Positions 1 to 64,000 of a stretch of 64,000 nucleotides of DNA are shown piece after piece. A model generated the notes under the pieces. The model was not told where the DNA came from and did not search any database. It was given only the letters and a program-made list of their open reading frames with translations. This DNA comes from Rhodoferax sp. AJA081-3. Lineage in GTDB: Bacteria > Pseudomonadota > Gammaproteobacteria > Burkholderiales > Burkholderiaceae_C. The stretch's first letter is position 1; every line of letters starts with the position of its first letter. Position numbers and translations under genes: made by a program. The DNA is taken from positions 3,286,001 to 3,350,000 of the forward strand of contig NZ_CP059068.1 in assembly GCF_017798165.1 (NCBI RefSeq), given 5' to 3'.

Positions 1-1052
1 TCTTTTGCAGCCACTTCGCCACCCAAGGCGGCGGCCGCATGCCAGCCCCAGCGTGGCTCGTACAGGAAGGCGCGGGCCAGTGCCACCAGGTCTGCCTCAC
101 CGGCCTGCAACACGGCTTCGGCCTGGTGCGCATCGGTGATCAGACCCACGGCAATGGTGGGCAGGGCACTGGCCTGGCGGATGTCACGTGCAAAGGGCAC
201 CTGGTACCCGGCACCCAGCGCAATCTTCTGCGCGGGGGACACGCCGCCGGACGACACGTGGATGAAGTCGCAGCCCAAGGCCTTGATGCGTTTGGCGAAC
301 TCGGCACTCTGCACCACGTCCCATGCGCCTTCCACCCAGTCGCTGGCGGAGATACGAATGCCCAACACACCGCTGTACACCTTGCGCATGGCGGCAAAAA
401 TCTCCAGCGGAAAACGGATGCGGTTGTCAAAACTGCCGCCGTATTCGTCGGTACGCTGGTTGGCAATGGGGGACAAAAATTCGTGGATCAAATAGCCGTG
501 GGCGCCGTGCAGCTCAATCGCTTCTATGCCCATGTGGTCGGCACGCTGCGCGGCCAACACAAAGGCGTCACGCACATGGTCCATGTGGGCGCGCGTCATT
601 TCCGTGGGGGGCGGCTCGGTCGCCAGTTGTGGCAGGGCCGAGGGGCCAAAGGTCTCCCAGCCACCCTGTGTGGGCGGCAGCATTTGTGCGCCAGCCCAGG
701 GCAGCGCGCTGGACGCCTTGCGCCCCGCATGCGCCAATTGGATACACACCGGCACCGGCGGTGCCAGTTTGCGTGCACGTTGCAGGGTGTCGGCCAGCGC
801 AGCGGCCGTGCGGTCATCCCACAGGCCCAGGCAGGCCGGGGTGATGCGGCCTTCGGGCACCACGGCAGTGGCTTCGATGGTGAACAGGCCGGCACCGCTG
901 TTGAGCAGGTTGCCCCAGTGCATCAGGTGCCAGTCGGTGGTCTCACCGTTGTTGGCAGCGTATTGGCACATGGGCGCCACCACAATGCGGTTGGCCAGGG
1001 TGAGGCCACCGCGGGGCGCTGGCAGGGTGTAGGGGGTGAAAAGCAGGCTCAT
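1..1052 (-). CDS. NADH:flavin oxidoreductase, Old Yellow Enzyme family (3' end cut by window edge)
   Basis: The minus-strand frame is open from an ATG at 1052 to the left edge, giving 350 residues without a stop. It carries the OYE TIM-barrel signature. Near the N-terminus is APMCQYA with Cys29, the position of the YqjM-class redox-tuning cysteine. Further on are QLAHAGRK, the central ELHGAHGYL motif and RTDEYGGSFDNR, followed by GVSP and the C-terminal phosphate-binding stretch ending in ALARAFLYEPRW. Family members are FMN enzymes that reduce activated C=C bonds with NAD(P)H in the cytoplasm. The substrate cannot be told from sequence. The gene diverges from the SPFH gene across about 105 bp. 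Only the last few residues should be missing, because OYEs of this class are about 360-370 aa. Confidence 0.9.
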   Translation of the reverse strand, partial: MSLLFTPYTLPAPRGGLTLANRIVVAPMCQYAANNGETTDWHLMHWGNLLNSGAGLFTIEATAVVPEGRITPACLGLWDDRTAAALADTLQRARKLAPPVPVCIQLAHAGRKASSALPWAGAQMLPPTQGGWETFGPSALPQLATEPPPTEMTRAHMDHVRDAFVLAAQRADHMGIEAIELHGAHGYLIHEFLSPIANQRTDEYGGSFDNRIRFPLEIFAAMRKVYSGVLGIRISASDWVEGAWDVVQSAEFAKRIKALGCDFIHVSSGGVSPAQKIALGAGYQVPFARDIRQASALPTIAVGLITDAHQAEAVLQAGEADLVALARAFLYEPRWGWHAAAALGGEVAAK

Positions 1053-1157
1053 GGCAACAGCATATCTCCGTACTAAATATGGGGCGACACATGGGGCTAC
1101 TAGCTGTGTATCATTGCGACCGGTTCTGTGTTAACCCTATACAAGGAGGTCCGCACC

Positions 1158-2201
1158 ATGGCTCTTATGGATTTCATCAAGAAACAGTTCATAGACGTAA
1201 TCCAGTGGACCGAAGAGGGTGATGGCACCCTGGCCTGGCGCTTCCCCATGTCGGGTATGGAAATCCAGAACGGCGGCCAACTGGTGGTGCGCGAGTCGCA
1301 GATGGCGGTGTTTGTCAACGAAGGCAAGATCGCCGATGTGTTTGGCCCCGGCACCTACAAGCTGACCACACAAACATTGCCGGTCCTCACCTACCTGAAG
1401 AACTGGGACAAGCTGTTCGAGTCCCCCTTCAAGAGTGATGTGTACTACTTCAGTACCCGCCAGCAGATCGACCAAAAGTGGGGCACGCCCCAGCCCATCA
1501 CCATCCGCGACAAGGACTTTGGTGCCGTGCGCCTGCGCGCCTTCGGCAACTATGCCTTCCGCGTCACCGACCCCAAGCTCTTCCACACCGAAATCTCCGG
1601 CACCCGTGAGGAATACACGGTGGCCGAGCTGGACGGCCAGCTGCGCGGGCTGGTGTTGCAAAACATCAGCACCGCCATCGCCGCCAGTGGCATTCCCTTC
1701 CTGGACCTGGCCTCTAACCAGATCGAGTTTGCCAAGGCGCTGCGCACCCAGCTCGACCCCGAGATGGCCAAGCTGGGCCTGAAGCTCGAAAACATGACGG
1801 TGCAAAGCGTTTCGCTGCCCGAAGAGCTGCAAAAGATCCTGGACCAGAAAATCGGCATGGGCATGGTCGGCAACGACATGGGCAAATTCATGCAGTACCA
1901 GACCGCGCAAGCCATCCCCAAGTTTGCCGAAGGCGGCGGTGGTGGTGGCGGTGTGGCGGGTGATGCCATGGGCCTGGGTGCCGGTGTGGCGCTGGGCCAG
2001 GTGCTGGCGCAAAACCTGCAAGCCGGCTTGCAGGGCAACCCCCAAGCGGCCCAGGCAGCCGCAGCACCCGTGGCTGCTGCGCTCAACCCCAATGACATCA
2101 TCGCCACGCTGGAGAAGCTGGGCGACCTCAAGGCCAAGGGCATTTTGACGGCCGAAGAGTTCGACGCCAAAAAGGCTGAGTTGCTCAAAAAACTGGCGTA
2201 G
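1158..2201 (+). CDS. SPFH/Band-7 domain protein with C-terminal SHOCT domain
   Basis: This is a 347-aa protein. The ATG at 1158 is chosen because a strong AAGGAGG lies 8 nt upstream; an upstream alternative start lacks one. Residues about 25-235 form an SPFH-type domain of the virion-core-like class that acts in cytoplasmic or membrane stress responses. A Gly/Ala-rich linker follows (about 255-310, including a run of eight glycines). The last 35 residues (DIIATLEKLGDLKAKGILTAEEF and on) are a SHOCT helical oligomerisation domain. It is first in a same-strand cluster with a zinc-ribbon protein, a DUF350 protein and a spermidine-synthase-like enzyme, a grouping that suggests an envelope-associated stress module (inference). 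Repeat B1 follows the stop directly. Confidence 0.85.
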   Translation: MALMDFIKKQFIDVIQWTEEGDGTLAWRFPMSGMEIQNGGQLVVRESQMAVFVNEGKIADVFGPGTYKLTTQTLPVLTYLKNWDKLFESPFKSDVYYFSTRQQIDQKWGTPQPITIRDKDFGAVRLRAFGNYAFRVTDPKLFHTEISGTREEYTVAELDGQLRGLVLQNISTAIAASGIPFLDLASNQIEFAKALRTQLDPEMAKLGLKLENMTVQSVSLPEELQKILDQKIGMGMVGNDMGKFMQYQTAQAIPKFAEGGGGGGGVAGDAMGLGAGVALGQVLAQNLQAGLQGNPQAAQAAAAPVAAALNPNDIIATLEKLGDLKAKGILTAEEFDAKKAELLKKLA

Positions 2202-2210
2202 CTGTTGGGG

Positions 2211-2304
2211 AGCCGGGCGGGGAGACAGAGCGTTCTGCTTCGTGTCCCCCGCCCTTCGGGCTCCTCCTTTACCTACGCATAACCCTCTACCTCCCCTCCC
2301 TCCT
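2211..2304 (+). repeat. Repeat family B, copy B1 (decayed arms)
   Basis: Conserved core at 2239-2276, with the GTGTCCCCCGCCC half, a TTCG turn and the GGGCTCCTCC half. It is flanked by imperfectly complementary arms at 2211-2238 and 2277-2304, with about 20 of 28 positions matching when one arm is reverse-complemented. The core matches copies at 19692, 43092 and 43245, but the arms are unique to this copy. The right arm runs up to the TTG start of the next gene. It could fold as a hairpin in mRNA; function unknown. Confidence 0.7.
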
Positions 2305-3803
2305 TGGCCAGCGCTACCCAACGCTCTTACTCCGCGCCCTGCCCGGGGTGCGGTGCGCCGGTCGAGTTTCGCTCGGCGCAGTCCACACATGCTGTGTGCG
2401 GCTACTGCCAGAGCACAGTGGTGCGCCAGGGCGATGTGTTGTCGCGCATCGGCAAGATGGGTGAGCTGTTTGACGACCACAGCCCGCTGCAACTCTTTGC
2501 CACCGGCAAATACCAGAATCGCAATTTCACACTCATAGGCCGCCTGCAGTACAAGACCGCAGAGGGCACCTGGGCCGAATGGAACGCATTCTTTGACGAC
2601 GGCACGTCTGGCTGGCTGGCCGAAGACAACGGCGCCTACGTCTTCACCCAGCCCAGCACCCAGCAGCAAAACATGCCGCCGGCCGACCGCTACGTGGTGG
2701 GCAAACAGGTGGGCGTCAACGGCAAGCCGTTCAGTGTGGCCAGCAACGTATCGGCTGCACTCATCAGCGCCCAGGGCGAGCTACCCAAGCTGCCGCCGCT
2801 GGGCCAGGCTTTTCAGGTGGTCGAGCTGCGCAGTGCCACGGGCGAGGTCATCAGCATCGATTACACGGGCACACCACCCACGGTGTCGCAGGGCACGGCG
2901 GTGCTGCTGGACGACCTGGCCCTTAAGGGCCTGAAAGACGAATCGGCGAAAGAAGAAAAAGGCCGCCAGTTCAACTGCCCGCACTGCGGTGCACCGGTCA
3001 CCGTGGCGCTGGCCACCAGCAAGAGCATTACCTGCGGCAGTTGCAACAGCCTGATTGACCTGAGCCAGGGTATTGGCGGCGAACTTAAATCCGCCATCCA
3101 GGACGAGCCGGTGCAACCGCTGATCCCCTTGGGTAGCCTGGGCCAGTTGCAGGGCGTGCATTGGCAGGTGGTGGGATTCCAGCACCGCATGGGTGTGGCG
3201 CCAGGAGACGACGAACATTTTGGCTGGAGCGAATACCTGCTCTACAACCAGAAGCGGGGCTTCAGTTTTCTGGTGGATTCCGAAGTGGGCTGGAGCCTGG
3301 TGCGCCCCACCACCGGGGCGCCCACCATGGCCAGCTCTACAGCCAGCAGCGCCAGCTACATGGGCACCAACTACGCGCTCAAATACAGCTACACCGCCGA
3401 GACCAACTACGTGTGTGGCGAGTTTTACTGGGTGGTGCACCGCGGCCAGAAAACCCAGAACAAAGACTTTGCCAGTGGCAAACGCCTGCTCTCCATGGAG
3501 CAGACCCCCACGGAGCTGGTGTGGTCCAGCGGTGACCAGCTGGCCAGTGAGGTGGTGGCCAAGGCCTTCAAGCTGGAGGGCAAGGAAGACCTGCTCAAAC
3601 GCGATGTGGCACCCTTCAGCGCTGCAAAAAGCATTGGCATCGGCACCATCATTGTGATCCTGGTCATCACGCTGATACTGTTGTCGCTGTTGAGCAAATG
3701 TTCCAGTTGCGACCCCAAGGTAGAGAACTGTTCCTCATCATCCAGCTCGCGCAGTTCGGGCGGCTCATGGGGTGGTTCTTCGGGCGGTGGAGGTCACAAG
3801 TAA
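2304..3803 (+). CDS. Zinc-ribbon / DUF4178-like protein with C-terminal membrane anchor
   Basis: This is a 499-aa protein. The start is TTG at 2304: an in-frame stop lies at 2280, and the first zinc ribbon (C13-x2-C16 with C32-x2-C35) would be lost from any later ATG. A second ribbon (CPHC with CGSC) sits near residues 225-247. The regions between and after the ribbons, beta-rich with WSEYLLYN and GEFYWVVHRG, resemble DUF4178-type domains. One transmembrane helix (about residues 447-467) is followed by CSSCDPKVENC and a Ser/Gly-rich tail. The likely topology is a large cytoplasmic part and a short tail across the membrane. The biochemical role is unknown. Partners by context are the SPFH, DUF350 and spermidine-synthase-like proteins. 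The start region directly abuts repeat B1, so the present TTG may be secondary. Confidence 0.75.
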   Translation: MASATQRSYSAPCPGCGAPVEFRSAQSTHAVCGYCQSTVVRQGDVLSRIGKMGELFDDHSPLQLFATGKYQNRNFTLIGRLQYKTAEGTWAEWNAFFDDGTSGWLAEDNGAYVFTQPSTQQQNMPPADRYVVGKQVGVNGKPFSVASNVSAALISAQGELPKLPPLGQAFQVVELRSATGEVISIDYTGTPPTVSQGTAVLLDDLALKGLKDESAKEEKGRQFNCPHCGAPVTVALATSKSITCGSCNSLIDLSQGIGGELKSAIQDEPVQPLIPLGSLGQLQGVHWQVVGFQHRMGVAPGDDEHFGWSEYLLYNQKRGFSFLVDSEVGWSLVRPTTGAPTMASSTASSASYMGTNYALKYSYTAETNYVCGEFYWVVHRGQKTQNKDFASGKRLLSMEQTPTELVWSSGDQLASEVVAKAFKLEGKEDLLKRDVAPFSAAKSIGIGTIIVILVITLILLSLLSKCSSCDPKVENCSSSSSSRSSGGSWGGSSGGGGHK

Positions 3804-3830
3804 TGCAACCCTTTTCTACAGGAGAGTCTC

Positions 3831-4049
3831 ATGGGCTTTGAATTGATTAAACCGGGCATCGTGGTCACCTCCCTGGTGTTTGCACTGATGGGTGTGGCGA
3901 TATTCTGGCTGTGCTTTCTGATCATCGACAAGATCACGCCCTACGATTTGTGGGGCGAGATTGTTGAGAAGCAAAACGTGGCACTGGCCCTGGTCGTGGC
4001 GGCCATGAGCCTGGGCATCTGCGTCATCATTGCTGCGGCCATTCATTAA
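3831..4049 (+). CDS. DUF350-type small membrane protein
   Basis: This 72-aa protein has two hydrophobic helices (about 10-32 and 49-70) separated by a short polar loop containing DKITPYDLWGEIVEKQN. That layout is one repeat unit of the DUF350 (YjfL-like) family. A good Shine-Dalgarno (AGGAGA) precedes the ATG. It lies 27 bp after the zinc-ribbon gene, and its TAA stop is directly followed by the TTG of the spermidine-synthase-like gene, so the two are probably translationally coupled. DUF350 proteins elsewhere accompany PspA-like, SPFH and polyamine-related genes; their molecular role is not established. Confidence 0.75.
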   Translation: MGFELIKPGIVVTSLVFALMGVAIFWLCFLIIDKITPYDLWGEIVEKQNVALALVVAAMSLGICVIIAAAIH

Positions 4050-5615
4050 TTGTCATTGTCTGATGTGAGTAGCAGCGTGCCCGCCCAGGGCGCACCCCGG
4101 CCGCTGGAAGTCACGCTCTTAGTCAGCGTTTTTGTGGTCGCTGCCTGCGGCCTGGTCTACGAGCTGGCCGCCGGTGCGCTGGCATCCTACGTGCTGGGCG
4201 ACTCGGTCCTGCAGTTCTCCACCGTTATCGGCAGTTACCTGTTCGCCATGGGCATTGGCTCGTGGTTGTCGCGTTTCTTCGACCGGCAGTTGCCCGCCCA
4301 CTTTCTGCGCATCGAACTGATGGTGGCCCTGGCCGGTGGCTTCATGCCCGCCCTGCTGTTTTTGTCCAACGCCTACATGCCGGGCGCCTTCCGCTTCTTG
4401 CTGTATGCCATGGTGGGCTTGGTTGGCATTCTGGTGGGGCTGGAGATACCGCTGGTCATGCGTATCCTCAAGCGCGAGGTGGTGCTCAAAGACTTGGTCT
4501 CGCAGGTGCTGACCTTTGACTACCTGGGTGCGCTGGCCGTGTCGGTGGCGTTCCCCCTGCTACTGGTACCGCAGCTGGGGCTGATACGCACGGGGCTGCT
4601 GTTTGGCTTCTTGAATGCGGCCGTGGCCTTCTGGGCGCTGTGGGTGTTTCGCCATGAGCTGCGCCGCTTCAACGCCCATGCTGCGGCGTGTGTGTTGTCG
4701 GTGGTGGCGCTGGGGCTGGGCTTTGCCATGGCAGACCAGATCACCACACTGGCCGAAGACAAGTTCTACCACGAGCGCATTGTGCTGGCGGCTAGCTCGC
4801 CCTACCAGCGCATAGTTGTCACCAACGGCCGCACCGGGCACAAGCTGTTCTTGAACGGCAACCTGCAGTTCTCCGAGCGCGACGAATACCGCTACCACGA
4901 GGCCCTGGTCCACCCAGCCATGTCGGCCTTTGGCGCGCCGCGCCGGGTGGCCGTGCTGGGCGGCGGCGACGGTATGGCCGTGCGCGAAGTGCTGAAGTAC
5001 CCCAGCGTGGAAAGCGTGACCCTGGTCGAGCTGGACCCGAACATGACCGGCCTGTTTGCGAATGACCCGGCCATGGCCAAGCTGAATGCCGGTGCGCTGA
5101 ACTCGCCCAAGCTGCACATCGTCAACACTGATGCGTTCAAGTGGCTGCAGAGTGACGAAAAGGCGGAGGCAGAGATGTTCGACGTCATCATTGTGGACTT
5201 CCCCGACCCCACGAATTTTTCCATCGGCAAGCTCTACACCAACACCTTTTATTCGCTGCTGGCGCAGCGCCTGTCCGCCAGCGGTTATGCGGTGATACAG
5301 ACCACCTCACCCCTGGTGGCGCGCCAAAGTTATTGGACCGTGGCCACCACTATCGAATCCGCAGGCCTGCACGCCACGCCCTACCATGCCAATGTGCCCA
5401 GCTTTGGCGAATGGGGCTTCATCATCGCCAGCCACAGGCCGTGGCGCCAGCCCGCCGCGCTGCCCGATGGGCTGCGTTATCTAGCGCCGACCACGCTGCC
5501 GCTGCTGTTTGATTTTCCGAAAGACATGGCGCGTGTGCCGGCGGAGGTGAACCGCCTGTCGAACCAGGTGTTGGTGATGACGTATGAGAAGGAATGGGGG
5601 CGGGTTGCGCCGTAA
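4050..5615 (+). CDS. Membrane-anchored spermidine synthase-like aminopropyltransferase
   Basis: This is a 521-aa protein. The N-terminal about 235 residues hold roughly seven hydrophobic segments. The C-terminal about 270 residues are a Rossmann methyltransferase-fold domain of the SpeE class, with VLGGGDGMAVRE for (decarboxylated) SAM binding, LVELDP, a following NTDAFKWL, and FDVIIVDFPDP in place of the usual DSSDP catalytic loop. Members of this fused family are predicted polyamine aminopropyltransferases, but few have been tested. The start is TTG at 4050, abutting the preceding stop; another TTG lies two codons on. The only SAM decarboxylase gene in the window (25667-26050) is about 20 kb away. 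Whether the acceptor is putrescine or something else cannot be seen. Confidence 0.8.
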   Translation: MSLSDVSSSVPAQGAPRPLEVTLLVSVFVVAACGLVYELAAGALASYVLGDSVLQFSTVIGSYLFAMGIGSWLSRFFDRQLPAHFLRIELMVALAGGFMPALLFLSNAYMPGAFRFLLYAMVGLVGILVGLEIPLVMRILKREVVLKDLVSQVLTFDYLGALAVSVAFPLLLVPQLGLIRTGLLFGFLNAAVAFWALWVFRHELRRFNAHAAACVLSVVALGLGFAMADQITTLAEDKFYHERIVLAASSPYQRIVVTNGRTGHKLFLNGNLQFSERDEYRYHEALVHPAMSAFGAPRRVAVLGGGDGMAVREVLKYPSVESVTLVELDPNMTGLFANDPAMAKLNAGALNSPKLHIVNTDAFKWLQSDEKAEAEMFDVIIVDFPDPTNFSIGKLYTNTFYSLLAQRLSASGYAVIQTTSPLVARQSYWTVATTIESAGLHATPYHANVPSFGEWGFIIASHRPWRQPAALPDGLRYLAPTTLPLLFDFPKDMARVPAEVNRLSNQVLVMTYEKEWGRVAP

Positions 5616-5620
5616 GCCTT

Positions 5621-5680
5621 CAAACGAAATAGGCCTCTAGCCCCCGAATTAATTGCCTAATACGCTATTAATTTCGGAGT
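5621..5680 (+). repeat. Repeat family A, copy A1
   Basis: A short interspersed repeat. It has an AAATAGGCCTCTAGCCCCCG head, a variable middle, and a tail resembling GCTATTAAT. It sits between convergent genes, 6 bp after the spermidine-synthase-like stop. Similar copies are at 17165, 20432, 21325, 25610, 33392, 39868 and 42530. Confidence 0.75.
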
Positions 5681-5694
5681 AAATGGCAAGCGCA

Positions 5695-6774
5695 TCAGGC
5701 TTCCTTGGATTGCAGGGCCTTGCGCAAACGTCCCGGTGTTACCCCATAGAGCTGCTGAAAATGCCGTATGAAATGTGAAGCATCGGCGAACCCGCACTCG
5801 TAGGCGATGGTGCTGACCGGTGAGTCTGTAGAGGTGAGCATCCACCTGCCGTACTTCAACCGAGAGTTCCTATAAAACTCCGATGGGGGCGTGTTGGTCT
5901 CGGCCAGGAAAACACGTTCAAGCTGGCGGCTGCTGGCCTTGACAATCTTGGCGATGACCGAGATCTCCAACGGGGTGGTGATGTTTTTCTCCATCAAGAC
6001 AATTGCCTGTCGCAGCTTGTCGTTGTCAGCAGATGCGTAACCCAGGGCACGTCGGCGCGCCATGTGTGAAATCGACGACTTTTGCGAGACGGTCATTTGG
6101 TGTACGACCTTGGCGGCCCGGTCTGGCCCGCAGTGCATGCGGATCAGCTCGGTCGCCAATTCAATAATGGAAATTCCCCCCGCGCAGGTGATGCGATCAC
6201 CATCAATGATGTAGTCGCAATTGGTCGTAAAGGCCAGATCGGGAAAGGTCTCTTGCCAATCAGTCACATGGAATGGGTGGACGCAGGCCATCCTTCCATC
6301 CATAAATCCGTGCTTGGCCAATGCAAAACTGCCGGTGCAAATGCCAATCAGCGGAACCTTCATCTTGGTCGCCGCCTTGAGGAACTGCAAACCGACAGGG
6401 TCGGCGGTTTTCATGGATGGCAGCAGTCCCCCGATAACCGCCACATAGTCAAAGTTGCCATCCGATGCGGCGGCGCTCGTGGCAGGAACCTCGACACCAC
6501 AACTGGATGCGACGGCTTTGCCTGTCGCGCTGAGAACGGTCCACGTGCAACGGACCTGACGGCTTTGGTCGCCCAAATCCGCTGCATGGCGCAAGGCATC
6601 ACAAAGCCCGGCCAGTGACAACAAGGGAAATCGGGGCCACAGAAAAATGCCGATGCGTAGCTCGACCCCCGAAGCTTTGGGCGTGGTCTTGGCCTTCGCG
6701 GTGTCTAGCCGGCCTACGAGTTGAGCGCCAATTTCCTCTGCGTCCGTTCGTCGTATCACGTCAGCTTTTGCCAT
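5695..6774 (-). CDS. GlxA-family transcriptional regulator (DJ-1/PfpI-like domain plus AraC HTH)
   Basis: This 359-aa protein starts from ATG 6774; a TTG at 6822 would add 16 residues not expected in the family. Residues about 30-205 form a class I glutamine-amidotransferase-like (DJ-1/PfpI) domain with the nucleophile-elbow GICTGSF. Residues about 245-345 are two AraC helix-turn-helices ending in the typical ECGFADASHFIRHFQQLYGVTPGRLR. Relatives such as ArgR of Pseudomonas, CdhR and GbdR control catabolism of arginine, carnitine or betaines and sense a small metabolite. It diverges from the binding-protein gene at 6919 across 144 bp, so it is the likely activator of the uptake/catabolic operon 6919-16172 (inference). 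Confidence 0.88.
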   Translation of the reverse strand: MAKADVIRRTDAEEIGAQLVGRLDTAKAKTTPKASGVELRIGIFLWPRFPLLSLAGLCDALRHAADLGDQSRQVRCTWTVLSATGKAVASSCGVEVPATSAAASDGNFDYVAVIGGLLPSMKTADPVGLQFLKAATKMKVPLIGICTGSFALAKHGFMDGRMACVHPFHVTDWQETFPDLAFTTNCDYIIDGDRITCAGGISIIELATELIRMHCGPDRAAKVVHQMTVSQKSSISHMARRRALGYASADNDKLRQAIVLMEKNITTPLEISVIAKIVKASSRQLERVFLAETNTPPSEFYRNSRLKYGRWMLTSTDSPVSTIAYECGFADASHFIRHFQQLYGVTPGRLRKALQSKEA

Positions 6775-6918
6775 GGGGGTGACTCGATTTTGGTGTTTTT
6801 TCTGGATGTCGCATCCGTTCAATTTACACGCTAGAGCCTCCTATGACAAGTTGATGACGCTTCATACCATCACACCCGTCAGTTAACGATTCCTATCAAC
6901 ACCACCAGGAGTTCATCC

Positions 6919-7785
6919 ATGAAGAAATCTTTCCTCGCACGCATGTTGAGTGCGATTCTTGTCGCCGGAGCCTTGTTGCCGGGGGCGCATGCCCAGGCGG
7001 TGCAGACTGTAGAAAAAGACGCCTTTACGATTGCGTTTACCGGGGACATGCCCGGCACGGGTTATCAAGACGGCGCCATGATTGGCTACGACGGCGAAAT
7101 CCTCCAGCGCGTGGCAGATGCCATCAAACTCAAAGTCAAACCCGCTCTGATGGAATGGTCTGGCACCATCGCCTCGGTGCAAGCCAAACGGGTGGACGTG
7201 ATGGCGGGAACCATGGGCTGGACGGAACAGCGCTCCAAGATCATGACGCTGAGCGACCCCATCCACTATTTCAAGAACGGCATCACCCAGTCCAGCAAGA
7301 CCAACTGGTCTCAGCTCAAGGATTTGGAAGGCAAGAAGGTCGGCACGATTACGGGTTTTTCCTTCATCCCCGAGCTGCGCAAAATCAGTGGCTTGCAACT
7401 GACGATGTATGACACATCCGACGCGGCGGTACGCGACTTGCTGGCGGGTCGGATTGACGCGGTGATTGGCGACCCGCCGGTCATGCAGTACGCCATCTCG
7501 CGCAATGCGCAGTGGAAGCTCAAGTTCAACGCTTTCGTCGATAACAACCCTGACTACCCATTGCTGACCGGGCTGGGCCAGGTGGTGTTTGGTTTGAACA
7601 AAGACAACCCCGAATTGGCCAAGGCGGTGAATGCGGAGATCGCCAAGCTGTGGCAGAGCTGCGACCTGAAGAAGATTGGCGCCAAGTACGGCCTGGTGCA
7701 AGACGTTTGGTATGTCCCCGCAGGCCAGAACTTCCGCGCCGGTGTAGACCGCCCGGCCGACTGGAAACTGCCAGGCTGCAAATAA
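6919..7785 (+). CDS. ABC transporter periplasmic solute-binding protein (family 3, amino-acid type)
   Basis: This 288-aa protein has a signal peptide (MKKSFLARMLSAILVAGALLPGAHA, cleavage before QAVQ) and the two-lobed family 3 fold. Visible features are DGEILQRVADAIKLKVKPALMEWSG, the lobe-hinge DVMAGTMGWTEQR and VGTITGFSF, and RIDAVIGDPPVMQYA. A good AGGAG precedes the ATG. It binds the substrate in the periplasm and hands it to the permeases encoded next (8637-9976). The genes are separated by a short hairpin at 7807-7826. The ligand is likely an amino acid or a derivative and is not identifiable. A second binding protein (11419) belongs to the same operon. Confidence 0.9.
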   Translation: MKKSFLARMLSAILVAGALLPGAHAQAVQTVEKDAFTIAFTGDMPGTGYQDGAMIGYDGEILQRVADAIKLKVKPALMEWSGTIASVQAKRVDVMAGTMGWTEQRSKIMTLSDPIHYFKNGITQSSKTNWSQLKDLEGKKVGTITGFSFIPELRKISGLQLTMYDTSDAAVRDLLAGRIDAVIGDPPVMQYAISRNAQWKLKFNAFVDNNPDYPLLTGLGQVVFGLNKDNPELAKAVNAEIAKLWQSCDLKKIGAKYGLVQDVWYVPAGQNFRAGVDRPADWKLPGCK

Positions 7786-7806
7786 ATCCAGCAACGTTGA
7801 ATGACG

Positions 7807-7826
7807 GGAGCGCGTTGGCGCGCTCC
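7807..7826 (+). promoter_or_regulatory. Intercistronic hairpin after the binding-protein gene
   Basis: A perfect 8-bp stem (GGAGCGCG with CGCGCTCC) with a TTGG loop lies between the binding-protein stop and the ATPase start, with no T-run. Hairpins in this position commonly protect the upstream mRNA so that more binding protein than transporter is made. That role is inferred here. Confidence 0.55.
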
Positions 7827-7848
7827 TGCGCCCTGAACACCGAAACCT

Positions 7849-8637
7849 ATGAACAACACACTCTTAAGAGTCGATGGGCTGAAGAAAAGCTACGGCGATC
7901 TCGACGTGCTCAAGGGCATCTCCTTTGACCTGAGCAAGGGCGAAACCCTGTCGCTGATCGGCCCCAGCGGCTCGGGCAAGTCCACCTGTCTGCGTTGCCT
8001 GAATTTTCTGGAACGTCCTGACACTGGTTCCGTCTTTCTGGAAGATGAACGCATTGGGCAACTGCCGGATCGGCGCGGGGCCATGCGCTTCATGAACGAC
8101 AGAGAGCTGGCGCCCCAGCGGCGTGAGATCGCCATGGTCTTTCAGTTGTTCTATTTGTGGCCACACCTCAATGTTCGGGACAACGTGGCGCTGGGTTCCA
8201 TCAAGGCGGGTGGAATGTCCAAGGCCGAAGCCTACGAACTCGCCGACGCCATGCTGGACAAAGTCCATCTTTCCAAGAAAGCTACCGAGTACCCTGAACG
8301 CCTTTCGGGTGGGCAGCAGCAGCGTGTTGCCATTGCACGTGCATTGGCGCAGCAGCCCAAGCTCATACTGTTCGACGAACCCACGTCGGCGCTCGATCCT
8401 GAGTTGGTTGGTGAGGTGCTGACCGTCATCCGGGAGCTGGCCGAAGAGGGCCGCTCCATGATTTTGGTGACCCATGAAATCCGCTTCGCCAGAGACGTCG
8501 CGGACCGCGTGATCTTCATGGAAGGCGGGCACATTGTCGAGCAGGGCCTGGCGGCAGACGTCATCGACCGCCCCCAGTTGGCGCGCACGCGCAACTTCCT
8601 TGGTCAGGTTTCAGACCCCCACGGAGCGGTGCAGTGA
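7849..8637 (+). CDS. Amino-acid-type ABC transporter ATP-binding protein
   Basis: This 262-aa protein has a full set of ATPase motifs: Walker A GPSGSGKST, Q-loop MVFQLFYLWPHL, signature LSGGQQQRV, Walker B LILFDEPTSALDPE and the switch histidine in LVTHEI. It belongs to the GlnQ/HisP subfamily that energises polar amino-acid importers. The Q-loop region reads QLFYLW rather than the usual QHFNLF, so the substrate may be atypical. A 4-bp overlap (GTGATG) couples it to the first permease. Confidence 0.95.
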   Translation: MNNTLLRVDGLKKSYGDLDVLKGISFDLSKGETLSLIGPSGSGKSTCLRCLNFLERPDTGSVFLEDERIGQLPDRRGAMRFMNDRELAPQRREIAMVFQLFYLWPHLNVRDNVALGSIKAGGMSKAEAYELADAMLDKVHLSKKATEYPERLSGGQQQRVAIARALAQQPKLILFDEPTSALDPELVGEVLTVIRELAEEGRSMILVTHEIRFARDVADRVIFMEGGHIVEQGLAADVIDRPQLARTRNFLGQVSDPHGAVQ

Positions 8638-9293
8638 TGCCGCAGTTTGAAATATTCGCGACCATTCTGAGCACGCTGATGGGTGGCGCCGTCACGGCCG
8701 TTCAGATCGCGGTGGGCGCGTTTGCCATTGCGGTGGCCGTGGGAATGCTAATGGCCATTGCCGTCACGTTCACACATCTGCGCATGCTGAGGCTGCTTAT
8801 CGCCGCTTATATCGAGTGGATGCGTAACGTGCCGGCCTTGGCCCATTTGTTTGTGATCTATTTCGGCCTGGCGACCTTCGAAATCCGGCTCACGCCCTTG
8901 GTGGCCGCGATTTTGGGTCTTGGCATGGTGGGCGCAGCGGTTTTATGCGATGTCTTCGTCGCGGGGCTTAAAAGCCTGCATGCAGGTCAGCGTGAAGCGG
9001 CTCTGTCCGTAGGCTTGACGCCACGGCAAACCTTGCTTCACATCCTGCTTCCACAAATGTTGCGCGTCACTTGGCCATCGCTGGGCAACTACACCAGTCA
9101 ACTGCTCAAAGACACCTCCATTGCATCCGCAATCGCCGCACCAGAAATCATGTTCTTCGCCCGGAATTTGGTGACTTCAACCTTTGAGACCACCTTGATC
9201 TATCTCGCGGCCATGCTGCTATACGCCAGCGTTGTCCTGCCCATCAGTTGGGGATTTGCCATGACCGAACGCCGTATGGAGAACAAACGATGA
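8637..9293 (+). CDS. ABC transporter permease (HisM/GlnP family), first subunit
   Basis: This 218-aa inner-membrane protein is predicted with five helices and the EAA loop (GLKSLHAGQREAALSVGLTPRQTLLHILLPQMLRV) that docks with the ATPase. The ATG at 8637 overlaps the ATPase stop; GTG 8634 is the alternative. Its 3' end overlaps the next permease by ATGA, so translation is coupled. Confidence 0.93.
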   Translation: MPQFEIFATILSTLMGGAVTAVQIAVGAFAIAVAVGMLMAIAVTFTHLRMLRLLIAAYIEWMRNVPALAHLFVIYFGLATFEIRLTPLVAAILGLGMVGAAVLCDVFVAGLKSLHAGQREAALSVGLTPRQTLLHILLPQMLRVTWPSLGNYTSQLLKDTSIASAIAAPEIMFFARNLVTSTFETTLIYLAAMLLYASVVLPISWGFAMTERRMENKR

Positions 9294-9976
9294 ACAGCTT
9301 CATGTCGGATTTCTACCAGTATTGGCCTGAATGGTGGCCTCGCCTTGCTGAAGCCGCAAAGATGACGGCCAAGCTCTCGTCCGCTGGTTTTGCGCTGGCC
9401 TTGCTGGTCGGGGCCATTCTGGTCGCCATGATTCGGGGCGGCAACCCGGTACTGCGCTTCGCTGCCAACTTTTTCATCCAGTTCGTGCGCACGGTGCCAC
9501 TGCTGGCCCTGTTGCTGGCGCTGTACTTTGCGCTGCCCCCGCTCGGGATCACACTGCCGGGTTTCTGGGCGGGTGTACTGGGCTTGGGTTTGCACGGGGC
9601 TGCCTACGTGGCCGAAATCTTGCGCGGGGGGCTGCAGTCCCTGCACCGTGGGCAGCGTGAAGCCGCTCTGTCGGTCGGGCTGGCACCGCGCCAGGTCTTC
9701 CTGCACGTGGTGTTTCCCCAGGCGCTACGCGTGATGCTGGCGCCGCTGGTCAACACCTATGTGGCGCTTTTGAAAGACAGCTCCCTGTGCGCACTGATTG
9801 CCACGGACGAGCTCATGCTCGTGGCCCGCGCCATGTCCAGTGAATACTTCCTGCCGCTGCACATATTCCTGCTGGTGGGTGTCTTCTATTTCGCGATCGC
9901 CTTCCCCCTGTCCATGCTGTCACGCGTGCTGGAGCAACGTCTTTCGCGTGGCCGAAGGGTCATGGGTGCCACATGA
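9290..9976 (+). CDS. ABC transporter permease (HisM/GlnP family), second subunit
   Basis: This is a 228-aa inner-membrane permease. The EAA motif GLQSLHRGQREAALSVGLAPRQVFLHVVFPQALRV nearly matches that of the preceding gene, so the two probably form a heterodimeric channel. The ATG at 9290 is chosen because it overlaps the previous stop (ATGA); a longer frame from 9248 would read through the neighbour. It overlaps the following amidase in the same way. Confidence 0.93.
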   Translation: MNSFMSDFYQYWPEWWPRLAEAAKMTAKLSSAGFALALLVGAILVAMIRGGNPVLRFAANFFIQFVRTVPLLALLLALYFALPPLGITLPGFWAGVLGLGLHGAAYVAEILRGGLQSLHRGQREAALSVGLAPRQVFLHVVFPQALRVMLAPLVNTYVALLKDSSLCALIATDELMLVARAMSSEYFLPLHIFLLVGVFYFAIAFPLSMLSRVLEQRLSRGRRVMGAT

Positions 9977-11403
9977 GGGATAACGCAATGACTTACGCAT
10001 CGATCGAGGCCACGCTCAAAGCCCTGGACAGCGGAGAGATGGACAGCACGACCTTGGTTGCAAACCAGTTGGCACGTGTGGAATCTTTGGATACCAAGCT
10101 GCACGCCTATGTGGATGTCTACCGAGAAGAAGCCCTACAGGTCGCACGCGGCCTGGACAAGCTGCGGCAAGCCGGGCACACCATTGGTCCGCTGCATGGT
10201 GTCACCCTGGCAATCAAGGATCTATTTGAGATCGAGGGGCGCCCCATCACCGGCGGTTCGCGGTCGCTGCCGCCACGGACCTCCTTGATCACGGCCACGG
10301 TGATCAAGCGCTTGAAAGCTGCCGGCGCCATCATTCTGGGCAAAACGCACACCGTGGAGTTCGCGTTTGGCGGTTGGGGAACCAACACAACCATGGGCAC
10401 ACCCTGGAACCCCTGGGACATGGCGGTCCATCGGATTCCGGGTGGCTCTAGCAGCGGCTCCGCCGTGGCGGTTGCGGCGGGCATGGCCTGCGCGGCATTG
10501 GGAACCGATACCGGTGGCTCCGTTCGCATCCCCGCAGGGCTTTGCGGCCTGGTCGGGCTCAAGACCACACACGGTCTTATTAGCCGGTATGGCCTGATTG
10601 ATCTGTGCCCGACCCACGACACCGTAGGCACACTCACGCGCACGGTGAGAGACAGCGCTACGCTGCTGGACGTTTTGGCCGGAGCCGACCCGCGCGACAA
10701 GGAATCCAGTATTTCGCCATCCCGCTCAGTCTCCAAAGACCTGGAGAAAGAAGTTAGAGGGATGCGGGTATGGGTCCTGCCCGACGCGGAACGCTGCGAC
10801 GTAGACCCAGAAGTTTTGGACGCGTATGACCGGTCGCTGGTGGTCTTGCAAGGGCTTGGCATGCGCTTGGTGGACAAGCCGCTACCGCAAAGCCTGAGCC
10901 AATCCATGCGTGTTGCAGGCAGCCTGATGAGTGCCGAGGGCTACGCCAATCTGGGCACGCTGTTCGAACGCGACGGGCTGGAATTCGACCCCAATATCAA
11001 GCGGCGCATTCTGCTCGGCCGCGACATACGGGCCGCGCAATACATTGACCTGCTTCAGGAGCGGGAGGTCGCCAAAGCCCTGATGGCTGAGGCAATGGAC
11101 GGTATTGACGTTTGTGTGTTTCCGACCAACGCAATCACTGCCATCCCGGTCAGCGAGGTTGACGAACTGGCCACACCCCTGTCCAGGCTCGGCCGATTTG
11201 TGAACCTGCTGGACCTGTGTTCGGTGGCGGTGCCCGCCGGGCTTTCATCCGGTGGTCTGCCCATTTCGATCCAGATCATTGGGCGCGCCTTTGCCGAGCC
11301 GACCATCTTGCGGGCCGCATTCGCGTTTGAAAAGGCCACATCCTGGGGCCTGGCCCATCCGTCAGGGCTGGATCACCTTGGGTCGGTAGCGCAAGCAACT
11401 TAA
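9973..11403 (+). CDS. Amidase signature family hydrolase
   Basis: This 476-aa cytoplasmic enzyme has the Ser-cisSer-Lys catalytic set. Lys82 is in LAIKDLF, the bridging Ser is in PGGSSSGSA (about 159-161), and nucleophile Ser183 is in GTDTGGSVRIPA. The family hydrolyses C-N bonds of amides, carbamates or ureido compounds and includes the GatA-like amidases; gatB/gatC are absent here, which argues against a tRNA role. It is translationally coupled to the permease (ATGA) and sits between transporter and oxidative genes. The natural substrate is therefore likely the imported compound, perhaps an amino-acid amide (inference). ATG 9988 is an alternative start. Confidence 0.9.
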   Translation: MRDNAMTYASIEATLKALDSGEMDSTTLVANQLARVESLDTKLHAYVDVYREEALQVARGLDKLRQAGHTIGPLHGVTLAIKDLFEIEGRPITGGSRSLPPRTSLITATVIKRLKAAGAIILGKTHTVEFAFGGWGTNTTMGTPWNPWDMAVHRIPGGSSSGSAVAVAAGMACAALGTDTGGSVRIPAGLCGLVGLKTTHGLISRYGLIDLCPTHDTVGTLTRTVRDSATLLDVLAGADPRDKESSISPSRSVSKDLEKEVRGMRVWVLPDAERCDVDPEVLDAYDRSLVVLQGLGMRLVDKPLPQSLSQSMRVAGSLMSAEGYANLGTLFERDGLEFDPNIKRRILLGRDIRAAQYIDLLQEREVAKALMAEAMDGIDVCVFPTNAITAIPVSEVDELATPLSRLGRFVNLLDLCSVAVPAGLSSGGLPISIQIIGRAFAEPTILRAAFAFEKATSWGLAHPSGLDHLGSVAQAT

Positions 11404-11418
11404 CAGCAGGTTCGCACC

Positions 11419-12315
11419 ATGCCGTACACCTTGTCTTCCCCTTTTGCCAGATCCTTCGTGGTCGCGACACTTGTGCTCCTGGGCGCTGCAGGGTACGCAT
11501 CCGCCCAGACGGCTGACAGCGCGACGCTGACGCGCATCGCCCATACGGGGCTGGTGCGGGTGGGATACATCCCCACGCCGGGAACCTTCGCCTTTCAGGA
11601 CCCGCAGGGGCAAACGCTGGGTTACTCCATCGACTTGTGTCTGCGGGTGATTGAGAACGTTCGCAAAACGCTGAAGCGCTCCGACCTCAAGGTCAGCTAC
11701 ACCCCGATCAAGGGCGCTCAGCGCATTCCGCTGTTGAAGGCAGGTGAGATTGACATTGAATGTGGTGGCAATACCAACACGGCTGCGCGTCAGAAAGAGG
11801 TGGATTTTTCGCACACTTTCTTCACGACGGGGGCGCGCCTGCTTGCTAAAAAATCCTTCAAGGTTGAGAAAAACGCCGACTTGTGGAAGAGACGCGTTGC
11901 GGTCAGCAAAGGAACCACCGCTGAAACCTTGGTCCATCAGCTCAAGGTGGAGCAGAACCTGGAAGTGTTTACGGTGGCCACCGACCCCGAGGGAGTCGCG
12001 TTGGTGGAGGCTGGAAAAGTTGATGCCTTTGCGCAGGACGACATCCTCTTGTATGGCCTCATCGGACAGTCCCAGCACGGGGAGCTGCTATGGGTCACCG
12101 GACGATTCATGTCCGTGGAGCCCTACGCTTTTATGCTGCCCAAAGGTGACGCGGGTTTTCGTGAAATTGTTGACAAGACCATGCTGGCGCTGATGTCGTC
12201 CGGCGAGCTGTTGACCATCTACAAAAAGTGGTTTGACACGGAAAAACTTCGCGTCCCCATGAATGTCCATATGAAGGAAAACATCAAGTTTCCAAACAAG
12301 TATGGTATTCCGTGA
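11419..12315 (+). CDS. Second periplasmic solute-binding protein (family 3, GltI/AapJ-like)
   Basis: This 298-aa protein has a signal peptide (cleavage near YASA-QTAD). Features of glutamate/aspartate-type binding proteins are visible: LRVGYIPTPGTFAFQDPQGQTLGYSIDLC near the N-terminus, VSYTPIKGAQRIPLLKAGEIDIECGGNTNTAARQKEVDFSHTFF at the hinge, and GKVDAFAQDDILLYGLI. It follows the amidase by 15 bp. It has no permease of its own nearby, so it may share the transporter at 7849-9976 or present ligand to the chemoreceptor encoded next (both inferences). Confidence 0.9.
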   Translation: MPYTLSSPFARSFVVATLVLLGAAGYASAQTADSATLTRIAHTGLVRVGYIPTPGTFAFQDPQGQTLGYSIDLCLRVIENVRKTLKRSDLKVSYTPIKGAQRIPLLKAGEIDIECGGNTNTAARQKEVDFSHTFFTTGARLLAKKSFKVEKNADLWKRRVAVSKGTTAETLVHQLKVEQNLEVFTVATDPEGVALVEAGKVDAFAQDDILLYGLIGQSQHGELLWVTGRFMSVEPYAFMLPKGDAGFREIVDKTMLALMSSGELLTIYKKWFDTEKLRVPMNVHMKENIKFPNKYGIP

Positions 12316-12399
12316 GCGGTCTTGCAATGGCCACGTTGACCCGTAGCCGCATTTACATATGCGCATCCCAAGAGTCACCTTCTCGCTCGGAGTAAAGCC

Positions 12400-13998
12400 A
12401 TGTCCTTCTTGCTGAATGTCAGTATCCGATCCCGCTTCTACATCGTTCTGGTTTCCGTCTCGTTGTCATTGTGCGTGCTGGGCATCTGGGGCTGGGTATC
12501 GGGTGCCCACGCCAGTAGAAATACAGCAGAGCTCTTCATCCGGTCTAATACCGCCGCAGCCGACATCTCCATGTTGCGAGAGTCATTGAGTCTGGTCCGC
12601 CGTTGGGAGAGTTCCGCCCTGGCCGTCGGGACGTCCAACGCAACACAAGTTCAGACCTTGATAAAGGCATGGAAAGCGGAGATCGCGCGTGCCCACCAAG
12701 CAGCGGAGCAAATTGTGCTGGCGAATCCTGGAAACGCAGAGATTGCTACTTTGGTAGCGACCCAAACCCGGTTGATGCGCGACTATGTTGTGGTGATGGA
12801 GCCCACGCTGGATCAGCTACAGATGGCAGTCATCGATGGACTGTCGGCCCTGGCTTATTCCGCCAAGACAGAAAACACCTTGAAGGCCTTAGGCGAAAAC
12901 ACCGCGCAATTGACGAGCGCCCAGCAAAATGCAGCAGAGTCGGCACGGGAAGAGATGGCGACACAGTCCACCTCAGCGTCGTTGCTGCGTTTGGGATTGA
13001 TAGCCCTGACCTTGTTGATATTTGCTCCCTTGATGTGGTGGACATTGCGGGCAGTTTGCCAACCTTTGGATCGTGCGGTTGCGTTGGCCCGGCAAATTGC
13101 AGACGGTGATCTCAGCCAGACCATCGTCGTGAGGGGTGAGGATGAAATGGCCCAGTTGCTTCTGGCACTGGATGCCATGCAGTCTGCACTCAGGCAGGTG
13201 GTTGGCGAGGTACGTGATGCGTCGGAATCGATCAAGCTGGCCAGTGCCGAGGTGGCCAGTGGCAATTTGGATCTGAGCCAACGCACCGAGCAAACCGCCA
13301 GCAAATTGCAAAGCACGGCGTCCTCCCTTTCTGAGCTGACAGGCGCCGTTTGGCAGTCTGCACAGTCTGCGAAGCAAGCCCATCACATTGCTTCGTCTGC
13401 TGCTGATGTTGCTGTCTTGGGGGGCCGGGCGGTATCGGAGGTGGTAGGCACGATGCATGCGATAACCCAGAGCTCCGGGAAGATTGCAGACATCATTTCC
13501 GTAATCGATGTTATTGCCTTCCAAACCAACATATTGGCCTTGAACGCCGCAGTGGAGGCGGCGCGTGCGGGAGAACAGGGACGGGGCTTTGCCGTTGTGG
13601 CCAGCGAGGTGCGCAACTTGGCCACACGTTCCGCACAGGCTGCCAAGGAAATCAAGACACTGATCGACTCCAGCGTACACCGGGTTCAAGAGGGTTCTCA
13701 ATTGGCGTCGTCCGCAGGAGAGACCATGCAAGACATCGTGGCCTCGGCGCAGCGTGTGACGAGCACCGTTGCCGCGATCACGGAAACCGCAGTCGCGCAA
13801 AGCCAAAGCATTGAGCAAGTGAATGGCACCGTTGCAGAACTCGACCAAATGACGCAGCAAAACGCGGCGCTGGTGGAACAGAGCGCGGCTGCCGCCCAAG
13901 CCCTGCAAGACCAAGCGGAGAAGCTGGTGCGCGTCGTTGGCACGTTTCGCCTGGTGCCTGTTCCCATACCACACCAACAGCATTCCCTACTTCATTGA
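12400..13998 (+). CDS. Methyl-accepting chemotaxis protein
   Basis: This 532-aa receptor has TM1 at about 13-33, a roughly 160-residue periplasmic four-helix-type ligand domain, TM2 at about 192-214, a HAMP domain, and a cytoplasmic coiled coil. The conserved hairpin tip is present ([33 protein letters not shown]). It resembles Tsr/Tar-class receptors of Betaproteobacteria. The C-terminus lacks the NWETF CheR/CheB tether. Its position inside a transport and catabolic operon suggests that cells swim toward the same compound they import. The ligand could bind directly or through the binding protein encoded 84 bp upstream. Confidence 0.92.
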
Positions 13999-14010
13999 AA
14001 CCTGAACACC

Positions 14011-14964
14011 ATGCAACCTACCTATCTTGACGATGACACCATCTCCGTATTCCTGGACTACCCGCGTGTAGTCGCCATCCTGGACGAGGCGTTTGCCGAT
14101 CTTGCCGTCGGCCGTGCTGAAATCCATGCGCGCCAGAGGACGGACAGTCTGAACTTGCGCTTAAGCACCATGGGTGCATTGTGGAATGCGCGGCAGGTCG
14201 GGGGTGTCAAGATTTATCCCACGGTTAGCGGGCAGTTTTCCTTTTTGATTACCTTGTTTGATCTAGAAACCAACCGACCCATCGCGGTGCTCGACGGTGC
14301 CGAAATCACCAAATTCCGCACCGCCGGGTTGACCGCACTGATAGCGTCCAAGACGGCTAGCCAACGGGTCAAGAAGCTTGCCTTGTTTGGCGCTGGCTTT
14401 CAAGGAACCGCCCAAGCGCTGGCGCTGTGTGCGGTCTTCCAGTTCGACGCAATATCCGTGGTCGACCCACTCGTGGACGATGCTTGGTGCAGCCGTCTGG
14501 CCTTGCAAACAGGCAGTGTTGTCAAGCGGTGCAGTCCTGAGGCTGCGACGTTGGATGCTGACATTGTGGTCACCGCCACGCGTTCACAGACGCCGGTGTT
14601 TGACGGCAACTGGCTCAAGCCGGGGGCCTTCGTTTCAGCGATTGGTATCAGTGCACCCAAGGGGCGTGAACTGGACGACGCGACCCTGTCCCGCGCCAAT
14701 CGAATCATCGTGGAATGGAAGCCGCAGAGCTTGCGCGAAGCCGGTGAACTCGTGTTATGGCAAACCGACAACGCGTTGGAGCGTGAAAAAATTGTGGATC
14801 TACCGGAGCTCTACCGCCGGTCCGAACCTTGGCGCGGCAGTGAGGAAGACATCATCGTGGCCAAATCCGTGGGGGTTGGCCTCTCGGACGTCGCGTGTGC
14901 CTATCTGGCGTTCACCCGTAGTCAGCAAGTGCAAGAAACGCAAGCGAAGGGAGCTGCTGCGTGA
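14011..14964 (+). CDS. Ornithine cyclodeaminase / mu-crystallin family protein
   Basis: This 317-aa NAD(P)-dependent enzyme has MGALWNARQVGGVKIYP in the substrate domain, the FRTAGLTALIASKTAS stretch typical of the family, and a Rossmann glycine motif LFGAGFQG. The family includes ornithine cyclodeaminase, alanine dehydrogenase of archaeal type, ketimine reductases and opine or pyrroline-carboxylate reductases. The true substrate is unclear. The GTGA overlap with the FAD dehydrogenase downstream suggests the pair interconverts an amino acid and its imino or keto form. Confidence 0.85.
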   Translation: MQPTYLDDDTISVFLDYPRVVAILDEAFADLAVGRAEIHARQRTDSLNLRLSTMGALWNARQVGGVKIYPTVSGQFSFLITLFDLETNRPIAVLDGAEITKFRTAGLTALIASKTASQRVKKLALFGAGFQGTAQALALCAVFQFDAISVVDPLVDDAWCSRLALQTGSVVKRCSPEAATLDADIVVTATRSQTPVFDGNWLKPGAFVSAIGISAPKGRELDDATLSRANRIIVEWKPQSLREAGELVLWQTDNALEREKIVDLPELYRRSEPWRGSEEDIIVAKSVGVGLSDVACAYLAFTRSQQVQETQAKGAAA

Positions 14965-16172
14965 AGGTCTGCGTTATCGGAGCCGGCGTCGTAGGATGCT
15001 CCACCGCATACCAACTGGCGCGCATGGGCTGTGATGTGCATCTGGTGGACGAGGCCACGGGTCCTGGATTGTTAACGAGCTATGCCAATGGCGCACAGCT
15101 TAGTTACAGCTACGTGGAGCCTCTGGCATCACCCCACACCTTGCGTGCGCTTCCGGGGCTGCTGGCGGCGCGCCACTCGCCACTGCGTTTCACGCCCAGA
15201 CTGGACTGGCGGCAGTGGCGGTGGGGTCTTCAGTTTTTGCGCGCCTGCACCAGAAAACAGGTGGAAGACGGGACTAGCCAACTCCTGCGCTTGTCCCAAC
15301 TCAGTCGCGACACCTTGGTGGAATGGATGCAGACTGAGGGCTGGTCGTTTGACCACAAAATCAACGGCAAACTCGTGCTCTGCCCCGACGACAACAGTCT
15401 GAAGCGCCAAGATGCGCAGATCCAGTTTCAAAGGCACCAGGGTTGCCATCAGCAGATTTTGAGTGCGGCTGAATGTGTCGAGAAGGAGCCCGCGCTGCAA
15501 AACTACTCTGGAAAATTTGCCGGTGGCGTATGGACGGCTGACGAACGGGTGGGTGACCCTTACAAGCTTTGCCTGGAACTGGTAAAGAGTGCGCAGCGCC
15601 TAGGCGCGACCGTGTCCTTCAATACCGCACTGCAGGACTTTGTGGTGCGTGGCGACCGCCTGACGCACGTGCGCACCGGCAAGGGGGAGTTGGTGGCGGA
15701 TGCCTTTGTGCTGGCGACCGGCGTGCATGCGGCCGCCCATGCGGCCAAGCTGGGAATGCATGTGCCCGTCTACCCAATCAAGGGGTATAGCATCACCGTG
15801 CCGATGCGGGAGACCATTCGCGCCCCGCAGGTCAGCATCACAGAGCTGTCGCTGAAGACGGTTTTTGCGCCGTTGGGGCAGAATCTGCGCGTCGCTGCCA
15901 TGGCTGAAATTGGCGAACAAGGCCTTTCGATTCCAGCAGCGCGCATCCAACAAATGCTTGCGTCGGTTGAGTCTGTTTTTCCGGGATTGTGTGACACGGA
16001 AACCTGCCAGCCTTGGGCGGGATTGAGACCCGCCACTCCAACATCTATTCCGATAGTGGGCCGCAGTAAATACAAGAATTTGTTCTTGAATGTAGGGCAT
16101 GGTGCGCTGGGCCTGACGCTGGCCGCCGGTAGTGCGGTGGCGCTTTCGCAAGAGTTGATGGGTCCAGCGTGA
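14961..16172 (+). CDS. D-amino-acid dehydrogenase (DadA)-like FAD oxidoreductase
   Basis: This 403-aa protein has an N-terminal dinucleotide motif VIGAGVVGCSTAYQLARMG, ANGAQLSYSYVEPLASP (the DadA-type substrate loop), YPIKGYSITVP and a C-terminal WAGLRPATPTSIPIVGRS with NVGHGALGLTLAAGS, all characteristic of DadA and related deaminating flavoproteins. It probably oxidises a D-amino acid or an N-substituted amino acid and passes electrons to the respiratory chain. It starts at GTG 14961 and overlaps the cyclodeaminase-family gene. It ends the operon that begins at 6919. Confidence 0.88.
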   Translation: MKVCVIGAGVVGCSTAYQLARMGCDVHLVDEATGPGLLTSYANGAQLSYSYVEPLASPHTLRALPGLLAARHSPLRFTPRLDWRQWRWGLQFLRACTRKQVEDGTSQLLRLSQLSRDTLVEWMQTEGWSFDHKINGKLVLCPDDNSLKRQDAQIQFQRHQGCHQQILSAAECVEKEPALQNYSGKFAGGVWTADERVGDPYKLCLELVKSAQRLGATVSFNTALQDFVVRGDRLTHVRTGKGELVADAFVLATGVHAAAHAAKLGMHVPVYPIKGYSITVPMRETIRAPQVSITELSLKTVFAPLGQNLRVAAMAEIGEQGLSIPAARIQQMLASVESVFPGLCDTETCQPWAGLRPATPTSIPIVGRSKYKNLFLNVGHGALGLTLAAGSAVALSQELMGPA

Positions 16173-16206
16173 CGGTTGATTCTGTTGAAGGAATGGCGCG
16201 TGTGCA

Positions 16207-16611
16207 TCAAGTCGCGCGCTGCAACAGTAGTGCACGCCACTTCCACTCCTGCGCCGCCAAGCTGCCCACAAAGATGGCCTCGGTAATCAGGTGGCCCAGC
16301 CCGAAAAGCGTCGCAGTGTTTGCATAGGCCACGGCGAGGCAGACACATACCAGGGACCAGAAACCGTTTGCGACCACCAGCAGCTTGATCAAGGGCATGG
16401 GCCGTTTGCTACGGGTGGCGAGGATAAATGAAAAGCTGGCGTAGAGCACATTGGCCGCGCCCATGAACAGCAGCAGTGTGTGGGGCAGGGCTTGCAGTTG
16501 GCTCAGCTGTGCGGTGAATAGCAACACCACGAATCCGACCAGAGCGCCGGCGGTGCAGTCTATCCAGAGGAGGTTGTTGGCGATTCGCATGGGTTGCAAG
16601 CCGTGAACCAT
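16207..16611 (-). CDS. Small integral membrane protein, unknown function
   Basis: This 134-aa protein has four hydrophobic helices (about 18-38, 46-66, 77-97, 102-122) and few charged residues. No recognised family motif is visible. An internal ATG at 16590 is an alternative start. It is encoded opposite to the upstream catabolic operon and 16 bp downstream of the VHL-like gene on the same strand, so the two may be co-transcribed. Confidence 0.6.
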   Translation of the reverse strand: MVHGLQPMRIANNLLWIDCTAGALVGFVVLLFTAQLSQLQALPHTLLLFMGAANVLYASFSFILATRSKRPMPLIKLLVVANGFWSLVCVCLAVAYANTATLFGLGHLITEAIFVGSLAAQEWKWRALLLQRAT

Positions 16612-16627
16612 TCACCTGCCTCTGCTC

Positions 16628-16975
16628 TTATTGGATGTCAATGGTGCGCGGCTGCGCGTCTGGGTAATACAGGCCCACGCACTGCCCATGCTTGTTGGTT
16701 GCGATCCACGGGTGGGTTAGGTAAGTGGACTGCGTATAACTCTCCCCGGGGGCCAAGGTTTGGTACAACACGCGCTTTCCTGTGTAGTTCAGCCACCAAA
16801 TGCGTACTGCATGCGTGCCAATATTTTTAAAGACAACCTCGGTCGCGTGTTGCGCATGCAGCGAACGGGCCACCGGCTCTGCGTCGCAACGCGATGGCTG
16901 GGCAACGGCACCGGCGACCTGCCCCCACGCCAACAACAGGACCGCGCAGGGAAGCTTTACATTGCGAATGAACAT
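16628..16975 (-). CDS. Secreted protein resembling the VHL beta domain
   Basis: This 115-aa protein has a signal peptide (hydrophobic AVLLLAWGQVAGAVA, cleavage near AVA-QP). The mature part has VVFKNIGTHAVRIWWLNYTGKRVLYQTLAPGE, then a segment YLTHPWIATN and GQCVGLYYP. This order (Val/Asn-rich strand, WLN, TL-PGE, H-PW, terminal YP) closely follows the beta-sandwich domain of the von Hippel-Lindau protein. Bacterial copies of this fold are known as a sparse family without an assigned role. Two cysteines (CDAEP and GQC) could pair in the periplasm. The match is by eye. Confidence 0.65.
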   Translation of the reverse strand: MFIRNVKLPCAVLLLAWGQVAGAVAQPSRCDAEPVARSLHAQHATEVVFKNIGTHAVRIWWLNYTGKRVLYQTLAPGESYTQSTYLTHPWIATNKHGQCVGLYYPDAQPRTIDIQ

Positions 16976-17330
16976 CAGGTGAGCCGAAGCGATGGGGTAG
17001 ACGCGAGAATTTTAGCGGCCTACCTACCAAGGGGGAATGTGTCCCGCAGAAGAGATGTACACCTGCGCCTGTAGCCGTGTTGTTGTCGGGGCTCACTACT
17101 GACCAGCAGCCCTTTACCCTCTCCCATAGATCCAAAGTGCCATCGCCGGTGATGTCACACGTTCAAATAGATCGCTATGCTATTGATAGTAAATTGAGCA
17201 ATACCGACGGGGGCTACAGCCTGGTTTTATCAAAATACATTCGCAACTTTACCTTTGGGAAACTTTGAAGACAGCACTTTGGAATCTAATCGCAGCCAAG
17301 GGTCTTCAATAGAAAGCAAGGTGAACGGTC
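16976..17330. other. Intergenic region between the VHL-like gene and the TonB receptor
   Basis: About 355 bp without a credible gene; short open frames here lack codon bias and start signals. It holds one inverse-oriented copy of repeat A (17165-17228). It must contain divergent promoters, but I see no convincing Fur box or other operator. Confidence 0.6.
17165..17228 (-). repeat. Repeat family A, copy A2 (inverse orientation)
   Basis: Reading the minus strand, the GGCTGTAGCCCCCGT head is followed by a variable middle and an ATAGCATAGCGATCTATT-like tail. It lies in the region upstream of the TonB-dependent receptor gene. Confidence 0.7.
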
Positions 17331-19685
17331 TTGGTACGCAAAGTAGGCAGACATACAACGCAAGGTGCACACCGCTGGGTAACAGCAGGCCTGTCGCTGG
17401 CTGCGCTGTGCAGCAGCTTGCACGCCCAGCCCGCAACACCGCAAGCCAACCCGGACCCGACTGCAGATGCGGCTGGCACCAGCAGCAGTAGCAATAGCAA
17501 CAACAAACGCACCAATAGCGCCACCACGCCAGCACAGCGCCCCAACACCGAACTCAAACCCGTAGAAATCCGAGCCAGCAGCGACACCGAGCAGCGCCGA
17601 CTCTCCACCGCCGCCAAGATCATCGTGGGCCGCGAAGACATCGAACTCTATGGCGACACGTCGATGGGTGAGCTGCTCAAGCGCCTGCCCGGCGTCACCG
17701 TGCAGGGCCGCGCGGGGCGTGGTGGTGCGCCGCGCATGCGGGGTCTGGGCAGTGGTTACACACAAATCCTGATCGACGGTGAACGGGTGCCGCGCGGCTT
17801 TTCGCTGGACGATTTGTCACCCGAAGAAATCGAGCGCATCGAGATCCTGCGCGCCCCCACGGCCGAGACCGGCGCGCGCGCCATTGCCGGCACCATCAAC
17901 ATCGTCACGCGGGGCGGCTACAGCAAACAGGTCAACACGCTGAAGCTGGGCCTGGGGCTGGAGAACGGCAACGCTGCGCCCAACATCGCATGGTCGCGCA
18001 ATGACACGCTGGACAACGGCATGGTCTACAACTTCTCCGTGGCCGCCGACCACAACGCTCGCTCCAACGATGTGGTCAACACCACCCTGACCGAGAACCT
18101 GTCGGAGGGCAGCACGGTGCGCCAGACCGAGGCCGTGTCCAGCACCGGTGTGCGCGACGGCGTGCACGCCAATGTGCGCCTGCAGTGGCGCGGCAGCGGG
18201 GGCGACACCTTCATGCTGATGCCCATGGTTGCCGCCACACAGAACAGCGGTGACCGCACGACGCGCATCACGCAGACCACGACGGGCAACGGCATCGCCG
18301 ACCTTCCCTACGACACCAGCACTGGCAGCACTGACAGCCGCTTCCACACCGCGCGCCTGGCCGGTGTGTGGACACACAAGATGGACGATGGTGCAAACCT
18401 GCGCCTGAGCGCCAACATGGGCCAGAGCGCGTGGACGAATGATTCCACACGGCAGAACACCAGCACCACACGTGGCACGGTGGCCCTCTCCAACCAGCAC
18501 TCCGAGCAACAAGACCGCACGCTGAGCACGCAGCTCAAATACTCACGCACCGTGGCCGAAGACCACAGCCTGGTCACAGGCCTGGAGCTGGAGTCCAACC
18601 GCCGCAACGAGACGGCCACGCAATTGCTCAACGGCGAATCGCCACTCAGCGATTTTGATGGCAACCTCAGCGCCTCCAGCCTGCGCACCGCGGTGTATGT
18701 GCAGGACGAGTGGACCGTGAACCCGCACTGGGCGGCCCATGCCGGCCTGCGCTGGGAGGGCATCGCCACCACCGGCAGCGTCAGCACCGATGCGCCCAAC
18801 GCCAGCAACCAGAGCCAGGTCGTCACACCGCTGTTCCACACCGTATGGCGGCCAGACTTGGCCAGCAAGGACCAGGTGCGCCTGAGCCTGACGCGCAGCT
18901 ACCGCTCGCCCAATCTGCAGGACCTGATCGCGCGGCCCAGCATCAACAGCATGTTCCTGAACCGCGGCGCCAATACCGAGGTGCACCCGGACCGGGCCGG
19001 CAACGCCTTTTTGCAGCCCGAACTGGCGTCCGGCATAGACCTGGCCTTTGAACACTATGTGCCCGGCGGCGGCATGCTCAGCGCCAACGTCTTCGTCCGC
19101 CAGATCGAGAACCTGATGCGCAGCCAGACCACGCTGGAAACCGTGTCCTGGGCCGACGTGCCGCGCTGGGTGGCACGCAAACAAAACATTGGCAATGCAA
19201 CAACGCAGGGTGTGGAGCTGGAAGCCAAGTTCCGCCTGAGCGAGATGTTTGCGGGCGCACCCAAGATCGATGTGCGCAGCAACCTGAGCCTGTTCCGCTC
19301 CCAGGTGCAGGGTATCAGCGGCCCCAACAACCGCCTGGACCAGCAGCCCGACGGCACGGCCAACCTGGGCGCCGATTACCAGATGACCAGCCTGCCGTTG
19401 AAGGTAGGCGGCAACCTGAACTGGACGCCCGAGTTCACCACCCGCCTGAGCGACGACCAGACCGTGTACCAGAGCAACAAGCTGGTGGCCGACGCCTACG
19501 CGCTGTGGACCATCACGCCGCGTTACCAGCTGCGTGTGTCCGTCAGCAACTTTGCCGCACGCGACTACACCACCGGCGGCAGCTTGCTGTCCACCAACCT
19601 GCAAGGGCAGACGCTGCGCGAGACCACTCAAACCATTGCGCCATCATTTGTGAATCTGCAAGCGCGGCTCGAAATCAAGCTATAG
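17331..19685 (+). CDS. TonB-dependent outer membrane receptor
   Basis: This 784-aa protein has a signal peptide of about 32 residues (cleavage near LHA-QPA). A Ser/Asn/Thr-rich spacer precedes a plug domain at about 80-205 (LLKRLPGVTVQGR, MRGLGSGYTQILIDGERVPRG, IERIEILRAPTAETGARAIAGTINIVTRGG). A 22-strand-type barrel fills the rest, with the typical RSPNLQDLIARP and ELASGIDLAFEHY. It belongs to the CirA/FepA-like class for energised uptake of siderophores or other large ligands. The start must be TTG 17331, because an in-frame TGA lies 9 nt upstream and no ATG lies before the signal peptide. The N-terminal TonB-box is not obvious. The ligand is unknown. Confidence 0.88.
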   Translation: MVRKVGRHTTQGAHRWVTAGLSLAALCSSLHAQPATPQANPDPTADAAGTSSSSNSNNKRTNSATTPAQRPNTELKPVEIRASSDTEQRRLSTAAKIIVGREDIELYGDTSMGELLKRLPGVTVQGRAGRGGAPRMRGLGSGYTQILIDGERVPRGFSLDDLSPEEIERIEILRAPTAETGARAIAGTINIVTRGGYSKQVNTLKLGLGLENGNAAPNIAWSRNDTLDNGMVYNFSVAADHNARSNDVVNTTLTENLSEGSTVRQTEAVSSTGVRDGVHANVRLQWRGSGGDTFMLMPMVAATQNSGDRTTRITQTTTGNGIADLPYDTSTGSTDSRFHTARLAGVWTHKMDDGANLRLSANMGQSAWTNDSTRQNTSTTRGTVALSNQHSEQQDRTLSTQLKYSRTVAEDHSLVTGLELESNRRNETATQLLNGESPLSDFDGNLSASSLRTAVYVQDEWTVNPHWAAHAGLRWEGIATTGSVSTDAPNASNQSQVVTPLFHTVWRPDLASKDQVRLSLTRSYRSPNLQDLIARPSINSMFLNRGANTEVHPDRAGNAFLQPELASGIDLAFEHYVPGGGMLSANVFVRQIENLMRSQTTLETVSWADVPRWVARKQNIGNATTQGVELEAKFRLSEMFAGAPKIDVRSNLSLFRSQVQGISGPNNRLDQQPDGTANLGADYQMTSLPLKVGGNLNWTPEFTTRLSDDQTVYQSNKLVADAYALWTITPRYQLRVSVSNFAARDYTTGGSLLSTNLQGQTLRETTQTIAPSFVNLQARLEIKL

Positions 19686-19691
19686 GAGGAG

Positions 19692-19786
19692 CCTGGGACG
19701 CCGGGCGTTCTGCGTAGGTAAAGGAGGAGCCCGCAGGCGTAAGCCGGAGGGCGGGGGACACGGAGCAGAACGTCCGGCGTCCCAGG
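19692..19786 (-). repeat. Repeat family B, copy B2
   Basis: Inverted arms at 19692-19713 and 19765-19786 match in 21 of 22 positions, enclosing a 51-bp core (19714-19764) with the GGTAAAGGAGGAGCC and GGCGGGGGACACGGA halves. The core is shared with the other B copies in reverse orientation to B1 and B4; the outer arms are not. It starts 6 bp after the TonB receptor stop. Confidence 0.8.
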
Positions 19787-19816
19787 ATCCGGCCCCCGCC
19801 CACTATCATCGGACAG

Positions 19817-21505
19817 ATGCAGCGACGCCATTTCTTGACCGCTGGCGTAGGCACCGCATGGGCCGCGACCGGATGCCAAGCCCCCGACCCTTACGCCCAC
19901 ATCACCGGCGGCTTCAGCGGTGCCCAGCCCGAGCGCGGCCACCACATGCGCGACATGTCGCAACCCGGCAAGACCTGGCCCAGCCCTGCGAAAACGTACA
20001 AGACCCGCGTACTGATCGCCGGTGGCGGCGTGGCCGGTCTGGCCGCAGCGCGTGCACTGCGCCTGCAGGGCATGGACGACTTTGCGCTCTTGGAGCTGGA
20101 AGACTCAGCCGGTGGCAATAGCCGCGGTGGCGTGGTGGCTGGCATCACCTGCCCGCTGGGCGCGCACTACCTGCCATTGCCCAGTGACGACGCGCCCGAG
20201 GTGCAGGACCTGCTGGAAGAGCTGGGCCTGCGCACGCGTGTGGCCGGCCGCTGGCAGTACGACGAACGCCACCTGTGCCACAGCCCGCAGGAGCGCCTGT
20301 TTTTCAACGGCGAATGGCAAGAGGGCCTGCTACCCCTGCACGGTGTGGATGAGGACACGCTGGCCCAGTACCAGAAATTTGCAGCCCTGGTGGAGCAGGC
20401 CAGAACTGCCGCCCGCTGGGCACTGCCTGTGCAAAATAGGCCCCTAGCCCCCGTGCAGGCTGTCTTGTGTGCTATTACTTTTGAAGCGTATCTGGCCCAA
20501 CACGGTCTGCGTGACCCCCACCTGCGCTGGTACCTGGACTACTGCTGCCGCGACGACTACGGCGCCGGCATCGCCACCGTGTCGGCTTGGGCCGGCATCC
20601 ACTACTTTGCCAGCCGCCACGGCTTCCACGCGCCGGGCACTGAGGGTGTGGAGCGTGAGGGTCTGTTGACCTGGCCCGAAGGCAATGCCTGGTTGACGCA
20701 ACGTTTGGCCACGCCGCTGGGCGAACGTTTACACACGGGGCGTGTGGTGCTGCGCATCACCAGCGCCAAACACGGCGTCGAGGTGGATGCCTTCAACACC
20801 GCGACACGGGCCATGGAGCGCTGGAAGGCCGAACAGGTGGTGGTGGCGCTGCCAGTGTTTGTGGCGGCGCGTGTCGTGCAAAACGCGCCCGAGTTTTTGC
20901 GCCAGGCCGCCCGCCAGGTGGTCTATGCGCCGTGGCTGGTGGCCAACATCCACCTGGACCGCGCACTGCACGACCGCCCTGGCGCTGCCCCCAGTTGGGA
21001 CAATGTGTTGTACGGCGGGCAGCACGGCGAAAGTGGTGGCGGGACAGTAGGCAGCGTCGGCCTGGGTTATGTCGACGCCACACACCAGAACCTACAAGCC
21101 CTGCCTGGCCCCACGGTGCTGACCCACTACCGCGCGCTGGGTGATGTGGCGGGTGGCGCCAGCGCCGGGCGCAAGCAGCTGCTGGACCAGCCCTGGGCCG
21201 CCTGGCGCAACGCCATACTGGCGGAGTTGTCTACGGCGCACCCTGATCTGGCGGCCAAGGCCACCCGCATGGACATCACCCGTTACGGGCATGCCATGGC
21301 CATCCCCATACCGAATGCCAATGGTCAAATCGGCCTACAGCCCCCGTCAAATATGGCGGTATCGCTATCAAAACAAAAGCGATCCAGTGCCCGCTACCCT
21401 ACCCGCACCGTGCTGACCTGGGAGCGCCTGCGCTTCGCCCACAGCGACTGGGCGGGTTATTCGGTGTTTGAAGAGGCGTTTACCGCCGGCAACGCGGCCG
21501 TCTGA
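19817..21505 (+). CDS. Tat-exported FAD-dependent (amine-oxidase-like) oxidoreductase
   Basis: This 562-aa protein has an N-terminus RRHFLTAGVGTAWAATGC, a twin-arginine signal with a lipobox-like ATGC, so it is probably a periplasmic lipoprotein. The Rossmann motif VLIAGGGVAGLAAARAL lies near residue 65, followed by LELEDSAGGNSRGG, as in monoamine-oxidase-type flavoproteins. The C-terminus has FAHSDWAGYSVFEEAFTAG, the usual FAD-contacting end. Substrate unknown. Two segments, at about residues 206-223 and 503-523, are encoded by copies of repeat A read in frame and look like insertions in surface loops. It lies downstream of the TonB receptor and may belong to the same unit. Confidence 0.8.
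   Translation: MQRRHFLTAGVGTAWAATGCQAPDPYAHITGGFSGAQPERGHHMRDMSQPGKTWPSPAKTYKTRVLIAGGGVAGLAAARALRLQGMDDFALLELEDSAGGNSRGGVVAGITCPLGAHYLPLPSDDAPEVQDLLEELGLRTRVAGRWQYDERHLCHSPQERLFFNGEWQEGLLPLHGVDEDTLAQYQKFAALVEQARTAARWALPVQNRPLAPVQAVLCAITFEAYLAQHGLRDPHLRWYLDYCCRDDYGAGIATVSAWAGIHYFASRHGFHAPGTEGVEREGLLTWPEGNAWLTQRLATPLGERLHTGRVVLRITSAKHGVEVDAFNTATRAMERWKAEQVVVALPVFVAARVVQNAPEFLRQAARQVVYAPWLVANIHLDRALHDRPGAAPSWDNVLYGGQHGESGGGTVGSVGLGYVDATHQNLQALPGPTVLTHYRALGDVAGGASAGRKQLLDQPWAAWRNAILAELSTAHPDLAAKATRMDITRYGHAMAIPIPNANGQIGLQPPSNMAVSLSKQKRSSARYPTRTVLTWERLRFAHSDWAGYSVFEEAFTAGNAAV
20432..20484 (+). repeat. Repeat family A, copy A3, inside a coding region
   Basis: CAAAATAGGCCCCTAGCCCC head plus a GTGTGCTATTACTTTTGA-like tail, read in frame by the FAD oxidoreductase (about residues 206-223, encoding QNRPLAPVQAVLCAITF). 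No stop is created in this frame. Confidence 0.75.
21325..21383 (+). repeat. Repeat family A, copy A4, inside a coding region
   Basis: TCAAATCGGCCTACAGCCCC head and an ATCGCTATCAAAACAAAAGC tail, read in frame by the same FAD oxidoreductase (about residues 503-523, encoding GQIGLQPPSNMAVSLSKQK). This is a second independent copy in one gene. Confidence 0.75.
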
Positions 21506-21526
21506 CGGGCCCCGGCTCCAGCACGT

Positions 21527-22456
21527 TCATGCACCCGGCGTGTGCACCGTTCGTTCCGTCATCAGGTCACCAATAAAGTTCAGGAATGCACGCGTGCGTG
21601 CCGGAATCAGCTTGCGTGAGGGCACGGCGGCATACACCGTCAGGCGGCCGTGGATCCAGTCCGGCAGCACATGCACCAGGGCGCCGCTGGCCAGGTGCGG
21701 CGCCACCAGCAGGCGCGACAACACGGCCACACCGGCACCGTCCAGCGTGGCGCGGTACAGCAGGTCCATGCTGACCGATTGCAGCGCCACCGGCATGTCC
21801 ACCTCCACCGGTTCGCCCGGGTAACTGATCGGGAGTAGTCGCAGGCGCCGGTTGCTGATGCCGCCACCTTGCTGGCGCGGAAACTTCAGGAAGTCGTGGT
21901 GCTGCAGGTCCTGCGGCAGGCGTGGGGTGCCCCGGCGCTGCAGGTAGCTGGGTGCCGCGCACAGAATCCACTCGGTGGTGGCCAGGGGCCGGGCCACCAC
22001 ATTGCCGTCGTATTCCTCGTCCACCGCCATGAAGGTCACATCAAATTCGTCCACGCGCCGCTGGGGAAAGGGGTCTATGGCAATCTCCAGCGCCACCTTG
22101 GGGTGCTGGCGCCGCCAATTGGCAATGTGCGGCGCCAGAAAGTAGGAGGCCAGCACCGGTGATGCCAGCACATGCACCGTGCCCTGCAACTCCTGGGTGC
22201 TGGTGCCCACGGCCGATTCGGCGTCGTCGATCTCGTTCAGGATGCTGCGCACCCGCAGCAGGTAGACCTCGCCCGCTGCGGTGAGCGCCAGCTTGCGCGT
22301 GGTGCGCTGCATCAGCCGCGCGCCCAGGTGCTGCTCCAGGTCGCCAAACAGCCGGGTCACGGTGGCCGGGGACATGTTCAGCGCACGGGCCGCGGCGGCA
22401 AAACCCCCGTCATCCACCACCCGCTGGAACACCCGCATGGATAAAAGTCGGTCCAT
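21527..22456 (-). CDS. LysR-type transcriptional regulator
   Basis: This 309-aa protein has an N-terminal winged helix-turn-helix (MRVFQRVVDDGGFAAAARALNMSPATVTRLFGDLEQHLGARLMQR) and a C-terminal periplasmic-binding-like effector domain. ATG 22456 is favoured over GTG 22462 because AGGGG lies at suitable spacing. It is encoded convergent to the FAD oxidoreductase and divergent from the DUF4148-like gene. Its targets are not evident. Confidence 0.9.
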   Translation of the reverse strand: MDRLLSMRVFQRVVDDGGFAAAARALNMSPATVTRLFGDLEQHLGARLMQRTTRKLALTAAGEVYLLRVRSILNEIDDAESAVGTSTQELQGTVHVLASPVLASYFLAPHIANWRRQHPKVALEIAIDPFPQRRVDEFDVTFMAVDEEYDGNVVARPLATTEWILCAAPSYLQRRGTPRLPQDLQHHDFLKFPRQQGGGISNRRLRLLPISYPGEPVEVDMPVALQSVSMDLLYRATLDGAGVAVLSRLLVAPHLASGALVHVLPDWIHGRLTVYAAVPSRKLIPARTRAFLNFIGDLMTERTVHTPGA

Positions 22457-22728
22457 AAACACCCCTAAACAGTTGAGGACAGGGCTGCGCTGCGCTTCGG
22501 TCTGTCCCGCAAAACATCAATAAGTAAGTTTTCAACCCCTGGATTATTTCATTTTCAGCAATGATGAATTACTGACCCGATGGTTTTTAATTTCGTTAAT
22601 CGGAGTACAGTTCAACCCATCGATGAGCCGAAACACAAATAGACGACTCACCGAGGCTGGACAAGCCAGGGCCTAGCGGCCCACGACCTGCCCGGAAATG
22701 TCTAACCACTTTTGAAGGAAATTTCATC

Positions 22729-23061
22729 ATGAAAAACGCAATCGCTACTACCGCTTTGGTCCTCGTCGCCGCTTTGGGCGCCACTTCCAGCTTTGCTGCT
22801 GACAGCTCGCCCCGCGCCCGTTTGAACAATACCGACACCAGCTCCTACTTCGCCAAATCGGCTCCCAGCGTGTTCAGCCGCAGCGAAGTGAAGGCCGAAT
22901 TGACTGCTGCCGTGAAGACCGGCAACCTGCCAGCCATGGGTGAAAAATCCCTGGTGGCCGAGCCTTCGGTGACCAGCACCGTTACCCGCGCCGCTGTGAA
23001 GGCCGACTACCTGCAAGCCCAAAAGGCCGGCACTTTGCCTCCCATGGGCGACCGCGGTTAA
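22729..23061 (+). CDS. DUF4148-like secreted small protein with two repeats
   Basis: This 110-aa protein has a clear signal peptide (cleavage at SSFA-AD) and a strong GAAGGAA ribosome site. The mature part contains two related units, SRSEVKAELTAAVKTGNLPAMGE and TRAAVKADYLQAQKAGTLPPMGD. The S/TR-x2-VKA pattern is the hallmark of DUF4148 proteins, which are abundant in Burkholderiales and have no known function. It is transcribed away from the LysR gene with a 272-bp upstream region. Confidence 0.75.
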   Translation: MKNAIATTALVLVAALGATSSFAADSSPRARLNNTDTSSYFAKSAPSVFSRSEVKAELTAAVKTGNLPAMGEKSLVAEPSVTSTVTRAAVKADYLQAQKAGTLPPMGDRG

Positions 23062-23142
23062 TACCTGCACTAACGAGCGCTAACACGCACACACCGGGTT
23101 GACCCCGGGGCTGGCCAGCGGTAACCCCGCAGTGCCAGATGC

Positions 23143-23170
23143 AATCCCGCCCACGAGGCGGGATTTGTCG
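23143..23170 (+). terminator. Probable intrinsic terminator downstream of the DUF4148-like gene
   Basis: A perfect 9-bp stem (AATCCCGCC with GGCGGGATT) with a 5-nt loop, followed by a short T-containing tail (TGTCGTTG). The tail is weak, so termination may be partial. Confidence 0.6.
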
Positions 23171-23192
23171 TTGTGGGAACCTAGAATTGGCC

Positions 23193-23804
23193 ATGGATTT
23201 CCTCACCCTCTCGATACTTGCCGCGATAGTGGCGTATTACTTCCAGCGCCGTGACGAGCACCGCCGCATCCTGTTGCTGGGCACCCATCTGGGCCAATAC
23301 CAGATCGAAAAGCTGATGGAGACCCTGACCGAGGGTTATATGCGCGCACTGGGCGAGCCCAACCCCGAGCGCCAACAGCAGATCTGGAGCATGTTGACCA
23401 CCACCGAGACCGCATTGGCCGAACAATTTCGCCGTTTTGTGGCCGACTTTTCCCGGTTGGATGCCGAAACCACCCGCGCCAGCAAGCTGCCCCTGTCGAT
23501 TTTTTACACCCGCCGTTGGCTGCCGGGCACCACATTTGACTTTCGCCAGGCGCTGGCGGTACACGCCCAAGGCATTTGCCGCGTGATCGAGCGCGACGGG
23601 CAGCAGTCCATCAGTCCCAAAGACAAGGCGTTCACCCTGCTGGCCGAGCTGTTTTTGATGCAGCACAGCTGCCACTGGTTTTGCAAATCCAAGACGGTGG
23701 CCTCCACCCGGCTAGTGCTGCGCCACCAGACACCCTATGAAAAGGTGCTGGAATCGGTTGCACCGGCTACCCTGCAGGCCTACAACGCACTGGTAGCGGC
23801 ATAA
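23193..23804 (+). CDS. Hypothetical protein with N-terminal hydrophobic segment
   Basis: This 203-aa protein starts at ATG 23193; an upstream ATG at 23139 would run through the hairpin. Residues about 3-18 form a single membrane segment (FLTLSILAAIVAYYF). The rest is alpha-helical and soluble-looking, with RRDEHRRILLLGTHLGQYQIEKLMETLTEGYMRALGE. No catalytic motif or known family is recognised. It lies 100 bp upstream of the orphan parA gene in the same direction. Confidence 0.65.
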   Translation: MDFLTLSILAAIVAYYFQRRDEHRRILLLGTHLGQYQIEKLMETLTEGYMRALGEPNPERQQQIWSMLTTTETALAEQFRRFVADFSRLDAETTRASKLPLSIFYTRRWLPGTTFDFRQALAVHAQGICRVIERDGQQSISPKDKAFTLLAELFLMQHSCHWFCKSKTVASTRLVLRHQTPYEKVLESVAPATLQAYNALVAA

Positions 23805-23904
23805 AAACCAGGCAGTTTGGCAATGTTCGGCCGCTAAACTTGCGGCCCCGGGCATCCCTCTTGCTTGGCCCCCATTCTTCTTCTATCCACCAAGGCACCC
23901 ACCC

Positions 23905-24672
23905 ATGCAGCACGTCGTTTTTAACCAAAAAGGGGGCGTTGGCAAGTCCACCATCACCTGCAACCTGGCCGCCATCAGTGCCTGGCAGGGCAAACGCACC
24001 CTGGTGATCGACCTGGACTCCCAGGGCAACTCCACCCGCTACCTGCTGGGTGCGGATATGCCCGAAGACCTGCCCAACGTGGCCGAGTTTTTTGAGCAAA
24101 GCCTGAAGTTCACGATCCGAGACAAGGGCGCCAGCGAATACATCGTCAACACCCAGTGGGAGGGCCTGGACCTTATGCCGTCCAGCCCGCTCTTGGACGA
24201 GTTACATAGCAAGCTGGAATCGCGCCACAAGATCTACAAGCTGCGCGACGCGCTGGAACTGCTGGCCGAAGACTACGACCAGATCTTCATCGACACACCA
24301 CCAGCACTGAACTTCTACACCCGCTGCGCTCTGATCGCCGCCCAGGGTTGCCTGATCCCGTTTGACTGCGACGATTTTTCACGCCGCGCGCTGTACACGC
24401 TGTTGGAAAACGTGGCAGAAATCAAGGCGGACCACAACTCGGAACTGGAGGTCGAAGGCATCATCGTCAACCAATTCCAGGCCCGCGCCAACCTGCCCCA
24501 GCGCATGGTACAGGAGTTGATAGACGAAGGCCTGCCCGTGTTGCAGCCCTACTTGCGCTCGTCCGTGCGCATCCGCGAGTCGCACGAACAGTCCATGCCC
24601 ATGATTTTTCTGGACCCCAGCCACACGCTGACCCAGGAATTTGTGGCCTTGCACGACGCGCTGGCGCAGTAG
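23905..24672 (+). CDS. ParA/MinD-family ATPase (orphan)
   Basis: This 255-aa protein has the deviant Walker A KGGVGKST near the N-terminus, a Walker A' LVIDLDSQGNST and Walker B IFIDTPPALNFY, as in ParA/Soj. No ParB gene or recognisable parS sites lie nearby, and flanking genes are unrelated, so chromosome partition is not implied. Such orphan ParAs can position protein complexes at poles or on the nucleoid. The role is unknown. Confidence 0.88.
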   Translation: MQHVVFNQKGGVGKSTITCNLAAISAWQGKRTLVIDLDSQGNSTRYLLGADMPEDLPNVAEFFEQSLKFTIRDKGASEYIVNTQWEGLDLMPSSPLLDELHSKLESRHKIYKLRDALELLAEDYDQIFIDTPPALNFYTRCALIAAQGCLIPFDCDDFSRRALYTLLENVAEIKADHNSELEVEGIIVNQFQARANLPQRMVQELIDEGLPVLQPYLRSSVRIRESHEQSMPMIFLDPSHTLTQEFVALHDALAQ

Positions 24673-24766
24673 TCATTCCGACGCCAAGCGTGCCGGCGCA
24701 TGGACAGTGCCGGCACAAGCTGCTACAAGACGGGTTCAATCCTCCCCGCCCGTGGTGCACAACAGA

Positions 24767-25570
24767 ATGAGCCTCAGAATTTGCGTCAGTATGGTCTTGG
24801 TGCTGGGCGGCGCATGGGCTGGCGCAGCGCACGCGGTGTCGCTGTGCCCGGACCGCCCCATCAGCTTTGCACACTATGAGTTTGGATTGCTGTACAGCGA
24901 GGGGTATGGCGGCATTGACGACGATGTGCAGAAGGAACTGGCCAAACGCAGTGGCTGCAAGTTTGAGACCAGCCTGCTTCCCCGGGCGCGCATATGGATC
25001 GAACTGGAACGCGGCACGGTGGATATGGCAGGCTCAGGCATTCAAACGCCTGCGCGGGATAAGTTTGCATGGTTTGCCCACTACGTGGTGGAAGACAACC
25101 ACGTCCACATCGGGCCCAAGGTGCCTGCCAGCGTCAAGTCCATGGCGGACTTTATTGCTGACCCGAATCTCACCGTGGGCGGTGTGCGCTCTTACAGCTA
25201 CAGCCCCAACTACGACCGCCACGTACAGACCCTGATCGACGCCAAACGCTTCTACAGCGTCAACGACCCCATCATGCTGTACCGCATGTTTGACACGGGG
25301 CGGTATGACATCTTCATTGCGTCCCAGTTCTTATCACTGCACTATTTCAGAATCCTGCACCTGAAGCCGCCCAAACGCATCCAGGACTGGGACCCCGACC
25401 CGCCAACTCCCAGCGGCCTGGTGGTATCCAAAAAAACATTCACGCCCGCACAGGCCGAAGGTTGGCAGCGCCTTGTTACACAGATGCTGGCTGACGGAAC
25501 GGTGCGCAAAATACTGGCCAAACACATGGGTGAAGACCTGGGACCCCGCGCCATGTACGGGCGCCCATGA
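24767..25570 (+). CDS. Periplasmic solute-binding protein-like, family 3
   Basis: This 267-aa protein has a signal peptide (MSLRICVSMVLVLGGAWAGAAHA). The mature part contains DDDVQKELAKRSGCKFETSLLPRARIWIELERGTVDMAGSGIQT, a binding-protein lobe 1 pattern, and TPSGLVVSKKTFTPAQAEGWQRLVTQMLADGTVRKILAKH near the C-terminus. ATG 24767 is chosen because it starts the signal peptide. No permease or ATPase is next to it, as often seen for stand-alone amino-acid-like binding proteins or sensors. Confidence 0.8.
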   Translation: MSLRICVSMVLVLGGAWAGAAHAVSLCPDRPISFAHYEFGLLYSEGYGGIDDDVQKELAKRSGCKFETSLLPRARIWIELERGTVDMAGSGIQTPARDKFAWFAHYVVEDNHVHIGPKVPASVKSMADFIADPNLTVGGVRSYSYSPNYDRHVQTLIDAKRFYSVNDPIMLYRMFDTGRYDIFIASQFLSLHYFRILHLKPPKRIQDWDPDPPTPSGLVVSKKTFTPAQAEGWQRLVTQMLADGTVRKILAKHMGEDLGPRAMYGRP

Positions 25571-25609
25571 GCTGGTTTTGGTTTGCAGCCATTACCAGGT
25601 CGATTATGG

Positions 25610-25668
25610 TCAAAAGTGCCTCTAGCCCCCGAATAATATAGTGATGTAGCTATTGCATTGATAGCATC
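25610..25668 (+). repeat. Repeat family A, copy A5
   Basis: CAAAAGTGCCTCTAGCCCCC head and a GTAGCTATTGCATTGATAGC tail between two convergent genes. Its right end meets the stop codon of speD (minus strand, 25667-25669). Confidence 0.75.
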
Positions 25669-26050
25669 AGACAGGAGCTTGCACTCCCCGCTGCAACGCC
25701 TGGCGCAGGGCCTGCTGGGGCGCAAACAGCGCTACCAGCGCATCCATCAGCTGTTGCGCCTTGGCCGAATGGTCCGCGCCAAAGTTGCACACATACACAT
25801 CCACCGTCACACCCTTTTGTTCGGGCCAGGTATGCACACACAGGTGGGACTCGGCCAGCAGCACCGTGGCCGTGACGCCGCCTGGCCCTTGCGCGGTAGC
25901 GGGGAAGCTGTGGGCCAGCTGGTTGACCGGCTGCAGACCGGCCTGCACAACTTCCTGCGCACAGCGATCCAGCAGCCGTGCGGCGTCGGTTAGCCAGGTG
26001 TTTTCACACTGGCAATGGGTCAAATCAGCGGTGAGGTGAAGGCCTTGCAT
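25667..26050 (-). CDS. speD: S-adenosylmethionine decarboxylase proenzyme
   Basis: This 127-aa protein is the length of the short bacterial AdoMetDC class. The self-processing site [14 protein letters not shown] gives cleavage between Glu67 and Ser68, Ser68 becoming the pyruvoyl group. His73 and Cys88 have the same spacing as Ser63/His68/Cys83 of the Thermotoga enzyme. The product, decarboxylated SAM, is the aminopropyl donor for spermidine synthesis. No partner speE lies next to it, but a membrane-anchored SpeE-like protein is encoded at 4050-5615. The 5' ends of this gene and of transketolase face each other. Confidence 0.88.
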
Positions 26051-26147
26051 GGATGACGCGACTGTAGATTATTTTGGGCGCCAAGCGCCGCAAAGTAAAA
26101 TAGCGGGTTTTCCCCAGCCCCCACCTTACTCCGGAGTCGCCCAGCCC

Positions 26148-28235
26148 ATGGCCCCCACCCAAAACACCCAGCAAATGGCCAACGCCATCCGTGCACTCGC
26201 AATGGACGCCGTTCAGGCCGCCAATTCCGGCCACCCCGGCGCCCCTATGGGCATGGCCGACATGGCAGTGGCACTGTGGGACCAACACCTGAGCCACAAC
26301 CCGACCAACCCCCACTGGTTGAACCGCGACCGTTTTGTGCTGTCCAACGGCCACGGCTCCATGCTGATTTATGCGCTGTTGCACCTGACTGGCTACAAGC
26401 TGCCCATGGCCGAGCTGAAAAACTTCCGCCAGCTGCACAGCAAGACCGCCGGCCACCCTGAAGTCGGCGTCACCCCCGGCGTGGAAACCACCACCGGCCC
26501 GCTGGGTCAGGGCCTGACCAATGCGGTCGGCATGGCATTGGCCGAGAAGCTGTTGGCCAGCGAATTCAACCGCAAAGACGGCGATGTTGAGCACACCGTT
26601 GTCGACCACCACACCTATGTCTTCATGGGCGACGGCTGCCTGATGGAAGGCATCAGCCACGAAGCCGCCGCACTGGCGGGCGCCTGGAAGCTGGGCAAGC
26701 TGATTGCGCTGTACGACGACAACGGCATCTCCATCGACGGCCAGGTTGCGCCCTGGTTCATCGACAACACCGCCCAGCGTTTTGTCGCCTATGGCTGGAA
26801 CGTGATCGGCCCCATCGACGGCCATGACGTCACCGCCGTGTCCACCGCCATTGCCGAAGCCAAAAAGACCAATGACCGCCCCACACTGGTCATTTGCAAG
26901 ACCCACATCGGCAAGGGCAGCCCCAACCGCGCCAACACCGCCAAGGCACACGGCGAACCGCTGGGCGCCGAAGAAATCAAGCTCACCCGCGAATCCATTG
27001 GCTGGAGCCACGCACCCTTTGTGGTGCCCAAAGAGGTGTATGCCGATTGGGACGCCAAAGAAGCCGGTAAGGCTGCTGAGCAGGCCTGGAAGGATAAGTT
27101 CGCCGCCTACCAGACCGCCTTCCCTGACCTGGCCAAGGAACTGGTGCGCCGCATGAAGGGTGACCTGCCCAAGAATTTTGTGCAGACCGCGGTCGATACC
27201 GTGATCGCCGCCCACCAAAAGGCCGAGACGGTTGCATCACGCAAGGCTTCACAACTGGCACTGGAAGCCTTCACCGCCGCCCTGCCCGAGTTGCTGGGTG
27301 GCAGTGCCGATTTGACAGGCTCCAACCTGACCAACACCAAGTCCACCCCCAATCTGCGCTTTGATGCGCTGACTGGCGCTGTCGTCAAGAACGAAGCCGG
27401 CCAAGGCGGCCGCCACATCAACTACGGCGTGCGCGAATTCGGCATGGCCGCCATCATGAACGGCGTGGCCCTGCACGGTGGCTTTATCCCTTACGGTGGC
27501 ACCTTCTTGACCTTCAGCGACTACAGCCGCAACGCGATCCGCATGGCTGCGCTGATGAAGCAGCGCGTGATCCATGTGTTCACACACGACTCCATCGGCC
27601 TGGGCGAAGACGGTCCGACCCACCAGTCGGTCGAGCACGCAGCATCCCTGCGCCTGATCCCGAATCTGGATGTGTGGCGCCCGGGCGATACCGCCGAGAC
27701 GGCCGTCGCCTGGACCGTGGCCTTGCAAAACAAGAGCAAGCCCACCGCGCTGCTGCTCTCCCGCCAGAACATCAGCTACGCGCCCAAGGGTGACTCCGCT
27801 GTGGCACCCGATGCCAGCGGCATCGACGCCATCAGCAAGGGTGCCTACGTGTTGGCCGAACCCACCGAAGTGGGTATGAAGAAGAAGGCCCAGGCAGTCA
27901 TCATCGCCACTGGTTCCGAAGTGCAACTGGCCCTGCATGCACAAAAGGTTTTGGCCGAACGCAAGATCGCCGTGCGCGTGGTTTCCATGCCATCCAACAC
28001 CACATTCGACACCCAAAGCGCGGCTTACAAGCTGGAAGTGCTGCCCGCAGGCCTGCCCCGTGTGGCGGTCGAAATGGGTTCCACCGACGGCTGGTGGAAG
28101 TACGGCGTGTCTGCCGTTGTCGGCCTAGACACCTTTGGTGAGTCGGCTCCCGCGCCGGTGCTGTTCAAGCACTTTGGCTTCACGGCTGAGAATGTGGCGG
28201 ATACCGTGCAATCGGTGTTGCAGCGCAAAGCATAA
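26148..28235 (+). CDS. tkt: Transketolase
   Basis: This 695-aa protein has the normal transketolase length. It shows the N-terminal [33 protein letters not shown], the thiamine-diphosphate motif [18 protein letters not shown] and GHD, the Pyr-domain [16 protein letters not shown], and [15 protein letters not shown]. It transfers two-carbon units in the pentose phosphate (or Calvin) pathway in the cytoplasm. The ATG at 26148 is preferred over the frame opening at 26049, which would add 33 residues overlapping the divergent speD. It is followed by gap. Confidence 0.96.
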
Positions 28236-28242
28236 AAAGGCG

Positions 28243-28268
28243 TTTGGCCTGGGGCACCCCACGCCAAA
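28243..28268 (+). terminator. Hairpin between tkt and gap
   Basis: A 12-position stem with one mismatch (28243-28254 against 28257-28268, TTTGGCCTGGGG side) just after the tkt stop, without an immediate T-run. It may attenuate read-through into gap or stabilise tkt mRNA. Confidence 0.4.
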
Positions 28269-28290
28269 GCCCTGGTTTGGTTGAGCTTAG

Positions 28291-29325
<1,035 letters not shown>

Positions 29326-29342
29326 ACGACTGACGCCACATA

Positions 29343-31244
29343 ATGTTTGAGTGGTTGCGGTCGTGGCGCCGTGGGGTGCAGTCGCAACCGGCCGGTATCG
29401 ATCTGGCCGCTCTGCAGCAGCTGGCGGTCCAGATATCGGCCAAAGACAAGGTCCTGGCCCAGGACGCGTTTACGCAGGGCAATCAGTGGCGCGAGCGAAA
29501 TGACGTAGCCGCTGCCGAGCAGCACTACCGCCAGGCCCTGGCCATCCACCCCGCATTCGCCGAGGCCTACTGCAACCTGGGCAGCCTGATGAAGGACGCG
29601 GGCCGCCTGCCCGAGGCGGACCACTGCCTGTCATTGGCCCTACAACTGAAGCCGGATCTGGCACCAGCCTGCTTCAACCTGGCGATGATGCGCATTGACC
29701 AGGGACAGTGGCCGGATGCTGCCGATCTGTTGCAGCGCCTTCTGAAGTTTTCGCCCAAACATGCAGAAGCCCAGTATTGGCTGGGCAACGCGCTGACCGG
29801 TTCTGGCGATGTTGTCGGCGCCCGCAAGGCCTACCAGGCCGCCGTGCACCTGAACCCGGCCTATGTGCAGGCACGTTGGGGCCATGTGATGGCCCAGTTG
29901 CCTGTCATTGCACGAGACGAGGCCGAACAAGCGCTGGCGCCTCAGGCCTTTGCCAGTGAACTGGAGAAACTGAAAACCAAGTTGCTCGGGACGTATGGGG
30001 CACACGCGTATCTGGCCGTAGGCGCGCAGCAACCATACTTCCTCGCCTACATCGAGGCGAACCACACCGCAGTGTTGGCGCAGTATGGCGACCTTTGCGC
30101 CAGGCTGATGTCCACGTGGGCCGGCAAGGTTGGCGTGCCTCAGCCAGTGGTAGCGCACGCCGGCAAATGCCGCGTGGGCATCGTGTCGGCCCATGTGCAC
30201 GGCCATTCGGTGTGGCACGCGCTGCTGCGCGGCTGGGTCGAACACCTGGACCCAGCGGTATTCGAATTGCAGATATTCCACACCGGGACCGGGCGCGACG
30301 CCGAAACCGAATGGGCCGCGCGCCGGGTCCACACGCTGCACCACGGCCTGGGTCCCTGGACGGCCTGGGCCAAGGCCCTGTCGGACGCGCAATTGGACAT
30401 CCTCATCTACCCCGAAATCGGCATGGATGCGACCACGGTGCGGCTGTCCGCCTTGCGCCTGGCGCGCGTGCAGTTGGCTGCCTGGGGCCACCCCATGACC
30501 ACCGGCTTGCCGACGATCGATGGCTATATCAGCGCCGAAGCTTTCGAGCCATCCGCAGCGGCCAGCCATTACCGCGAAGCCCTGTTGCCACTACCGCGCC
30601 TGGGTTGCTGCTACAAGGCGTTCGGCACCGCCCCGAGCCACGTGGATTTTGCAGCCTGGGGCATTCAGCCCAGCGACAAGCTTCTACTGTGCCCGGGCAC
30701 ACCGTTCAAATACGCTCCACAGCATGATGCCGTGCTGGTCGAAATCGCCCGCCGCTGCCAGCCTTGCAAACTGGTGTTCTTCGGCAAGGAATCGCAGCCG
30801 CTGACCCGCTTGCTGGAACAGCGCCTGCGTGCCGCCTTCCAGGCAGTTGCGCTGGATTTCGACGCTTGCGTCGCCATCGTGCCGTGGCAGCCGCAGGCGG
30901 GCTTCTTTGCGTTTCTGGACCGCGCCGACGTGTACTTGGACAGCATCGGCTTCTCCGGCTTCAACACGGTCATGCAGGCCGTGGAGCGCGCGGCCCCTAT
31001 CGTGGCTTTTGAGGGGGAATTCATGCGTGGCCGTTTTGCCAGCGCCGCCTTGCGCCAGATGGGCATGGACGAATGGGTGGCAACCACCACCGAGCAGTTC
31101 ATTGCGCTGGTGGTGCGCATGGCTTCGGACGGTGCGGCCAGAGCCCAGGCCAGAAGGCAACTGGCGGACCGCAAGGCTCCACTGTTCGACGACCGAGACA
31201 CCGTCCGTGCACTGGCCGACCATATGTTGCGCCTGGCCCGTTAG
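29343..31244 (+). CDS. TPR-containing O-GlcNAc-transferase-like glycosyltransferase (GT41/SPINDLY type)
   Basis: This 633-aa protein has about four tetratricopeptide repeats at residues 40-175 (EQHYRQALAIHPAFAEAYCNLG, then ADHCLSLALQLKPDLAPACFNLA, and further copies). A bacterial OGT-like catalytic region fills about 260-620, with RVGIVSAHVHGHSVWHALLRGWVEHLDP, LAAWGHPMTTGLPTIDGYISAE, LLCPGTPFKYAP and DVYLDSIGFSGFNTVMQAVERAAPIV. The GT41-like fold uses UDP-sugars to modify proteins, but the bacterial HMW1C/OGT-like group has several acceptors. It starts 17 bp after gap and probably shares its transcript. The target protein is unknown. Confidence 0.85.
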   Translation: MFEWLRSWRRGVQSQPAGIDLAALQQLAVQISAKDKVLAQDAFTQGNQWRERNDVAAAEQHYRQALAIHPAFAEAYCNLGSLMKDAGRLPEADHCLSLALQLKPDLAPACFNLAMMRIDQGQWPDAADLLQRLLKFSPKHAEAQYWLGNALTGSGDVVGARKAYQAAVHLNPAYVQARWGHVMAQLPVIARDEAEQALAPQAFASELEKLKTKLLGTYGAHAYLAVGAQQPYFLAYIEANHTAVLAQYGDLCARLMSTWAGKVGVPQPVVAHAGKCRVGIVSAHVHGHSVWHALLRGWVEHLDPAVFELQIFHTGTGRDAETEWAARRVHTLHHGLGPWTAWAKALSDAQLDILIYPEIGMDATTVRLSALRLARVQLAAWGHPMTTGLPTIDGYISAEAFEPSAAASHYREALLPLPRLGCCYKAFGTAPSHVDFAAWGIQPSDKLLLCPGTPFKYAPQHDAVLVEIARRCQPCKLVFFGKESQPLTRLLEQRLRAAFQAVALDFDACVAIVPWQPQAGFFAFLDRADVYLDSIGFSGFNTVMQAVERAAPIVAFEGEFMRGRFASAALRQMGMDEWVATTTEQFIALVVRMASDGAARAQARRQLADRKAPLFDDRDTVRALADHMLRLAR

Positions 31245-31261
31245 CCAAGGCGTGTTGTAGG

Positions 31262-31852
31262 CTACCCCGCGTGAAACTGGTCCGCGTTTTTGCCCTTGAA
31301 GGGTGCGTAAAAGGCCTTGATGGCCCGCATATCGGCTTCGATGTCTCCCGTGGGCTGGAACACCGGCCCTAGCCCGCTGATCTTGCGCTCGTAGTCCATG
31401 TACGCCATCACGATGGGCACCTGGGCACCCACGGCGATGTAATAGAAACCGGTCTTCCAGTAGCGGTTGTGGTTGCGTGTGCCCTCGGGCGGCACGATGA
31501 GCTGCAGCGGGCCGTCGGCCGCCTGGATGGCAGCCACTGAAGCGGCCACCAGGTTGTTGGACGTTTCGCGGGTCACCGGTATACCGCCCAGCCACATCAT
31601 GATTCCTCGGAACGGAAAGCGGAACAGCTGGCGTTTGCCCATCCAGTAGATGTTGAGCCGTAGCGCAAAGGCCACCATCAGCGTGTAGGGCAGGTCCCAG
31701 TTGCTGGTGTGTGGCGCGGCGATCAGCACGCTTTTCTGGCCATTGGAGGGCAAGGCGCCCTCCACTTTCCATCCGGTGAGTTTGAGGAAGGCGACGGACA
31801 ACGCGCGCAGCAGGGTGTTGACAACCGGCGTGTCAAAAATGGTGTGATGCAT
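31262..31852 (-). CDS. PlsC-type 1-acyl-glycerol-3-phosphate acyltransferase-like protein
   Basis: This 196-aa protein has the acyltransferase HX4D motif as APHTSNWD and the later PPEGTRN and GGIPV blocks, the normal PlsC order. It is a short form without a strong N-terminal membrane anchor. ATG 31852 is chosen; an ATG at 31894 would add 14 residues and neither has a clear ribosome site. It probably acylates a lysophospholipid or related lipid at the inner membrane. It diverges from the YchJ-like gene. Confidence 0.85.
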   Translation of the reverse strand: MHHTIFDTPVVNTLLRALSVAFLKLTGWKVEGALPSNGQKSVLIAAPHTSNWDLPYTLMVAFALRLNIYWMGKRQLFRFPFRGIMMWLGGIPVTRETSNNLVAASVAAIQAADGPLQLIVPPEGTRNHNRYWKTGFYYIAVGAQVPIVMAYMDYERKISGLGPVFQPTGDIEADMRAIKAFYAPFKGKNADQFHAG

Positions 31853-31970
31853 GACAGGGGGAAAGACGTGGCGGCGGGATGGCGCAGACGGCATGAGGCG
31901 CCTGATTTGGCCCAGATTGTCGCTGCTTTACATCCAGGCTTGTCGTACAGTTGGCACCCCTTTGCACCCG

Positions 31971-32378
31971 ATGAGCGATGTTGTTGTGAAAAAAATTGAA
32001 TGCCCCTGTGGCAGCGGACTGGATCTGGCCGACTGTTGCGGCCAATGGCACAAAGGCCTGGCGGCCGGCGTATTTGCCCCTACGCCCGAAGCCCTGATGC
32101 GCTCACGCTACAGCGCCTATGTGCTGGGTCTGATCGACTATTTGATAGCCACCTGGCACCCATCCACGGCGCCGGGTGATCTGGAGCTGCAGCCCATCAA
32201 ATGGCTGGGGCTGGAGGTGCGCCATGCCGAGGAAAGCGGGGATGCCGGTGTTGTGGAATTTGTGGCCCGCTGCAAGGTTAGCGGCCGCGCCGAACGCATG
32301 CACGAGCTGAGTCGTTTTGTGCGCGAACAGGCCCGCTGGTATTACATTGACGGACAATCTCCCGCCGATAACCCGTAG
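31971..32378 (+). CDS. YchJ-family SEC-C motif protein
   Basis: This 135-aa protein has an N-terminal SEC-C zinc-binding motif (CPCGSGLDLADCCGQW) followed by the YchJ core APTPEALMRSRYSAYVLGLIDYLIATWHP and a WYYIDG end. YchJ proteins have an NTF2-like core and no proven role. ATG 31971 is used because the motif begins shortly after it. Confidence 0.88.
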   Translation: MSDVVVKKIECPCGSGLDLADCCGQWHKGLAAGVFAPTPEALMRSRYSAYVLGLIDYLIATWHPSTAPGDLELQPIKWLGLEVRHAEESGDAGVVEFVARCKVSGRAERMHELSRFVREQARWYYIDGQSPADNP

Positions 32379-32392
32379 TTGAGCCCTTTGCC

Positions 32393-33076
32393 ATGCCCGA
32401 TCTGTCCCTCGTCATCCAGGAGCCTGCCGACCCGTCGGCGCAGTTGATTCTGTTGTGCCATGCCGCCGGGGCCGATGCGGCGTCGCTGCTGCCTCTGGGT
32501 GAGCGCTTGTGCGAGACCTTTCCCCGTGCCACTATCGTGTCGCTGCAGGCGGATGCACCGGCCGCCACACCCCAGGGTTTTGATTGGTTTTCCACGGATG
32601 GTGTAACCGAAGACAACCGCTCCGCACGCGTGGCGCAGGCCTTGCCAGCGTTGCAGACCGCCGTGCGCGACTGGCAGGAACGCAGTGGTGTATCACCTGC
32701 TGCCACGGCCTTGATCGGTGTCGCGCAGGGCGCAGAAATGGTGCTGGAGCTGAGCAAGATACATCCCATGCTGGCCAGCCGTGTGGTGTCCATGGGTGGA
32801 CGTTTCACGACGCTGCCCGAAGACCCGACCGCCGTCACCACCACCCACTTCCTGCACGGAAAACTGGACCAGTTGACGCACTACCGCCACAGCGTGGAAG
32901 CCGCCCACCATTTGCGCGATATGGGTTGTGACATCACGGCAGAAGTTGTGCCCTTTGTCGGCCATGAGCTGCACCCGGATCTGATCGAGCAGGCGATCAC
33001 CAAGCTCAGCACCCATATCGCCCAACATCTGTGGACAGCGGCGCAGGAGGCCGCGCCACCGTCATCCACGCATTGA
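32393..33076 (+). CDS. Carboxylesterase/phospholipase-fold protein lacking the nucleophile serine
   Basis: This 227-aa alpha/beta hydrolase belongs to the YpfH/carboxylesterase 2 family (LCHAAGADAASLLPLGERL, GFDWF). The nucleophile elbow, normally GFSQGG/A, reads GVAQGA: codon GCG replaces an expected TCG at about residue 106. The other triad positions look conserved (Asp in HGKLDQ, His in VGHELHP). The protein may therefore be a non-catalytic relative. It could instead reflect a single sequencing error, since Ser to Ala here needs one base. It lies 14 bp after the YchJ-like gene and is convergent with topB. Confidence 0.82.
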   Translation: MPDLSLVIQEPADPSAQLILLCHAAGADAASLLPLGERLCETFPRATIVSLQADAPAATPQGFDWFSTDGVTEDNRSARVAQALPALQTAVRDWQERSGVSPAATALIGVAQGAEMVLELSKIHPMLASRVVSMGGRFTTLPEDPTAVTTTHFLHGKLDQLTHYRHSVEAAHHLRDMGCDITAEVVPFVGHELHPDLIEQAITKLSTHIAQHLWTAAQEAAPPSSTH

Positions 33077-33083
33077 GCTGTGT

Positions 33084-36017
33084 TTAGCTGAGGTGCTTGC
33101 CGACAATTCCCGCCAGCTCAAACATCGTCACCTGCGGCTTGCCAAACACCAGTAGCAGTTTGGCATCCGCATTGATAGCGCGTTTGTTGGCCGCGTCCTG
33201 CAGGCCGTTGGCCTTGATGTAGTCCCACAGCTTCTTGACGACCTCGGTGCGGGCCACCGGGTCGCTGCCAATCACGGCGGCCAACTCGGCGCTGGGCAGC
33301 TTGCCGCTGGCAGCTGTGGTCTTGCGCGGGGCTTTGGGCTTGGCGTCTGCCTTGGTCGCAGATTTGGCACCAGCAGCTTTCTTTACAGGGGCTTTTTTGG
33401 CTGTAGCCCCCGTCTTTGCTGCTTTAGCTGCTACGATTTTGCTAGCGGCCATCTTGCGCGGCGGGAATTTGCTGGGTGCAAATTCAAAATTCACCTTGCC
33501 CGCGTCGGCATCCCAGGCCAGCATCGCCTTGAAGGCGCGGCGGGTGCGCATGGATACAAACTTATCCAGCAGATCGGTCTTGCCGGTCTCCAGCAGTTTG
33601 ACCATTTGTATGCGCTCGATGGGCTGCTGCAGGATGATCTGGCCGGTTTTGAAGTCGCAGCTGGGCGTGGGCTGGTCGTTGGTGGGTACGGACTTCTCGC
33701 AGACGTAGTTCTTGCCGTGCTCAAAAACGGAGCCGCCGCACTTGGGGCATTTGCCCAGCGATTCCTGGCCCGAGAAGTCGATGATCTCGCCGCTCTCTTC
33801 GCCCTTCTTATCGTCGCCAAAGTCAAATTCGAGCTTGTAGTTCTTGGTCTCGTCGTCGAACTTGATGACCATCTCGGCCACAAAGGGCCAGCCGGCCTTG
33901 GAGCGGAAGCCGTCCAGCGGGCCGATCTTGCGGTCGCGCAAGAACTGCTCCACCTCGGCCACCTCAAAGGTGCGCCCGGCGGGTGACTTGCCGAATGAGA
34001 AGCCGCAGCCGTCCTCGGTGCCAGTCTTGCCCGTGCAGGTGTAGCGACGGTAGTTTTCCTTGACGATGCCGCCGCAGTTGGGGCAGGGCGCGGCCAGTGT
34101 GGCGTAGTCGCCGGGGATGGTGTCGCGGTCGTATTCCTTGGCTTTCTTGACCATGCGTTCGGTCATGGACGCAATCTCGGCCATGAAGTTCTCGCGGCTC
34201 ATCTTGCCCTGCTCCATCTGGGCCAGCTTGTATTCCCACTCGCCAGTCAACTCGGCCTTGGTCAGCTCCTGCACATCCAGGCCACGCAACAGTGTCATCA
34301 GCTGGAAGGCCTTGGCGGTGGGGATCAGCTCGCGGCCTTCGCGCAGCATGTATTTCTCGGCGATCAAGCCTTCAATGATGCTGGAGCGGGTGGCGGGCGT
34401 GCCTAGGCCCTTCTCTTGCATGGCTTCGCGCAGCTCGTCGTCTTCGACCGTCTTGCCGGCGCCTTCCATGGCACCCAGCAGCGTGGCTTCCGAATAACGT
34501 GCCGGAGGGCGGGTTTTCAGGCCTTTGGGGTCCACGGTTTCGGTTTGGACCTTTTCGCCGGGTTGCACCGGCACCAGGCTCTGGCCCTTGTCGCCGTCCT
34601 TGGCGTCGGCCACTTCGTCAGCGGCTTCCTTGCCGTAAATCGCCAGCCAACCCGGCTTGACCAGCACCTTGCCTTCGGTTTTGAAGTTGTGGCTGGCGGC
34701 GGTGGTGATACGGGTCGTGACCTGGTATTCGGCGCTGGGAAAGAAGATTGCCATGAAGCGGCGCACCACCAGGTCATAAATCTTCTGCTCGGCCTCGCTC
34801 AGGCCTGAGGGTGCCTGCAGCGTGGGGATGATGGCAAAGTGATCTGATACCTTGGCGTTGTCAAACACACGTTTGGTGGGTTTGACATATGCACCCTTGA
34901 CCGCCTGGGCCGCAAAGGGTGCCAGGTGTTTCATGCCACTGTCGGCAATCATCTCCAGCGTTTGTTTGACCACGGGCACATAGTCTTCGGGCAGGTTGCG
35001 CGAATCGGTACGCGGGTAGGTCAGGGCCTTGTGGCGCTCGTACAGGCTTTGGGCGATGGACAGCGTGGTCTTGGCGGAGTAACCAAACTTGCCGTTGGCC
35101 TCGCGCTGCAAAGACGTTAAATCGAACAGCAGGGGCGATGCCTGCGTCGTGGGTTTGCTTTCTTCAGTGACGGTGGCCTGCTGGCCGCGCACGGCGTCGG
35201 CAATGGCCTGTGCCTCGCGCTGGGTCCAGACGCGGTCGGCCTTTTTCTCGGCGTCGTCGGCGTCTTTCTTGTGTGCGGGGTTGAACCACTTGGCGGGGTA
35301 TTCACCGGCTTGGGCGCCAAAGGATGCGTGGATTTCCCAGTAGTCGCGGCTGATGAACTTGCGGATCTGTTCTTCACGCTCCACCACCACCGACAGGGTT
35401 GGCGTCTGCACCCGGCCCACCGTGGTCAGGAAGAAACCGCCGTCGCGCGAATTGAACGCCGTCATGGCGCGGGTGCCGTTGATGCCGACCAGCCAGTCGG
35501 CCTCAGAGCGGCAGCGGGCCGCATCGGCCAGGGGTTGCATCTGTTTGTCGGTGCGCAGGGCGCCAAAGCCGTCGCGTATGGCCTGGGGCGTCATGGACTG
35601 CAGCCACAGGCGGCTGACCGGCTTGCCCAGCGGCTTGGCGCCACCGGCGTATTGTTCGATCAGGCGGAAGATCAACTCCCCTTCGCGGCCCGCATCACAG
35701 GCGTTGATGAGTTTGTCCACATCCTTGCGTTTGGCCAGTTTGACGACGGCGTTCAGGCGGGTCTTGGTCTTGTCCACCGGTTTCAGGTCAAAGTGCGGCG
35801 GGATCACCGGCAGGTTGGCAAAGCTCCATTTGCCGCGTTTGACGTCAAATTCTTCGGGCGCCTGGATCTCCACCAGGTGGCCCACGGCGCTGGAGACGAC
35901 ATAGGTGTCGCTCTCGAAATATTCGTCGTGTTTCTCGAACTTGCCGGCGGTGGGCGTGAGCGCCCGCACGATGTCTTGGGCGACGGACGGCTTTTCGGCA
36001 ATAACTAATGTTTTCAT
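33084..36017 (-). CDS. topB: DNA topoisomerase III with C-terminal zinc ribbons, Lys/Ala-rich linker and SWIB domain
   Basis: This 977-aa protein has Toprim at about 1-135 (LVIAEKPSVAQDI, DAGREGE). The type IA core carries the active-site tyrosine at about 334 (LTYPRTDSRNLP) and SEADWLVGINGTRAM. Two C-terminal zinc ribbons follow (CPNCGG with CTGKTGTEDGC, and CPKCGGSVFEHGKNYVC). A Lys/Ala/Pro-rich linker (about 850-890) then leads to a SWIB/MDM2-type domain in the last 75 residues (LAAVIGSDPVARTEVVKKLWDYIKANGLQ to the end). It relaxes negatively supercoiled DNA and decatenates. The ATG at 36017 is chosen because it gives the family N-terminus MKTLVIAEK. It diverges from a SET-domain gene. Part of the linker is encoded by a repeat A copy. 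Confidence 0.95.
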   Translation of the reverse strand: MKTLVIAEKPSVAQDIVRALTPTAGKFEKHDEYFESDTYVVSSAVGHLVEIQAPEEFDVKRGKWSFANLPVIPPHFDLKPVDKTKTRLNAVVKLAKRKDVDKLINACDAGREGELIFRLIEQYAGGAKPLGKPVSRLWLQSMTPQAIRDGFGALRTDKQMQPLADAARCRSEADWLVGINGTRAMTAFNSRDGGFFLTTVGRVQTPTLSVVVEREEQIRKFISRDYWEIHASFGAQAGEYPAKWFNPAHKKDADDAEKKADRVWTQREAQAIADAVRGQQATVTEESKPTTQASPLLFDLTSLQREANGKFGYSAKTTLSIAQSLYERHKALTYPRTDSRNLPEDYVPVVKQTLEMIADSGMKHLAPFAAQAVKGAYVKPTKRVFDNAKVSDHFAIIPTLQAPSGLSEAEQKIYDLVVRRFMAIFFPSAEYQVTTRITTAASHNFKTEGKVLVKPGWLAIYGKEAADEVADAKDGDKGQSLVPVQPGEKVQTETVDPKGLKTRPPARYSEATLLGAMEGAGKTVEDDELREAMQEKGLGTPATRSSIIEGLIAEKYMLREGRELIPTAKAFQLMTLLRGLDVQELTKAELTGEWEYKLAQMEQGKMSRENFMAEIASMTERMVKKAKEYDRDTIPGDYATLAAPCPNCGGIVKENYRRYTCTGKTGTEDGCGFSFGKSPAGRTFEVAEVEQFLRDRKIGPLDGFRSKAGWPFVAEMVIKFDDETKNYKLEFDFGDDKKGEESGEIIDFSGQESLGKCPKCGGSVFEHGKNYVCEKSVPTNDQPTPSCDFKTGQIILQQPIERIQMVKLLETGKTDLLDKFVSMRTRRAFKAMLAWDADAGKVNFEFAPSKFPPRKMAASKIVAAKAAKTGATAKKAPVKKAAGAKSATKADAKPKAPRKTTAASGKLPSAELAAVIGSDPVARTEVVKKLWDYIKANGLQDAANKRAINADAKLLLVFGKPQVTMFELAGIVGKHLS
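33392..33448 (+). repeat. Repeat family A, copy A6, inside topB (degenerate)
   Basis: A GGCTGTAGCCCCCGT head and a TAGCTGCTACGATTTTGCTA tail, lying in the codons for the Lys/Ala-rich linker (about residues 857-875). The match is good at the head and weaker after. Because the region is repetitive in Lys/Ala codons, chance similarity is possible. Confidence 0.5.
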
Positions 36018-36041
36018 CTGACTACAATCCAGTTCTCGCGT

Positions 36042-36080
36042 GCGCGCAGGCGCACACACACGCAGGCGCACACATGCGCG
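36042..36080. repeat. Short GC/CA-rich tandem tract between topB and SET gene
   Basis: Two imperfect copies of a 15-16 nt unit (CGCAGGCGCACACACA-like) in a largely alternating purine-pyrimidine tract, only about 25 bp from the topB start and in the divergent promoter region. Confidence 0.6.
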
Positions 36081-36145
36081 CCCATACGATCCACCATACC
36101 AAATTTTTTGGGTCCCGTTCCTGACGTGCAGAAAAGAGAGCACAC

Positions 36146-36640
36146 GTGAAGACAAAACCAGTGAGCAAGACCATGCCCCAAGGCGACAACCGCCGCATCC
36201 AGACCCGGCGCTCCGGTGTACACGGCAAGGGTGTATTCGCATTGCAGGATATCGGTGAGGGTGAAACCATCATCGAATACGTGGGTGAAATCATCACCTG
36301 GGCTGAAGCCCAGGCACGCCACCCGCACGATCCCAAGGACCCCAACCACACGTTTTACTTCCACATCGACGAAACGCATGTCATTGACGCCAAGGTCGGC
36401 GGCAACTCGTCCCGCTGGATCAACCACTCGTGTGATGGAAACTGCGAAGCCGACGAGGTCGATGGCCGTGTCTTCATCAAGGCGCTGCGCGACATTGCGC
36501 CCGGCGAAGAGTTGTTTTACGACTACGGCCTGATCCTGGACGAGCGGTACACCAAGAAGCTCAAGGCCGAACACCCCTGCTGGTGCGGCTCTGCCAATTG
36601 CCGCGGTACGCTGCTGGCGCCCAAGCGTGGCCGTCGCTAG
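36146..36640 (+). CDS. SET-domain protein-lysine methyltransferase homolog with post-SET cysteines
   Basis: This 164-aa protein is essentially one SET domain. It shows RRSGVHGKGVFALQDIGEGETIIEYVGEI at the start, the SAM/knot motif RWINHSCDGNCEA, the catalytic-tyrosine block ELFYDYGL, and a post-SET zinc site CWCGSANCRGTLL. SET enzymes methylate lysines on proteins. Bacterial members include versions that act on host histones and others that act on bacterial proteins. The start is GTG 36146 with GAAAAGAGAG upstream; ATG 36173 is an alternative. It diverges from the topoisomerase III-SWIB gene, whose Lys-rich linker is a plausible substrate (inference). It is followed by birA after 8 bp. Confidence 0.88.
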   Translation: MKTKPVSKTMPQGDNRRIQTRRSGVHGKGVFALQDIGEGETIIEYVGEIITWAEAQARHPHDPKDPNHTFYFHIDETHVIDAKVGGNSSRWINHSCDGNCEADEVDGRVFIKALRDIAPGEELFYDYGLILDERYTKKLKAEHPCWCGSANCRGTLLAPKRGRR

Positions 36641-36648
36641 GTAGCCGC

Positions 36649-37470
36649 ATGAAGGGCATGGGTGCAACGACGGTCCAGTGGCAGGCAGAAGCCATCTGGG
36701 AGGCGGTGTCTCCGTCGCTGCCGGCGTTTTCGGTAGAAATCCTGCCCGAGATAGATTCGACCAACACCGAGCTGATGCGCCGTGCCCGTGCCGGCCAACT
36801 GGAGCCCGTGCTGCTGGTGGCCGAGCGCCAGAGCGCCGGGCGCGGGCGCCTGGGGCGTTCCTGGGCCAGTGGTGGGGATGTTGGTGCACAGACTGGCGGT
36901 GCCCTGCCCTCCTTGACGTTTTCTCTGGGCCTGCCGCTGGCGCCTGTGGACTGGTCTGGCCTGTCCCTGGCGGTGGGTTTGTCGGTTGTGGAAAGACTGC
37001 ACCCCGATTTGAAGCTCAAATGGCCCAACGATGTGTGGCTGCAAGACCGCAAACTGGCCGGCATCCTGATCGAAACCGCCAGTGTGGGCGAGCTGCGGTA
37101 TGCCGTGATAGGTGTGGGCATCAACATCCTGCCACGCGACGGCCAGGGGCTGAGCACCGTGCCAGCGGCCCTGTCGGAGTTGCTGCCCGGTACCGATGCA
37201 CCGGCCGCCCTGGCCCGCGTGGCTGCCCCTCTGGTACTGGCCGTTCGGCAGTTTGAGACCCAGGGGTTTGCTCCGCTGCGCACGGCCTTCCATGCGCGGG
37301 ACCTGCTGTATGGCCGCGAGGTGGTGTGCAGCGATGGGGTTGGTGGCATGGCCCGCGGTGTGGATGCTGCCGGTGCGCTGCTGCTGCATACGCAGGATGG
37401 GTTGAAAAAAATCACCAGTGCGGAGGTCAGTGTGCGCCCGGTGCCACACCCACCCGCCAACCAGCCCTGA
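36649..37470 (+). CDS. birA: Biotin--[acetyl-CoA-carboxylase] ligase
   Basis: This 273-aa protein has the ligase core: DSTNTELMRRA, the biotinyl-AMP loop AERQSAGRGRLGRSWAS (GRGRxGR), LKWPNDVWL and GKLAGIL-type RKLAGILIE, plus a short C-terminal domain. The N-terminal helix-turn-helix of E. coli BirA is absent, so this is a class I enzyme without a repressor role. ATG 36649 follows the SET gene stop by 8 bp. Confidence 0.93.
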   Translation: MKGMGATTVQWQAEAIWEAVSPSLPAFSVEILPEIDSTNTELMRRARAGQLEPVLLVAERQSAGRGRLGRSWASGGDVGAQTGGALPSLTFSLGLPLAPVDWSGLSLAVGLSVVERLHPDLKLKWPNDVWLQDRKLAGILIETASVGELRYAVIGVGINILPRDGQGLSTVPAALSELLPGTDAPAALARVAAPLVLAVRQFETQGFAPLRTAFHARDLLYGREVVCSDGVGGMARGVDAAGALLLHTQDGLKKITSAEVSVRPVPHPPANQP

Positions 37471-37474
37471 AGCC

Positions 37475-38134
37475 ATGTTGCGATTGTTTGTGTTGACACT
37501 GATCCTGGCCAACGGCCTCTACTTTGCGTGGAGCGAAGGGTATCTGCGGGCCTATGGCTTTGCCCCGGCACAGCAGCGCGAGCCCCAGCGCATGGACCAG
37601 CAGATCCGGCCAGAGGCAATCCAGATGTTGACGTCGGTCGAAGCCAAACGGGTCGATGCCCAGGCCCAGGCCGACCAGGCGCCCAAGGAATGCCTGTTGG
37701 CCGAACCGTTTGACGACGCCCAGGCCGCCACCCTGCGCCAGGCGCTGGAAACGACCCTGGCGCCCGGTAGCTGGCAGATCGACACGGTCGCGGTGTCGGC
37801 GCGCTGGATTGTGTACATGGGCAAGTTCGCCAATGCCGAGCAAGTGACCAAAAAGAAGGGCGAACTGGCGGCGATGCGCTTGGTCCCCCAAAGCCTGAAC
37901 AACCCGGACCTGGAGCTGGGGCTGTCGCTGGGCGGTTTTGACACCCAGGCCGAGGCGACGGCCGAACTGGCCAAACTGTCATTGCGCGGCATACGCACCG
38001 CCAAAGTGGTCCAGGAGCGCCAGGAAGGCAACCAGAACCAACTCCGGCTGCCGGCGGTCACAACGGAGATCCGCAGTCGGCTGGCCGACCTCAAAACGGC
38101 CCTGGCCGGCCGTGTGTTGCGCAGTTGTAGCTAG
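37475..38134 (+). CDS. SPOR-like membrane protein
   Basis: This 219-aa protein has an N-terminal membrane segment (LRLFVLTLILANGLYFAW). The C-terminal half carries a SPOR-like beta-alpha region (RWIVYMGKFANAEQVTKKKGELAAMRLVPQ and LSLGGFDTQAEATAELAKLSLRGIRTAKVVQER). SPOR domains bind denuded peptidoglycan. ATG 37475 follows birA by 4 bp. The TAG stop is the first three bases of the CTAG end of repeat D. Confidence 0.78.
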   Translation: MLRLFVLTLILANGLYFAWSEGYLRAYGFAPAQQREPQRMDQQIRPEAIQMLTSVEAKRVDAQAQADQAPKECLLAEPFDDAQAATLRQALETTLAPGSWQIDTVAVSARWIVYMGKFANAEQVTKKKGELAAMRLVPQSLNNPDLELGLSLGGFDTQAEATAELAKLSLRGIRTAKVVQERQEGNQNQLRLPAVTTEIRSRLADLKTALAGRVLRSCS

Positions 38135-38402
38135 GGCCTGTACACACTATTTTTGCAAGATGCGTTGCGGATCAAAAAGGCTATGCGCAAGGCGCGAAAC
38201 GCAGCCGGGGTTGGTCCCCGGCAAGGGTTCGCAACGCCGCGCATAGCCTTTTTGGCCGCAACCCGAAGGGAATGGGGTGAAAACAGCGCCACTCGTCGTT
38301 GCACTCCTAGCCCAGACGGCCAGTCTGGGCGTTGTCGCGCGCCTAGATTGGCACTGTTTTCATCCCATTCGCACTTGCAAAAATAGTGTGTACAGGCCCT
38401 AG
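38131..38402. repeat. Element D: 272-bp structured palindromic element with 29-bp terminal inverted repeats
   Basis: Perfect 29-nt terminal inverted repeats at 38131-38159 and 38374-38402, both beginning CTAGGGCCTGTACACACTAT from the outside. Two internal stem-loops lie inside: 38164-38188 with 38239-38262, and 38268-38291 with 38349-38372. The second has a further GCCCAGAC/GTCTGGGC hairpin (38310-38317 with 38323-38330). The whole can fold as a three-way junction. CTAG at both ends may be a target duplication. It has no coding capacity. It fills the gap between convergent genes and supplies both stop codons, and may act as a two-way terminator. Confidence 0.85.
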
Positions 38403-39838
38403 ACCACGGGTTCGAAACGCACCGTAAAGCAGGTGCCGGGTGGTGTCTGGCCCGGGCGGCTGTCTTCCACGGTCACACTGGCGTGGTGCTGGCGGGCAAT
38501 CTCCAGCACGATGGGCAGCCCAAGGCCCGATCCGTCCGCCTCGGTTCCAAGCACGCGGTAAAAGGGTTGGAACACCAACTCCCGCTCCGCCGCCGGTATG
38601 CCAGGCCCCGAGTCTTCCACCTGCAACACCAGTACCTTGCTGAACGGGTCTTTGAGCACCCGGGCAGTGATCACGCCGGGCCGGGATGCGTTGGAGGGTG
38701 TGTAGTTGATGGCGTTGTCCATCAGGTTGCGCACCATTTCCTTGAGCAGCGTGGGGTTGCCCGACAGGGTGACGTCGGCGTCATCGGGCTCGGCACCTTC
38801 GTAGCCCACGTCGATGTGTTTGTCCATGGCGCGGGGCACACAGTCGCGTATCACATCCATGGTCAGGCGCACCAGGTTGCAGTTTTGTTTGCTCATGGCG
38901 GTGCCACTGCTTTCGGCGCGGGCAAGGGCCAGCAGCTGGTTGACGGTGTGGGTGGCCCGGATGCTGGAGCGGCCGATCTGGCGCAGCGACTGTTTCAGGT
39001 CTTCGGCATTGGCATCTTCGCGCTGGGCCAGGTCGGCCTGCATGCGCAGACCGGCCAGCGGCGTTTTCAATTGGTGGGCGGCGTCGGCCAGAAAACGCTT
39101 TTGTGTGGCCACCGAATCCTTCAACCGCATCAGCAGGTCGTTGACGGACGACACCAGGGGCGCCACCTCCAGCGGCACCGCTTCGCCATCCAGCGGGCTC
39201 AGGTCGTCCGGTCTGCGGGCGCGGATGCGTTCTTCCAGGTGGTTGAGGGGTTTGATGGCTTGCACCAGCGCCAGCCAGACCAGCAGCACCGCCAGCGGCA
39301 AAATCACAAACTGCGGCAGCATCACACCCTTGACAATTTCGGTGGCCAGCACCGAACGTTTGTCCATGGTCTCGGCCACCTGCACCAGGGCCGGTTTGCC
39401 GCCCGGCACATCCAGCTTGACCCAGGTGTAGGCGATCTTGATGTCGGTACCGCGAAACTCGGCGTCGCGCATGCGCACTTCGCCGGGGATGGGTTTTTCG
39501 TCCTCCGGCGGCAGGGGCAGGGCTTTTTCGCCGCTCAGGTATTCACCCGCGGTGCCCAGCACCTGGTAATACACGGTGTCGTTGTCGTCGGCGCGCAGCA
39601 GTTCGCGCGCGGGCAGGGGCAGTACAAACTGCGCCGTGTTCTGGTTGTTGAGCGTGACCAGCTGTGCCAGCGCACCCACGTTGTACTCCAGCGCCCGGTC
39701 GAAGGGCTTGCCGGCAATGCCCTGGGCCACCAGCCAGGTCAGCACCAGGCTGACCGGCCACAGCAGCAGCAGCGGCGTCAGCATCCAGTCCAGAATTTCT
39801 CCGAACAGGCTGCGTTGCTCGCGCTGGAAGATTTTCAC
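38399..39838 (-). CDS. Two-component sensor histidine kinase, TctE/QseC-like
   Basis: This 479-aa inner-membrane kinase has TM1 at about 18-39, an extracytoplasmic sensor of the 2CSK_N type (about 40-175), TM2 near 178-200 and a HAMP-like linker. The H-box is FLADAAHQLKTPLAGL with His255. The N-box is MVRNLMDNAINYTPS, and the ATP-lid motifs are VEDSGPGIP and GSGLGLPIV. It partners the response regulator at 40013-40687. An unusual 174-bp gap filled by repeats A7 and C1 separates them. The stop codon lies in the CTAG end of element D. Confidence 0.93.
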   Translation of the reverse strand: MKIFQREQRSLFGEILDWMLTPLLLLWPVSLVLTWLVAQGIAGKPFDRALEYNVGALAQLVTLNNQNTAQFVLPLPARELLRADDNDTVYYQVLGTAGEYLSGEKALPLPPEDEKPIPGEVRMRDAEFRGTDIKIAYTWVKLDVPGGKPALVQVAETMDKRSVLATEIVKGVMLPQFVILPLAVLLVWLALVQAIKPLNHLEERIRARRPDDLSPLDGEAVPLEVAPLVSSVNDLLMRLKDSVATQKRFLADAAHQLKTPLAGLRMQADLAQREDANAEDLKQSLRQIGRSSIRATHTVNQLLALARAESSGTAMSKQNCNLVRLTMDVIRDCVPRAMDKHIDVGYEGAEPDDADVTLSGNPTLLKEMVRNLMDNAINYTPSNASRPGVITARVLKDPFSKVLVLQVEDSGPGIPAAERELVFQPFYRVLGTEADGSGLGLPIVLEIARQHHASVTVEDSRPGQTPPGTCFTVRFEPVV

Positions 39839-39867
39839 GCAGCAGGCCTTCTACGCAAAGGCATATG

Positions 39868-39928
39868 ACGAAATTGGCCTCTAGCCCCCGTGAAATAAGC
39901 CTGAATAGCTCCTAAAACCATAGCAAAT
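39868..39928 (+). repeat. Repeat family A, copy A7
   Basis: ACGAAATTGGCCTCTAGCCC head and an ATAGCTCCTAAAACCATAGC tail between the response regulator and kinase genes, directly next to repeat C1. Confidence 0.8.
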
Positions 39929-39937
39929 GAAATTTCC

Positions 39938-40012
39938 CGCAGGGCCGCCCCAAGGGGAATTGGCTCCCTCGGGGGGCAGCGACCCGCGCTGCGGCGGAGC
40001 ATGGGGGTCATG
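39938..40012 (-). repeat. Repeat family C, copy C1
   Basis: A GC-rich block containing GGCCGCCCCAAG, a CCCTCGGGGGGCAGCGACCC centre and GGAGCATGGGGG. It ends exactly at the response-regulator stop. The CTCCCTCGGGGGG part can fold as a hairpin on the transcript. It is similar to 40735-40820. Confidence 0.8.
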
Positions 40013-40687
<675 letters not shown>

Positions 40688-40734
40688 GTCTGCTCCTCAT
40701 TGTTTTTTTGCATTCTAGGCCTGCGCCCAAGCGC

Positions 40735-40820
40735 AACCCGCCGCCGGGCCGCCCCAAGGCGGGTTCGCCCCCTCGGGGGGCAGCGACCCGCGAAGCGGTG
40801 GAGCGTGGGGGCGGACATGG
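40735..40820 (-). repeat. Repeat family C, copy C2
   Basis: Same block as C1 with GGGCCGCCCCAAGGCGGGTT, the CCCCCTCGGGGGGCAGCGAC hairpin and GGAGCGTGGGGGCGG. It ends at the stop of the MarR gene. Oriented as C1, so both copies lie directly behind a minus-strand stop codon. Confidence 0.8.
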
Positions 40821-41303
40821 CTACTGACCGCTGTAGGCCTCCAGCCCGATGGCCAGCACGGTGGCCACCTCTTCACCCACAGCCTGGCGCAATTCGAGCT
40901 CGGCCTGTTCCACCGCTTCGCGGTAGGCCTGCAGCCAGGCCAGGCCCACTTCGGTAAAGCGCAGCTGCTGGGCCCGCGCATCCAGTGGGTCCGGCGTGCG
41001 GGTGACCATGCCCCAGGCCTCGCACTGGTTCACCAGGGTGCCCATGGCCTGCTTGCTCATGCCTGCGCTCTTGGCCAGGTCGGTCAAGCGCGAGCCTTCG
41101 GTGGCGAGATGGCGGGTGATGTGGATGTGGGCGGCGCCCACCTGCCCGCGCGTGACCAGGTTGGCCAGGCCCAGCGGCACCCCGGGGTGGTGGGCCATCA
41201 GCGCCAGCACGCGGGCATCAAAGCGCTCCAAAGCCAGGCGCAACCAATGGCCCATATGGGCCTGGCGCCAGGCACCGGGGTCAGAAACTGGCCATTCCGT
41301 CAT
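40821..41303 (-). CDS. MarR-family transcriptional regulator
   Basis: This 160-aa protein has a winged helix-turn-helix (LTDLAKSAGMSKQAMGTLVNQCEAWGMVTRTPDPLDARAQQLRFTEVG) flanked by helices used for dimerisation. It is divergent from recA across 145 bp. The regulated genes and ligand are unknown. Confidence 0.88.
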   Translation of the reverse strand: MTEWPVSDPGAWRQAHMGHWLRLALERFDARVLALMAHHPGVPLGLANLVTRGQVGAAHIHITRHLATEGSRLTDLAKSAGMSKQAMGTLVNQCEAWGMVTRTPDPLDARAQQLRFTEVGLAWLQAYREAVEQAELELRQAVGEEVATVLAIGLEAYSGQ

Positions 41304-41370
41304 GGCTTAAATGGTAATGCAAACTGACTAAAAAACAAGTTTGCGGATTTCAATGCACACCGTTAAACTA

Positions 41371-41386
41371 CTGTTCAAGCATCCAG
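41371..41386 (+). promoter_or_regulatory. Possible LexA (SOS) box upstream of recA
   Basis: CTGT-N8-CCAG lies 63 bp before the recA ATG, one base away from the CTGT-N8-ACAG consensus. Location and partner gene fit SOS control; the mismatch lowers certainty. Confidence 0.5.
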
Positions 41387-41448
41387 GCTGTAATTAAAAC
41401 CACAGATTGAAATGCGCCCCAACATTGTTTTTCTCAAGGAGATTTCCC

Positions 41449-42552
41449 ATGGACGCACCAGTCAAGAACCCCAACAACACGAATGGCGCCAACGCTGAAA
41501 AAGCCAAGGCCCTGCAGGTGGCCCTGGCCCAGATTGAAAAGCAGTTCGGCAAGGGCACCATCATGCGCCTGGGTGAAGGCGAGGTGATCGAAGACATCCA
41601 GGTCGTCTCCACCGGTTCGTTGGGGCTGGACATTGCACTGGGCGTGGGCGGCCTGCCCCGCGGCCGTGTGGTCGAAATCTACGGACCAGAGTCCTCCGGC
41701 AAAACCACGCTGACCCTGCAAGTGATCGCCGAAATGCAAAAACAAGGCGGCCAATGCGCCTTTGTGGATGCCGAACACGCGCTGGACATCCAGTACGCAC
41801 AAAAGCTGGGCGTCAACCTGCAAGACCTGCTGATCAGCCAGCCCGACACGGGCGAACAGGCCCTGGAAATTGTGGACAGCCTGGTGCGCTCCGGCGCGGT
41901 GGACCTGATCGTGGTTGACTCGGTGGCGGCCCTGACCCCCAAGGCCGAGCTGGAAGGCGAAATGGGCGATTCCCTGCCCGGCCTGCAAGCCCGCTTGATG
42001 AGCCAGGCGCTGCGCAAGCTGACCGCCCACATCAAGAAGACCAACTGCATGGTCATCTTCATCAACCAGATCCGCATGAAGATTGGTGTAATGTTTGGCA
42101 GCCCCGAGACCACCACCGGCGGCAATGCACTGAAGTTTTACGCCTCTGTGCGCCTGGACATCCGCCGCACCGGCACCATCAAGAAGGGTGACGAGGCCAT
42201 TGGCAACGAGACCAAGGTCAAGGTGGTCAAGAACAAGGTCAGCCCCCCGTTCAAGACGGCGGAGTTCGACATCCTGTTTGGCGAAGGCATCAGCCGCCAT
42301 GGTGAAATCATCGACATGGGGGTGACGGCCAACATCCTGGAAAAGTCCGGTGCTTGGTACGCCTACAAGGGTGAAAAGATCGGCCAAGGCCGTGACAATG
42401 CCCGTGAATTCCTGCGCGAAAACGCTGCGTTGTCGGTGGAGATCGAAAACAAGGTGCGCGAATCGCTGGGCATCCCCCTGCTGCCAGTGGTGGCCGCAGA
42501 GCCGGAAGTCAAGGCCAAGGCTTCAAGCAAAAAGACCGAACAGCCCGCGTAA
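41449..42552 (+). CDS. recA: Recombinase RecA
   Basis: This 367-aa protein has Walker [10 protein letters not shown], the MAW/L2 residues in [35 protein letters not shown], and the L1 and C-terminal domains of normal length. It forms filaments on single-stranded DNA for homologous recombination and SOS induction. ATG 41449 has AAGGAG at ideal spacing. The last codons (EQPA-stop) coincide with the head of repeat A8. Confidence 0.98.
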
Positions 42553-42587
42553 AACATACCTAAGTAGCTACCAAAACAATAGCATTT
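42530..42587 (+). repeat. Repeat family A, copy A8, spanning the recA stop
   Basis: AACAGCCCGCGTAAAACATA followed by CTAAGTAGCTACCAAAACAA and ATAGCA aligns with copy A7 over its length. It covers the recA stop codon (42550-42552) and the start of the recA-recX spacer. The head is diverged. Confidence 0.6.
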
Positions 42588-42621
42588 GTTTGGGTGGCTG
42601 CTGCTCCGTTTGCGTCCTGTC

Positions 42622-43074
42622 ATGGCACTACCACCACCATCCCTCAAAGGCCGGGCGCTGCGCCTGCTCAGCGGCCGGGAGCATTCCCGGGCCGAACTGG
42701 AGCGCAGGCTGGCGCAGTTTGAGGAAGAGCCGGGGGCCCTGGCCAAGGCACTGGACGAGTTGCAGGCCAAGGGTTTTATCAACGAGCAGCGCGTGGTGGA
42801 ATCGGTGCTGAACCGCCGTTCCGCCAAACTGGGTACGGCGCGTATTCGGCAGGAGCTGCAAGGCAAGGGCCTGGCGCCCGAGGCCGTGTTGGATGCGGTA
42901 GAGCAGTTGCGTGCTACCGAGGTGGATCGGGCGCGCGAGGTTTGGCGCAAGAAATTTGGTGAGCCCGCGGCAGATGCTGCAGAGCGCGGCAAACAGATGC
43001 GCTTTTTGGCCAGCCGTGGGTTTGGCGGGGATGCTATTCGCAAGGTGGTGTCGGGCGGTGGTGACGACGATTAG
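42622..43074 (+). CDS. recX: Regulatory protein RecX
   Basis: This 150-aa protein has three-helix repeats typical of RecX (LLSGREHSRAELERRLAQF, FINEQRVVESVLNRRSAKLGTARIRQELQGKGL, MRFLASRGFGGDAIRKVV). It binds RecA filaments and limits their activity. ATG 42622 follows recA by 69 bp; a TTG at 42586 lies in the repeat A spacer and is less likely. Confidence 0.92.
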   Translation: MALPPPSLKGRALRLLSGREHSRAELERRLAQFEEEPGALAKALDELQAKGFINEQRVVESVLNRRSAKLGTARIRQELQGKGLAPEAVLDAVEQLRATEVDRAREVWRKKFGEPAADAAERGKQMRFLASRGFGGDAIRKVVSGGGDDD

Positions 43075-43091
43075 ATTACTTCGTTCGCCCG

Positions 43092-43185
43092 CTGATGGCG
43101 CGGGCTATGGGTTTTGCTCCGTGTCCCCCGCCCGCTGCGCGGGCTCCTCCTTAACCTGCGCAAAACCCATAGCCCGCGCCACCAG
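43092..43185 (+). repeat. Repeat family B, copy B4
   Basis: Inverted arms at 43092-43117 and 43160-43185 match in 25 of 26 positions. The 42-bp core is 43118-43159 (TCCGTGTCCCCCGCCC half, CTGC turn, GGGCTCCTCCTTAACCTGC half). It begins 17 bp after the recX stop. Confidence 0.85.
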
Positions 43186-43244
43186 CTAGAGAGCGGTTGC
43201 CATTTCCGAGTCAGTCTGAGACTTCGGAGCGCCCCAAAACCGGA

Positions 43245-43336
43245 GGCCCGTCAGGGCGGCGCGTTTTGCGCAGGTTAAGGAGGAGCGCCCAAAGGGCGCG
43301 GGGGACACGGAGCAAAACGCGTCGCCCTGACGGGCC
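43245..43336 (-). repeat. Repeat family B, copy B3
   Basis: Inverted arms at 43245-43269 and 43312-43336 match in 24 of 25 positions. The 42-bp core is 43270-43311, in reverse orientation to B4. It ends 27 bp before the argC stop, so B3 and B4 face each other between convergent recX and argC, each behind its own gene. Confidence 0.85.
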
Positions 43337-43362
43337 GCAGCGAGCTGAAAAGACAGCAGCTC

Positions 43363-44298
43363 TTAAAGCCCCAACATCAACTTGATGTTCTGCACGGCAG
43401 CACCCGAAGCACCCTTGCCCAGGTTATCCAACCGCGCAACCAGCACCGCGTGCGCAAAACCATCAGCCTTGGCATCGTTGGCAAACACCCGCAGCTCCAT
43501 CTTGTTGGTGTCGTTCAAGGCCACGGCATCCAGTTTTTGGGTGTCGGAAGTTTCTTCCACTGACACCCACTCGCTGCCTTCATAGTGCTTTTGCAGCGCC
43601 GTGTGCAAATCCTGCGCGGAAGGATTGCCGGGCAAGGTATCCAGGTGCAGTGGCAACTGCACCAGCATGCCCTGCTTGAAATTGCCCACCGACGGGACAA
43701 ACAAGGGCCTGCGGGTTAAACCCGTGTAACGCATGATTTCGGGAATGTGTTTGTGCTTCAGCCCCAGACCGTACAACTCCATGGGCGGCGCGTTACCGGC
43801 TTCATAGGCTTCGATCATGGTCCTGCCTCCACCGGAATAACCGCTGATAGAAGGCAGGCAGACGGGAAAGTCGGCGGGGATCAAACCTGCATCCACCAGC
43901 GGACGAATCAACGCAATCGCACCCGTGGCGTAACAGCCAGGGTTGGCCACCCGGCGGGCCTGAACCACGGCTTCGCGCTGGGTGGATGTCAATTCTGGGA
44001 ACCCGTAGACCCAGCCTGTTGCCGTGCGGTGCGCAGTGGACGCGTCCACGATACGGGGCCCGGGCCGCCCGGTTCTGCGCGCAATCGCATCCACCATGGC
44101 AACCGATTCCACCGCGGCATCGTCATGCAGGCACAGCACCACCAGGTCCGCCTGTGCCATCAGGGCCTGCTTGGCAATAGCGTCTTTGCGCAGTGCGGGG
44201 TCGATCCGCATGATCTCCACGCCGGGGGTGGTTTGCAGCCGTTCCCGGATCAACAGGCCGGTGGTGCCGGCTTCGCCATCAATAAAAATTTTTTTCAT
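43363..44298 (-). CDS. argC: N-acetyl-gamma-glutamyl-phosphate reductase, type 2
   Basis: This 311-aa protein is the length of the short (type 2) AGPR class. It shows [17 protein letters not shown] for NADP binding, the catalytic cysteine in [16 protein letters not shown], and [15 protein letters not shown]. It reduces N-acetylglutamyl-phosphate in arginine synthesis. ATG 44298 is used; an ATG at 44325 would add nine residues not expected. Confidence 0.92.
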
Positions 44299-44482
44299 AG
44301 GATTTGCGGGTCCAACAGGTTCCACAGAGGGAGCCGGATCAGGGCCAAACGGGTGCCGTCAGGCAAGCATAAGTTTGGTGCGTTGCAACATGATACATTT
44401 CAGAGTTGATGTGTCCAGTGCCAATTTGGAGCATAAAAATGCTTCAAGTTGGTGAAAATTGTCCAGCTCCCAAAGAGACGTC

Positions 44483-45646
44483 ATGAAAATCCACGAATAC
44501 CAAGGCAAAGAAATTTTGCGCCAATTCGGTGTGCCGGTGCCCCGCGGCATCCCCGCCTTCACAGTACAAGAGGCGGTGGAAGCCGCTCAAAAGCTTGGGG
44601 GCCCGGTCTGGGTCGTCAAGGCACAAATCCACGCCGGTGGGCGCGGCAAGGGTGGTGGCGTCAAGGTCGCCAAGACCATTGATGACGTCAAACGCCTGGC
44701 CGGAGACATTCTGGGCATGCAGCTCAAGACGCACCAAACTGGCCCAGAAGGCCAAAAGGTCCGCCGCCTCTACATCGAAGACGGCGCCGACATCAACAAA
44801 GAGTATTACGTGTCCATCGTGACCGACCGCGCCACCCAAAAGCTGGCGTTCATCGCGTCCAGCGAAGGCGGTATGGATATTGAGGAAGTGGCGCACGCCA
44901 CGCCCGAGAAGATCATCACCGAGTTCATCGACCCGCTGACTGGTCTCTCCGCCGAGCAGGCCAAGAAAATTTCCGATGCCATCGGTATGCCATCGGATTC
45001 CACAGCCCAGGCCGTGGACATCTTCCAGAAGCTCTACAAGTGCTACATGGACACCGACGCGTCCCTGGTGGAAATCAACCCGTTGAACCGCGACAGCAAG
45101 GGCAACGTGATGGCGCTGGACGCCAAGTTCAACTTTGATGCCAACGCGCTGTTCCGCCACCCCGAAATCGTGGCCTACCGCGATCTGGATGAAGAAGATC
45201 CAGCTGAAGTGGAAGCGTCCAAGTTCGACCTGGCCTACATCAGCCTGGACGGCAATATCGGCTGCCTGGTGAACGGTGCCGGCCTGGCCATGGCCACCAT
45301 GGATACCATCAAGCTGTTTGGCGCAGAACCTGCCAACTTCCTGGACGTGGGCGGCGGTGCCACCCCCGAGAAGGTGACCGAAGCCTTCAAGATCATGCTG
45401 AAGAACACCAAGGTCAAGGCCATTCTGGTCAACATCTTTGGCGGCATCATGAAGTGCGACACCATTGCCACGGGCGTGATCACCGCTTGCAAGGCAGTCA
45501 ATTTGTCCGTGCCATTGGTGGTGCGCATGAAGGGTACGAATGAAGAATTGGGCAAGCAGATGCTGAAAGACAGCGGCCTGCCCATCATCTCGGTGGACAC
45601 CATGGCAGAGGCTGCACAGGCAGCGGTTAAAGCGGTAAAGGGTTAA
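44483..45646 (+). CDS. sucC: Succinate--CoA ligase (ADP/GDP-forming) subunit beta
   Basis: This 387-aa ATP-grasp protein has [52 protein letters not shown], and [16 protein letters not shown] near the end. It forms the TCA-cycle enzyme with SucD. ATG 44483 is chosen over 44459 because it starts at the family N-terminus. Confidence 0.97.
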
Positions 45647-45651
45647 TCATC

Positions 45652-46545
45652 ATGTCGATCTTCATCAACAAAGACACCAAGGTCATTACCCAAGGTATTA
45701 CCGGCAAGACCGGTCAATTCCACACCGAAAAGTGCCAGGAATACGCGAACGGCAAAAACTGTTTCGTGGCCGGCGTGAATCCCAAGAAGGCTGGCGAGTC
45801 CATCTTCAACATCCCCATTTACGCCTCCGTCAAAGAGGCAGCGTCCAACACCGGCGCTACCGTGTCCGTGATCTACGTGCCACCAGCCGGTGCTGCGGCT
45901 GCGATCTGGGAAGCGGTTGAAGCCGATCTGGACTTGGCGATTTGTATTACCGAAGGCATTCCCGTCAAGGACATGCTGGAAGTGCGCAACCGTATGAAGG
46001 CCAAGGAAGCCGCTGGCGGCAAGAAGACCCTGCTGCTGGGTCCTAACTGCCCTGGTTTGATCACGCCGGATGAAATCAAGATCGGCATCATGCCCGGTCA
46101 CATCCACCGCAAGGGCCGTATTGGTGTAGTTAGCCGCTCCGGTACGCTGACGTACGAAGCGGTTGCACAACTGACTGAAATCGGTCTGGGTCAGTCCAGT
46201 GCGGTTGGTATTGGTGGCGACCCCATCAACGGCTTGAAGCACATCGACGTGATGAAGGCGTTTAACGACGATCCCGATACCGACGCCGTCATCATGATTG
46301 GCGAAATCGGCGGACCCGACGAAGCCGAAGCCGCCCGCTGGTGCAAACTGAATATGAAGAAACCCATCGTGGGCTTCATCGCTGGCGTAACGGCGCCTCC
46401 CGGTAAGCGTATGGGCCATGCTGGCGCCCTGATCTCTGGTGGTGCCGATACAGCTGATGCCAAGCTAGCCGTGATGGAAGAGTGCGGTTTCACCGTGACC
46501 CGCAACCCCTCTGAAATGGCGAAGCTGCTCAAGGCACTGCTGTAG
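45652..46545 (+). CDS. sucD: Succinate--CoA ligase subunit alpha
   Basis: This 297-aa protein has the CoA-binding Rossmann part with ITGKTGQFHTEKC, GPNCPGLITPDEIKIGIMPG, SRSGTLTYEAV, and the phospho-histidine loop GKRMGHAGALISGG. It starts 5 bp after sucC, so the two are made together. An intrinsic terminator follows at 46602. Confidence 0.97.
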   Translation: MSIFINKDTKVITQGITGKTGQFHTEKCQEYANGKNCFVAGVNPKKAGESIFNIPIYASVKEAASNTGATVSVIYVPPAGAAAAIWEAVEADLDLAICITEGIPVKDMLEVRNRMKAKEAAGGKKTLLLGPNCPGLITPDEIKIGIMPGHIHRKGRIGVVSRSGTLTYEAVAQLTEIGLGQSSAVGIGGDPINGLKHIDVMKAFNDDPDTDAVIMIGEIGGPDEAEAARWCKLNMKKPIVGFIAGVTAPPGKRMGHAGALISGGADTADAKLAVMEECGFTVTRNPSEMAKLLKALL

Positions 46546-46601
46546 TTGAAGATGCGGCTGGCGCCGACAGGCGCTTGACAGTCTCACGCGTTAAGATGCA
46601 C

Positions 46602-46637
46602 AAGGTCGGATTACCCTGAGGGTGATCCGGCCTTTTT
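46602..46637 (+). terminator. Intrinsic terminator of sucCD
   Basis: A 15-bp stem (46602-46616 with 46620-46634, including a few G-T pairs), a 3-nt loop and a run of Ts. It lies between sucD and the TerC gene. Confidence 0.85.
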
Positions 46638-46661
46638 CATTCAAGCAACAGGAAGCACACT

Positions 46662-47360
46662 GTGGAAGAATTTCTAAGCGCACCATTCTGGCTGGCAGTT
46701 GGGCAGATCATCATGATCGACATTCTGCTGGGCGGGGACAACGCCGTCGTGATTGCCCTGGCCTGTCGCCAACTGCCGCCGAACCTTCGGACCAAGGGCA
46801 TTCTGTGGGGTACTGCAGGGGCCATTGTTCTCCGTGTGGTCTTGATTGCATTCGCTCTGACCCTGTTGGCGATTCCATTCCTGAAACTGGTTGGTGCAGT
46901 CCTGTTGCTGTGGATCGGTGTAAAACTGCTCGCGCCGGGTGACGAAGACGCCCACTCCAATATCCAGGGTAGCGACAAGTTGTGGGCTGCCGTCAAAACC
47001 GTGATCGTCGCGGACCTGGTCATGAGCATAGACAACGTGATTGCTATTGCGGGTGCTGCTACCGGAGCAGGTGGTAATCACCAGTTGAGCCTGGTCATCT
47101 TCGGTCTTCTGGTGAGTATTCCCATCATCATTTGGGGTAGCCAGCTGGTGTTGAAGATCATGGACCGCTTTCCCATCATCATCACGGTCGGCGGCATGTT
47201 GTTGGGCTGGATCGCAGGGACCATGGCCCATAGTGACCCCGCAGTGGTGGCCTACATACCGCAAAACCAGATGTGGAATTACGGACTAGGCCTGGCCGGA
47301 GCGATTGCGGTCTACTTGCTTGGTATGTTGAGCAAGCGCAGGGCGTCCCCGCAACACTGA
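46662..47360 (+). CDS. TerC-family integral membrane protein
   Basis: This 232-aa protein has about seven helices and the paired acidic motifs GGDNAVVIAL and SIDNVIAIAG that define the TerC/Alx superfamily. Members move Mn2+ or related ions or help load metals into exported enzymes. The start is GTG 46662 with AGGAAG upstream. The sucCD terminator is just upstream, so it likely has its own promoter. No Mn riboswitch structure was recognised. Confidence 0.88.
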   Translation: MEEFLSAPFWLAVGQIIMIDILLGGDNAVVIALACRQLPPNLRTKGILWGTAGAIVLRVVLIAFALTLLAIPFLKLVGAVLLLWIGVKLLAPGDEDAHSNIQGSDKLWAAVKTVIVADLVMSIDNVIAIAGAATGAGGNHQLSLVIFGLLVSIPIIIWGSQLVLKIMDRFPIIITVGGMLLGWIAGTMAHSDPAVVAYIPQNQMWNYGLGLAGAIAVYLLGMLSKRRASPQH

Positions 47361-47544
47361 GGACCCCTGCAAAACCGCCCGTCGCAGAAACACGCCGTTT
47401 GTCAAAAAACCACAAAAATCCCTGAGTAACACCCTTTACGGTTCAGAAAACGTCTGCTAACGTGTCTGCTTGGCTCGATCGGTTGGTCGGGAGCGTCGGT
47501 GGCCCCTGCGGACCATCGGCTTCATACAGGATTAGGGCTGGCAC

Positions 47545-50256
47545 GTGGCGAAATCTTCTTCATCGAAATCGGGCGCATTCTGGAAGGCCGATTGGTTTGC
47601 TGGTGTAGCGGTGGTGGTCGCCGTCATTGTGCTCAACCTGGCAACCGATTTCATCGGAACCCTGGAGCGCCGTTTTTACGACTTTGCCAGCACCAGTACC
47701 TCTCGCCAGCCGTCGGACCGCATCGCCGTTATCGCCATCGATGACCAAAGCATTGCCAATCTGGGGCGCTGGCCCTGGTCCCGTGACATCCATGCCAAGT
47801 TGATAGACCAGTTGGCGGCGGCCAAGGCCAAAACCATTGTCCACACCGTTTTCTTCTCTGAACCGCAGGTTGACCCTGGTTTGGTATTCATCCGCAAGAT
47901 GAAAGCGGCATTGGGTGCATCACCCGAAGCTGCGGCTGCAAATGAGCAGTTGAACGCGTTGATTGCCGAAGCCGAGACAGCGCTGGATACTGATGCTATT
48001 TTGACCGCCAGTATCAAGAATGCTGGCAATGTGCTGTTGCCTTCCTTTTTCGCTTTGGGTGAGCAGCAGGGAAAGCCGGACACAGCACTGCCTGACTTCG
48101 CGTTGAAAAGCTCGCTGGATGATCCTACAAATTTTTCCATATCAGCCGTTCGTGCGCAGGAACCCATTGATTCCCTCGGGAATGTTGCCGCTGGTGTGGG
48201 GCACTTGAACCAAACGTCGGATCCGGTGGACGGTGCGATACGCCAAGAAGCCTTGCTGGTCAATTTCTATGGAAAAGCTGTGCCTTCGTTGGCTCTGCTT
48301 GGCGCTGCCAAGAGTCTGAATTTGTCAGTTGCAGATATCCGTTTGAATCCAGGACAGGCAGTGCAAATTGGGAAACTGCGGGTAAGCACGGATGAGATTG
48401 CTCAAATGAGGCCGCAGTTTTACAAAGGAAAAGATGGCAGGTCAGCATTCGCGGTTGACTCGTTTTACGACGTGTTGTCCGGGAAGATTCCTGCAACTAA
48501 GTATGCTGGCAAGATTGTGATCATTGGCGCCACTGCGACTGGAGTTGGGACACAGTTCGCCGTGCCTGGAAATCCGGCGCTGTCTCCTGCGGAGTCCATT
48601 GCGCACATCACATCCAGCATTCTCCAGGAACACTTCATCGTTCAGCCCGAGTGGAGTACCTTGGCAGTAGCAGGCTTGTTTTTGCTCGTTGCTGCTTATG
48701 TGATTGCTGTATTGCCGCGACTTTCTGCCGGTATGGCGGCCACTGCGACATCGGTGTTGTTTGTTTCCTTGCTTGCACTGGAGTTCGGTTTGTTGTCAGC
48801 CTCGGCCACTTGGTTGGGATTGGTGTTCCCGGCTACCTTGCTGATTTTGGGGCACCTGGCGTTGACGACCAAACGCTTCCTGATCACCGAAGCGGGCAAA
48901 GTGCAGGCGGACGAAGAGTCGGCCGAGACCAACCGCATGATGGGCCTCGCATTGCAGGGTCAGGGTCAATTGGATATGGCGTTTGACCGCTTCCGCCGCG
49001 TACCCATGAACGAAGCCGTCATGGGCAATTTGTACAGCCTGGCCATGGACTTTGAGCGCAAGCGCCAGTTCAACAAGGCGGAGGCCGTTTACGAGCATAT
49101 GGCGGCCTTTGACAAGGGCTACAAAGATATCAAGGCCAAACTCAACCGTGCCAAGAACCTGTCTGAAACCGTCATGTTGGGTGGTGCGGGCGGGCACCCC
49201 GGTGGCACCATGTTGCTGGATGGCGGCGCTGTTGAAAAGCCCATGTTAGGTCGCTACCAGGTTGAGAAAGAATTGGGCAAAGGTGCCATGGGCGTGGTCT
49301 ATCTGGGCAAAGACCCCAAAATCGGACGTGTGGTTGCGATCAAGACCATGGCATTGAGCCAAGAGTTTGCTGGCGACGAGCTGGTGGATGCCCGAGAGCG
49401 TTTTTTCCGCGAGGCGGAAACGGCGGGTCGCTTACAGCACCAAAACATCGTGACCATTTTCGATGCGGGCGAGGAACATGACTTGGCTTACATCGCGATG
49501 GAGTTCCTCAAGGGCAAGGACCTGGCGGACCATTGCAAGGGAGACCATTTGTTGCCGGTTCCCGTTGTGTTGAGCATCGTCGCGCGTGTTGCGGAGGCAT
49601 TGGCCTATGCACACAAGCAAAACGTGGTGCACCGCGATATCAAGCCTGCCAACATCATGTATGAAATACAAAGCGATACCGTCAAGGTGACCGACTTTGG
49701 TATTGCGCGTATTACCGATTCCAGTAAAACCAAAACCGGGCTCGTATTGGGAACACCAAGCTTCATGTCGCCGGAGCAGTTGGCGGGCAAAAAAGTGGAT
49801 GGTCGTTCGGACCTGTATTCTTTGGGCGTGATGCTGTTCCAGATGCTGGCGGGGGTGTTACCATTTCGGGGCGACTCAATGTCAGAGTTGATGTACAAAA
49901 TTGCCAATGAGGAAGCGCCTGATATTCGAATCATTCGTTCTGAGTTGCCCCAAAATTTGGCAGACGTGGTTGCCTTGTCTTTGAGTAAGAGACCCGAAAC
50001 ACGTTACCAGACAGGAGACCAGTTTGCCGTGGACTTGCGTAGTGTCATAAGCCAGATGTCGGGATCGACGCCCGTCGCCCCTGTCGCGCAGACCTCGGCA
50101 GCGCAGTCGCCAAACGAAAAAACGGTGGCGTTTGCCGCGACCGTGCCTGCTGGAAGTGGTAACAAGGTAGATTTCATGGCAACCGTTCCCGCGTCTGCAG
50201 CGGACTATGAAAAAACAGCCGTCCAACGGGTTAACAAGCCTGGCGAAGCGAATTAA
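47545..50256 (+). CDS. CHASE2 sensor Ser/Thr protein kinase
   Basis: This 903-aa protein has TM1 at about 13-35 and an extracytoplasmic CHASE2 sensor at about 40-370 (DRIAVIAIDDQSIANLGRWPWSRDIHAKLIDQL, and GKIVIIGATATGVGT near its end). Three transmembrane helices follow at about 372-443, then a short helical stretch. A complete Hanks-type kinase occupies about 568-835: GKGAMGVVYLG P-loop, AIKTM lysine, HRDIKPANIMYE catalytic loop near 696, DFGIARI and GTPSFMSPEQ. The Ser/Ala/Thr-rich tail may be a phosphorylation target. GTG 47545 is the start. The PP2C, FHA and cyclase genes follow, indicating a reversible phosphorylation system. Confidence 0.93.
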   Translation: MAKSSSSKSGAFWKADWFAGVAVVVAVIVLNLATDFIGTLERRFYDFASTSTSRQPSDRIAVIAIDDQSIANLGRWPWSRDIHAKLIDQLAAAKAKTIVHTVFFSEPQVDPGLVFIRKMKAALGASPEAAAANEQLNALIAEAETALDTDAILTASIKNAGNVLLPSFFALGEQQGKPDTALPDFALKSSLDDPTNFSISAVRAQEPIDSLGNVAAGVGHLNQTSDPVDGAIRQEALLVNFYGKAVPSLALLGAAKSLNLSVADIRLNPGQAVQIGKLRVSTDEIAQMRPQFYKGKDGRSAFAVDSFYDVLSGKIPATKYAGKIVIIGATATGVGTQFAVPGNPALSPAESIAHITSSILQEHFIVQPEWSTLAVAGLFLLVAAYVIAVLPRLSAGMAATATSVLFVSLLALEFGLLSASATWLGLVFPATLLILGHLALTTKRFLITEAGKVQADEESAETNRMMGLALQGQGQLDMAFDRFRRVPMNEAVMGNLYSLAMDFERKRQFNKAEAVYEHMAAFDKGYKDIKAKLNRAKNLSETVMLGGAGGHPGGTMLLDGGAVEKPMLGRYQVEKELGKGAMGVVYLGKDPKIGRVVAIKTMALSQEFAGDELVDARERFFREAETAGRLQHQNIVTIFDAGEEHDLAYIAMEFLKGKDLADHCKGDHLLPVPVVLSIVARVAEALAYAHKQNVVHRDIKPANIMYEIQSDTVKVTDFGIARITDSSKTKTGLVLGTPSFMSPEQLAGKKVDGRSDLYSLGVMLFQMLAGVLPFRGDSMSELMYKIANEEAPDIRIIRSELPQNLADVVALSLSKRPETRYQTGDQFAVDLRSVISQMSGSTPVAPVAQTSAAQSPNEKTVAFAATVPAGSGNKVDFMATVPASAADYEKTAVQRVNKPGEAN

Positions 50257-50263
50257 GCACCCC

Positions 50264-51049
50264 ATGAATTACCACTTTTGTGCAAAAACAGATCCGGGGC
50301 GAGCCCGAGACAACAACGAAGACTCGGTGGTGTACGACGAGGCGTCCCTGACCACGGTTTTGGCTGACGGCATGGGCGGGTACAACGCCGGGGAAATTGC
50401 CAGTGGCATGGCTACGGCCTTCATCAAATCGGAGTTGAGCCGCTGGTTGATTGAAGCGGGAAGTGGCATCAAGGCGAAGGAAGTGCGCCGTGCCATGGAG
50501 ATTTGTGTCGACAACGCCAACCGTTCCATCTTCAACTCGGCAAACTCTAATGCGAACTACGCGGGCATGGGCACCACGTTGGTGGTTGGCGTGTTCAGGG
50601 ATGACCGGTTGGTGTTGGGGCACATTGGTGACTCCCGTTGCTACCGCTTGCGGGCTGGGTTGCTGGAGCAAATCACCAAAGACCATTCCCTCTTGCAAGA
50701 GCAGATGGACGCCGGACTTATTACAGCTGAACAGGCTGCGACTTCGTCTATCAAGAATTTGGTCACCCGTGCACTGGGTGTGGATGAGTCGGTGTTGCTG
50801 GAAGTCAACGAGCACCAGGTGCAAGTCGGTGATTTGTACCTGATGTGTTCGGATGGTCTGTCCGACATGATCGACGACGACGCGATTCATAATATTGTCA
50901 CTTCCGAAATGACGCTTGAACAAAAGGCATCTCAGCTGATTGATCTGGCCAACGAAAATGGTGGTCGGGACAATATTTCGGTGCTGTTGGTTGAAGTGCA
51001 TGAGGCGCCGGAAAAGCGCGGTTTAATCGCCCGTTGGCTGGGGAAGTAA
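50264..51049 (+). CDS. PP2C-type serine/threonine phosphatase
   Basis: This 261-aa protein has the metal-binding and catalytic motifs of PPM phosphatases: ARDNNEDSV, ADGMGGYNAGEIAS, GHIGDSRCYRL, SDGLSDMID and GGRDNISVLLV. It should reverse phosphorylation by the kinase encoded 7 bp upstream. ATG 50264 lies just after the kinase stop; the longer frame from 50207 overlaps it. Confidence 0.94.
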   Translation: MNYHFCAKTDPGRARDNNEDSVVYDEASLTTVLADGMGGYNAGEIASGMATAFIKSELSRWLIEAGSGIKAKEVRRAMEICVDNANRSIFNSANSNANYAGMGTTLVVGVFRDDRLVLGHIGDSRCYRLRAGLLEQITKDHSLLQEQMDAGLITAEQAATSSIKNLVTRALGVDESVLLEVNEHQVQVGDLYLMCSDGLSDMIDDDAIHNIVTSEMTLEQKASQLIDLANENGGRDNISVLLVEVHEAPEKRGLIARWLGK

Positions 51050-51097
51050 GATGCAGCAGCGTTTTTCAGAAACTAATTACAGAAAAAGGAGTCGATC

Positions 51098-51769
51098 ATG
51101 CCGAAAATGATCGTTTCGATCGATGAGGTCGTGATCAAGGAAGTGCAACTTACCAAGGACAAAACCACCTTGGGGCGCAGGCCGTACAACGACATCGTGA
51201 TCGACAACTTGGCTGTCAGTGGTGAGCATGCCGTGCTTCAGATGAGCGGTGGCGACGTCATTCTGGAAGACCTTAACAGTACCAATGGAACCTACCTGAA
51301 TGGCAAGGCCGTCAAGAAGCAGCAATTGCAGAACGGCGACAGTATTGAGATAGGCAAATACAAAATCAAATTTGTGGGCGACAGCGAGGCCGACAATTTT
51401 GACAAGACCATGGTCGTCAAAGCCAGGCCACCAGCTGGTGCGCCCATGGCAGCGCCGCGGTCGGCGTCTGTGCCGCTATCCGGCGGGGACTCCATTGGCA
51501 TGGGCGCTTTTACAGCATCGATCAAAGTTCTGTCGGGCGCTGCATCTGGACGTGAAGTTCCGTTGACAAAAGTGGTTACAACCATCGGTAAACCGGGTGT
51601 TGCCGTGGCTGCCATTACCCGCCGTCAACAAGGTTTTGTAGTGCACCATGTGGAAGGTGCTGGTAACCCAACACTGAACGGGTCGCCCATCAAGGCGGAC
51701 CCCGTCTCTTTGAAAAACGGGGATCTCATCGAGTTGGCGGGCACGCAAATGCAATTTGTGCAGACCTGA
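51098..51769 (+). CDS. FHA-domain protein (canonical N-terminal FHA plus a degenerate C-terminal one)
   Basis: This 223-aa protein has an N-terminal FHA domain with GRRPYNDIVIDNLAVSGEHAVL, the phosphothreonine-binding Arg and Ser-x-x-His, and LEDLNSTNGTYLNG. The C-terminal half (about 140-223) repeats the FHA pattern without those ligand residues (TTIGKPG, GFVVHHVEGAGNPTLNG, IELAGTQMQFV). FHA domains read phosphothreonine marks, so this protein probably docks phosphorylated partners of the neighbouring kinase. A good AAAAAGGAG precedes the ATG. Confidence 0.88.
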   Translation: MPKMIVSIDEVVIKEVQLTKDKTTLGRRPYNDIVIDNLAVSGEHAVLQMSGGDVILEDLNSTNGTYLNGKAVKKQQLQNGDSIEIGKYKIKFVGDSEADNFDKTMVVKARPPAGAPMAAPRSASVPLSGGDSIGMGAFTASIKVLSGAASGREVPLTKVVTTIGKPGVAVAAITRRQQGFVVHHVEGAGNPTLNGSPIKADPVSLKNGDLIELAGTQMQFVQT

Positions 51770-51824
51770 CACACCGTAGTGTTTAGGCTGTGTCCATTGC
51801 GCGCCAGTTTTCAAGGTGATGCGC

Positions 51825-54074
51825 ATGAAAACAATAGCTAAGCACTGGCAGCGGATTGCGGTCACACTGATTCCGCTGGTTTTGGTGTTGTTGCATGCCA
51901 CGGGTGTTATGCCTTTGGGCACCATGCAGAGGCTGGACGATGTCATCTACGACACGCGTCTGCGGGCAACCATGCCCAATACGCTGGACGAGCGGATTGT
52001 CATCGTCGACATCGACGAAAAGAGTCTTGCAGAGGTTGGGCGCTTTCCTTGGGGGCGCAACAAGGTCGGCCATCTGGTCGACACTCTTTTCAAGCAGCAA
52101 CACATTGCGTTGTTGGGTTTTGACATTGTGTTCGCTGAGCCCGACGAAAGCTCGGGACTGAGCCGGCTGAACGAACTGGCGCGCGGCGAGTTCAAAGACC
52201 AGGCTGGATTTGCAGAGCGGCTCAAACAGCTGCAACCAGAGTTGGATTACGACGCTCTGTTTGCCAAGGTGCTTGAGAACCGCCCGGTTGTTCTGGGGTA
52301 CTACTTCAGCAGCGACGGTGATGGACGTACGGTTGGCACTTTGCCATCGCCTGTTATGTCGAAAAACGACCTGAAGGGCAGAAGCGTAGAGGCCTACGCG
52401 TGGACTGGTTTTGGCTCCAATATCGACATACTGGCCAAAGCTGCACCAGTGGCAGGGCATTTCAATACCACTCCGGACATTGATGGTGTTGTGCGGTCGT
52501 TGCCATTGCTAGCGGAATACAAGGGCGAATACTACGAATCCTTGGCGCTGGCCATGTTTAGGCGGTTGGCAGGTTCACCGAAGGTCGTGCCCGGATTTTC
52601 CGACGAACAGTGGTTGTCCCGCAGTTACCAGGGCCTGGACCGAATCATGCTCAAGGAAGGCCAGTCGTCACTCTCTATATCCGTGGACAAGCACATCTCT
52701 ACCCTTGTACCGTACCGTGGAGCAGGTGGTGTGAAAGGTGGCTCGTTTCGTTATGTGTCGGCTGCCGATGTCTTGGCTGGGCGTTTGCCGGCGGACAGCC
52801 TGAAAGACAAAATCGTCCTCGTCGGCACGACGGCACCGGGGCTGCTGGATTTGCGTGTGACCCCGGTAGGCCAGGTCTATCCGGGCGTTGAGGCCCATGC
52901 AAATCTCATTTCGGCTTGGTTGGATGACAAAGTTACCCTCAAACCAGACTATGCGATGGGGTATGACGTCTTCGTGCTGATTGTTGCCGGGCTGTTGCTG
53001 GCTATTGGCCTACCCTTGCTTTCAGCGCCACGTGCGGTGCTGCTGAGTGTTGGGGTGTTAGCGACGGTCACTGCGCTCAACACGTGGCTCTATATGGGTT
53101 TTGGGCTGGTGATGCCTCTGGCAGCAGCCCTGGTCATGACGCTGACCGCATTTGCCTTGAATATGAGCTATGGCTACTTTGTCGAAAGTCGCTCGAAGCG
53201 TGAGTTGGCACATTTGTTTGGTACCTACGTCCCGCCTGAGCTTGTTGATGAGATGGTTAAAGACCCCGACAGTTACAGCATGAAAGCCACCAACCGTGAG
53301 CTGACGGTGATGTTTTGCGACATGCGTGGCTTTACCAAAATGTCTGAGCAGATGGAGCCCACCCAGCTACAAGAATTGTTGACGGGGGTATTCAGTGAGC
53401 TGACTAGCTTGATCCGCGCCAACCGCGGCACTATCGACAAGTACATGGGTGATTGTGTGATGGCATTTTGGGGCGCGCCGGTTGAAACGCCAGAACACGC
53501 CAATCTTGCAGTGAAATCCGCCATGGAGATGGCCAGTGCTGTGCGTGGTATCAATGCAGACCACAGGGCGCGTGGACTACCGGAAATTGGCATCGGCATT
53601 GGTCTGAATACCGGGACCATGTGCGTGGGTGATATGGGCTCCAATATTCGGCGTGCCTATACCGTCATCGGGGATGCTGTGAACCTGGGCTCTCGACTGG
53701 AAGGATTGTCCAAGGTATACGGGGTCGATATGGTGGTGAGCGAAACAACCCGTAAACAGGCGACCGATTTTGCATGGCAAGAGTTGGATCGTGTTCGCGT
53801 AAAAGGCAAGGAACAGGCAGTGGCAATTTTCTGGCCCATGGCGCCGACTCCACAACTGGGCGAGGCTGCAAGTACCGAGCTCAAGACTTGGGTCTCCTTC
53901 ATAAAGGCGTACAGAGCCCAAAATTGGGATCAAGCAGACGTATTGATGCTCAACTTAATGCGCATGAATGCCAAAAAATTCCTTTACCAAATGTACTCCG
54001 AGCGGGTAGCCTCCATGCGTTTACTCCCATTTGATCCTGAATGGGACGGCGCAACCAATTTCGAAACCAAGTGA
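51825..54074 (+). CDS. CHASE2-domain class III adenylate cyclase
   Basis: This is a 749-aa protein; starts at 51816 and 51819 are also possible. TM1 is near residues 8-27, a CHASE2 domain spans about 30-360 (ERIVIVDIDEKSLAEVGRFPWGRNK, and KIVLVGTTAPGLLDLRVTPV), three TM helices follow, then a class III cyclase domain at about 480-660. Both metal-binding Asp are seen (FCDMRGFT and GDCVMAFWG). The base-specifying Lys is in DKYMGD, and AYTVIGDAVNLGSRLE has the Thr of class IIIb cyclases. It should make cAMP from ATP. The phosphodiesterase gene follows by 10 bp. Its CHASE2 sensor resembles that of the upstream kinase, so one signal may feed both. Confidence 0.92.
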   Translation: MKTIAKHWQRIAVTLIPLVLVLLHATGVMPLGTMQRLDDVIYDTRLRATMPNTLDERIVIVDIDEKSLAEVGRFPWGRNKVGHLVDTLFKQQHIALLGFDIVFAEPDESSGLSRLNELARGEFKDQAGFAERLKQLQPELDYDALFAKVLENRPVVLGYYFSSDGDGRTVGTLPSPVMSKNDLKGRSVEAYAWTGFGSNIDILAKAAPVAGHFNTTPDIDGVVRSLPLLAEYKGEYYESLALAMFRRLAGSPKVVPGFSDEQWLSRSYQGLDRIMLKEGQSSLSISVDKHISTLVPYRGAGGVKGGSFRYVSAADVLAGRLPADSLKDKIVLVGTTAPGLLDLRVTPVGQVYPGVEAHANLISAWLDDKVTLKPDYAMGYDVFVLIVAGLLLAIGLPLLSAPRAVLLSVGVLATVTALNTWLYMGFGLVMPLAAALVMTLTAFALNMSYGYFVESRSKRELAHLFGTYVPPELVDEMVKDPDSYSMKATNRELTVMFCDMRGFTKMSEQMEPTQLQELLTGVFSELTSLIRANRGTIDKYMGDCVMAFWGAPVETPEHANLAVKSAMEMASAVRGINADHRARGLPEIGIGIGLNTGTMCVGDMGSNIRRAYTVIGDAVNLGSRLEGLSKVYGVDMVVSETTRKQATDFAWQELDRVRVKGKEQAVAIFWPMAPTPQLGEAASTELKTWVSFIKAYRAQNWDQADVLMLNLMRMNAKKFLYQMYSERVASMRLLPFDPEWDGATNFETK

Positions 54075-54084
54075 GACGCTCACC

Positions 54085-54876
54085 GTGAAAGTACGTGTAC
54101 TCGGATGTTCAGGTGCCATTGCCAAGGATTGCAAGACAACCTCGTTCCTCGTTGACGGTGAGATCCTGGTGGACGCCGGCACGGGTGTGGGTGATCTCAC
54201 GCTGGATGAAATGCGCAGCATCGACCATGTCCTGTTGACCCACTCCCACTTGGACCATGTTGCGGCACTGCCTTTGATGGTGGATGCTATCGCTGCACAG
54301 CGCAAAGCACCTTTAAAAGTTCATGCACTGGCGGGAACCATAGCGGCACTGAGAACCCACATTTTCAACAATGTGATATGGCCTGATTTCTCGCGCATAC
54401 CCACGGCAGAAGCGCCATTCATAAGCTTTCATGAAATCAAGGTAGGGCAAACGATTCAGCTCTCGAACAAATACATCGAAGTGTTACCCGCGGTGCATAC
54501 CGTGCCGGCGGCCGGTTTTGCAATCACTGCGGGAAGCGGTTGTTGGGTATTTACGGGGGACACCGAGCGCAACCAAGCCTTTTGGGACCGGGTTAACCAG
54601 CTGAATGTTGCCATGCTGGTGATAGAGACGGCTTTTAGCAACCGAGAAAAAGACCTTGCAAAGCGCAGCCTCCATTTGTCTCCTACCGTGCTTGCAAATG
54701 AACTCGATTGCATTGCCAAGGGCAAGAACTATCCCATTTACATAACCCATACCAAACCAGCGGAAACAGAATTGATCATGGCTGAAATCCAACGGTTTGA
54801 CCAAACCCAGCCCTTTGGTCCAAACGTGACGCACGACATCCGCAGGATGCATGCCGGCCAGGAGTTTGACATATGA
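54085..54876 (+). CDS. Metallo-beta-lactamase-fold 3',5'-cyclic-nucleotide phosphodiesterase (class II-like)
   Basis: This 263-aa protein has VRVLGCSGA at the start, the metal motif THSHLDHVAALP (HxHxDH), a later VHTVPAAGFAI, CWVFTGDTE and an ITHTKPAE end. This is the pattern of class II cyclic nucleotide phosphodiesterases (PDE1/CpdP-like). It should hydrolyse the cyclase product. The start is GTG 54085, 10 bp after the cyclase stop; the frame from 54031 overlaps the cyclase. It overlaps the ATPase gene by ATGA. Confidence 0.85.
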   Translation: MKVRVLGCSGAIAKDCKTTSFLVDGEILVDAGTGVGDLTLDEMRSIDHVLLTHSHLDHVAALPLMVDAIAAQRKAPLKVHALAGTIAALRTHIFNNVIWPDFSRIPTAEAPFISFHEIKVGQTIQLSNKYIEVLPAVHTVPAAGFAITAGSGCWVFTGDTERNQAFWDRVNQLNVAMLVIETAFSNREKDLAKRSLHLSPTVLANELDCIAKGKNYPIYITHTKPAETELIMAEIQRFDQTQPFGPNVTHDIRRMHAGQEFDI

Positions 54877-57293
54877 GTACCGTAGTTACGCCTGGAGCCT
54901 CTGATAAAGCATCAGAGCAAGCCTTTTTTGAATCTCAAAAGCAGCCGTCACAGAAGCGGGGCATGACCTTTGAGGCGCTGTTTTACCGACAGCTGCACCA
55001 CGTCACCGCCCGCATCCACGATACGGAAAATCTTGAGCAAATCATGCTGGAGGCCAGCCAGGATATTTGCAAATTACTCAATGCAGACCGATTGACCCTT
55101 TACGCGGTGAATGAGGATCAGACTGCGATTGTTTCCAAGATCAAGACCGGACTCAACAGCAGCAGCGACCTGAAGCTGCCCATCTCGCCCCAAAGCATTG
55201 CAGGTTATGTCGCCTTCAGCCGCACCTCGCTGAATTTGCCAGACGTGTATGACGATGAGGCACTCAAGCAGATTCACCCTTCGTTGACCTTCCTGAAGGT
55301 GGTGGACAAACGGTCCGGCTACCGTACCAAACAAATGCTGGTTGCGCCCATATTAGAGGGCAAGACTCTGCACGGTGTGCTGCAGGTTATCAACAACAAA
55401 AGTGACGAGCCGTTTGGCGATCTGGAGGTGGACGGCGTATCCGAATTGTGCAAGACGCTGGCGACAGCCATTCGGCAACGTGCCAACGGAGCGACCGTCG
55501 CACCGCCCAAAAAAGCCACCAAATATGACTCCTTGGTTGCCGACGGGTTGCTGACGGATGAGGAGCTGAACCAATGCATTTCGGACGCGCGCTCCGAGGG
55601 CAAGTCTGTAGAACATCTGTTGATGGCGCAATACAAGGTCCGCCCGCTTCAGATTGGCCCGTCATTGGCAAAGTTTTTTGGTGTGCCGTACGAGTCGTTT
55701 AATACCGGGCGGATCCGCTCAGAAATGCTGCATGGCTCATTGAAGCGCGAATTTATTGAGGAGCAGGGCTGGATTCCGCTGGAGGAGTCGCCTGAGGGGC
55801 TGGTCATCATGTGCATGGACCCCGAGGCCGTGCGCGGCTCCAGGGTGGTCCCACAGGTGTTCCCCCGTATCGCCAAATTCTCCTATCGGGTTACCACGCA
55901 GACAGAGTTCCAAGAAACCTTGGGCCAGCTTTTCGGCACGGCGGCAGATACAAGCACCATTGACCAGCTCTTGGCCGACATGGATGGTGGGCCAATCGAT
56001 GACGGCTCCAACGATGACTCCTTGGAATCTGCAGCAGCGGACAACGAGCTGGTCAAGTTTGTCAACAAGGTCATCATCGACGCCTACAACCAGAAGGTGT
56101 CGGACATCCACATCGAGCCCATGCCCGGTAAGTTCAAGACCGGCATCCGCTTCCGCATCGATGGCAGCCTGGTCCCCTATGTTGAGGTGCCAGCCCACTT
56201 TCGGTCGGCCATGGTCACGCGCCTGAAGATCATGTGTGACCTGGACATTTCGGAACGCCGCAAGCCCCAGGACGGCAAGATCAAGTTCAAGAAGTACGGT
56301 CCGCTGGACATTGAGCTACGCGTGGCCACGATTCCGTCAGCCGGTGGTGTTGAAGACGTGGTGATGCGGATTCTGGCGGCCGGCGAACCGATTCCCATGG
56401 AAAAACTGGGGCTAACACCGCACAATAAGGAGCGCTTGGAGGCTACGGTCAGCAAACCTTATGGCCTGTTCTATGTATGCGGCCCAACGGGGTCTGGCAA
56501 GACCACGACCTTGCATTCCATCCTCAAGTTCCTCAATACACCGGACACCAAGATCTGGACCGCCGAGGACCCGGTTGAAATTACGCAAAAAGGTCTACGC
56601 CAAGTCCAGATCAACAAGAAGGCAGGCATTGACTTTGCCCTGATCATGCGAGCCTTTTTGCGGGCCGACCCAGACATCATCATGGTCGGTGAGTCCCGCG
56701 ACAAAGAGACGGTGTCCATGGGGGTGGAAGCATCCCTGACTGGCCACTTGGTGTTCTCAACCCTGCACACCAATTCGGCGCCCGAATCCATTACGCGCCT
56801 GATGGATATGGGTATGGACCCGTTTAACTTTGCTGATGCGCTCTTAGGTATCCTTGCTCAGCGTCTGGCCAAGAAATTGTGCGATTGCAAGGTTGCCTAT
56901 GTGCCGGATGCAGACGAGTTCCGCCTTTTCTTGACCGAGTACGCGGAAGAACTGCGTCACTCAAAGGCGTGGAAGGCTGATCTGGAGGGTGAACGCAAAA
57001 AGCTAGAGGACAGCTGGCTGAAAACCTATGGGGAAGACGGCAAGGTTAAGCTGTATAAGGCGGTGGGTTGCGACAAGTGCAGCAAGACCGGCTACAAAGG
57101 CCGTATTGGTTTGCACGAGCTGCTGGTGGCGGATGACGGTGTCAAGAAGCTCATCCAGGAGCGCGCGCGCGTGGCTGAATTATTTGCGTCTGCCGTAGAG
57201 GGAGGCATGCGCACTCTAAAGATGGATGGCATGGAGAAGGTCATGATGGGGCTGACGGATTTGAAGATGGTGCGGCAGGTTTGTATTAAGTGA
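54873..57293 (+). CDS. GAF-domain secretion/pilus ATPase (GspE/PilB superfamily)
   Basis: This 806-aa protein has an N-terminal GAF domain at about 45-200 (LEQIMLEASQDICKLLNADRLTLYAVNEDQ, MLVAPILEGKTLHGVLQVINNKSDEPFGDLEVD). A MshEN/GspE_N-like domain follows (about 215-340), then the ATPase core: Walker A GPTGSGKTTTLHS, Asp box EDPVEI, Walker B region DPDIIMVGESRDKET (usual GEIRD), and HLVFSTLHTNSAP. One CxxC pair (CDKC) is in the C-terminal part. Such ATPases drive assembly of type IV pili or type II secretion. The GAF domain could sense a cyclic nucleotide. It overlaps the phosphodiesterase gene and precedes the pilin gene. Confidence 0.9.
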   Translation: MSTVVTPGASDKASEQAFFESQKQPSQKRGMTFEALFYRQLHHVTARIHDTENLEQIMLEASQDICKLLNADRLTLYAVNEDQTAIVSKIKTGLNSSSDLKLPISPQSIAGYVAFSRTSLNLPDVYDDEALKQIHPSLTFLKVVDKRSGYRTKQMLVAPILEGKTLHGVLQVINNKSDEPFGDLEVDGVSELCKTLATAIRQRANGATVAPPKKATKYDSLVADGLLTDEELNQCISDARSEGKSVEHLLMAQYKVRPLQIGPSLAKFFGVPYESFNTGRIRSEMLHGSLKREFIEEQGWIPLEESPEGLVIMCMDPEAVRGSRVVPQVFPRIAKFSYRVTTQTEFQETLGQLFGTAADTSTIDQLLADMDGGPIDDGSNDDSLESAAADNELVKFVNKVIIDAYNQKVSDIHIEPMPGKFKTGIRFRIDGSLVPYVEVPAHFRSAMVTRLKIMCDLDISERRKPQDGKIKFKKYGPLDIELRVATIPSAGGVEDVVMRILAAGEPIPMEKLGLTPHNKERLEATVSKPYGLFYVCGPTGSGKTTTLHSILKFLNTPDTKIWTAEDPVEITQKGLRQVQINKKAGIDFALIMRAFLRADPDIIMVGESRDKETVSMGVEASLTGHLVFSTLHTNSAPESITRLMDMGMDPFNFADALLGILAQRLAKKLCDCKVAYVPDADEFRLFLTEYAEELRHSKAWKADLEGERKKLEDSWLKTYGEDGKVKLYKAVGCDKCSKTGYKGRIGLHELLVADDGVKKLIQERARVAELFASAVEGGMRTLKMDGMEKVMMGLTDLKMVRQVCIK

Positions 57294-57397
57294 CAAAAAT
57301 GTCTTCACCAAGAATTGAAGAGACAAAAGATGCGGCAAATTGACTCCATCGCTGCCGATACTGACTATTTTGTATAGATGGCATGGACGAAAAACCT

Positions 57398-57413
57398 TGG
57401 CACGGAATCTGCT
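57398..57413 (+). promoter_or_regulatory. Sigma-54 promoter of pilA
   Basis: TGGCACGGAATCTGCT matches TGGCACG-N4-TTGCW with one change; GG and GC are separated by the required 10 nt. It lies 42-57 bp before the pilin ATG. Type IV pilin genes are commonly sigma-54 and PilR dependent. Confidence 0.8.
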
Positions 57414-57454
57414 GGTCAATGTGTTCCTAGTTCCCTACATCAAAGGAGTTTTAT

Positions 57455-57940
57455 ATGAAGCGTTCTATGCAACAGGGTTTTACCCTGATCGAACTGATGA
57501 TCGTGGTTGCGATTATTGGTATTTTGGCTGCAGTGGCACTGCCTGCATATCAGGATTACACAGTTCGGGCGAAAAATTCAGAAGTTATTTTGGCGGCTTC
57601 GGGTTGCCGTACTTCTATTACCGAAACCATTCAATCGGCAGCAGTATCTTTGCCGGCGGATAATGGTTGGGGTTGTGAGTCGTCGGTTCCTACATCACAA
57701 TATGTCGCGTCCGTTGCGACCACCAGCACTGGCGTTATCACAGTGACGAGTCAAAATATCCCAAATACTGGCAATCCAGTAACAACTGGTGGAACAGTTC
57801 AGCTGATCCCCACCAAAGACTCCGCAGGCGCCCAATTCGCCAACAGCGATGTGAGCCTTACAGTTTATAAATGGACTTGCGGTGGCGGTACGACTTCGAT
57901 CACTCCAAAGTTTCTGCCTGGTTCTTGCCGCGGCAACTGA
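57455..57940 (+). CDS. pilA: Type IV pilin
   Basis: This 161-aa prepilin has a class III signal: six-residue leader MKRSMQQG, cleavage before Phe, then [32 protein letters not shown] with Glu5. The globular part is Ser/Thr/Asn-rich and has a C-terminal disulphide region with TCGGG and GSCRGN. It is the major structural subunit of type IV pili. A strong AAAGGAG precedes the ATG, an upstream sigma-54 promoter and a downstream terminator frame the gene, and pglL follows. Confidence 0.94.
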
Positions 57941-57960
57941 GTTGAACTCACGGTTGAACA

Positions 57961-57987
57961 AACGCCCCTCTGGGGCGTTTTTTTTTG
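57961..57987 (+). terminator. Intrinsic terminator of pilA
   Basis: An 8-bp stem (AACGCCCC with GGGGCGTT), a TCT loop and a run of eight or so Ts. The T-run ends right at the start of the next gene. Confidence 0.92.
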
Positions 57988-57988
57988 A

Positions 57989-59671
57989 ATGACTTGCTTC
58001 TCGATGCCATTCTTTTTCTTTTTCTTTTTGTTTGCCAGTTGGCTGCAGCCACTGCATTTCCCACCGTGGGTCAGTTGGCACAGTGAAATACTGGCTTTTC
58101 TGGCAGTCCTCTTCTCTGCGTGGCAACTAATAATCGTCTCTGCAAAACGAGGGGCGTGGCCTACGATTCCTCTCCCCATTCCAGCCGCGATGTTGTTGGG
58201 AATCGGTCTGCTGATTGGGCTTCAATGGTTGGTAGGGTTGGTGCCGTTTGTTGGCGACATCTATGTGTTCGGAGCATATATCTTGCTCTGTACTGCAGCA
58301 ATGACTCTAGGCTATCTAAGTGGTCAACGGCGACATGAGCTGATTCACGGAATAGCAGTCGTTATTCTTTTGGGTGCGCTGGTTTCTGCGACTATTTCCT
58401 TGATGCAGGCATTTGAGCTATCCCAAGGCGTCAATTGGATCAACAGCATGCGGGAGGCACGGCGGCCGGGTGCTAATCTGGCGCAACCGAATCAGCTAGC
58501 CACTTTACTGCTTATGGGTTTAGCTAGCGTTTTATTCCTGTTTGAGTTGCGCAAGTTTGGCATGTTGCCCGCAGCGCTGATGTCATTCCTACTCTTGTTA
58601 AGTCTGGCTGCCACGGAATCAAGGGCTGGACTGCTTGGTTTCTCTGTCCTGAGTGTTTGGTGGTTTGCAAAGTACAAATCCATTGGTGCTCAATTAAGGC
58701 CATGGACGATGGCCTTAATTGGCGTAATTTACCTAGTCTTGTACTGGAGTTGGCCAATATTGATGGGAGAGGTCTTTCAGCTAACGGGAGGAGTACTCCC
58801 GGTCAACTCAGTAGCGTACCATCGGTGGATCATCTGGCCACAGCTGTTGCAGGCGGTCCTGTTACGGCCATGGTGGGGTTGGGGCGCGGGGCAAGTTTCA
58901 ACCGCACACAACGCGGTAGTGGACGCCTATCTCACTAGTGAGGCCTATACCTATGCACACAATATTTTGATAGATGCTGCGCTGGGATTTGGTCTGCCTA
59001 TCACCATCCTGCTGATGCTTTTCGCTGGCGTCTGGCTTTGGCGCCGAATTCAAGCCGCAAGGCAATTGATGCCCTGGTACTGCCTGGCCGTCACAATTCC
59101 TGTAGCAACACATTCTTTGGTGGAGTTTCCATTCGCGTATGCATACTTCCTTGTGCCGGTAATGTTTACACTGGGTGCGCTAGAAGGAGTATTGAACGTC
59201 AAGCCTGCCTTGCAACTTCATGCAAAGCCAGTTGGGATGGGGCTTCTGGTAGCCACTGTTCTGTTGATATGGTCCTTTTTCGAATACCTGAAAATAGAAG
59301 AGGATTTTCGCGTTGTGCGTTTTGAGGCCTTACGCGTTGGACAAACTCCACCAGGCTATCAGCGGCCAAACGTCTATGTTCTCACGCAACTGGATGCACT
59401 GCTAAATGGCGGCCGAATTGTGGCAAGACCCAATATGCCTGAACAGGAAATCGAATTGGCCAAAGCGGTAGCCCTGCGATTTCCATGGCCAGCAACCCAG
59501 AATCGGTATGCTGTAGCTTTGGCGCTTAATGGCAATCCGCAAGAGGCTGCTCGCCAGATGCGCGTCATGCGGGCACACCACGGGCCCAAAGTTTATGCAA
59601 AAATCAGAGCCGCCTGGATCTTGTTGGCGAACGAAAAGTACCCACAATTGCAGGAAATGCAATTGCCCTGA
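57989..59671 (+). CDS. pglL: PglL/Wzy-type O-oligosaccharyltransferase
   Basis: This 560-aa protein has about 11-12 hydrophobic helices. The Wzy_C block contains ARRPGANLAQPNQLATLLLMGLAS, LSLAATESRAGLLG, YHRWIIWPQLLQAVLLRPWWGWGAGQ and HNILIDAALGFG. A PglL-type soluble C-terminal half of about 120 residues follows. Neighbouring pilA makes it a probable pilin glycosylation ligase of the PglL type, transferring a lipid-linked glycan to the pilin in the periplasm. The start ATG 57989 follows the T-run of the terminator; ATG 58004 is an alternative. Residues 7-13 are seven codons (PFFFFFF) from a CTTTTT triplication. Confidence 0.82.
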   Translation: MTCFSMPFFFFFFLFASWLQPLHFPPWVSWHSEILAFLAVLFSAWQLIIVSAKRGAWPTIPLPIPAAMLLGIGLLIGLQWLVGLVPFVGDIYVFGAYILLCTAAMTLGYLSGQRRHELIHGIAVVILLGALVSATISLMQAFELSQGVNWINSMREARRPGANLAQPNQLATLLLMGLASVLFLFELRKFGMLPAALMSFLLLLSLAATESRAGLLGFSVLSVWWFAKYKSIGAQLRPWTMALIGVIYLVLYWSWPILMGEVFQLTGGVLPVNSVAYHRWIIWPQLLQAVLLRPWWGWGAGQVSTAHNAVVDAYLTSEAYTYAHNILIDAALGFGLPITILLMLFAGVWLWRRIQAARQLMPWYCLAVTIPVATHSLVEFPFAYAYFLVPVMFTLGALEGVLNVKPALQLHAKPVGMGLLVATVLLIWSFFEYLKIEEDFRVVRFEALRVGQTPPGYQRPNVYVLTQLDALLNGGRIVARPNMPEQEIELAKAVALRFPWPATQNRYAVALALNGNPQEAARQMRVMRAHHGPKVYAKIRAAWILLANEKYPQLQEMQLP

Positions 59672-59862
59672 TACGCTGATGACAAATAGTAATTTACTGA
59701 GTAAGTTTCATCTTCTATATAGCCAGGATATATAGGGCCTGGTGCATAGACTAAGACGAGCTACTGGTTAATTTTCTCAGTTGCAGTACTAAAATCAAAA
59801 GTGATTCGCCTGATCGTTCGATGTGTCAAATAAAACGAGGGTGGTCGTGCGGTATTTTAAAA

Positions 59863-61215
59863 ATGAAACGACTCGCTTCATGGTTAGGTGTTGATCGAGC
59901 AATTTTCTTCACGGTTTTGACACGGGTATGGAGTGCGAGCGCCGGATTGATAACCATTGCGCTGGTATCCCAATATTTGTCACCCGAGTTACAGGGGTAT
60001 TACTACACATTCTGCAGTTTGATTGCACTGCAGGTTTTTGCTGAACTTGGACTTACATATACGATAGTTCAGTTCACTAGTCATGAGATGGCAAGACTCG
60101 CCTGGTCTGCGGAGGATTACATCGTCGGTGATCCTATCGCGAAGAGACGCCTGCAATCACTCATTTTTTCCGCCTTGAAATTGCTCAGTGTGTTTTCCGT
60201 CGTAGTGGTTGTACTACTCGCTATCACTGGGTTGCTCTTCTTTGGTGCGGTCGATCCTGCAAATGTGTCGACGTTAGAAATAATGCTCCCTTGGCTTATA
60301 TTGGTCATATTTACAGCGCTGAACATGATTCTTAATGCGATAGTAGCGGCAATAGAGGGCGGCGGAAGAGTTGCCGATGTCGCTGTTCTCCGGCTCTGTC
60401 AGTCAATATTTTCAGTTGCAGTTACATGGCTACTATTGAGATCCGGTGGCAACTTATTTGCGTTAGCGGCTAGTAGCATAGTCTTGGTGGTTGTCAGTTT
60501 CATCTGGTTGTGGTTGAACTTTCGGAAGTGCATTAAAGATATCTATCGTCTTAATTCCGATGTTCCTGGAATAGATTGGAGGGCTGAGGTCTGGCCTTTT
60601 CAGTGGAGAATGGCAGTAAGCAACATCAGTGGATTCTTCATTTTCCAGCTGTTTACCCCGATTCTGTTTCTCAGTCATGGTCCGATCGCTGCCGGTCAGA
60701 TGGGTATGACCATGCAAATCGTCGGTGCAATGAATGGAATTGCAATCGCTTGGATTGCAACAAAGAGCCCAATGTATGGAAAATTAGTAGCCACAAACGA
60801 ATTTTCGGTACTTGATAAATTATTCTTTCGCGGAGTCTTGCAGTCTCTCGCGTTATTGCTGCTTGGTAGCAGCACAGTTTTCGCTACCGTCAAATACCTG
60901 GAGAGCATTTCGTCCCCGTATATTGAGCGAGTATTACCACCATATCTCTTCGCAGCTTTGATGTTGGTCGGCTTGGTTGGCCATGTATTATCTTCGGAGG
61001 CTTTCTATCTGCGTGCGCACAAAAATGAACCATTTATGGGGCTGTCTGTATTCCTAGGAGTTTTGACGGCATTCCTGGCAATAGTGATGATTCCCGATTT
61101 TGGGGCAGCGGGTGCAGTGATATCTTACGCAATTCCAACTCTATTAATTGGGTTGCCGTGGGGGACAATAGTCTTTATTAAGTCCCGTAATAAATTCAAC
61201 TTATTTGAACAATGA
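59863..61215 (+). CDS. Polysaccharide flippase (Wzx/MOP-like)
   Basis: This 450-aa protein has about 12-14 predicted transmembrane helices, an N-terminal RIG-like TRVWSASAGLITIALVSQYLSPELQGYYYTF and a helix-rich polysaccharide-export layout. It should move lipid-linked sugar repeats across the inner membrane. Start ATG 59863 is chosen; the frame from 59821 would add polar residues before the first helix. The region is AT-richer than its flanks. Confidence 0.75.
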   Translation: MKRLASWLGVDRAIFFTVLTRVWSASAGLITIALVSQYLSPELQGYYYTFCSLIALQVFAELGLTYTIVQFTSHEMARLAWSAEDYIVGDPIAKRRLQSLIFSALKLLSVFSVVVVVLLAITGLLFFGAVDPANVSTLEIMLPWLILVIFTALNMILNAIVAAIEGGGRVADVAVLRLCQSIFSVAVTWLLLRSGGNLFALAASSIVLVVVSFIWLWLNFRKCIKDIYRLNSDVPGIDWRAEVWPFQWRMAVSNISGFFIFQLFTPILFLSHGPIAAGQMGMTMQIVGAMNGIAIAWIATKSPMYGKLVATNEFSVLDKLFFRGVLQSLALLLLGSSTVFATVKYLESISSPYIERVLPPYLFAALMLVGLVGHVLSSEAFYLRAHKNEPFMGLSVFLGVLTAFLAIVMIPDFGAAGAVISYAIPTLLIGLPWGTIVFIKSRNKFNLFEQ

Positions 61216-62315
61216 ATCTGTCGAAACCAGTGCTCCGTGAGATGAAACAAGAGTACCAAAGGCAACCTCTTGTTTCGATTTGCATCCCAACCTACAACCG
61301 GGCCGATAGTATTGAAACGCTGTTTTCAAGTCTCAAAAAAATCAAGGAAAATCATGGCAGTGATATAGAAATCTGTTTATCAAACAACAAATCTTCGGAT
61401 AATACAGATCAAACAATTGCTAAATGGAAATATTTACTTGATTTAAAGGTGATTGTGCAAGCCACCAATATAGGTGGAACTCTTAACGCGATAGAAGTTA
61501 CTAAACTTGCAACAGGGCGGTGGATACAAATAATTGGGGACGATGATATTTTCTATCCTGATGAGTTCAGTTGTCTTGTTGGTTTTTTGAAAAAACAAAA
61601 ACCAGAAACCTGGGTTCTTGTTGGGGTCAAGGGCGCGATCGAACAAGAAAAGCTCTTTGACAGTCTGACCAGCGGGAGTTACCCTTCAAGACTCTTTCGG
61701 AGAATATTAGTGCAAAGCAGCTTAAATCCATATGGGTTTATTGGCATGCATATTATCCCATCTACTTGGATGAGTGAATATCATCAACTATCGTTGAATA
61801 ATACACGTGGATGGCCGCATCTAGCGCTATTCGTGCGATACCTACTAAAGAGCGGAGATGTTTTTATTTACAAAAAAAACGTTGTTGAACAAGCCGTTGG
61901 GGCCAGTGTTCTATTTTGGAATATCGGCGACTGGGTTCGAGTGGGGCTGGGAAGAGTTGATCTTGTAGATGGTATAGAGGTTGAAATGAGATCTAACCCC
62001 CATTTTCTCCATTTGATTGTGTTACGAGAGATCTATGCTCGCGCCGGTGTAAAAAATATGATTCTATGGAAGGCCTTGGAAGAGCAGGACTTCAACGAAA
62101 ATGCGACCAAAGAATATTTGAGCCGCTATTGCTATCTCGGGATTAGCTCGATACTTACACTTCCCCACAGCGTGCTTTTAATGTTTCTTCGGTTTATTCC
62201 AGCAAGAATCATAAAATTCACTATGTTTAGACTCGGGTATGGAAGAATAATAACTGACTACGACTTGCGAAAGTCAACCATGACCGAATTTGATGGAATA
62301 AAGAGAGTCTTGTAA
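61212..62315 (+). CDS. Glycosyltransferase family 2
   Basis: This 367-aa protein has an N-terminal GT-A domain with SICIPTYNRADSIETLFSSLKKI, ICLSNNKSSDNTDQTI and the metal-binding IIGDDDIFYPDEF. It transfers a sugar from a nucleotide donor to a growing lipid-linked glycan. It overlaps the flippase stop by ATGA, so the two are coupled. AT-rich codon use suggests recent acquisition relative to its flanks. Confidence 0.85.
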   Translation: MNLSKPVLREMKQEYQRQPLVSICIPTYNRADSIETLFSSLKKIKENHGSDIEICLSNNKSSDNTDQTIAKWKYLLDLKVIVQATNIGGTLNAIEVTKLATGRWIQIIGDDDIFYPDEFSCLVGFLKKQKPETWVLVGVKGAIEQEKLFDSLTSGSYPSRLFRRILVQSSLNPYGFIGMHIIPSTWMSEYHQLSLNNTRGWPHLALFVRYLLKSGDVFIYKKNVVEQAVGASVLFWNIGDWVRVGLGRVDLVDGIEVEMRSNPHFLHLIVLREIYARAGVKNMILWKALEEQDFNENATKEYLSRYCYLGISSILTLPHSVLLMFLRFIPARIIKFTMFRLGYGRIITDYDLRKSTMTEFDGIKRVL

Positions 62316-62322
62316 CCACCAT

Positions 62323-63444
62323 TTATGTCGATTTTTTTGGGTTCATCAATACTTTCTCGTATTGTTGTATTACTTGTGCAAGATGGTATGCGTGAGCACG
62401 AAACCTAGTGTTTGAATTGTGTTCACTGAGTAATTCCTCGGAAATGGCGTGAGCCAAAGCAGGTATATCTGCAACAGGAACTAGTCGGCCCCACCTGCCG
62501 TGTTCCAAAATTTCACTGGGTCCGGAAGGGCAGTCTGTAGAAACAACTTTACATCCGCATGCCATGGCTTCAATCAGAGCTCCCGGCAAGCCCTCGTGTA
62601 GCGAGGATAGAACAAAAAGGTCCGCTTGGCGCATCCAGGCGTATGGGTTGTCAGTGAACCCGTAAAGGCAGACCCGATCCCCAAGACGGTGGTGTTCTAT
62701 GAGTGCCTGCAATGATGGTCGTTCGGGGCCATCTCCAAGGATGACCAATTTGGCGGGGAAGTCGGAAGCGATTTCAGCAAATGCCGCAATGAGAAGGTCA
62801 AAACCCTTGGCCGGCACTAGCCGCCCAACCGCCAGTACAAGTTTTGAGTGGCGTGGTTCCAACCAAGGGTGATGAACCGGCTCCATACTCATGCGCAAAA
62901 CTTCGTCGGTCACAACCGGATTACCAATCACCAAAAGCCTAGGTTGCAGACGCGGCATCAATGCCGCAAGTCCACTGGCTACACCTGCAGAGACACAAAC
63001 AACTGCATCGGCACGAGGGTAGATAGTTCGCAAGGCCAAGAGGAAGACGTTCCAGTAGAAGCGATTCACCGCTGATTTGACCAGCCCCAGCGTGTTGTGC
63101 TCGGACAAGACAACGCGAGTTTTGGTACCGGAAAGCCAACCTGCAACGACTGCTACGCAATTGGTGTGGAATATTGCACTGAGAAGTGCATCGGGGCGTC
63201 GTAGGCGCAGGTATCGGATTAAAGGCAGTATGCCAAACAATGCGCGACTTGCCCCCAGGTTGATGATGCGAATCCTCGAGTCGACTTCCTTGCGATAGGG
63301 GCCGCGGTCGGACAGTACCAGTAGATCGACGTCGTGACCCCGCTCCACGAGGCCCTGCGCAAGTCGGATCGTTACGCGTTCTGCACCGCCCGCCTCAAAG
63401 TTGGGTATGAAAAGTGCAATTCGAATAGAGCTCTGCGACATCAT
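62323..63444 (-). CDS. Glycosyltransferase family 4 (GT-B)
   Basis: This 373-aa protein has FIPNFEAGGAERVTIRLAQGLVERGHDV at the N-terminus. The donor-binding site LVLAVGRLVPAKGFDLLIAAF and the catalytic EGLPGALIEAMACGCKVVSTDCPSGPSEIL (EX7E) follow. It transfers a hexose or related sugar to a lipid-linked acceptor. ATG 63444 or 63441 is used; a frame opening at 63549 would overlap the sugar-transferase gene. Encoded convergent to the GT2 gene. Confidence 0.88.
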   Translation of the reverse strand: MMSQSSIRIALFIPNFEAGGAERVTIRLAQGLVERGHDVDLLVLSDRGPYRKEVDSRIRIINLGASRALFGILPLIRYLRLRRPDALLSAIFHTNCVAVVAGWLSGTKTRVVLSEHNTLGLVKSAVNRFYWNVFLLALRTIYPRADAVVCVSAGVASGLAALMPRLQPRLLVIGNPVVTDEVLRMSMEPVHHPWLEPRHSKLVLAVGRLVPAKGFDLLIAAFAEIASDFPAKLVILGDGPERPSLQALIEHHRLGDRVCLYGFTDNPYAWMRQADLFVLSSLHEGLPGALIEAMACGCKVVSTDCPSGPSEILEHGRWGRLVPVADIPALAHAISEELLSEHNSNTRFRAHAYHLAQVIQQYEKVLMNPKKST

Positions 63445-63520
63445 CTCGTAATTGGTGCTTGCTACGCGCTGTGCAAACACAGTACCGGGAATAGATATTG
63501 AGGACGAATAACGCAGAGCA

Positions 63521-64000
63521 CTAGCGAGCCCCAAATCCACTGGCCACAATGCGCAATGTCTTGTAGGCTATCAACAAATCCAGTGCCACTGAATAGTGCG
63601 CGACGTAATAGAGGTCGTAACTGAGCTTAATGGCTGTTTCCTCTTCGTTGCCTGCATAGCCCTGCAGCACTTGCGCCCATCCCGTAATTCCGGGGCGGAC
63701 CAAGTGCCGGTAGGGATAGGCGGGAATACGTGTCGCAAACTTATCGACCAAAGCCCGCTGCTCGGGACGGGGCCCGATAAGGCTCATTTCGCCCTTCAAT
63801 ACATTCCAGAATTGAGGCAATTCGTCAAGTCGCATGCGGCGAATGAACTGCCCCACAGGGGTAATGCGGCTGTCTCCAGGTGAGGCAAACAGCCCGTCCT
63901 CGGTGGCGACGTTTAGCCGCATGCTGCGGAACTTCCAAATCTTGAAACTACGGCCATTCAGGCCCACACGTGTCTGGGAGAAAAAAATGGGACCGGGAGA
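63521..64000 (-). CDS. Bacterial sugar transferase (initiating phosphoglycosyltransferase), partial
   Basis: The right edge cuts the 5' part; about 159 C-terminal residues are present. The visible region has GPIFFSQTRVGLNGRSFKIWKFRSM, FIRRMRLDELPQFWNVLKGEMSLIGPRPE, and RPGITGWAQV, the WcaJ/EpsL-type catalytic core. It adds the first sugar phosphate to undecaprenyl phosphate for exopolysaccharide or O-antigen. It is followed by the GT4 gene in the same direction. Confidence 0.92.
   Translation of the reverse strand, partial: SPGPIFFSQTRVGLNGRSFKIWKFRSMRLNVATEDGLFASPGDSRITPVGQFIRRMRLDELPQFWNVLKGEMSLIGPRPEQRALVDKFATRIPAYPYRHLVRPGITGWAQVLQGYAGNEEETAIKLSYDLYYVAHYSVALDLLIAYKTLRIVASGFGAR

Follow-up and report, generated by a model that had tools for sequence, protein, structure and literature searches.

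The question raised by the locus

A run of signalling genes that ends at a pilin gene raises the question of whether protein phosphorylation and cAMP act together on type IV pili. An earlier note on the window, the whole stretch of 64,000 nucleotides analysed here (3.286-3.350 Mb of a 5.17-Mb genome), had described eight consecutive genes on the forward (+) strand and inferred that they unite phosphorylation and cAMP in one unit that gates pilus function. ORFs together with Pfam and NCBIfam matches confirmed the eight genes, their shared strand and their families. The first encodes a CHASE2-Pkinase Ser/Thr kinase (47545..50256; Pfam, catalytic residues) and is followed by genes for a PP2C phosphatase of the Stp1/IreP type (50264..51049; Pfam/NCBIfam, metal residues), an FHA-domain protein (51098..51769; Pfam, phosphothreonine-site residues), a CHASE2-Guanylate_cyc protein assigned to the class III adenylyl cyclases (51825..54074; Pfam, active-site residues), an MBL-fold enzyme (Lactamase_B_2/PDEase_II) resembling class-II cAMP phosphodiesterases (54085..54876; Pfam, residues, profile and fold) and a PilB/GspE-like ATPase of GAF-MshEN-T2SSE architecture (54873..57293; Pfam/NCBIfam, residues). 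A PilA-like type IV pilin (57455..57940; Pfam, prepilin search) and a PglL/Wzy_C family protein (Wzy_C/PglL_A; 57989..59671; Pfam), of pilin O-glycosylation type by its family name, complete the series. With the gene starts used, some of which fall inside a longest ORF, the gaps of 7, 48, 55, 10 and -4 bp that had been reported among the first six genes were reproduced. Upstream on the same strand lie sucD, for succinyl-CoA ligase alpha (45652..46545; NCBIfam), a terminator-like hairpin in the sucD/terC interval (46602..46634; hairpin scan) and terC, for a TerC/YjbE family membrane protein (46662..47360; Pfam/NCBIfam); sucD and terC also form the upstream flank in near relatives.

The six-gene order recurs across Burkholderiales

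Within the order, 124 of 300 sampled genomes, from 55 of 135 genera, have the GAF-MshEN portion of the ATPase (counts ignore relatedness); it was also detected in 57 of 299 genomes of a family sample, in 35 of 299 of a phylum sample and in 13 of 369 of a class sample, two of these last lying inside the order and 11 being distant (29 to 34 percent identity). From the 124 non-window matches in the order we took 80, hand-chosen to spread over genera, together with up to 20 kb of surroundings. All but one (L114) could be oriented, giving 79 order-level loci; 69 were judged, the remainder being cut by a contig end or lacking the ATPase. The complete kinase-PP2C-FHA-cyclase-MBL-GAF-ATPase set was present in 38/79 loci, representing 26 genera and 19 families, and its order was identical in 38/38. 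When each genus was represented by its commonest pattern among the 69 judged loci, kinase, PP2C, FHA, cyclase and MBL were all present in 26/46 genera. Comparison across the order was the check that the earlier note had itself proposed, and the gene order turned out to be kept far beyond close relatives. An oddity confined to one lineage was dismissed as an explanation, because the run recurs in many families. The recurrent six-gene order, and the presence of the tested active-site residues in nearly every copy (see below), establish that the run is more than chance.

Near relatives were covered by a named collection, the best 80 matches of a contig scan, which includes Rhodoferax, Polaromonas, Curvibacter, Ramlibacter and an uncultured beta proteobacterium; among the ATPase matches listed, the nearest titled relatives were Rhodoferax MAGs. 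Sixty-six of these best 80 loci had at least 9 kb upstream and were judged. The set was complete in 35 of the 66, one further locus being cut within the ATPase, while 15 carried only PP2C, FHA and ATPase and 6 carried kinase, PP2C, FHA and ATPase; PP2C was present in 65/66 and FHA in 66/66. Polaromonas sp. JS666 (locus L157) is an example of a strain carrying the six genes. sucD lay upstream in 73/80 of the best matches versus 17/79 order-level loci, and the sucD flank is therefore typical of near relatives and found in few families besides; for terC the corresponding numbers were 56/80 and 18/79. A sucD-terC frame fixed across the order was rejected, as one or the other lay upstream in only 10/38 complete order-level loci.

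The full module was not seen outside the order, kinase, PP2C and FHA genes occurring in 0/20 fetched distant GAF-ATPase loci; within about 10 kb these loci had a CHASE2 cyclase in 4/20 and a GAF-HD-GYP gene in 4/20, counts made without a control set. Of 4853 protein relatives of the ATPase, the 120 that were listed bore generic source names (GspE/PulE/PilB-like, T2SS/T4P/T4SS family ATPase, TadA). Searches of open-access PMC papers listed no description of the locus or its architecture.

Gene content is modular

Two further genes occur in relatives. A GAF-HD-GYP gene lies directly 3' of the ATPase gene in 60/79 order-level loci, and the ORFs called had the HD motif in 45/45 and the GYP motif in 44/45 cases. 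A gene joining a PF00027 cNMP-binding domain to a rhodanese occupies the MBL/ATPase interval in 13/79 order-level loci from 5 families; 5/7 of the ORFs called showed the phosphate-cassette pattern. Neither gene was seen in the window locus or in the 80 named-collection loci (best 80 matches), and because the window lacks them they escaped the earlier note.

The two CHASE2 proteins, kinase and cyclase, are gained or lost jointly. Among order loci both were present in 41, the kinase only in 3, the cyclase only in 4 and neither in 21 (p 7e-11); in the named collection (best 80 matches) the corresponding counts were 39, 7, 1 and 19 (p 7e-10), relatedness being ignored in both comparisons. A strict pairing of cyclase and MBL enzyme was rejected: it was true of the named collection (best 80 matches; 37 loci with both, 3 with the cyclase alone, 4 with MBL alone and 22 with neither; p 1e-10) but not of the order, where association was weak (42, 3, 18 and 6; p 0.056), again with relatedness ignored. 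The MBL gene stood without a locus cyclase in 18/69 order loci, and 8/21 searched genomes had MBL in the locus and no CHASE2-cyclase match at E 1e-30. When gene distance matrices were compared over 26 genera, most pairs correlated, as vertical descent would also produce; FHA and cyclase did not (r 0.07, 129/500 shuffles).

Sixteen sucD-anchored loci of the family that lack the ATPase, hand-picked from a longer list, had PP2C-FHA in 12 cases, a pilin no more than about 7 kb away in 10 and both in 8. Some keep the kinase, the cyclase or MBL; L249 and L256 have neither module nor pilin, and at L245 the pilin comes directly after terC. Twenty FHA-anchored loci, also hand-picked and mostly from genomes without the ATPase, varied in content, kinase, cyclase, MBL, HD-GYP or pilin each being present in some, and among them was a second arrangement in which two PP2C-FHA pairs flank a reversed kinase. 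Pilins in both sets were searched with the window pilin only, and some may have been missed.

The locus is linked to pilus genes

A prepilin-type gene lay at most 6 kb downstream in 77 of the 121 ATPase loci whose downstream sequence reached at least 4.5 kb, versus 0/282 upstream tiles and 6/116 tiles of the window, which contains the pilin; within the same 6 kb no prepilin motif was seen in 44/121. PilQ was found in 122/124 ATPase genomes versus 124/176 others (p 1e-11, relatedness ignored). PilQ is common even in genomes without the ATPase, and the assemblies of the two ATPase genomes without it consist of about 470 and 330 contigs.

Upstream of the window pilin lies a sigma-54-like promoter element (57398..57412, +; pattern scan, relatives) with one mismatch. 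Taken alone it is at chance level, the window having 8 such sites versus 12 expected. A like element stood 5' of the prepilin gene in 69/77 relatives versus 157/6360 random 260-bp stretches; the pattern had been relaxed to fit the window site, and the controls used the same relaxed pattern. The terminator-like hairpin past the pilin (57960..57980, +; hairpin scan) suggests a separate transcription unit for that gene; since 23 such hairpins were found versus 15 expected, it is only a consensus match. This hairpin, between the pilin and PglL genes, does not appear in the earlier note. The pilin gene appears to be transcribed apart from the signalling genes, with a promoter and a terminator of its own. 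For the operon, a sigma-70 promoter was rejected (2 matches versus 9.3 expected, neither 5' of the kinase gene).

An apparently autonomous pilin unit fits a reading in which the conserved phosphorylation and cAMP module has another output and merely occupies an old, permissive site before a pilin gene. It would also account for L245, for L264 and L274, where PP2C-FHA occurs without the ATPase and the window-pilin query detected no pilin, and for the 44 loci lacking a nearby prepilin motif. That the ATPase is a motor of pilus/T2SS type, that PP2C-FHA still sits beside a pilin in 8/16 ATPase-less family loci and that nearly all ATPase genomes have PilQ argue against this reading, which we regard as rather doubtful, if the strongest of the alternatives. 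We conclude that the signalling locus is genuine, modular, linked to pilus genes and widely conserved in the order Burkholderiales.

cAMP control of type IV pili is known from Pseudomonas aeruginosa (CyaB, CpdA, Vfr), where it acts via the transcription factor Vfr. Synthesis and breakdown of cAMP for pilus control are common to both systems, as far as this role can be proposed from sequence for the window; the window differs in placing a cNMP-type GAF on a pilus-type ATPase and in having kinase, phosphatase and FHA genes in the locus. For Dechloromonas aromatica, PMC2907700 describes another arrangement, a region of secretion genes with a histidine kinase at one end and an adenylate cyclase at the other.

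The ATPase is probably an accessory motor with a cNMP-type GAF domain

Walker A, Walker B, His box and three of the zinc cysteines were kept in 154-155/157 ATPases, with zero substitutions seen. Against the type IVa PilB model TIGR02538 the window ATPase scored 465.8 bits, under the cut-off of 675.65, and the GspE model gave a close 427 bits. Elsewhere in the same genome are further PilB/GspE-like ATPases, including a full PilB whose 800 bits exceed the cut-off. With a true PilB elsewhere and its own 466 bits below the PilB cut-off, the GAF-ATPase is best seen as a probable accessory motor. TfpB is such an accessory pilus motor, a second PilB-like extension ATPase beside true PilB. The window ATPase would resemble TfpB in that position; it differs in its score (382 bits, under the NCBIfam TfpB cut-off of 850) and in its GAF domain, and we know of no GAF domain in TfpB. 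Three PilB paralogs are described for Ramlibacter tataouinensis in PMC3164672.

In a profile search, the GAF domain (55029..55472, +; Pfam, profile, Foldseek, contact residues) was nearest to the cAMP-binding GAFs of CyaB2, and the nearest solved GAFs were mostly cAMP or cGMP binders. PMC4411481 gives Arg291, Thr293, Ile308 and Asp356 as cAMP contacts of CyaB2 GAFb. Mapped through a profile alignment to CyaB2, these contacts taken from PMC4411481 correspond to R in 29/29 ATPase GAFs, T in 28/29, V or I in 28/29 and D in 29/29; the Asn359 position holds T or S, and T is also found in CyaB2 GAFa. In alignment A1, whose numbering starts at ATPase residue 31, the window residues are R43, T45 and D115. 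Of the NKFDE motif, N144 and F151 are invariant; the K and the D-E pair vary. Foldseek placed 4mcw first and 1ykd eighth, with PtsP and photoreceptor GAFs within the top 50, so this fold comparison did not single out CyaB2 among GAFs; 4mcw also has the contact R and D. The domain appears to belong to the cNMP-binding (CyaB2/PDE2/5/6/10) type, with cAMP as its putative ligand. It shares the GAF fold and the cAMP-contact residues with the tandem GAF of Anabaena CyaB2, whose GAFs sit on the cyclase itself (PMC4411481), whereas the window has one GAF on a pilus-type motor.

c-di-GMP receptors of the MshEN type carry two 24-residue RLG...LxxxLxxQ motifs, as given in PMC5013675. In the window, R, L, G and Q of motif I and R, G and Q of motif II are replaced, and even the relaxed form of that published motif occurred in 0/29; c-di-GMP sensing by the MshEN part was rejected. 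Like MshE and the c-di-GMP-regulated pilus ATPases covered there (PMC5013675), the window family joins a T2SSE ATPase to an N-terminal nucleotide-sensing region; unlike them, it lacks the MshEN c-di-GMP motif and has a CyaB2-type GAF in front.

The ATPase could instead serve a T2SS or pseudopilus, or the GAF could bind a ligand other than cAMP, and either would uncouple the cAMP branch from the motor. The closeness of the PilB and GspE scores, the full PilB and other ATPases of the genome, the MBL-ATPase loci without a CHASE2 cyclase and the lack of separation by Foldseek all lean that way. We nevertheless judge it unlikely in view of the cyclic-nucleotide binders that prevail among the nearest solved GAFs by profile, the kept contact residues and the prepilin gene downstream in 77/121 loci.

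Enzymes of the cAMP branch

Class III adenylyl cyclases use two metal-binding Asp residues, a K and a T/D for adenine, and an N and an R for the transition state. The metal Asp, adenine and transition-state positions were each kept in 103-104 of 104 cyclases, with the adenylate-type K-T pair in 104/104; judged by these residues, the CHASE2 cyclase is a class III adenylyl cyclase.

In the MBL enzyme, the ligands of the HSHLDH metal site were kept in 128-129/130 copies, and the Pfam PDEase_II model gave 48.2 bits, over its threshold of 23.7. Yeast PDE1, a cAMP phosphodiesterase, was its best match by profile and Z and its second by Foldseek. The NCBIfam cyclic-nucleotide-PDE equivalog NF041851 scored 37.1 bits (cut-off 400) and the RNase Z model a higher 57.5 bits, both far under cut-off. 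The enzyme is nearest to class II cAMP phosphodiesterases, and this is its predicted activity. A different substrate, RNA or some other phosphodiester, with an unrelated reason for its place in the operon, is improbable, given the first rank of yeast PDE1 by sequence profile and Z, the kept metal site and the joint loss of MBL and cyclase in named-collection loci (best 80 matches).

The phosphorylation branch

Kinase residues K, HRD, N, DFG and APE were kept in 114/114 scored of 115 copies, and the metal Asp residues of PP2C in 168-169/169; PP2C also exceeded the cut-off of the NCBIfam Stp1/IreP equivalog (247 versus 230 bits). In the FHA protein, G, R, S, H and N of the phosphothreonine site were kept in 170/170 scored of 172 copies; N at residue 60, near that site, is variable.

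The FHA domain spans residues 23-86, and C-terminal of it lies a motif, NFDKTMVV, whose T104 (codon 51407..51409, +; motif counts) is the proposed kinase site. The pattern [DE][KRQE]T[MVLIA], most commonly as FDKTM or FEKTM, was present just past the domain in 132/161 proteins versus 2 percent in shuffles. Among loci with at least 4.5 kb upstream it occurred in 94/101 with the kinase gene versus 30/49 without it (p 4e-6). Loss of the kinase gene need not abolish phosphorylation, since 13/14 genomes with kinase-less loci had another kinase match elsewhere. The kinase tail has EKT[V/A] motifs at T860 and T891; being present in only 41/106 complete kinases (3 percent in shuffles), they offer less to go on than the motif beside the FHA domain. 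The two motifs were noticed in the window proteins before being counted, with the same patterns used on the controls.

T104 is likely the phosphosite of the kinase, as we infer from these counts. In the OdhI and GarA FHA switches the phospho-motif is N-terminal to the FHA domain. The window system resembles them in pairing a Ser/Thr kinase with a small FHA protein in which a conserved threonine motif adjoins the FHA domain; it differs in having the motif after the domain, and its protein scored 65 bits against the NCBIfam OdhI equivalog, under the cut-off of 200.

A proposed circuit

Gene order, domain families, active sites, cAMP-contact positions and the association with pilin and PilQ are supported by sequence; the ligand, the substrate, the phosphosite and the effect on pili, including gating by cAMP, are predictions of the following model. 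Two CHASE2 membrane sensors, the kinase and the cyclase, would read outside signals. The kinase, opposed by PP2C, would phosphorylate the FHA protein at T104 of FDKTM, and perhaps its own tail, and the FHA domain would then read such phosphothreonines. cAMP would be made by the class III adenylyl cyclase, destroyed by the class-II-type MBL phosphodiesterase and bound by the GAF of the PilB-like ATPase. Cyclic AMP on the GAF and the FHA branch would together set how the accessory motor helps to extend type IV pili, built of the pilin encoded next door and transcribed separately from a sigma-54 promoter. The GAF-HD-GYP enzyme of many relatives may add a c-di-GMP output.

We give an even chance to this joint model, a conserved modular locus in which phosphorylation and cAMP steer an accessory pilus motor. 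More tentative, and in our estimate somewhat likelier to fail than to hold, is the specific proposal that the pilus motor itself is the cAMP receptor, the GAF-ATPase being switched directly, with T104 and the kinase-PP2C-FHA branch as second input and GAF-HD-GYP as c-di-GMP output in many lineages. The direct step from cAMP to the motor is well motivated but unproven. What stands of the original proposal of a single unit is the conserved order, the pilus link and a cAMP-type GAF encoded beside a cyclase and a phosphodiesterase-like enzyme. A fixed unit was not upheld, as PP2C-FHA occurs without the ATPase, MBL occurs without the cyclase and the pilin is apparently separate.

Known cAMP control of pili is transcriptional, and c-di-GMP is known to control pilus ATPases directly. 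A motor with a cAMP-type GAF, encoded together with cAMP enzymes, a kinase, a phosphatase and an FHA reader, would constitute a post-translational route. Such a reading would, in a single step, point to roles for several genes that many bacteria carry under generic annotations, and the named residues (FHA-protein T104; GAF R43, T45 and D115) make the circuit testable. If it is true, a large part of one bacterial order would possess a three-messenger pilus controller.

Related genes, domains and arrangements

A profile search of the organism's own genome (G000:C1) with the PilB model TIGR02538 returned 13 matches, which include some other secretion ATPases or pieces of a single gene; one lay above the cut-off. 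CHASE2 gave five matches in the same genome. Within the FHA protein of the window (51098-51769, + strand), the C-terminal part, residues about 130-223, looks by eye like a putative second, degenerate FHA domain. Among 20 hand-picked FHA-anchored loci, an opposite-strand kinase was found between two PP2C-FHA pairs in several other families (L273, L275, L277, L278 and L280), an arrangement which looks like a paralogous phospho-signalling locus.

Possible older links among the cyclase, MBL and GAF-ATPase genes

Beyond the order, CHASE2 cyclases and/or GAF-HD-GYP genes were observed near distant GAF-ATPases (L230, L233, L238, L240, L242 and L243), in most cases on the opposite strand. Such proximity suggests that the link between cyclase and GAF-ATPase is older.

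At order level, ten loci carried a universal stress protein gene in their upstream part (L072, L076, L077, L078, L095, L096, L099, L102, L103 and L107), a short distance 3' of the flanking gene terC wherever terC was seen. Lineage f16 (L095, L099, L102 and L107) retained, in this order, terC, the stress protein gene, the MBL phosphodiesterase-like gene and the GAF-ATPase. Kinase, PP2C, FHA and cyclase genes were all absent from the f16 loci, and a genome-wide search for CHASE2 cyclases (cut-off E 1e-30) gave zero matches in the genomes of these loci. The MBL-ATPase pair may have an older function of its own.
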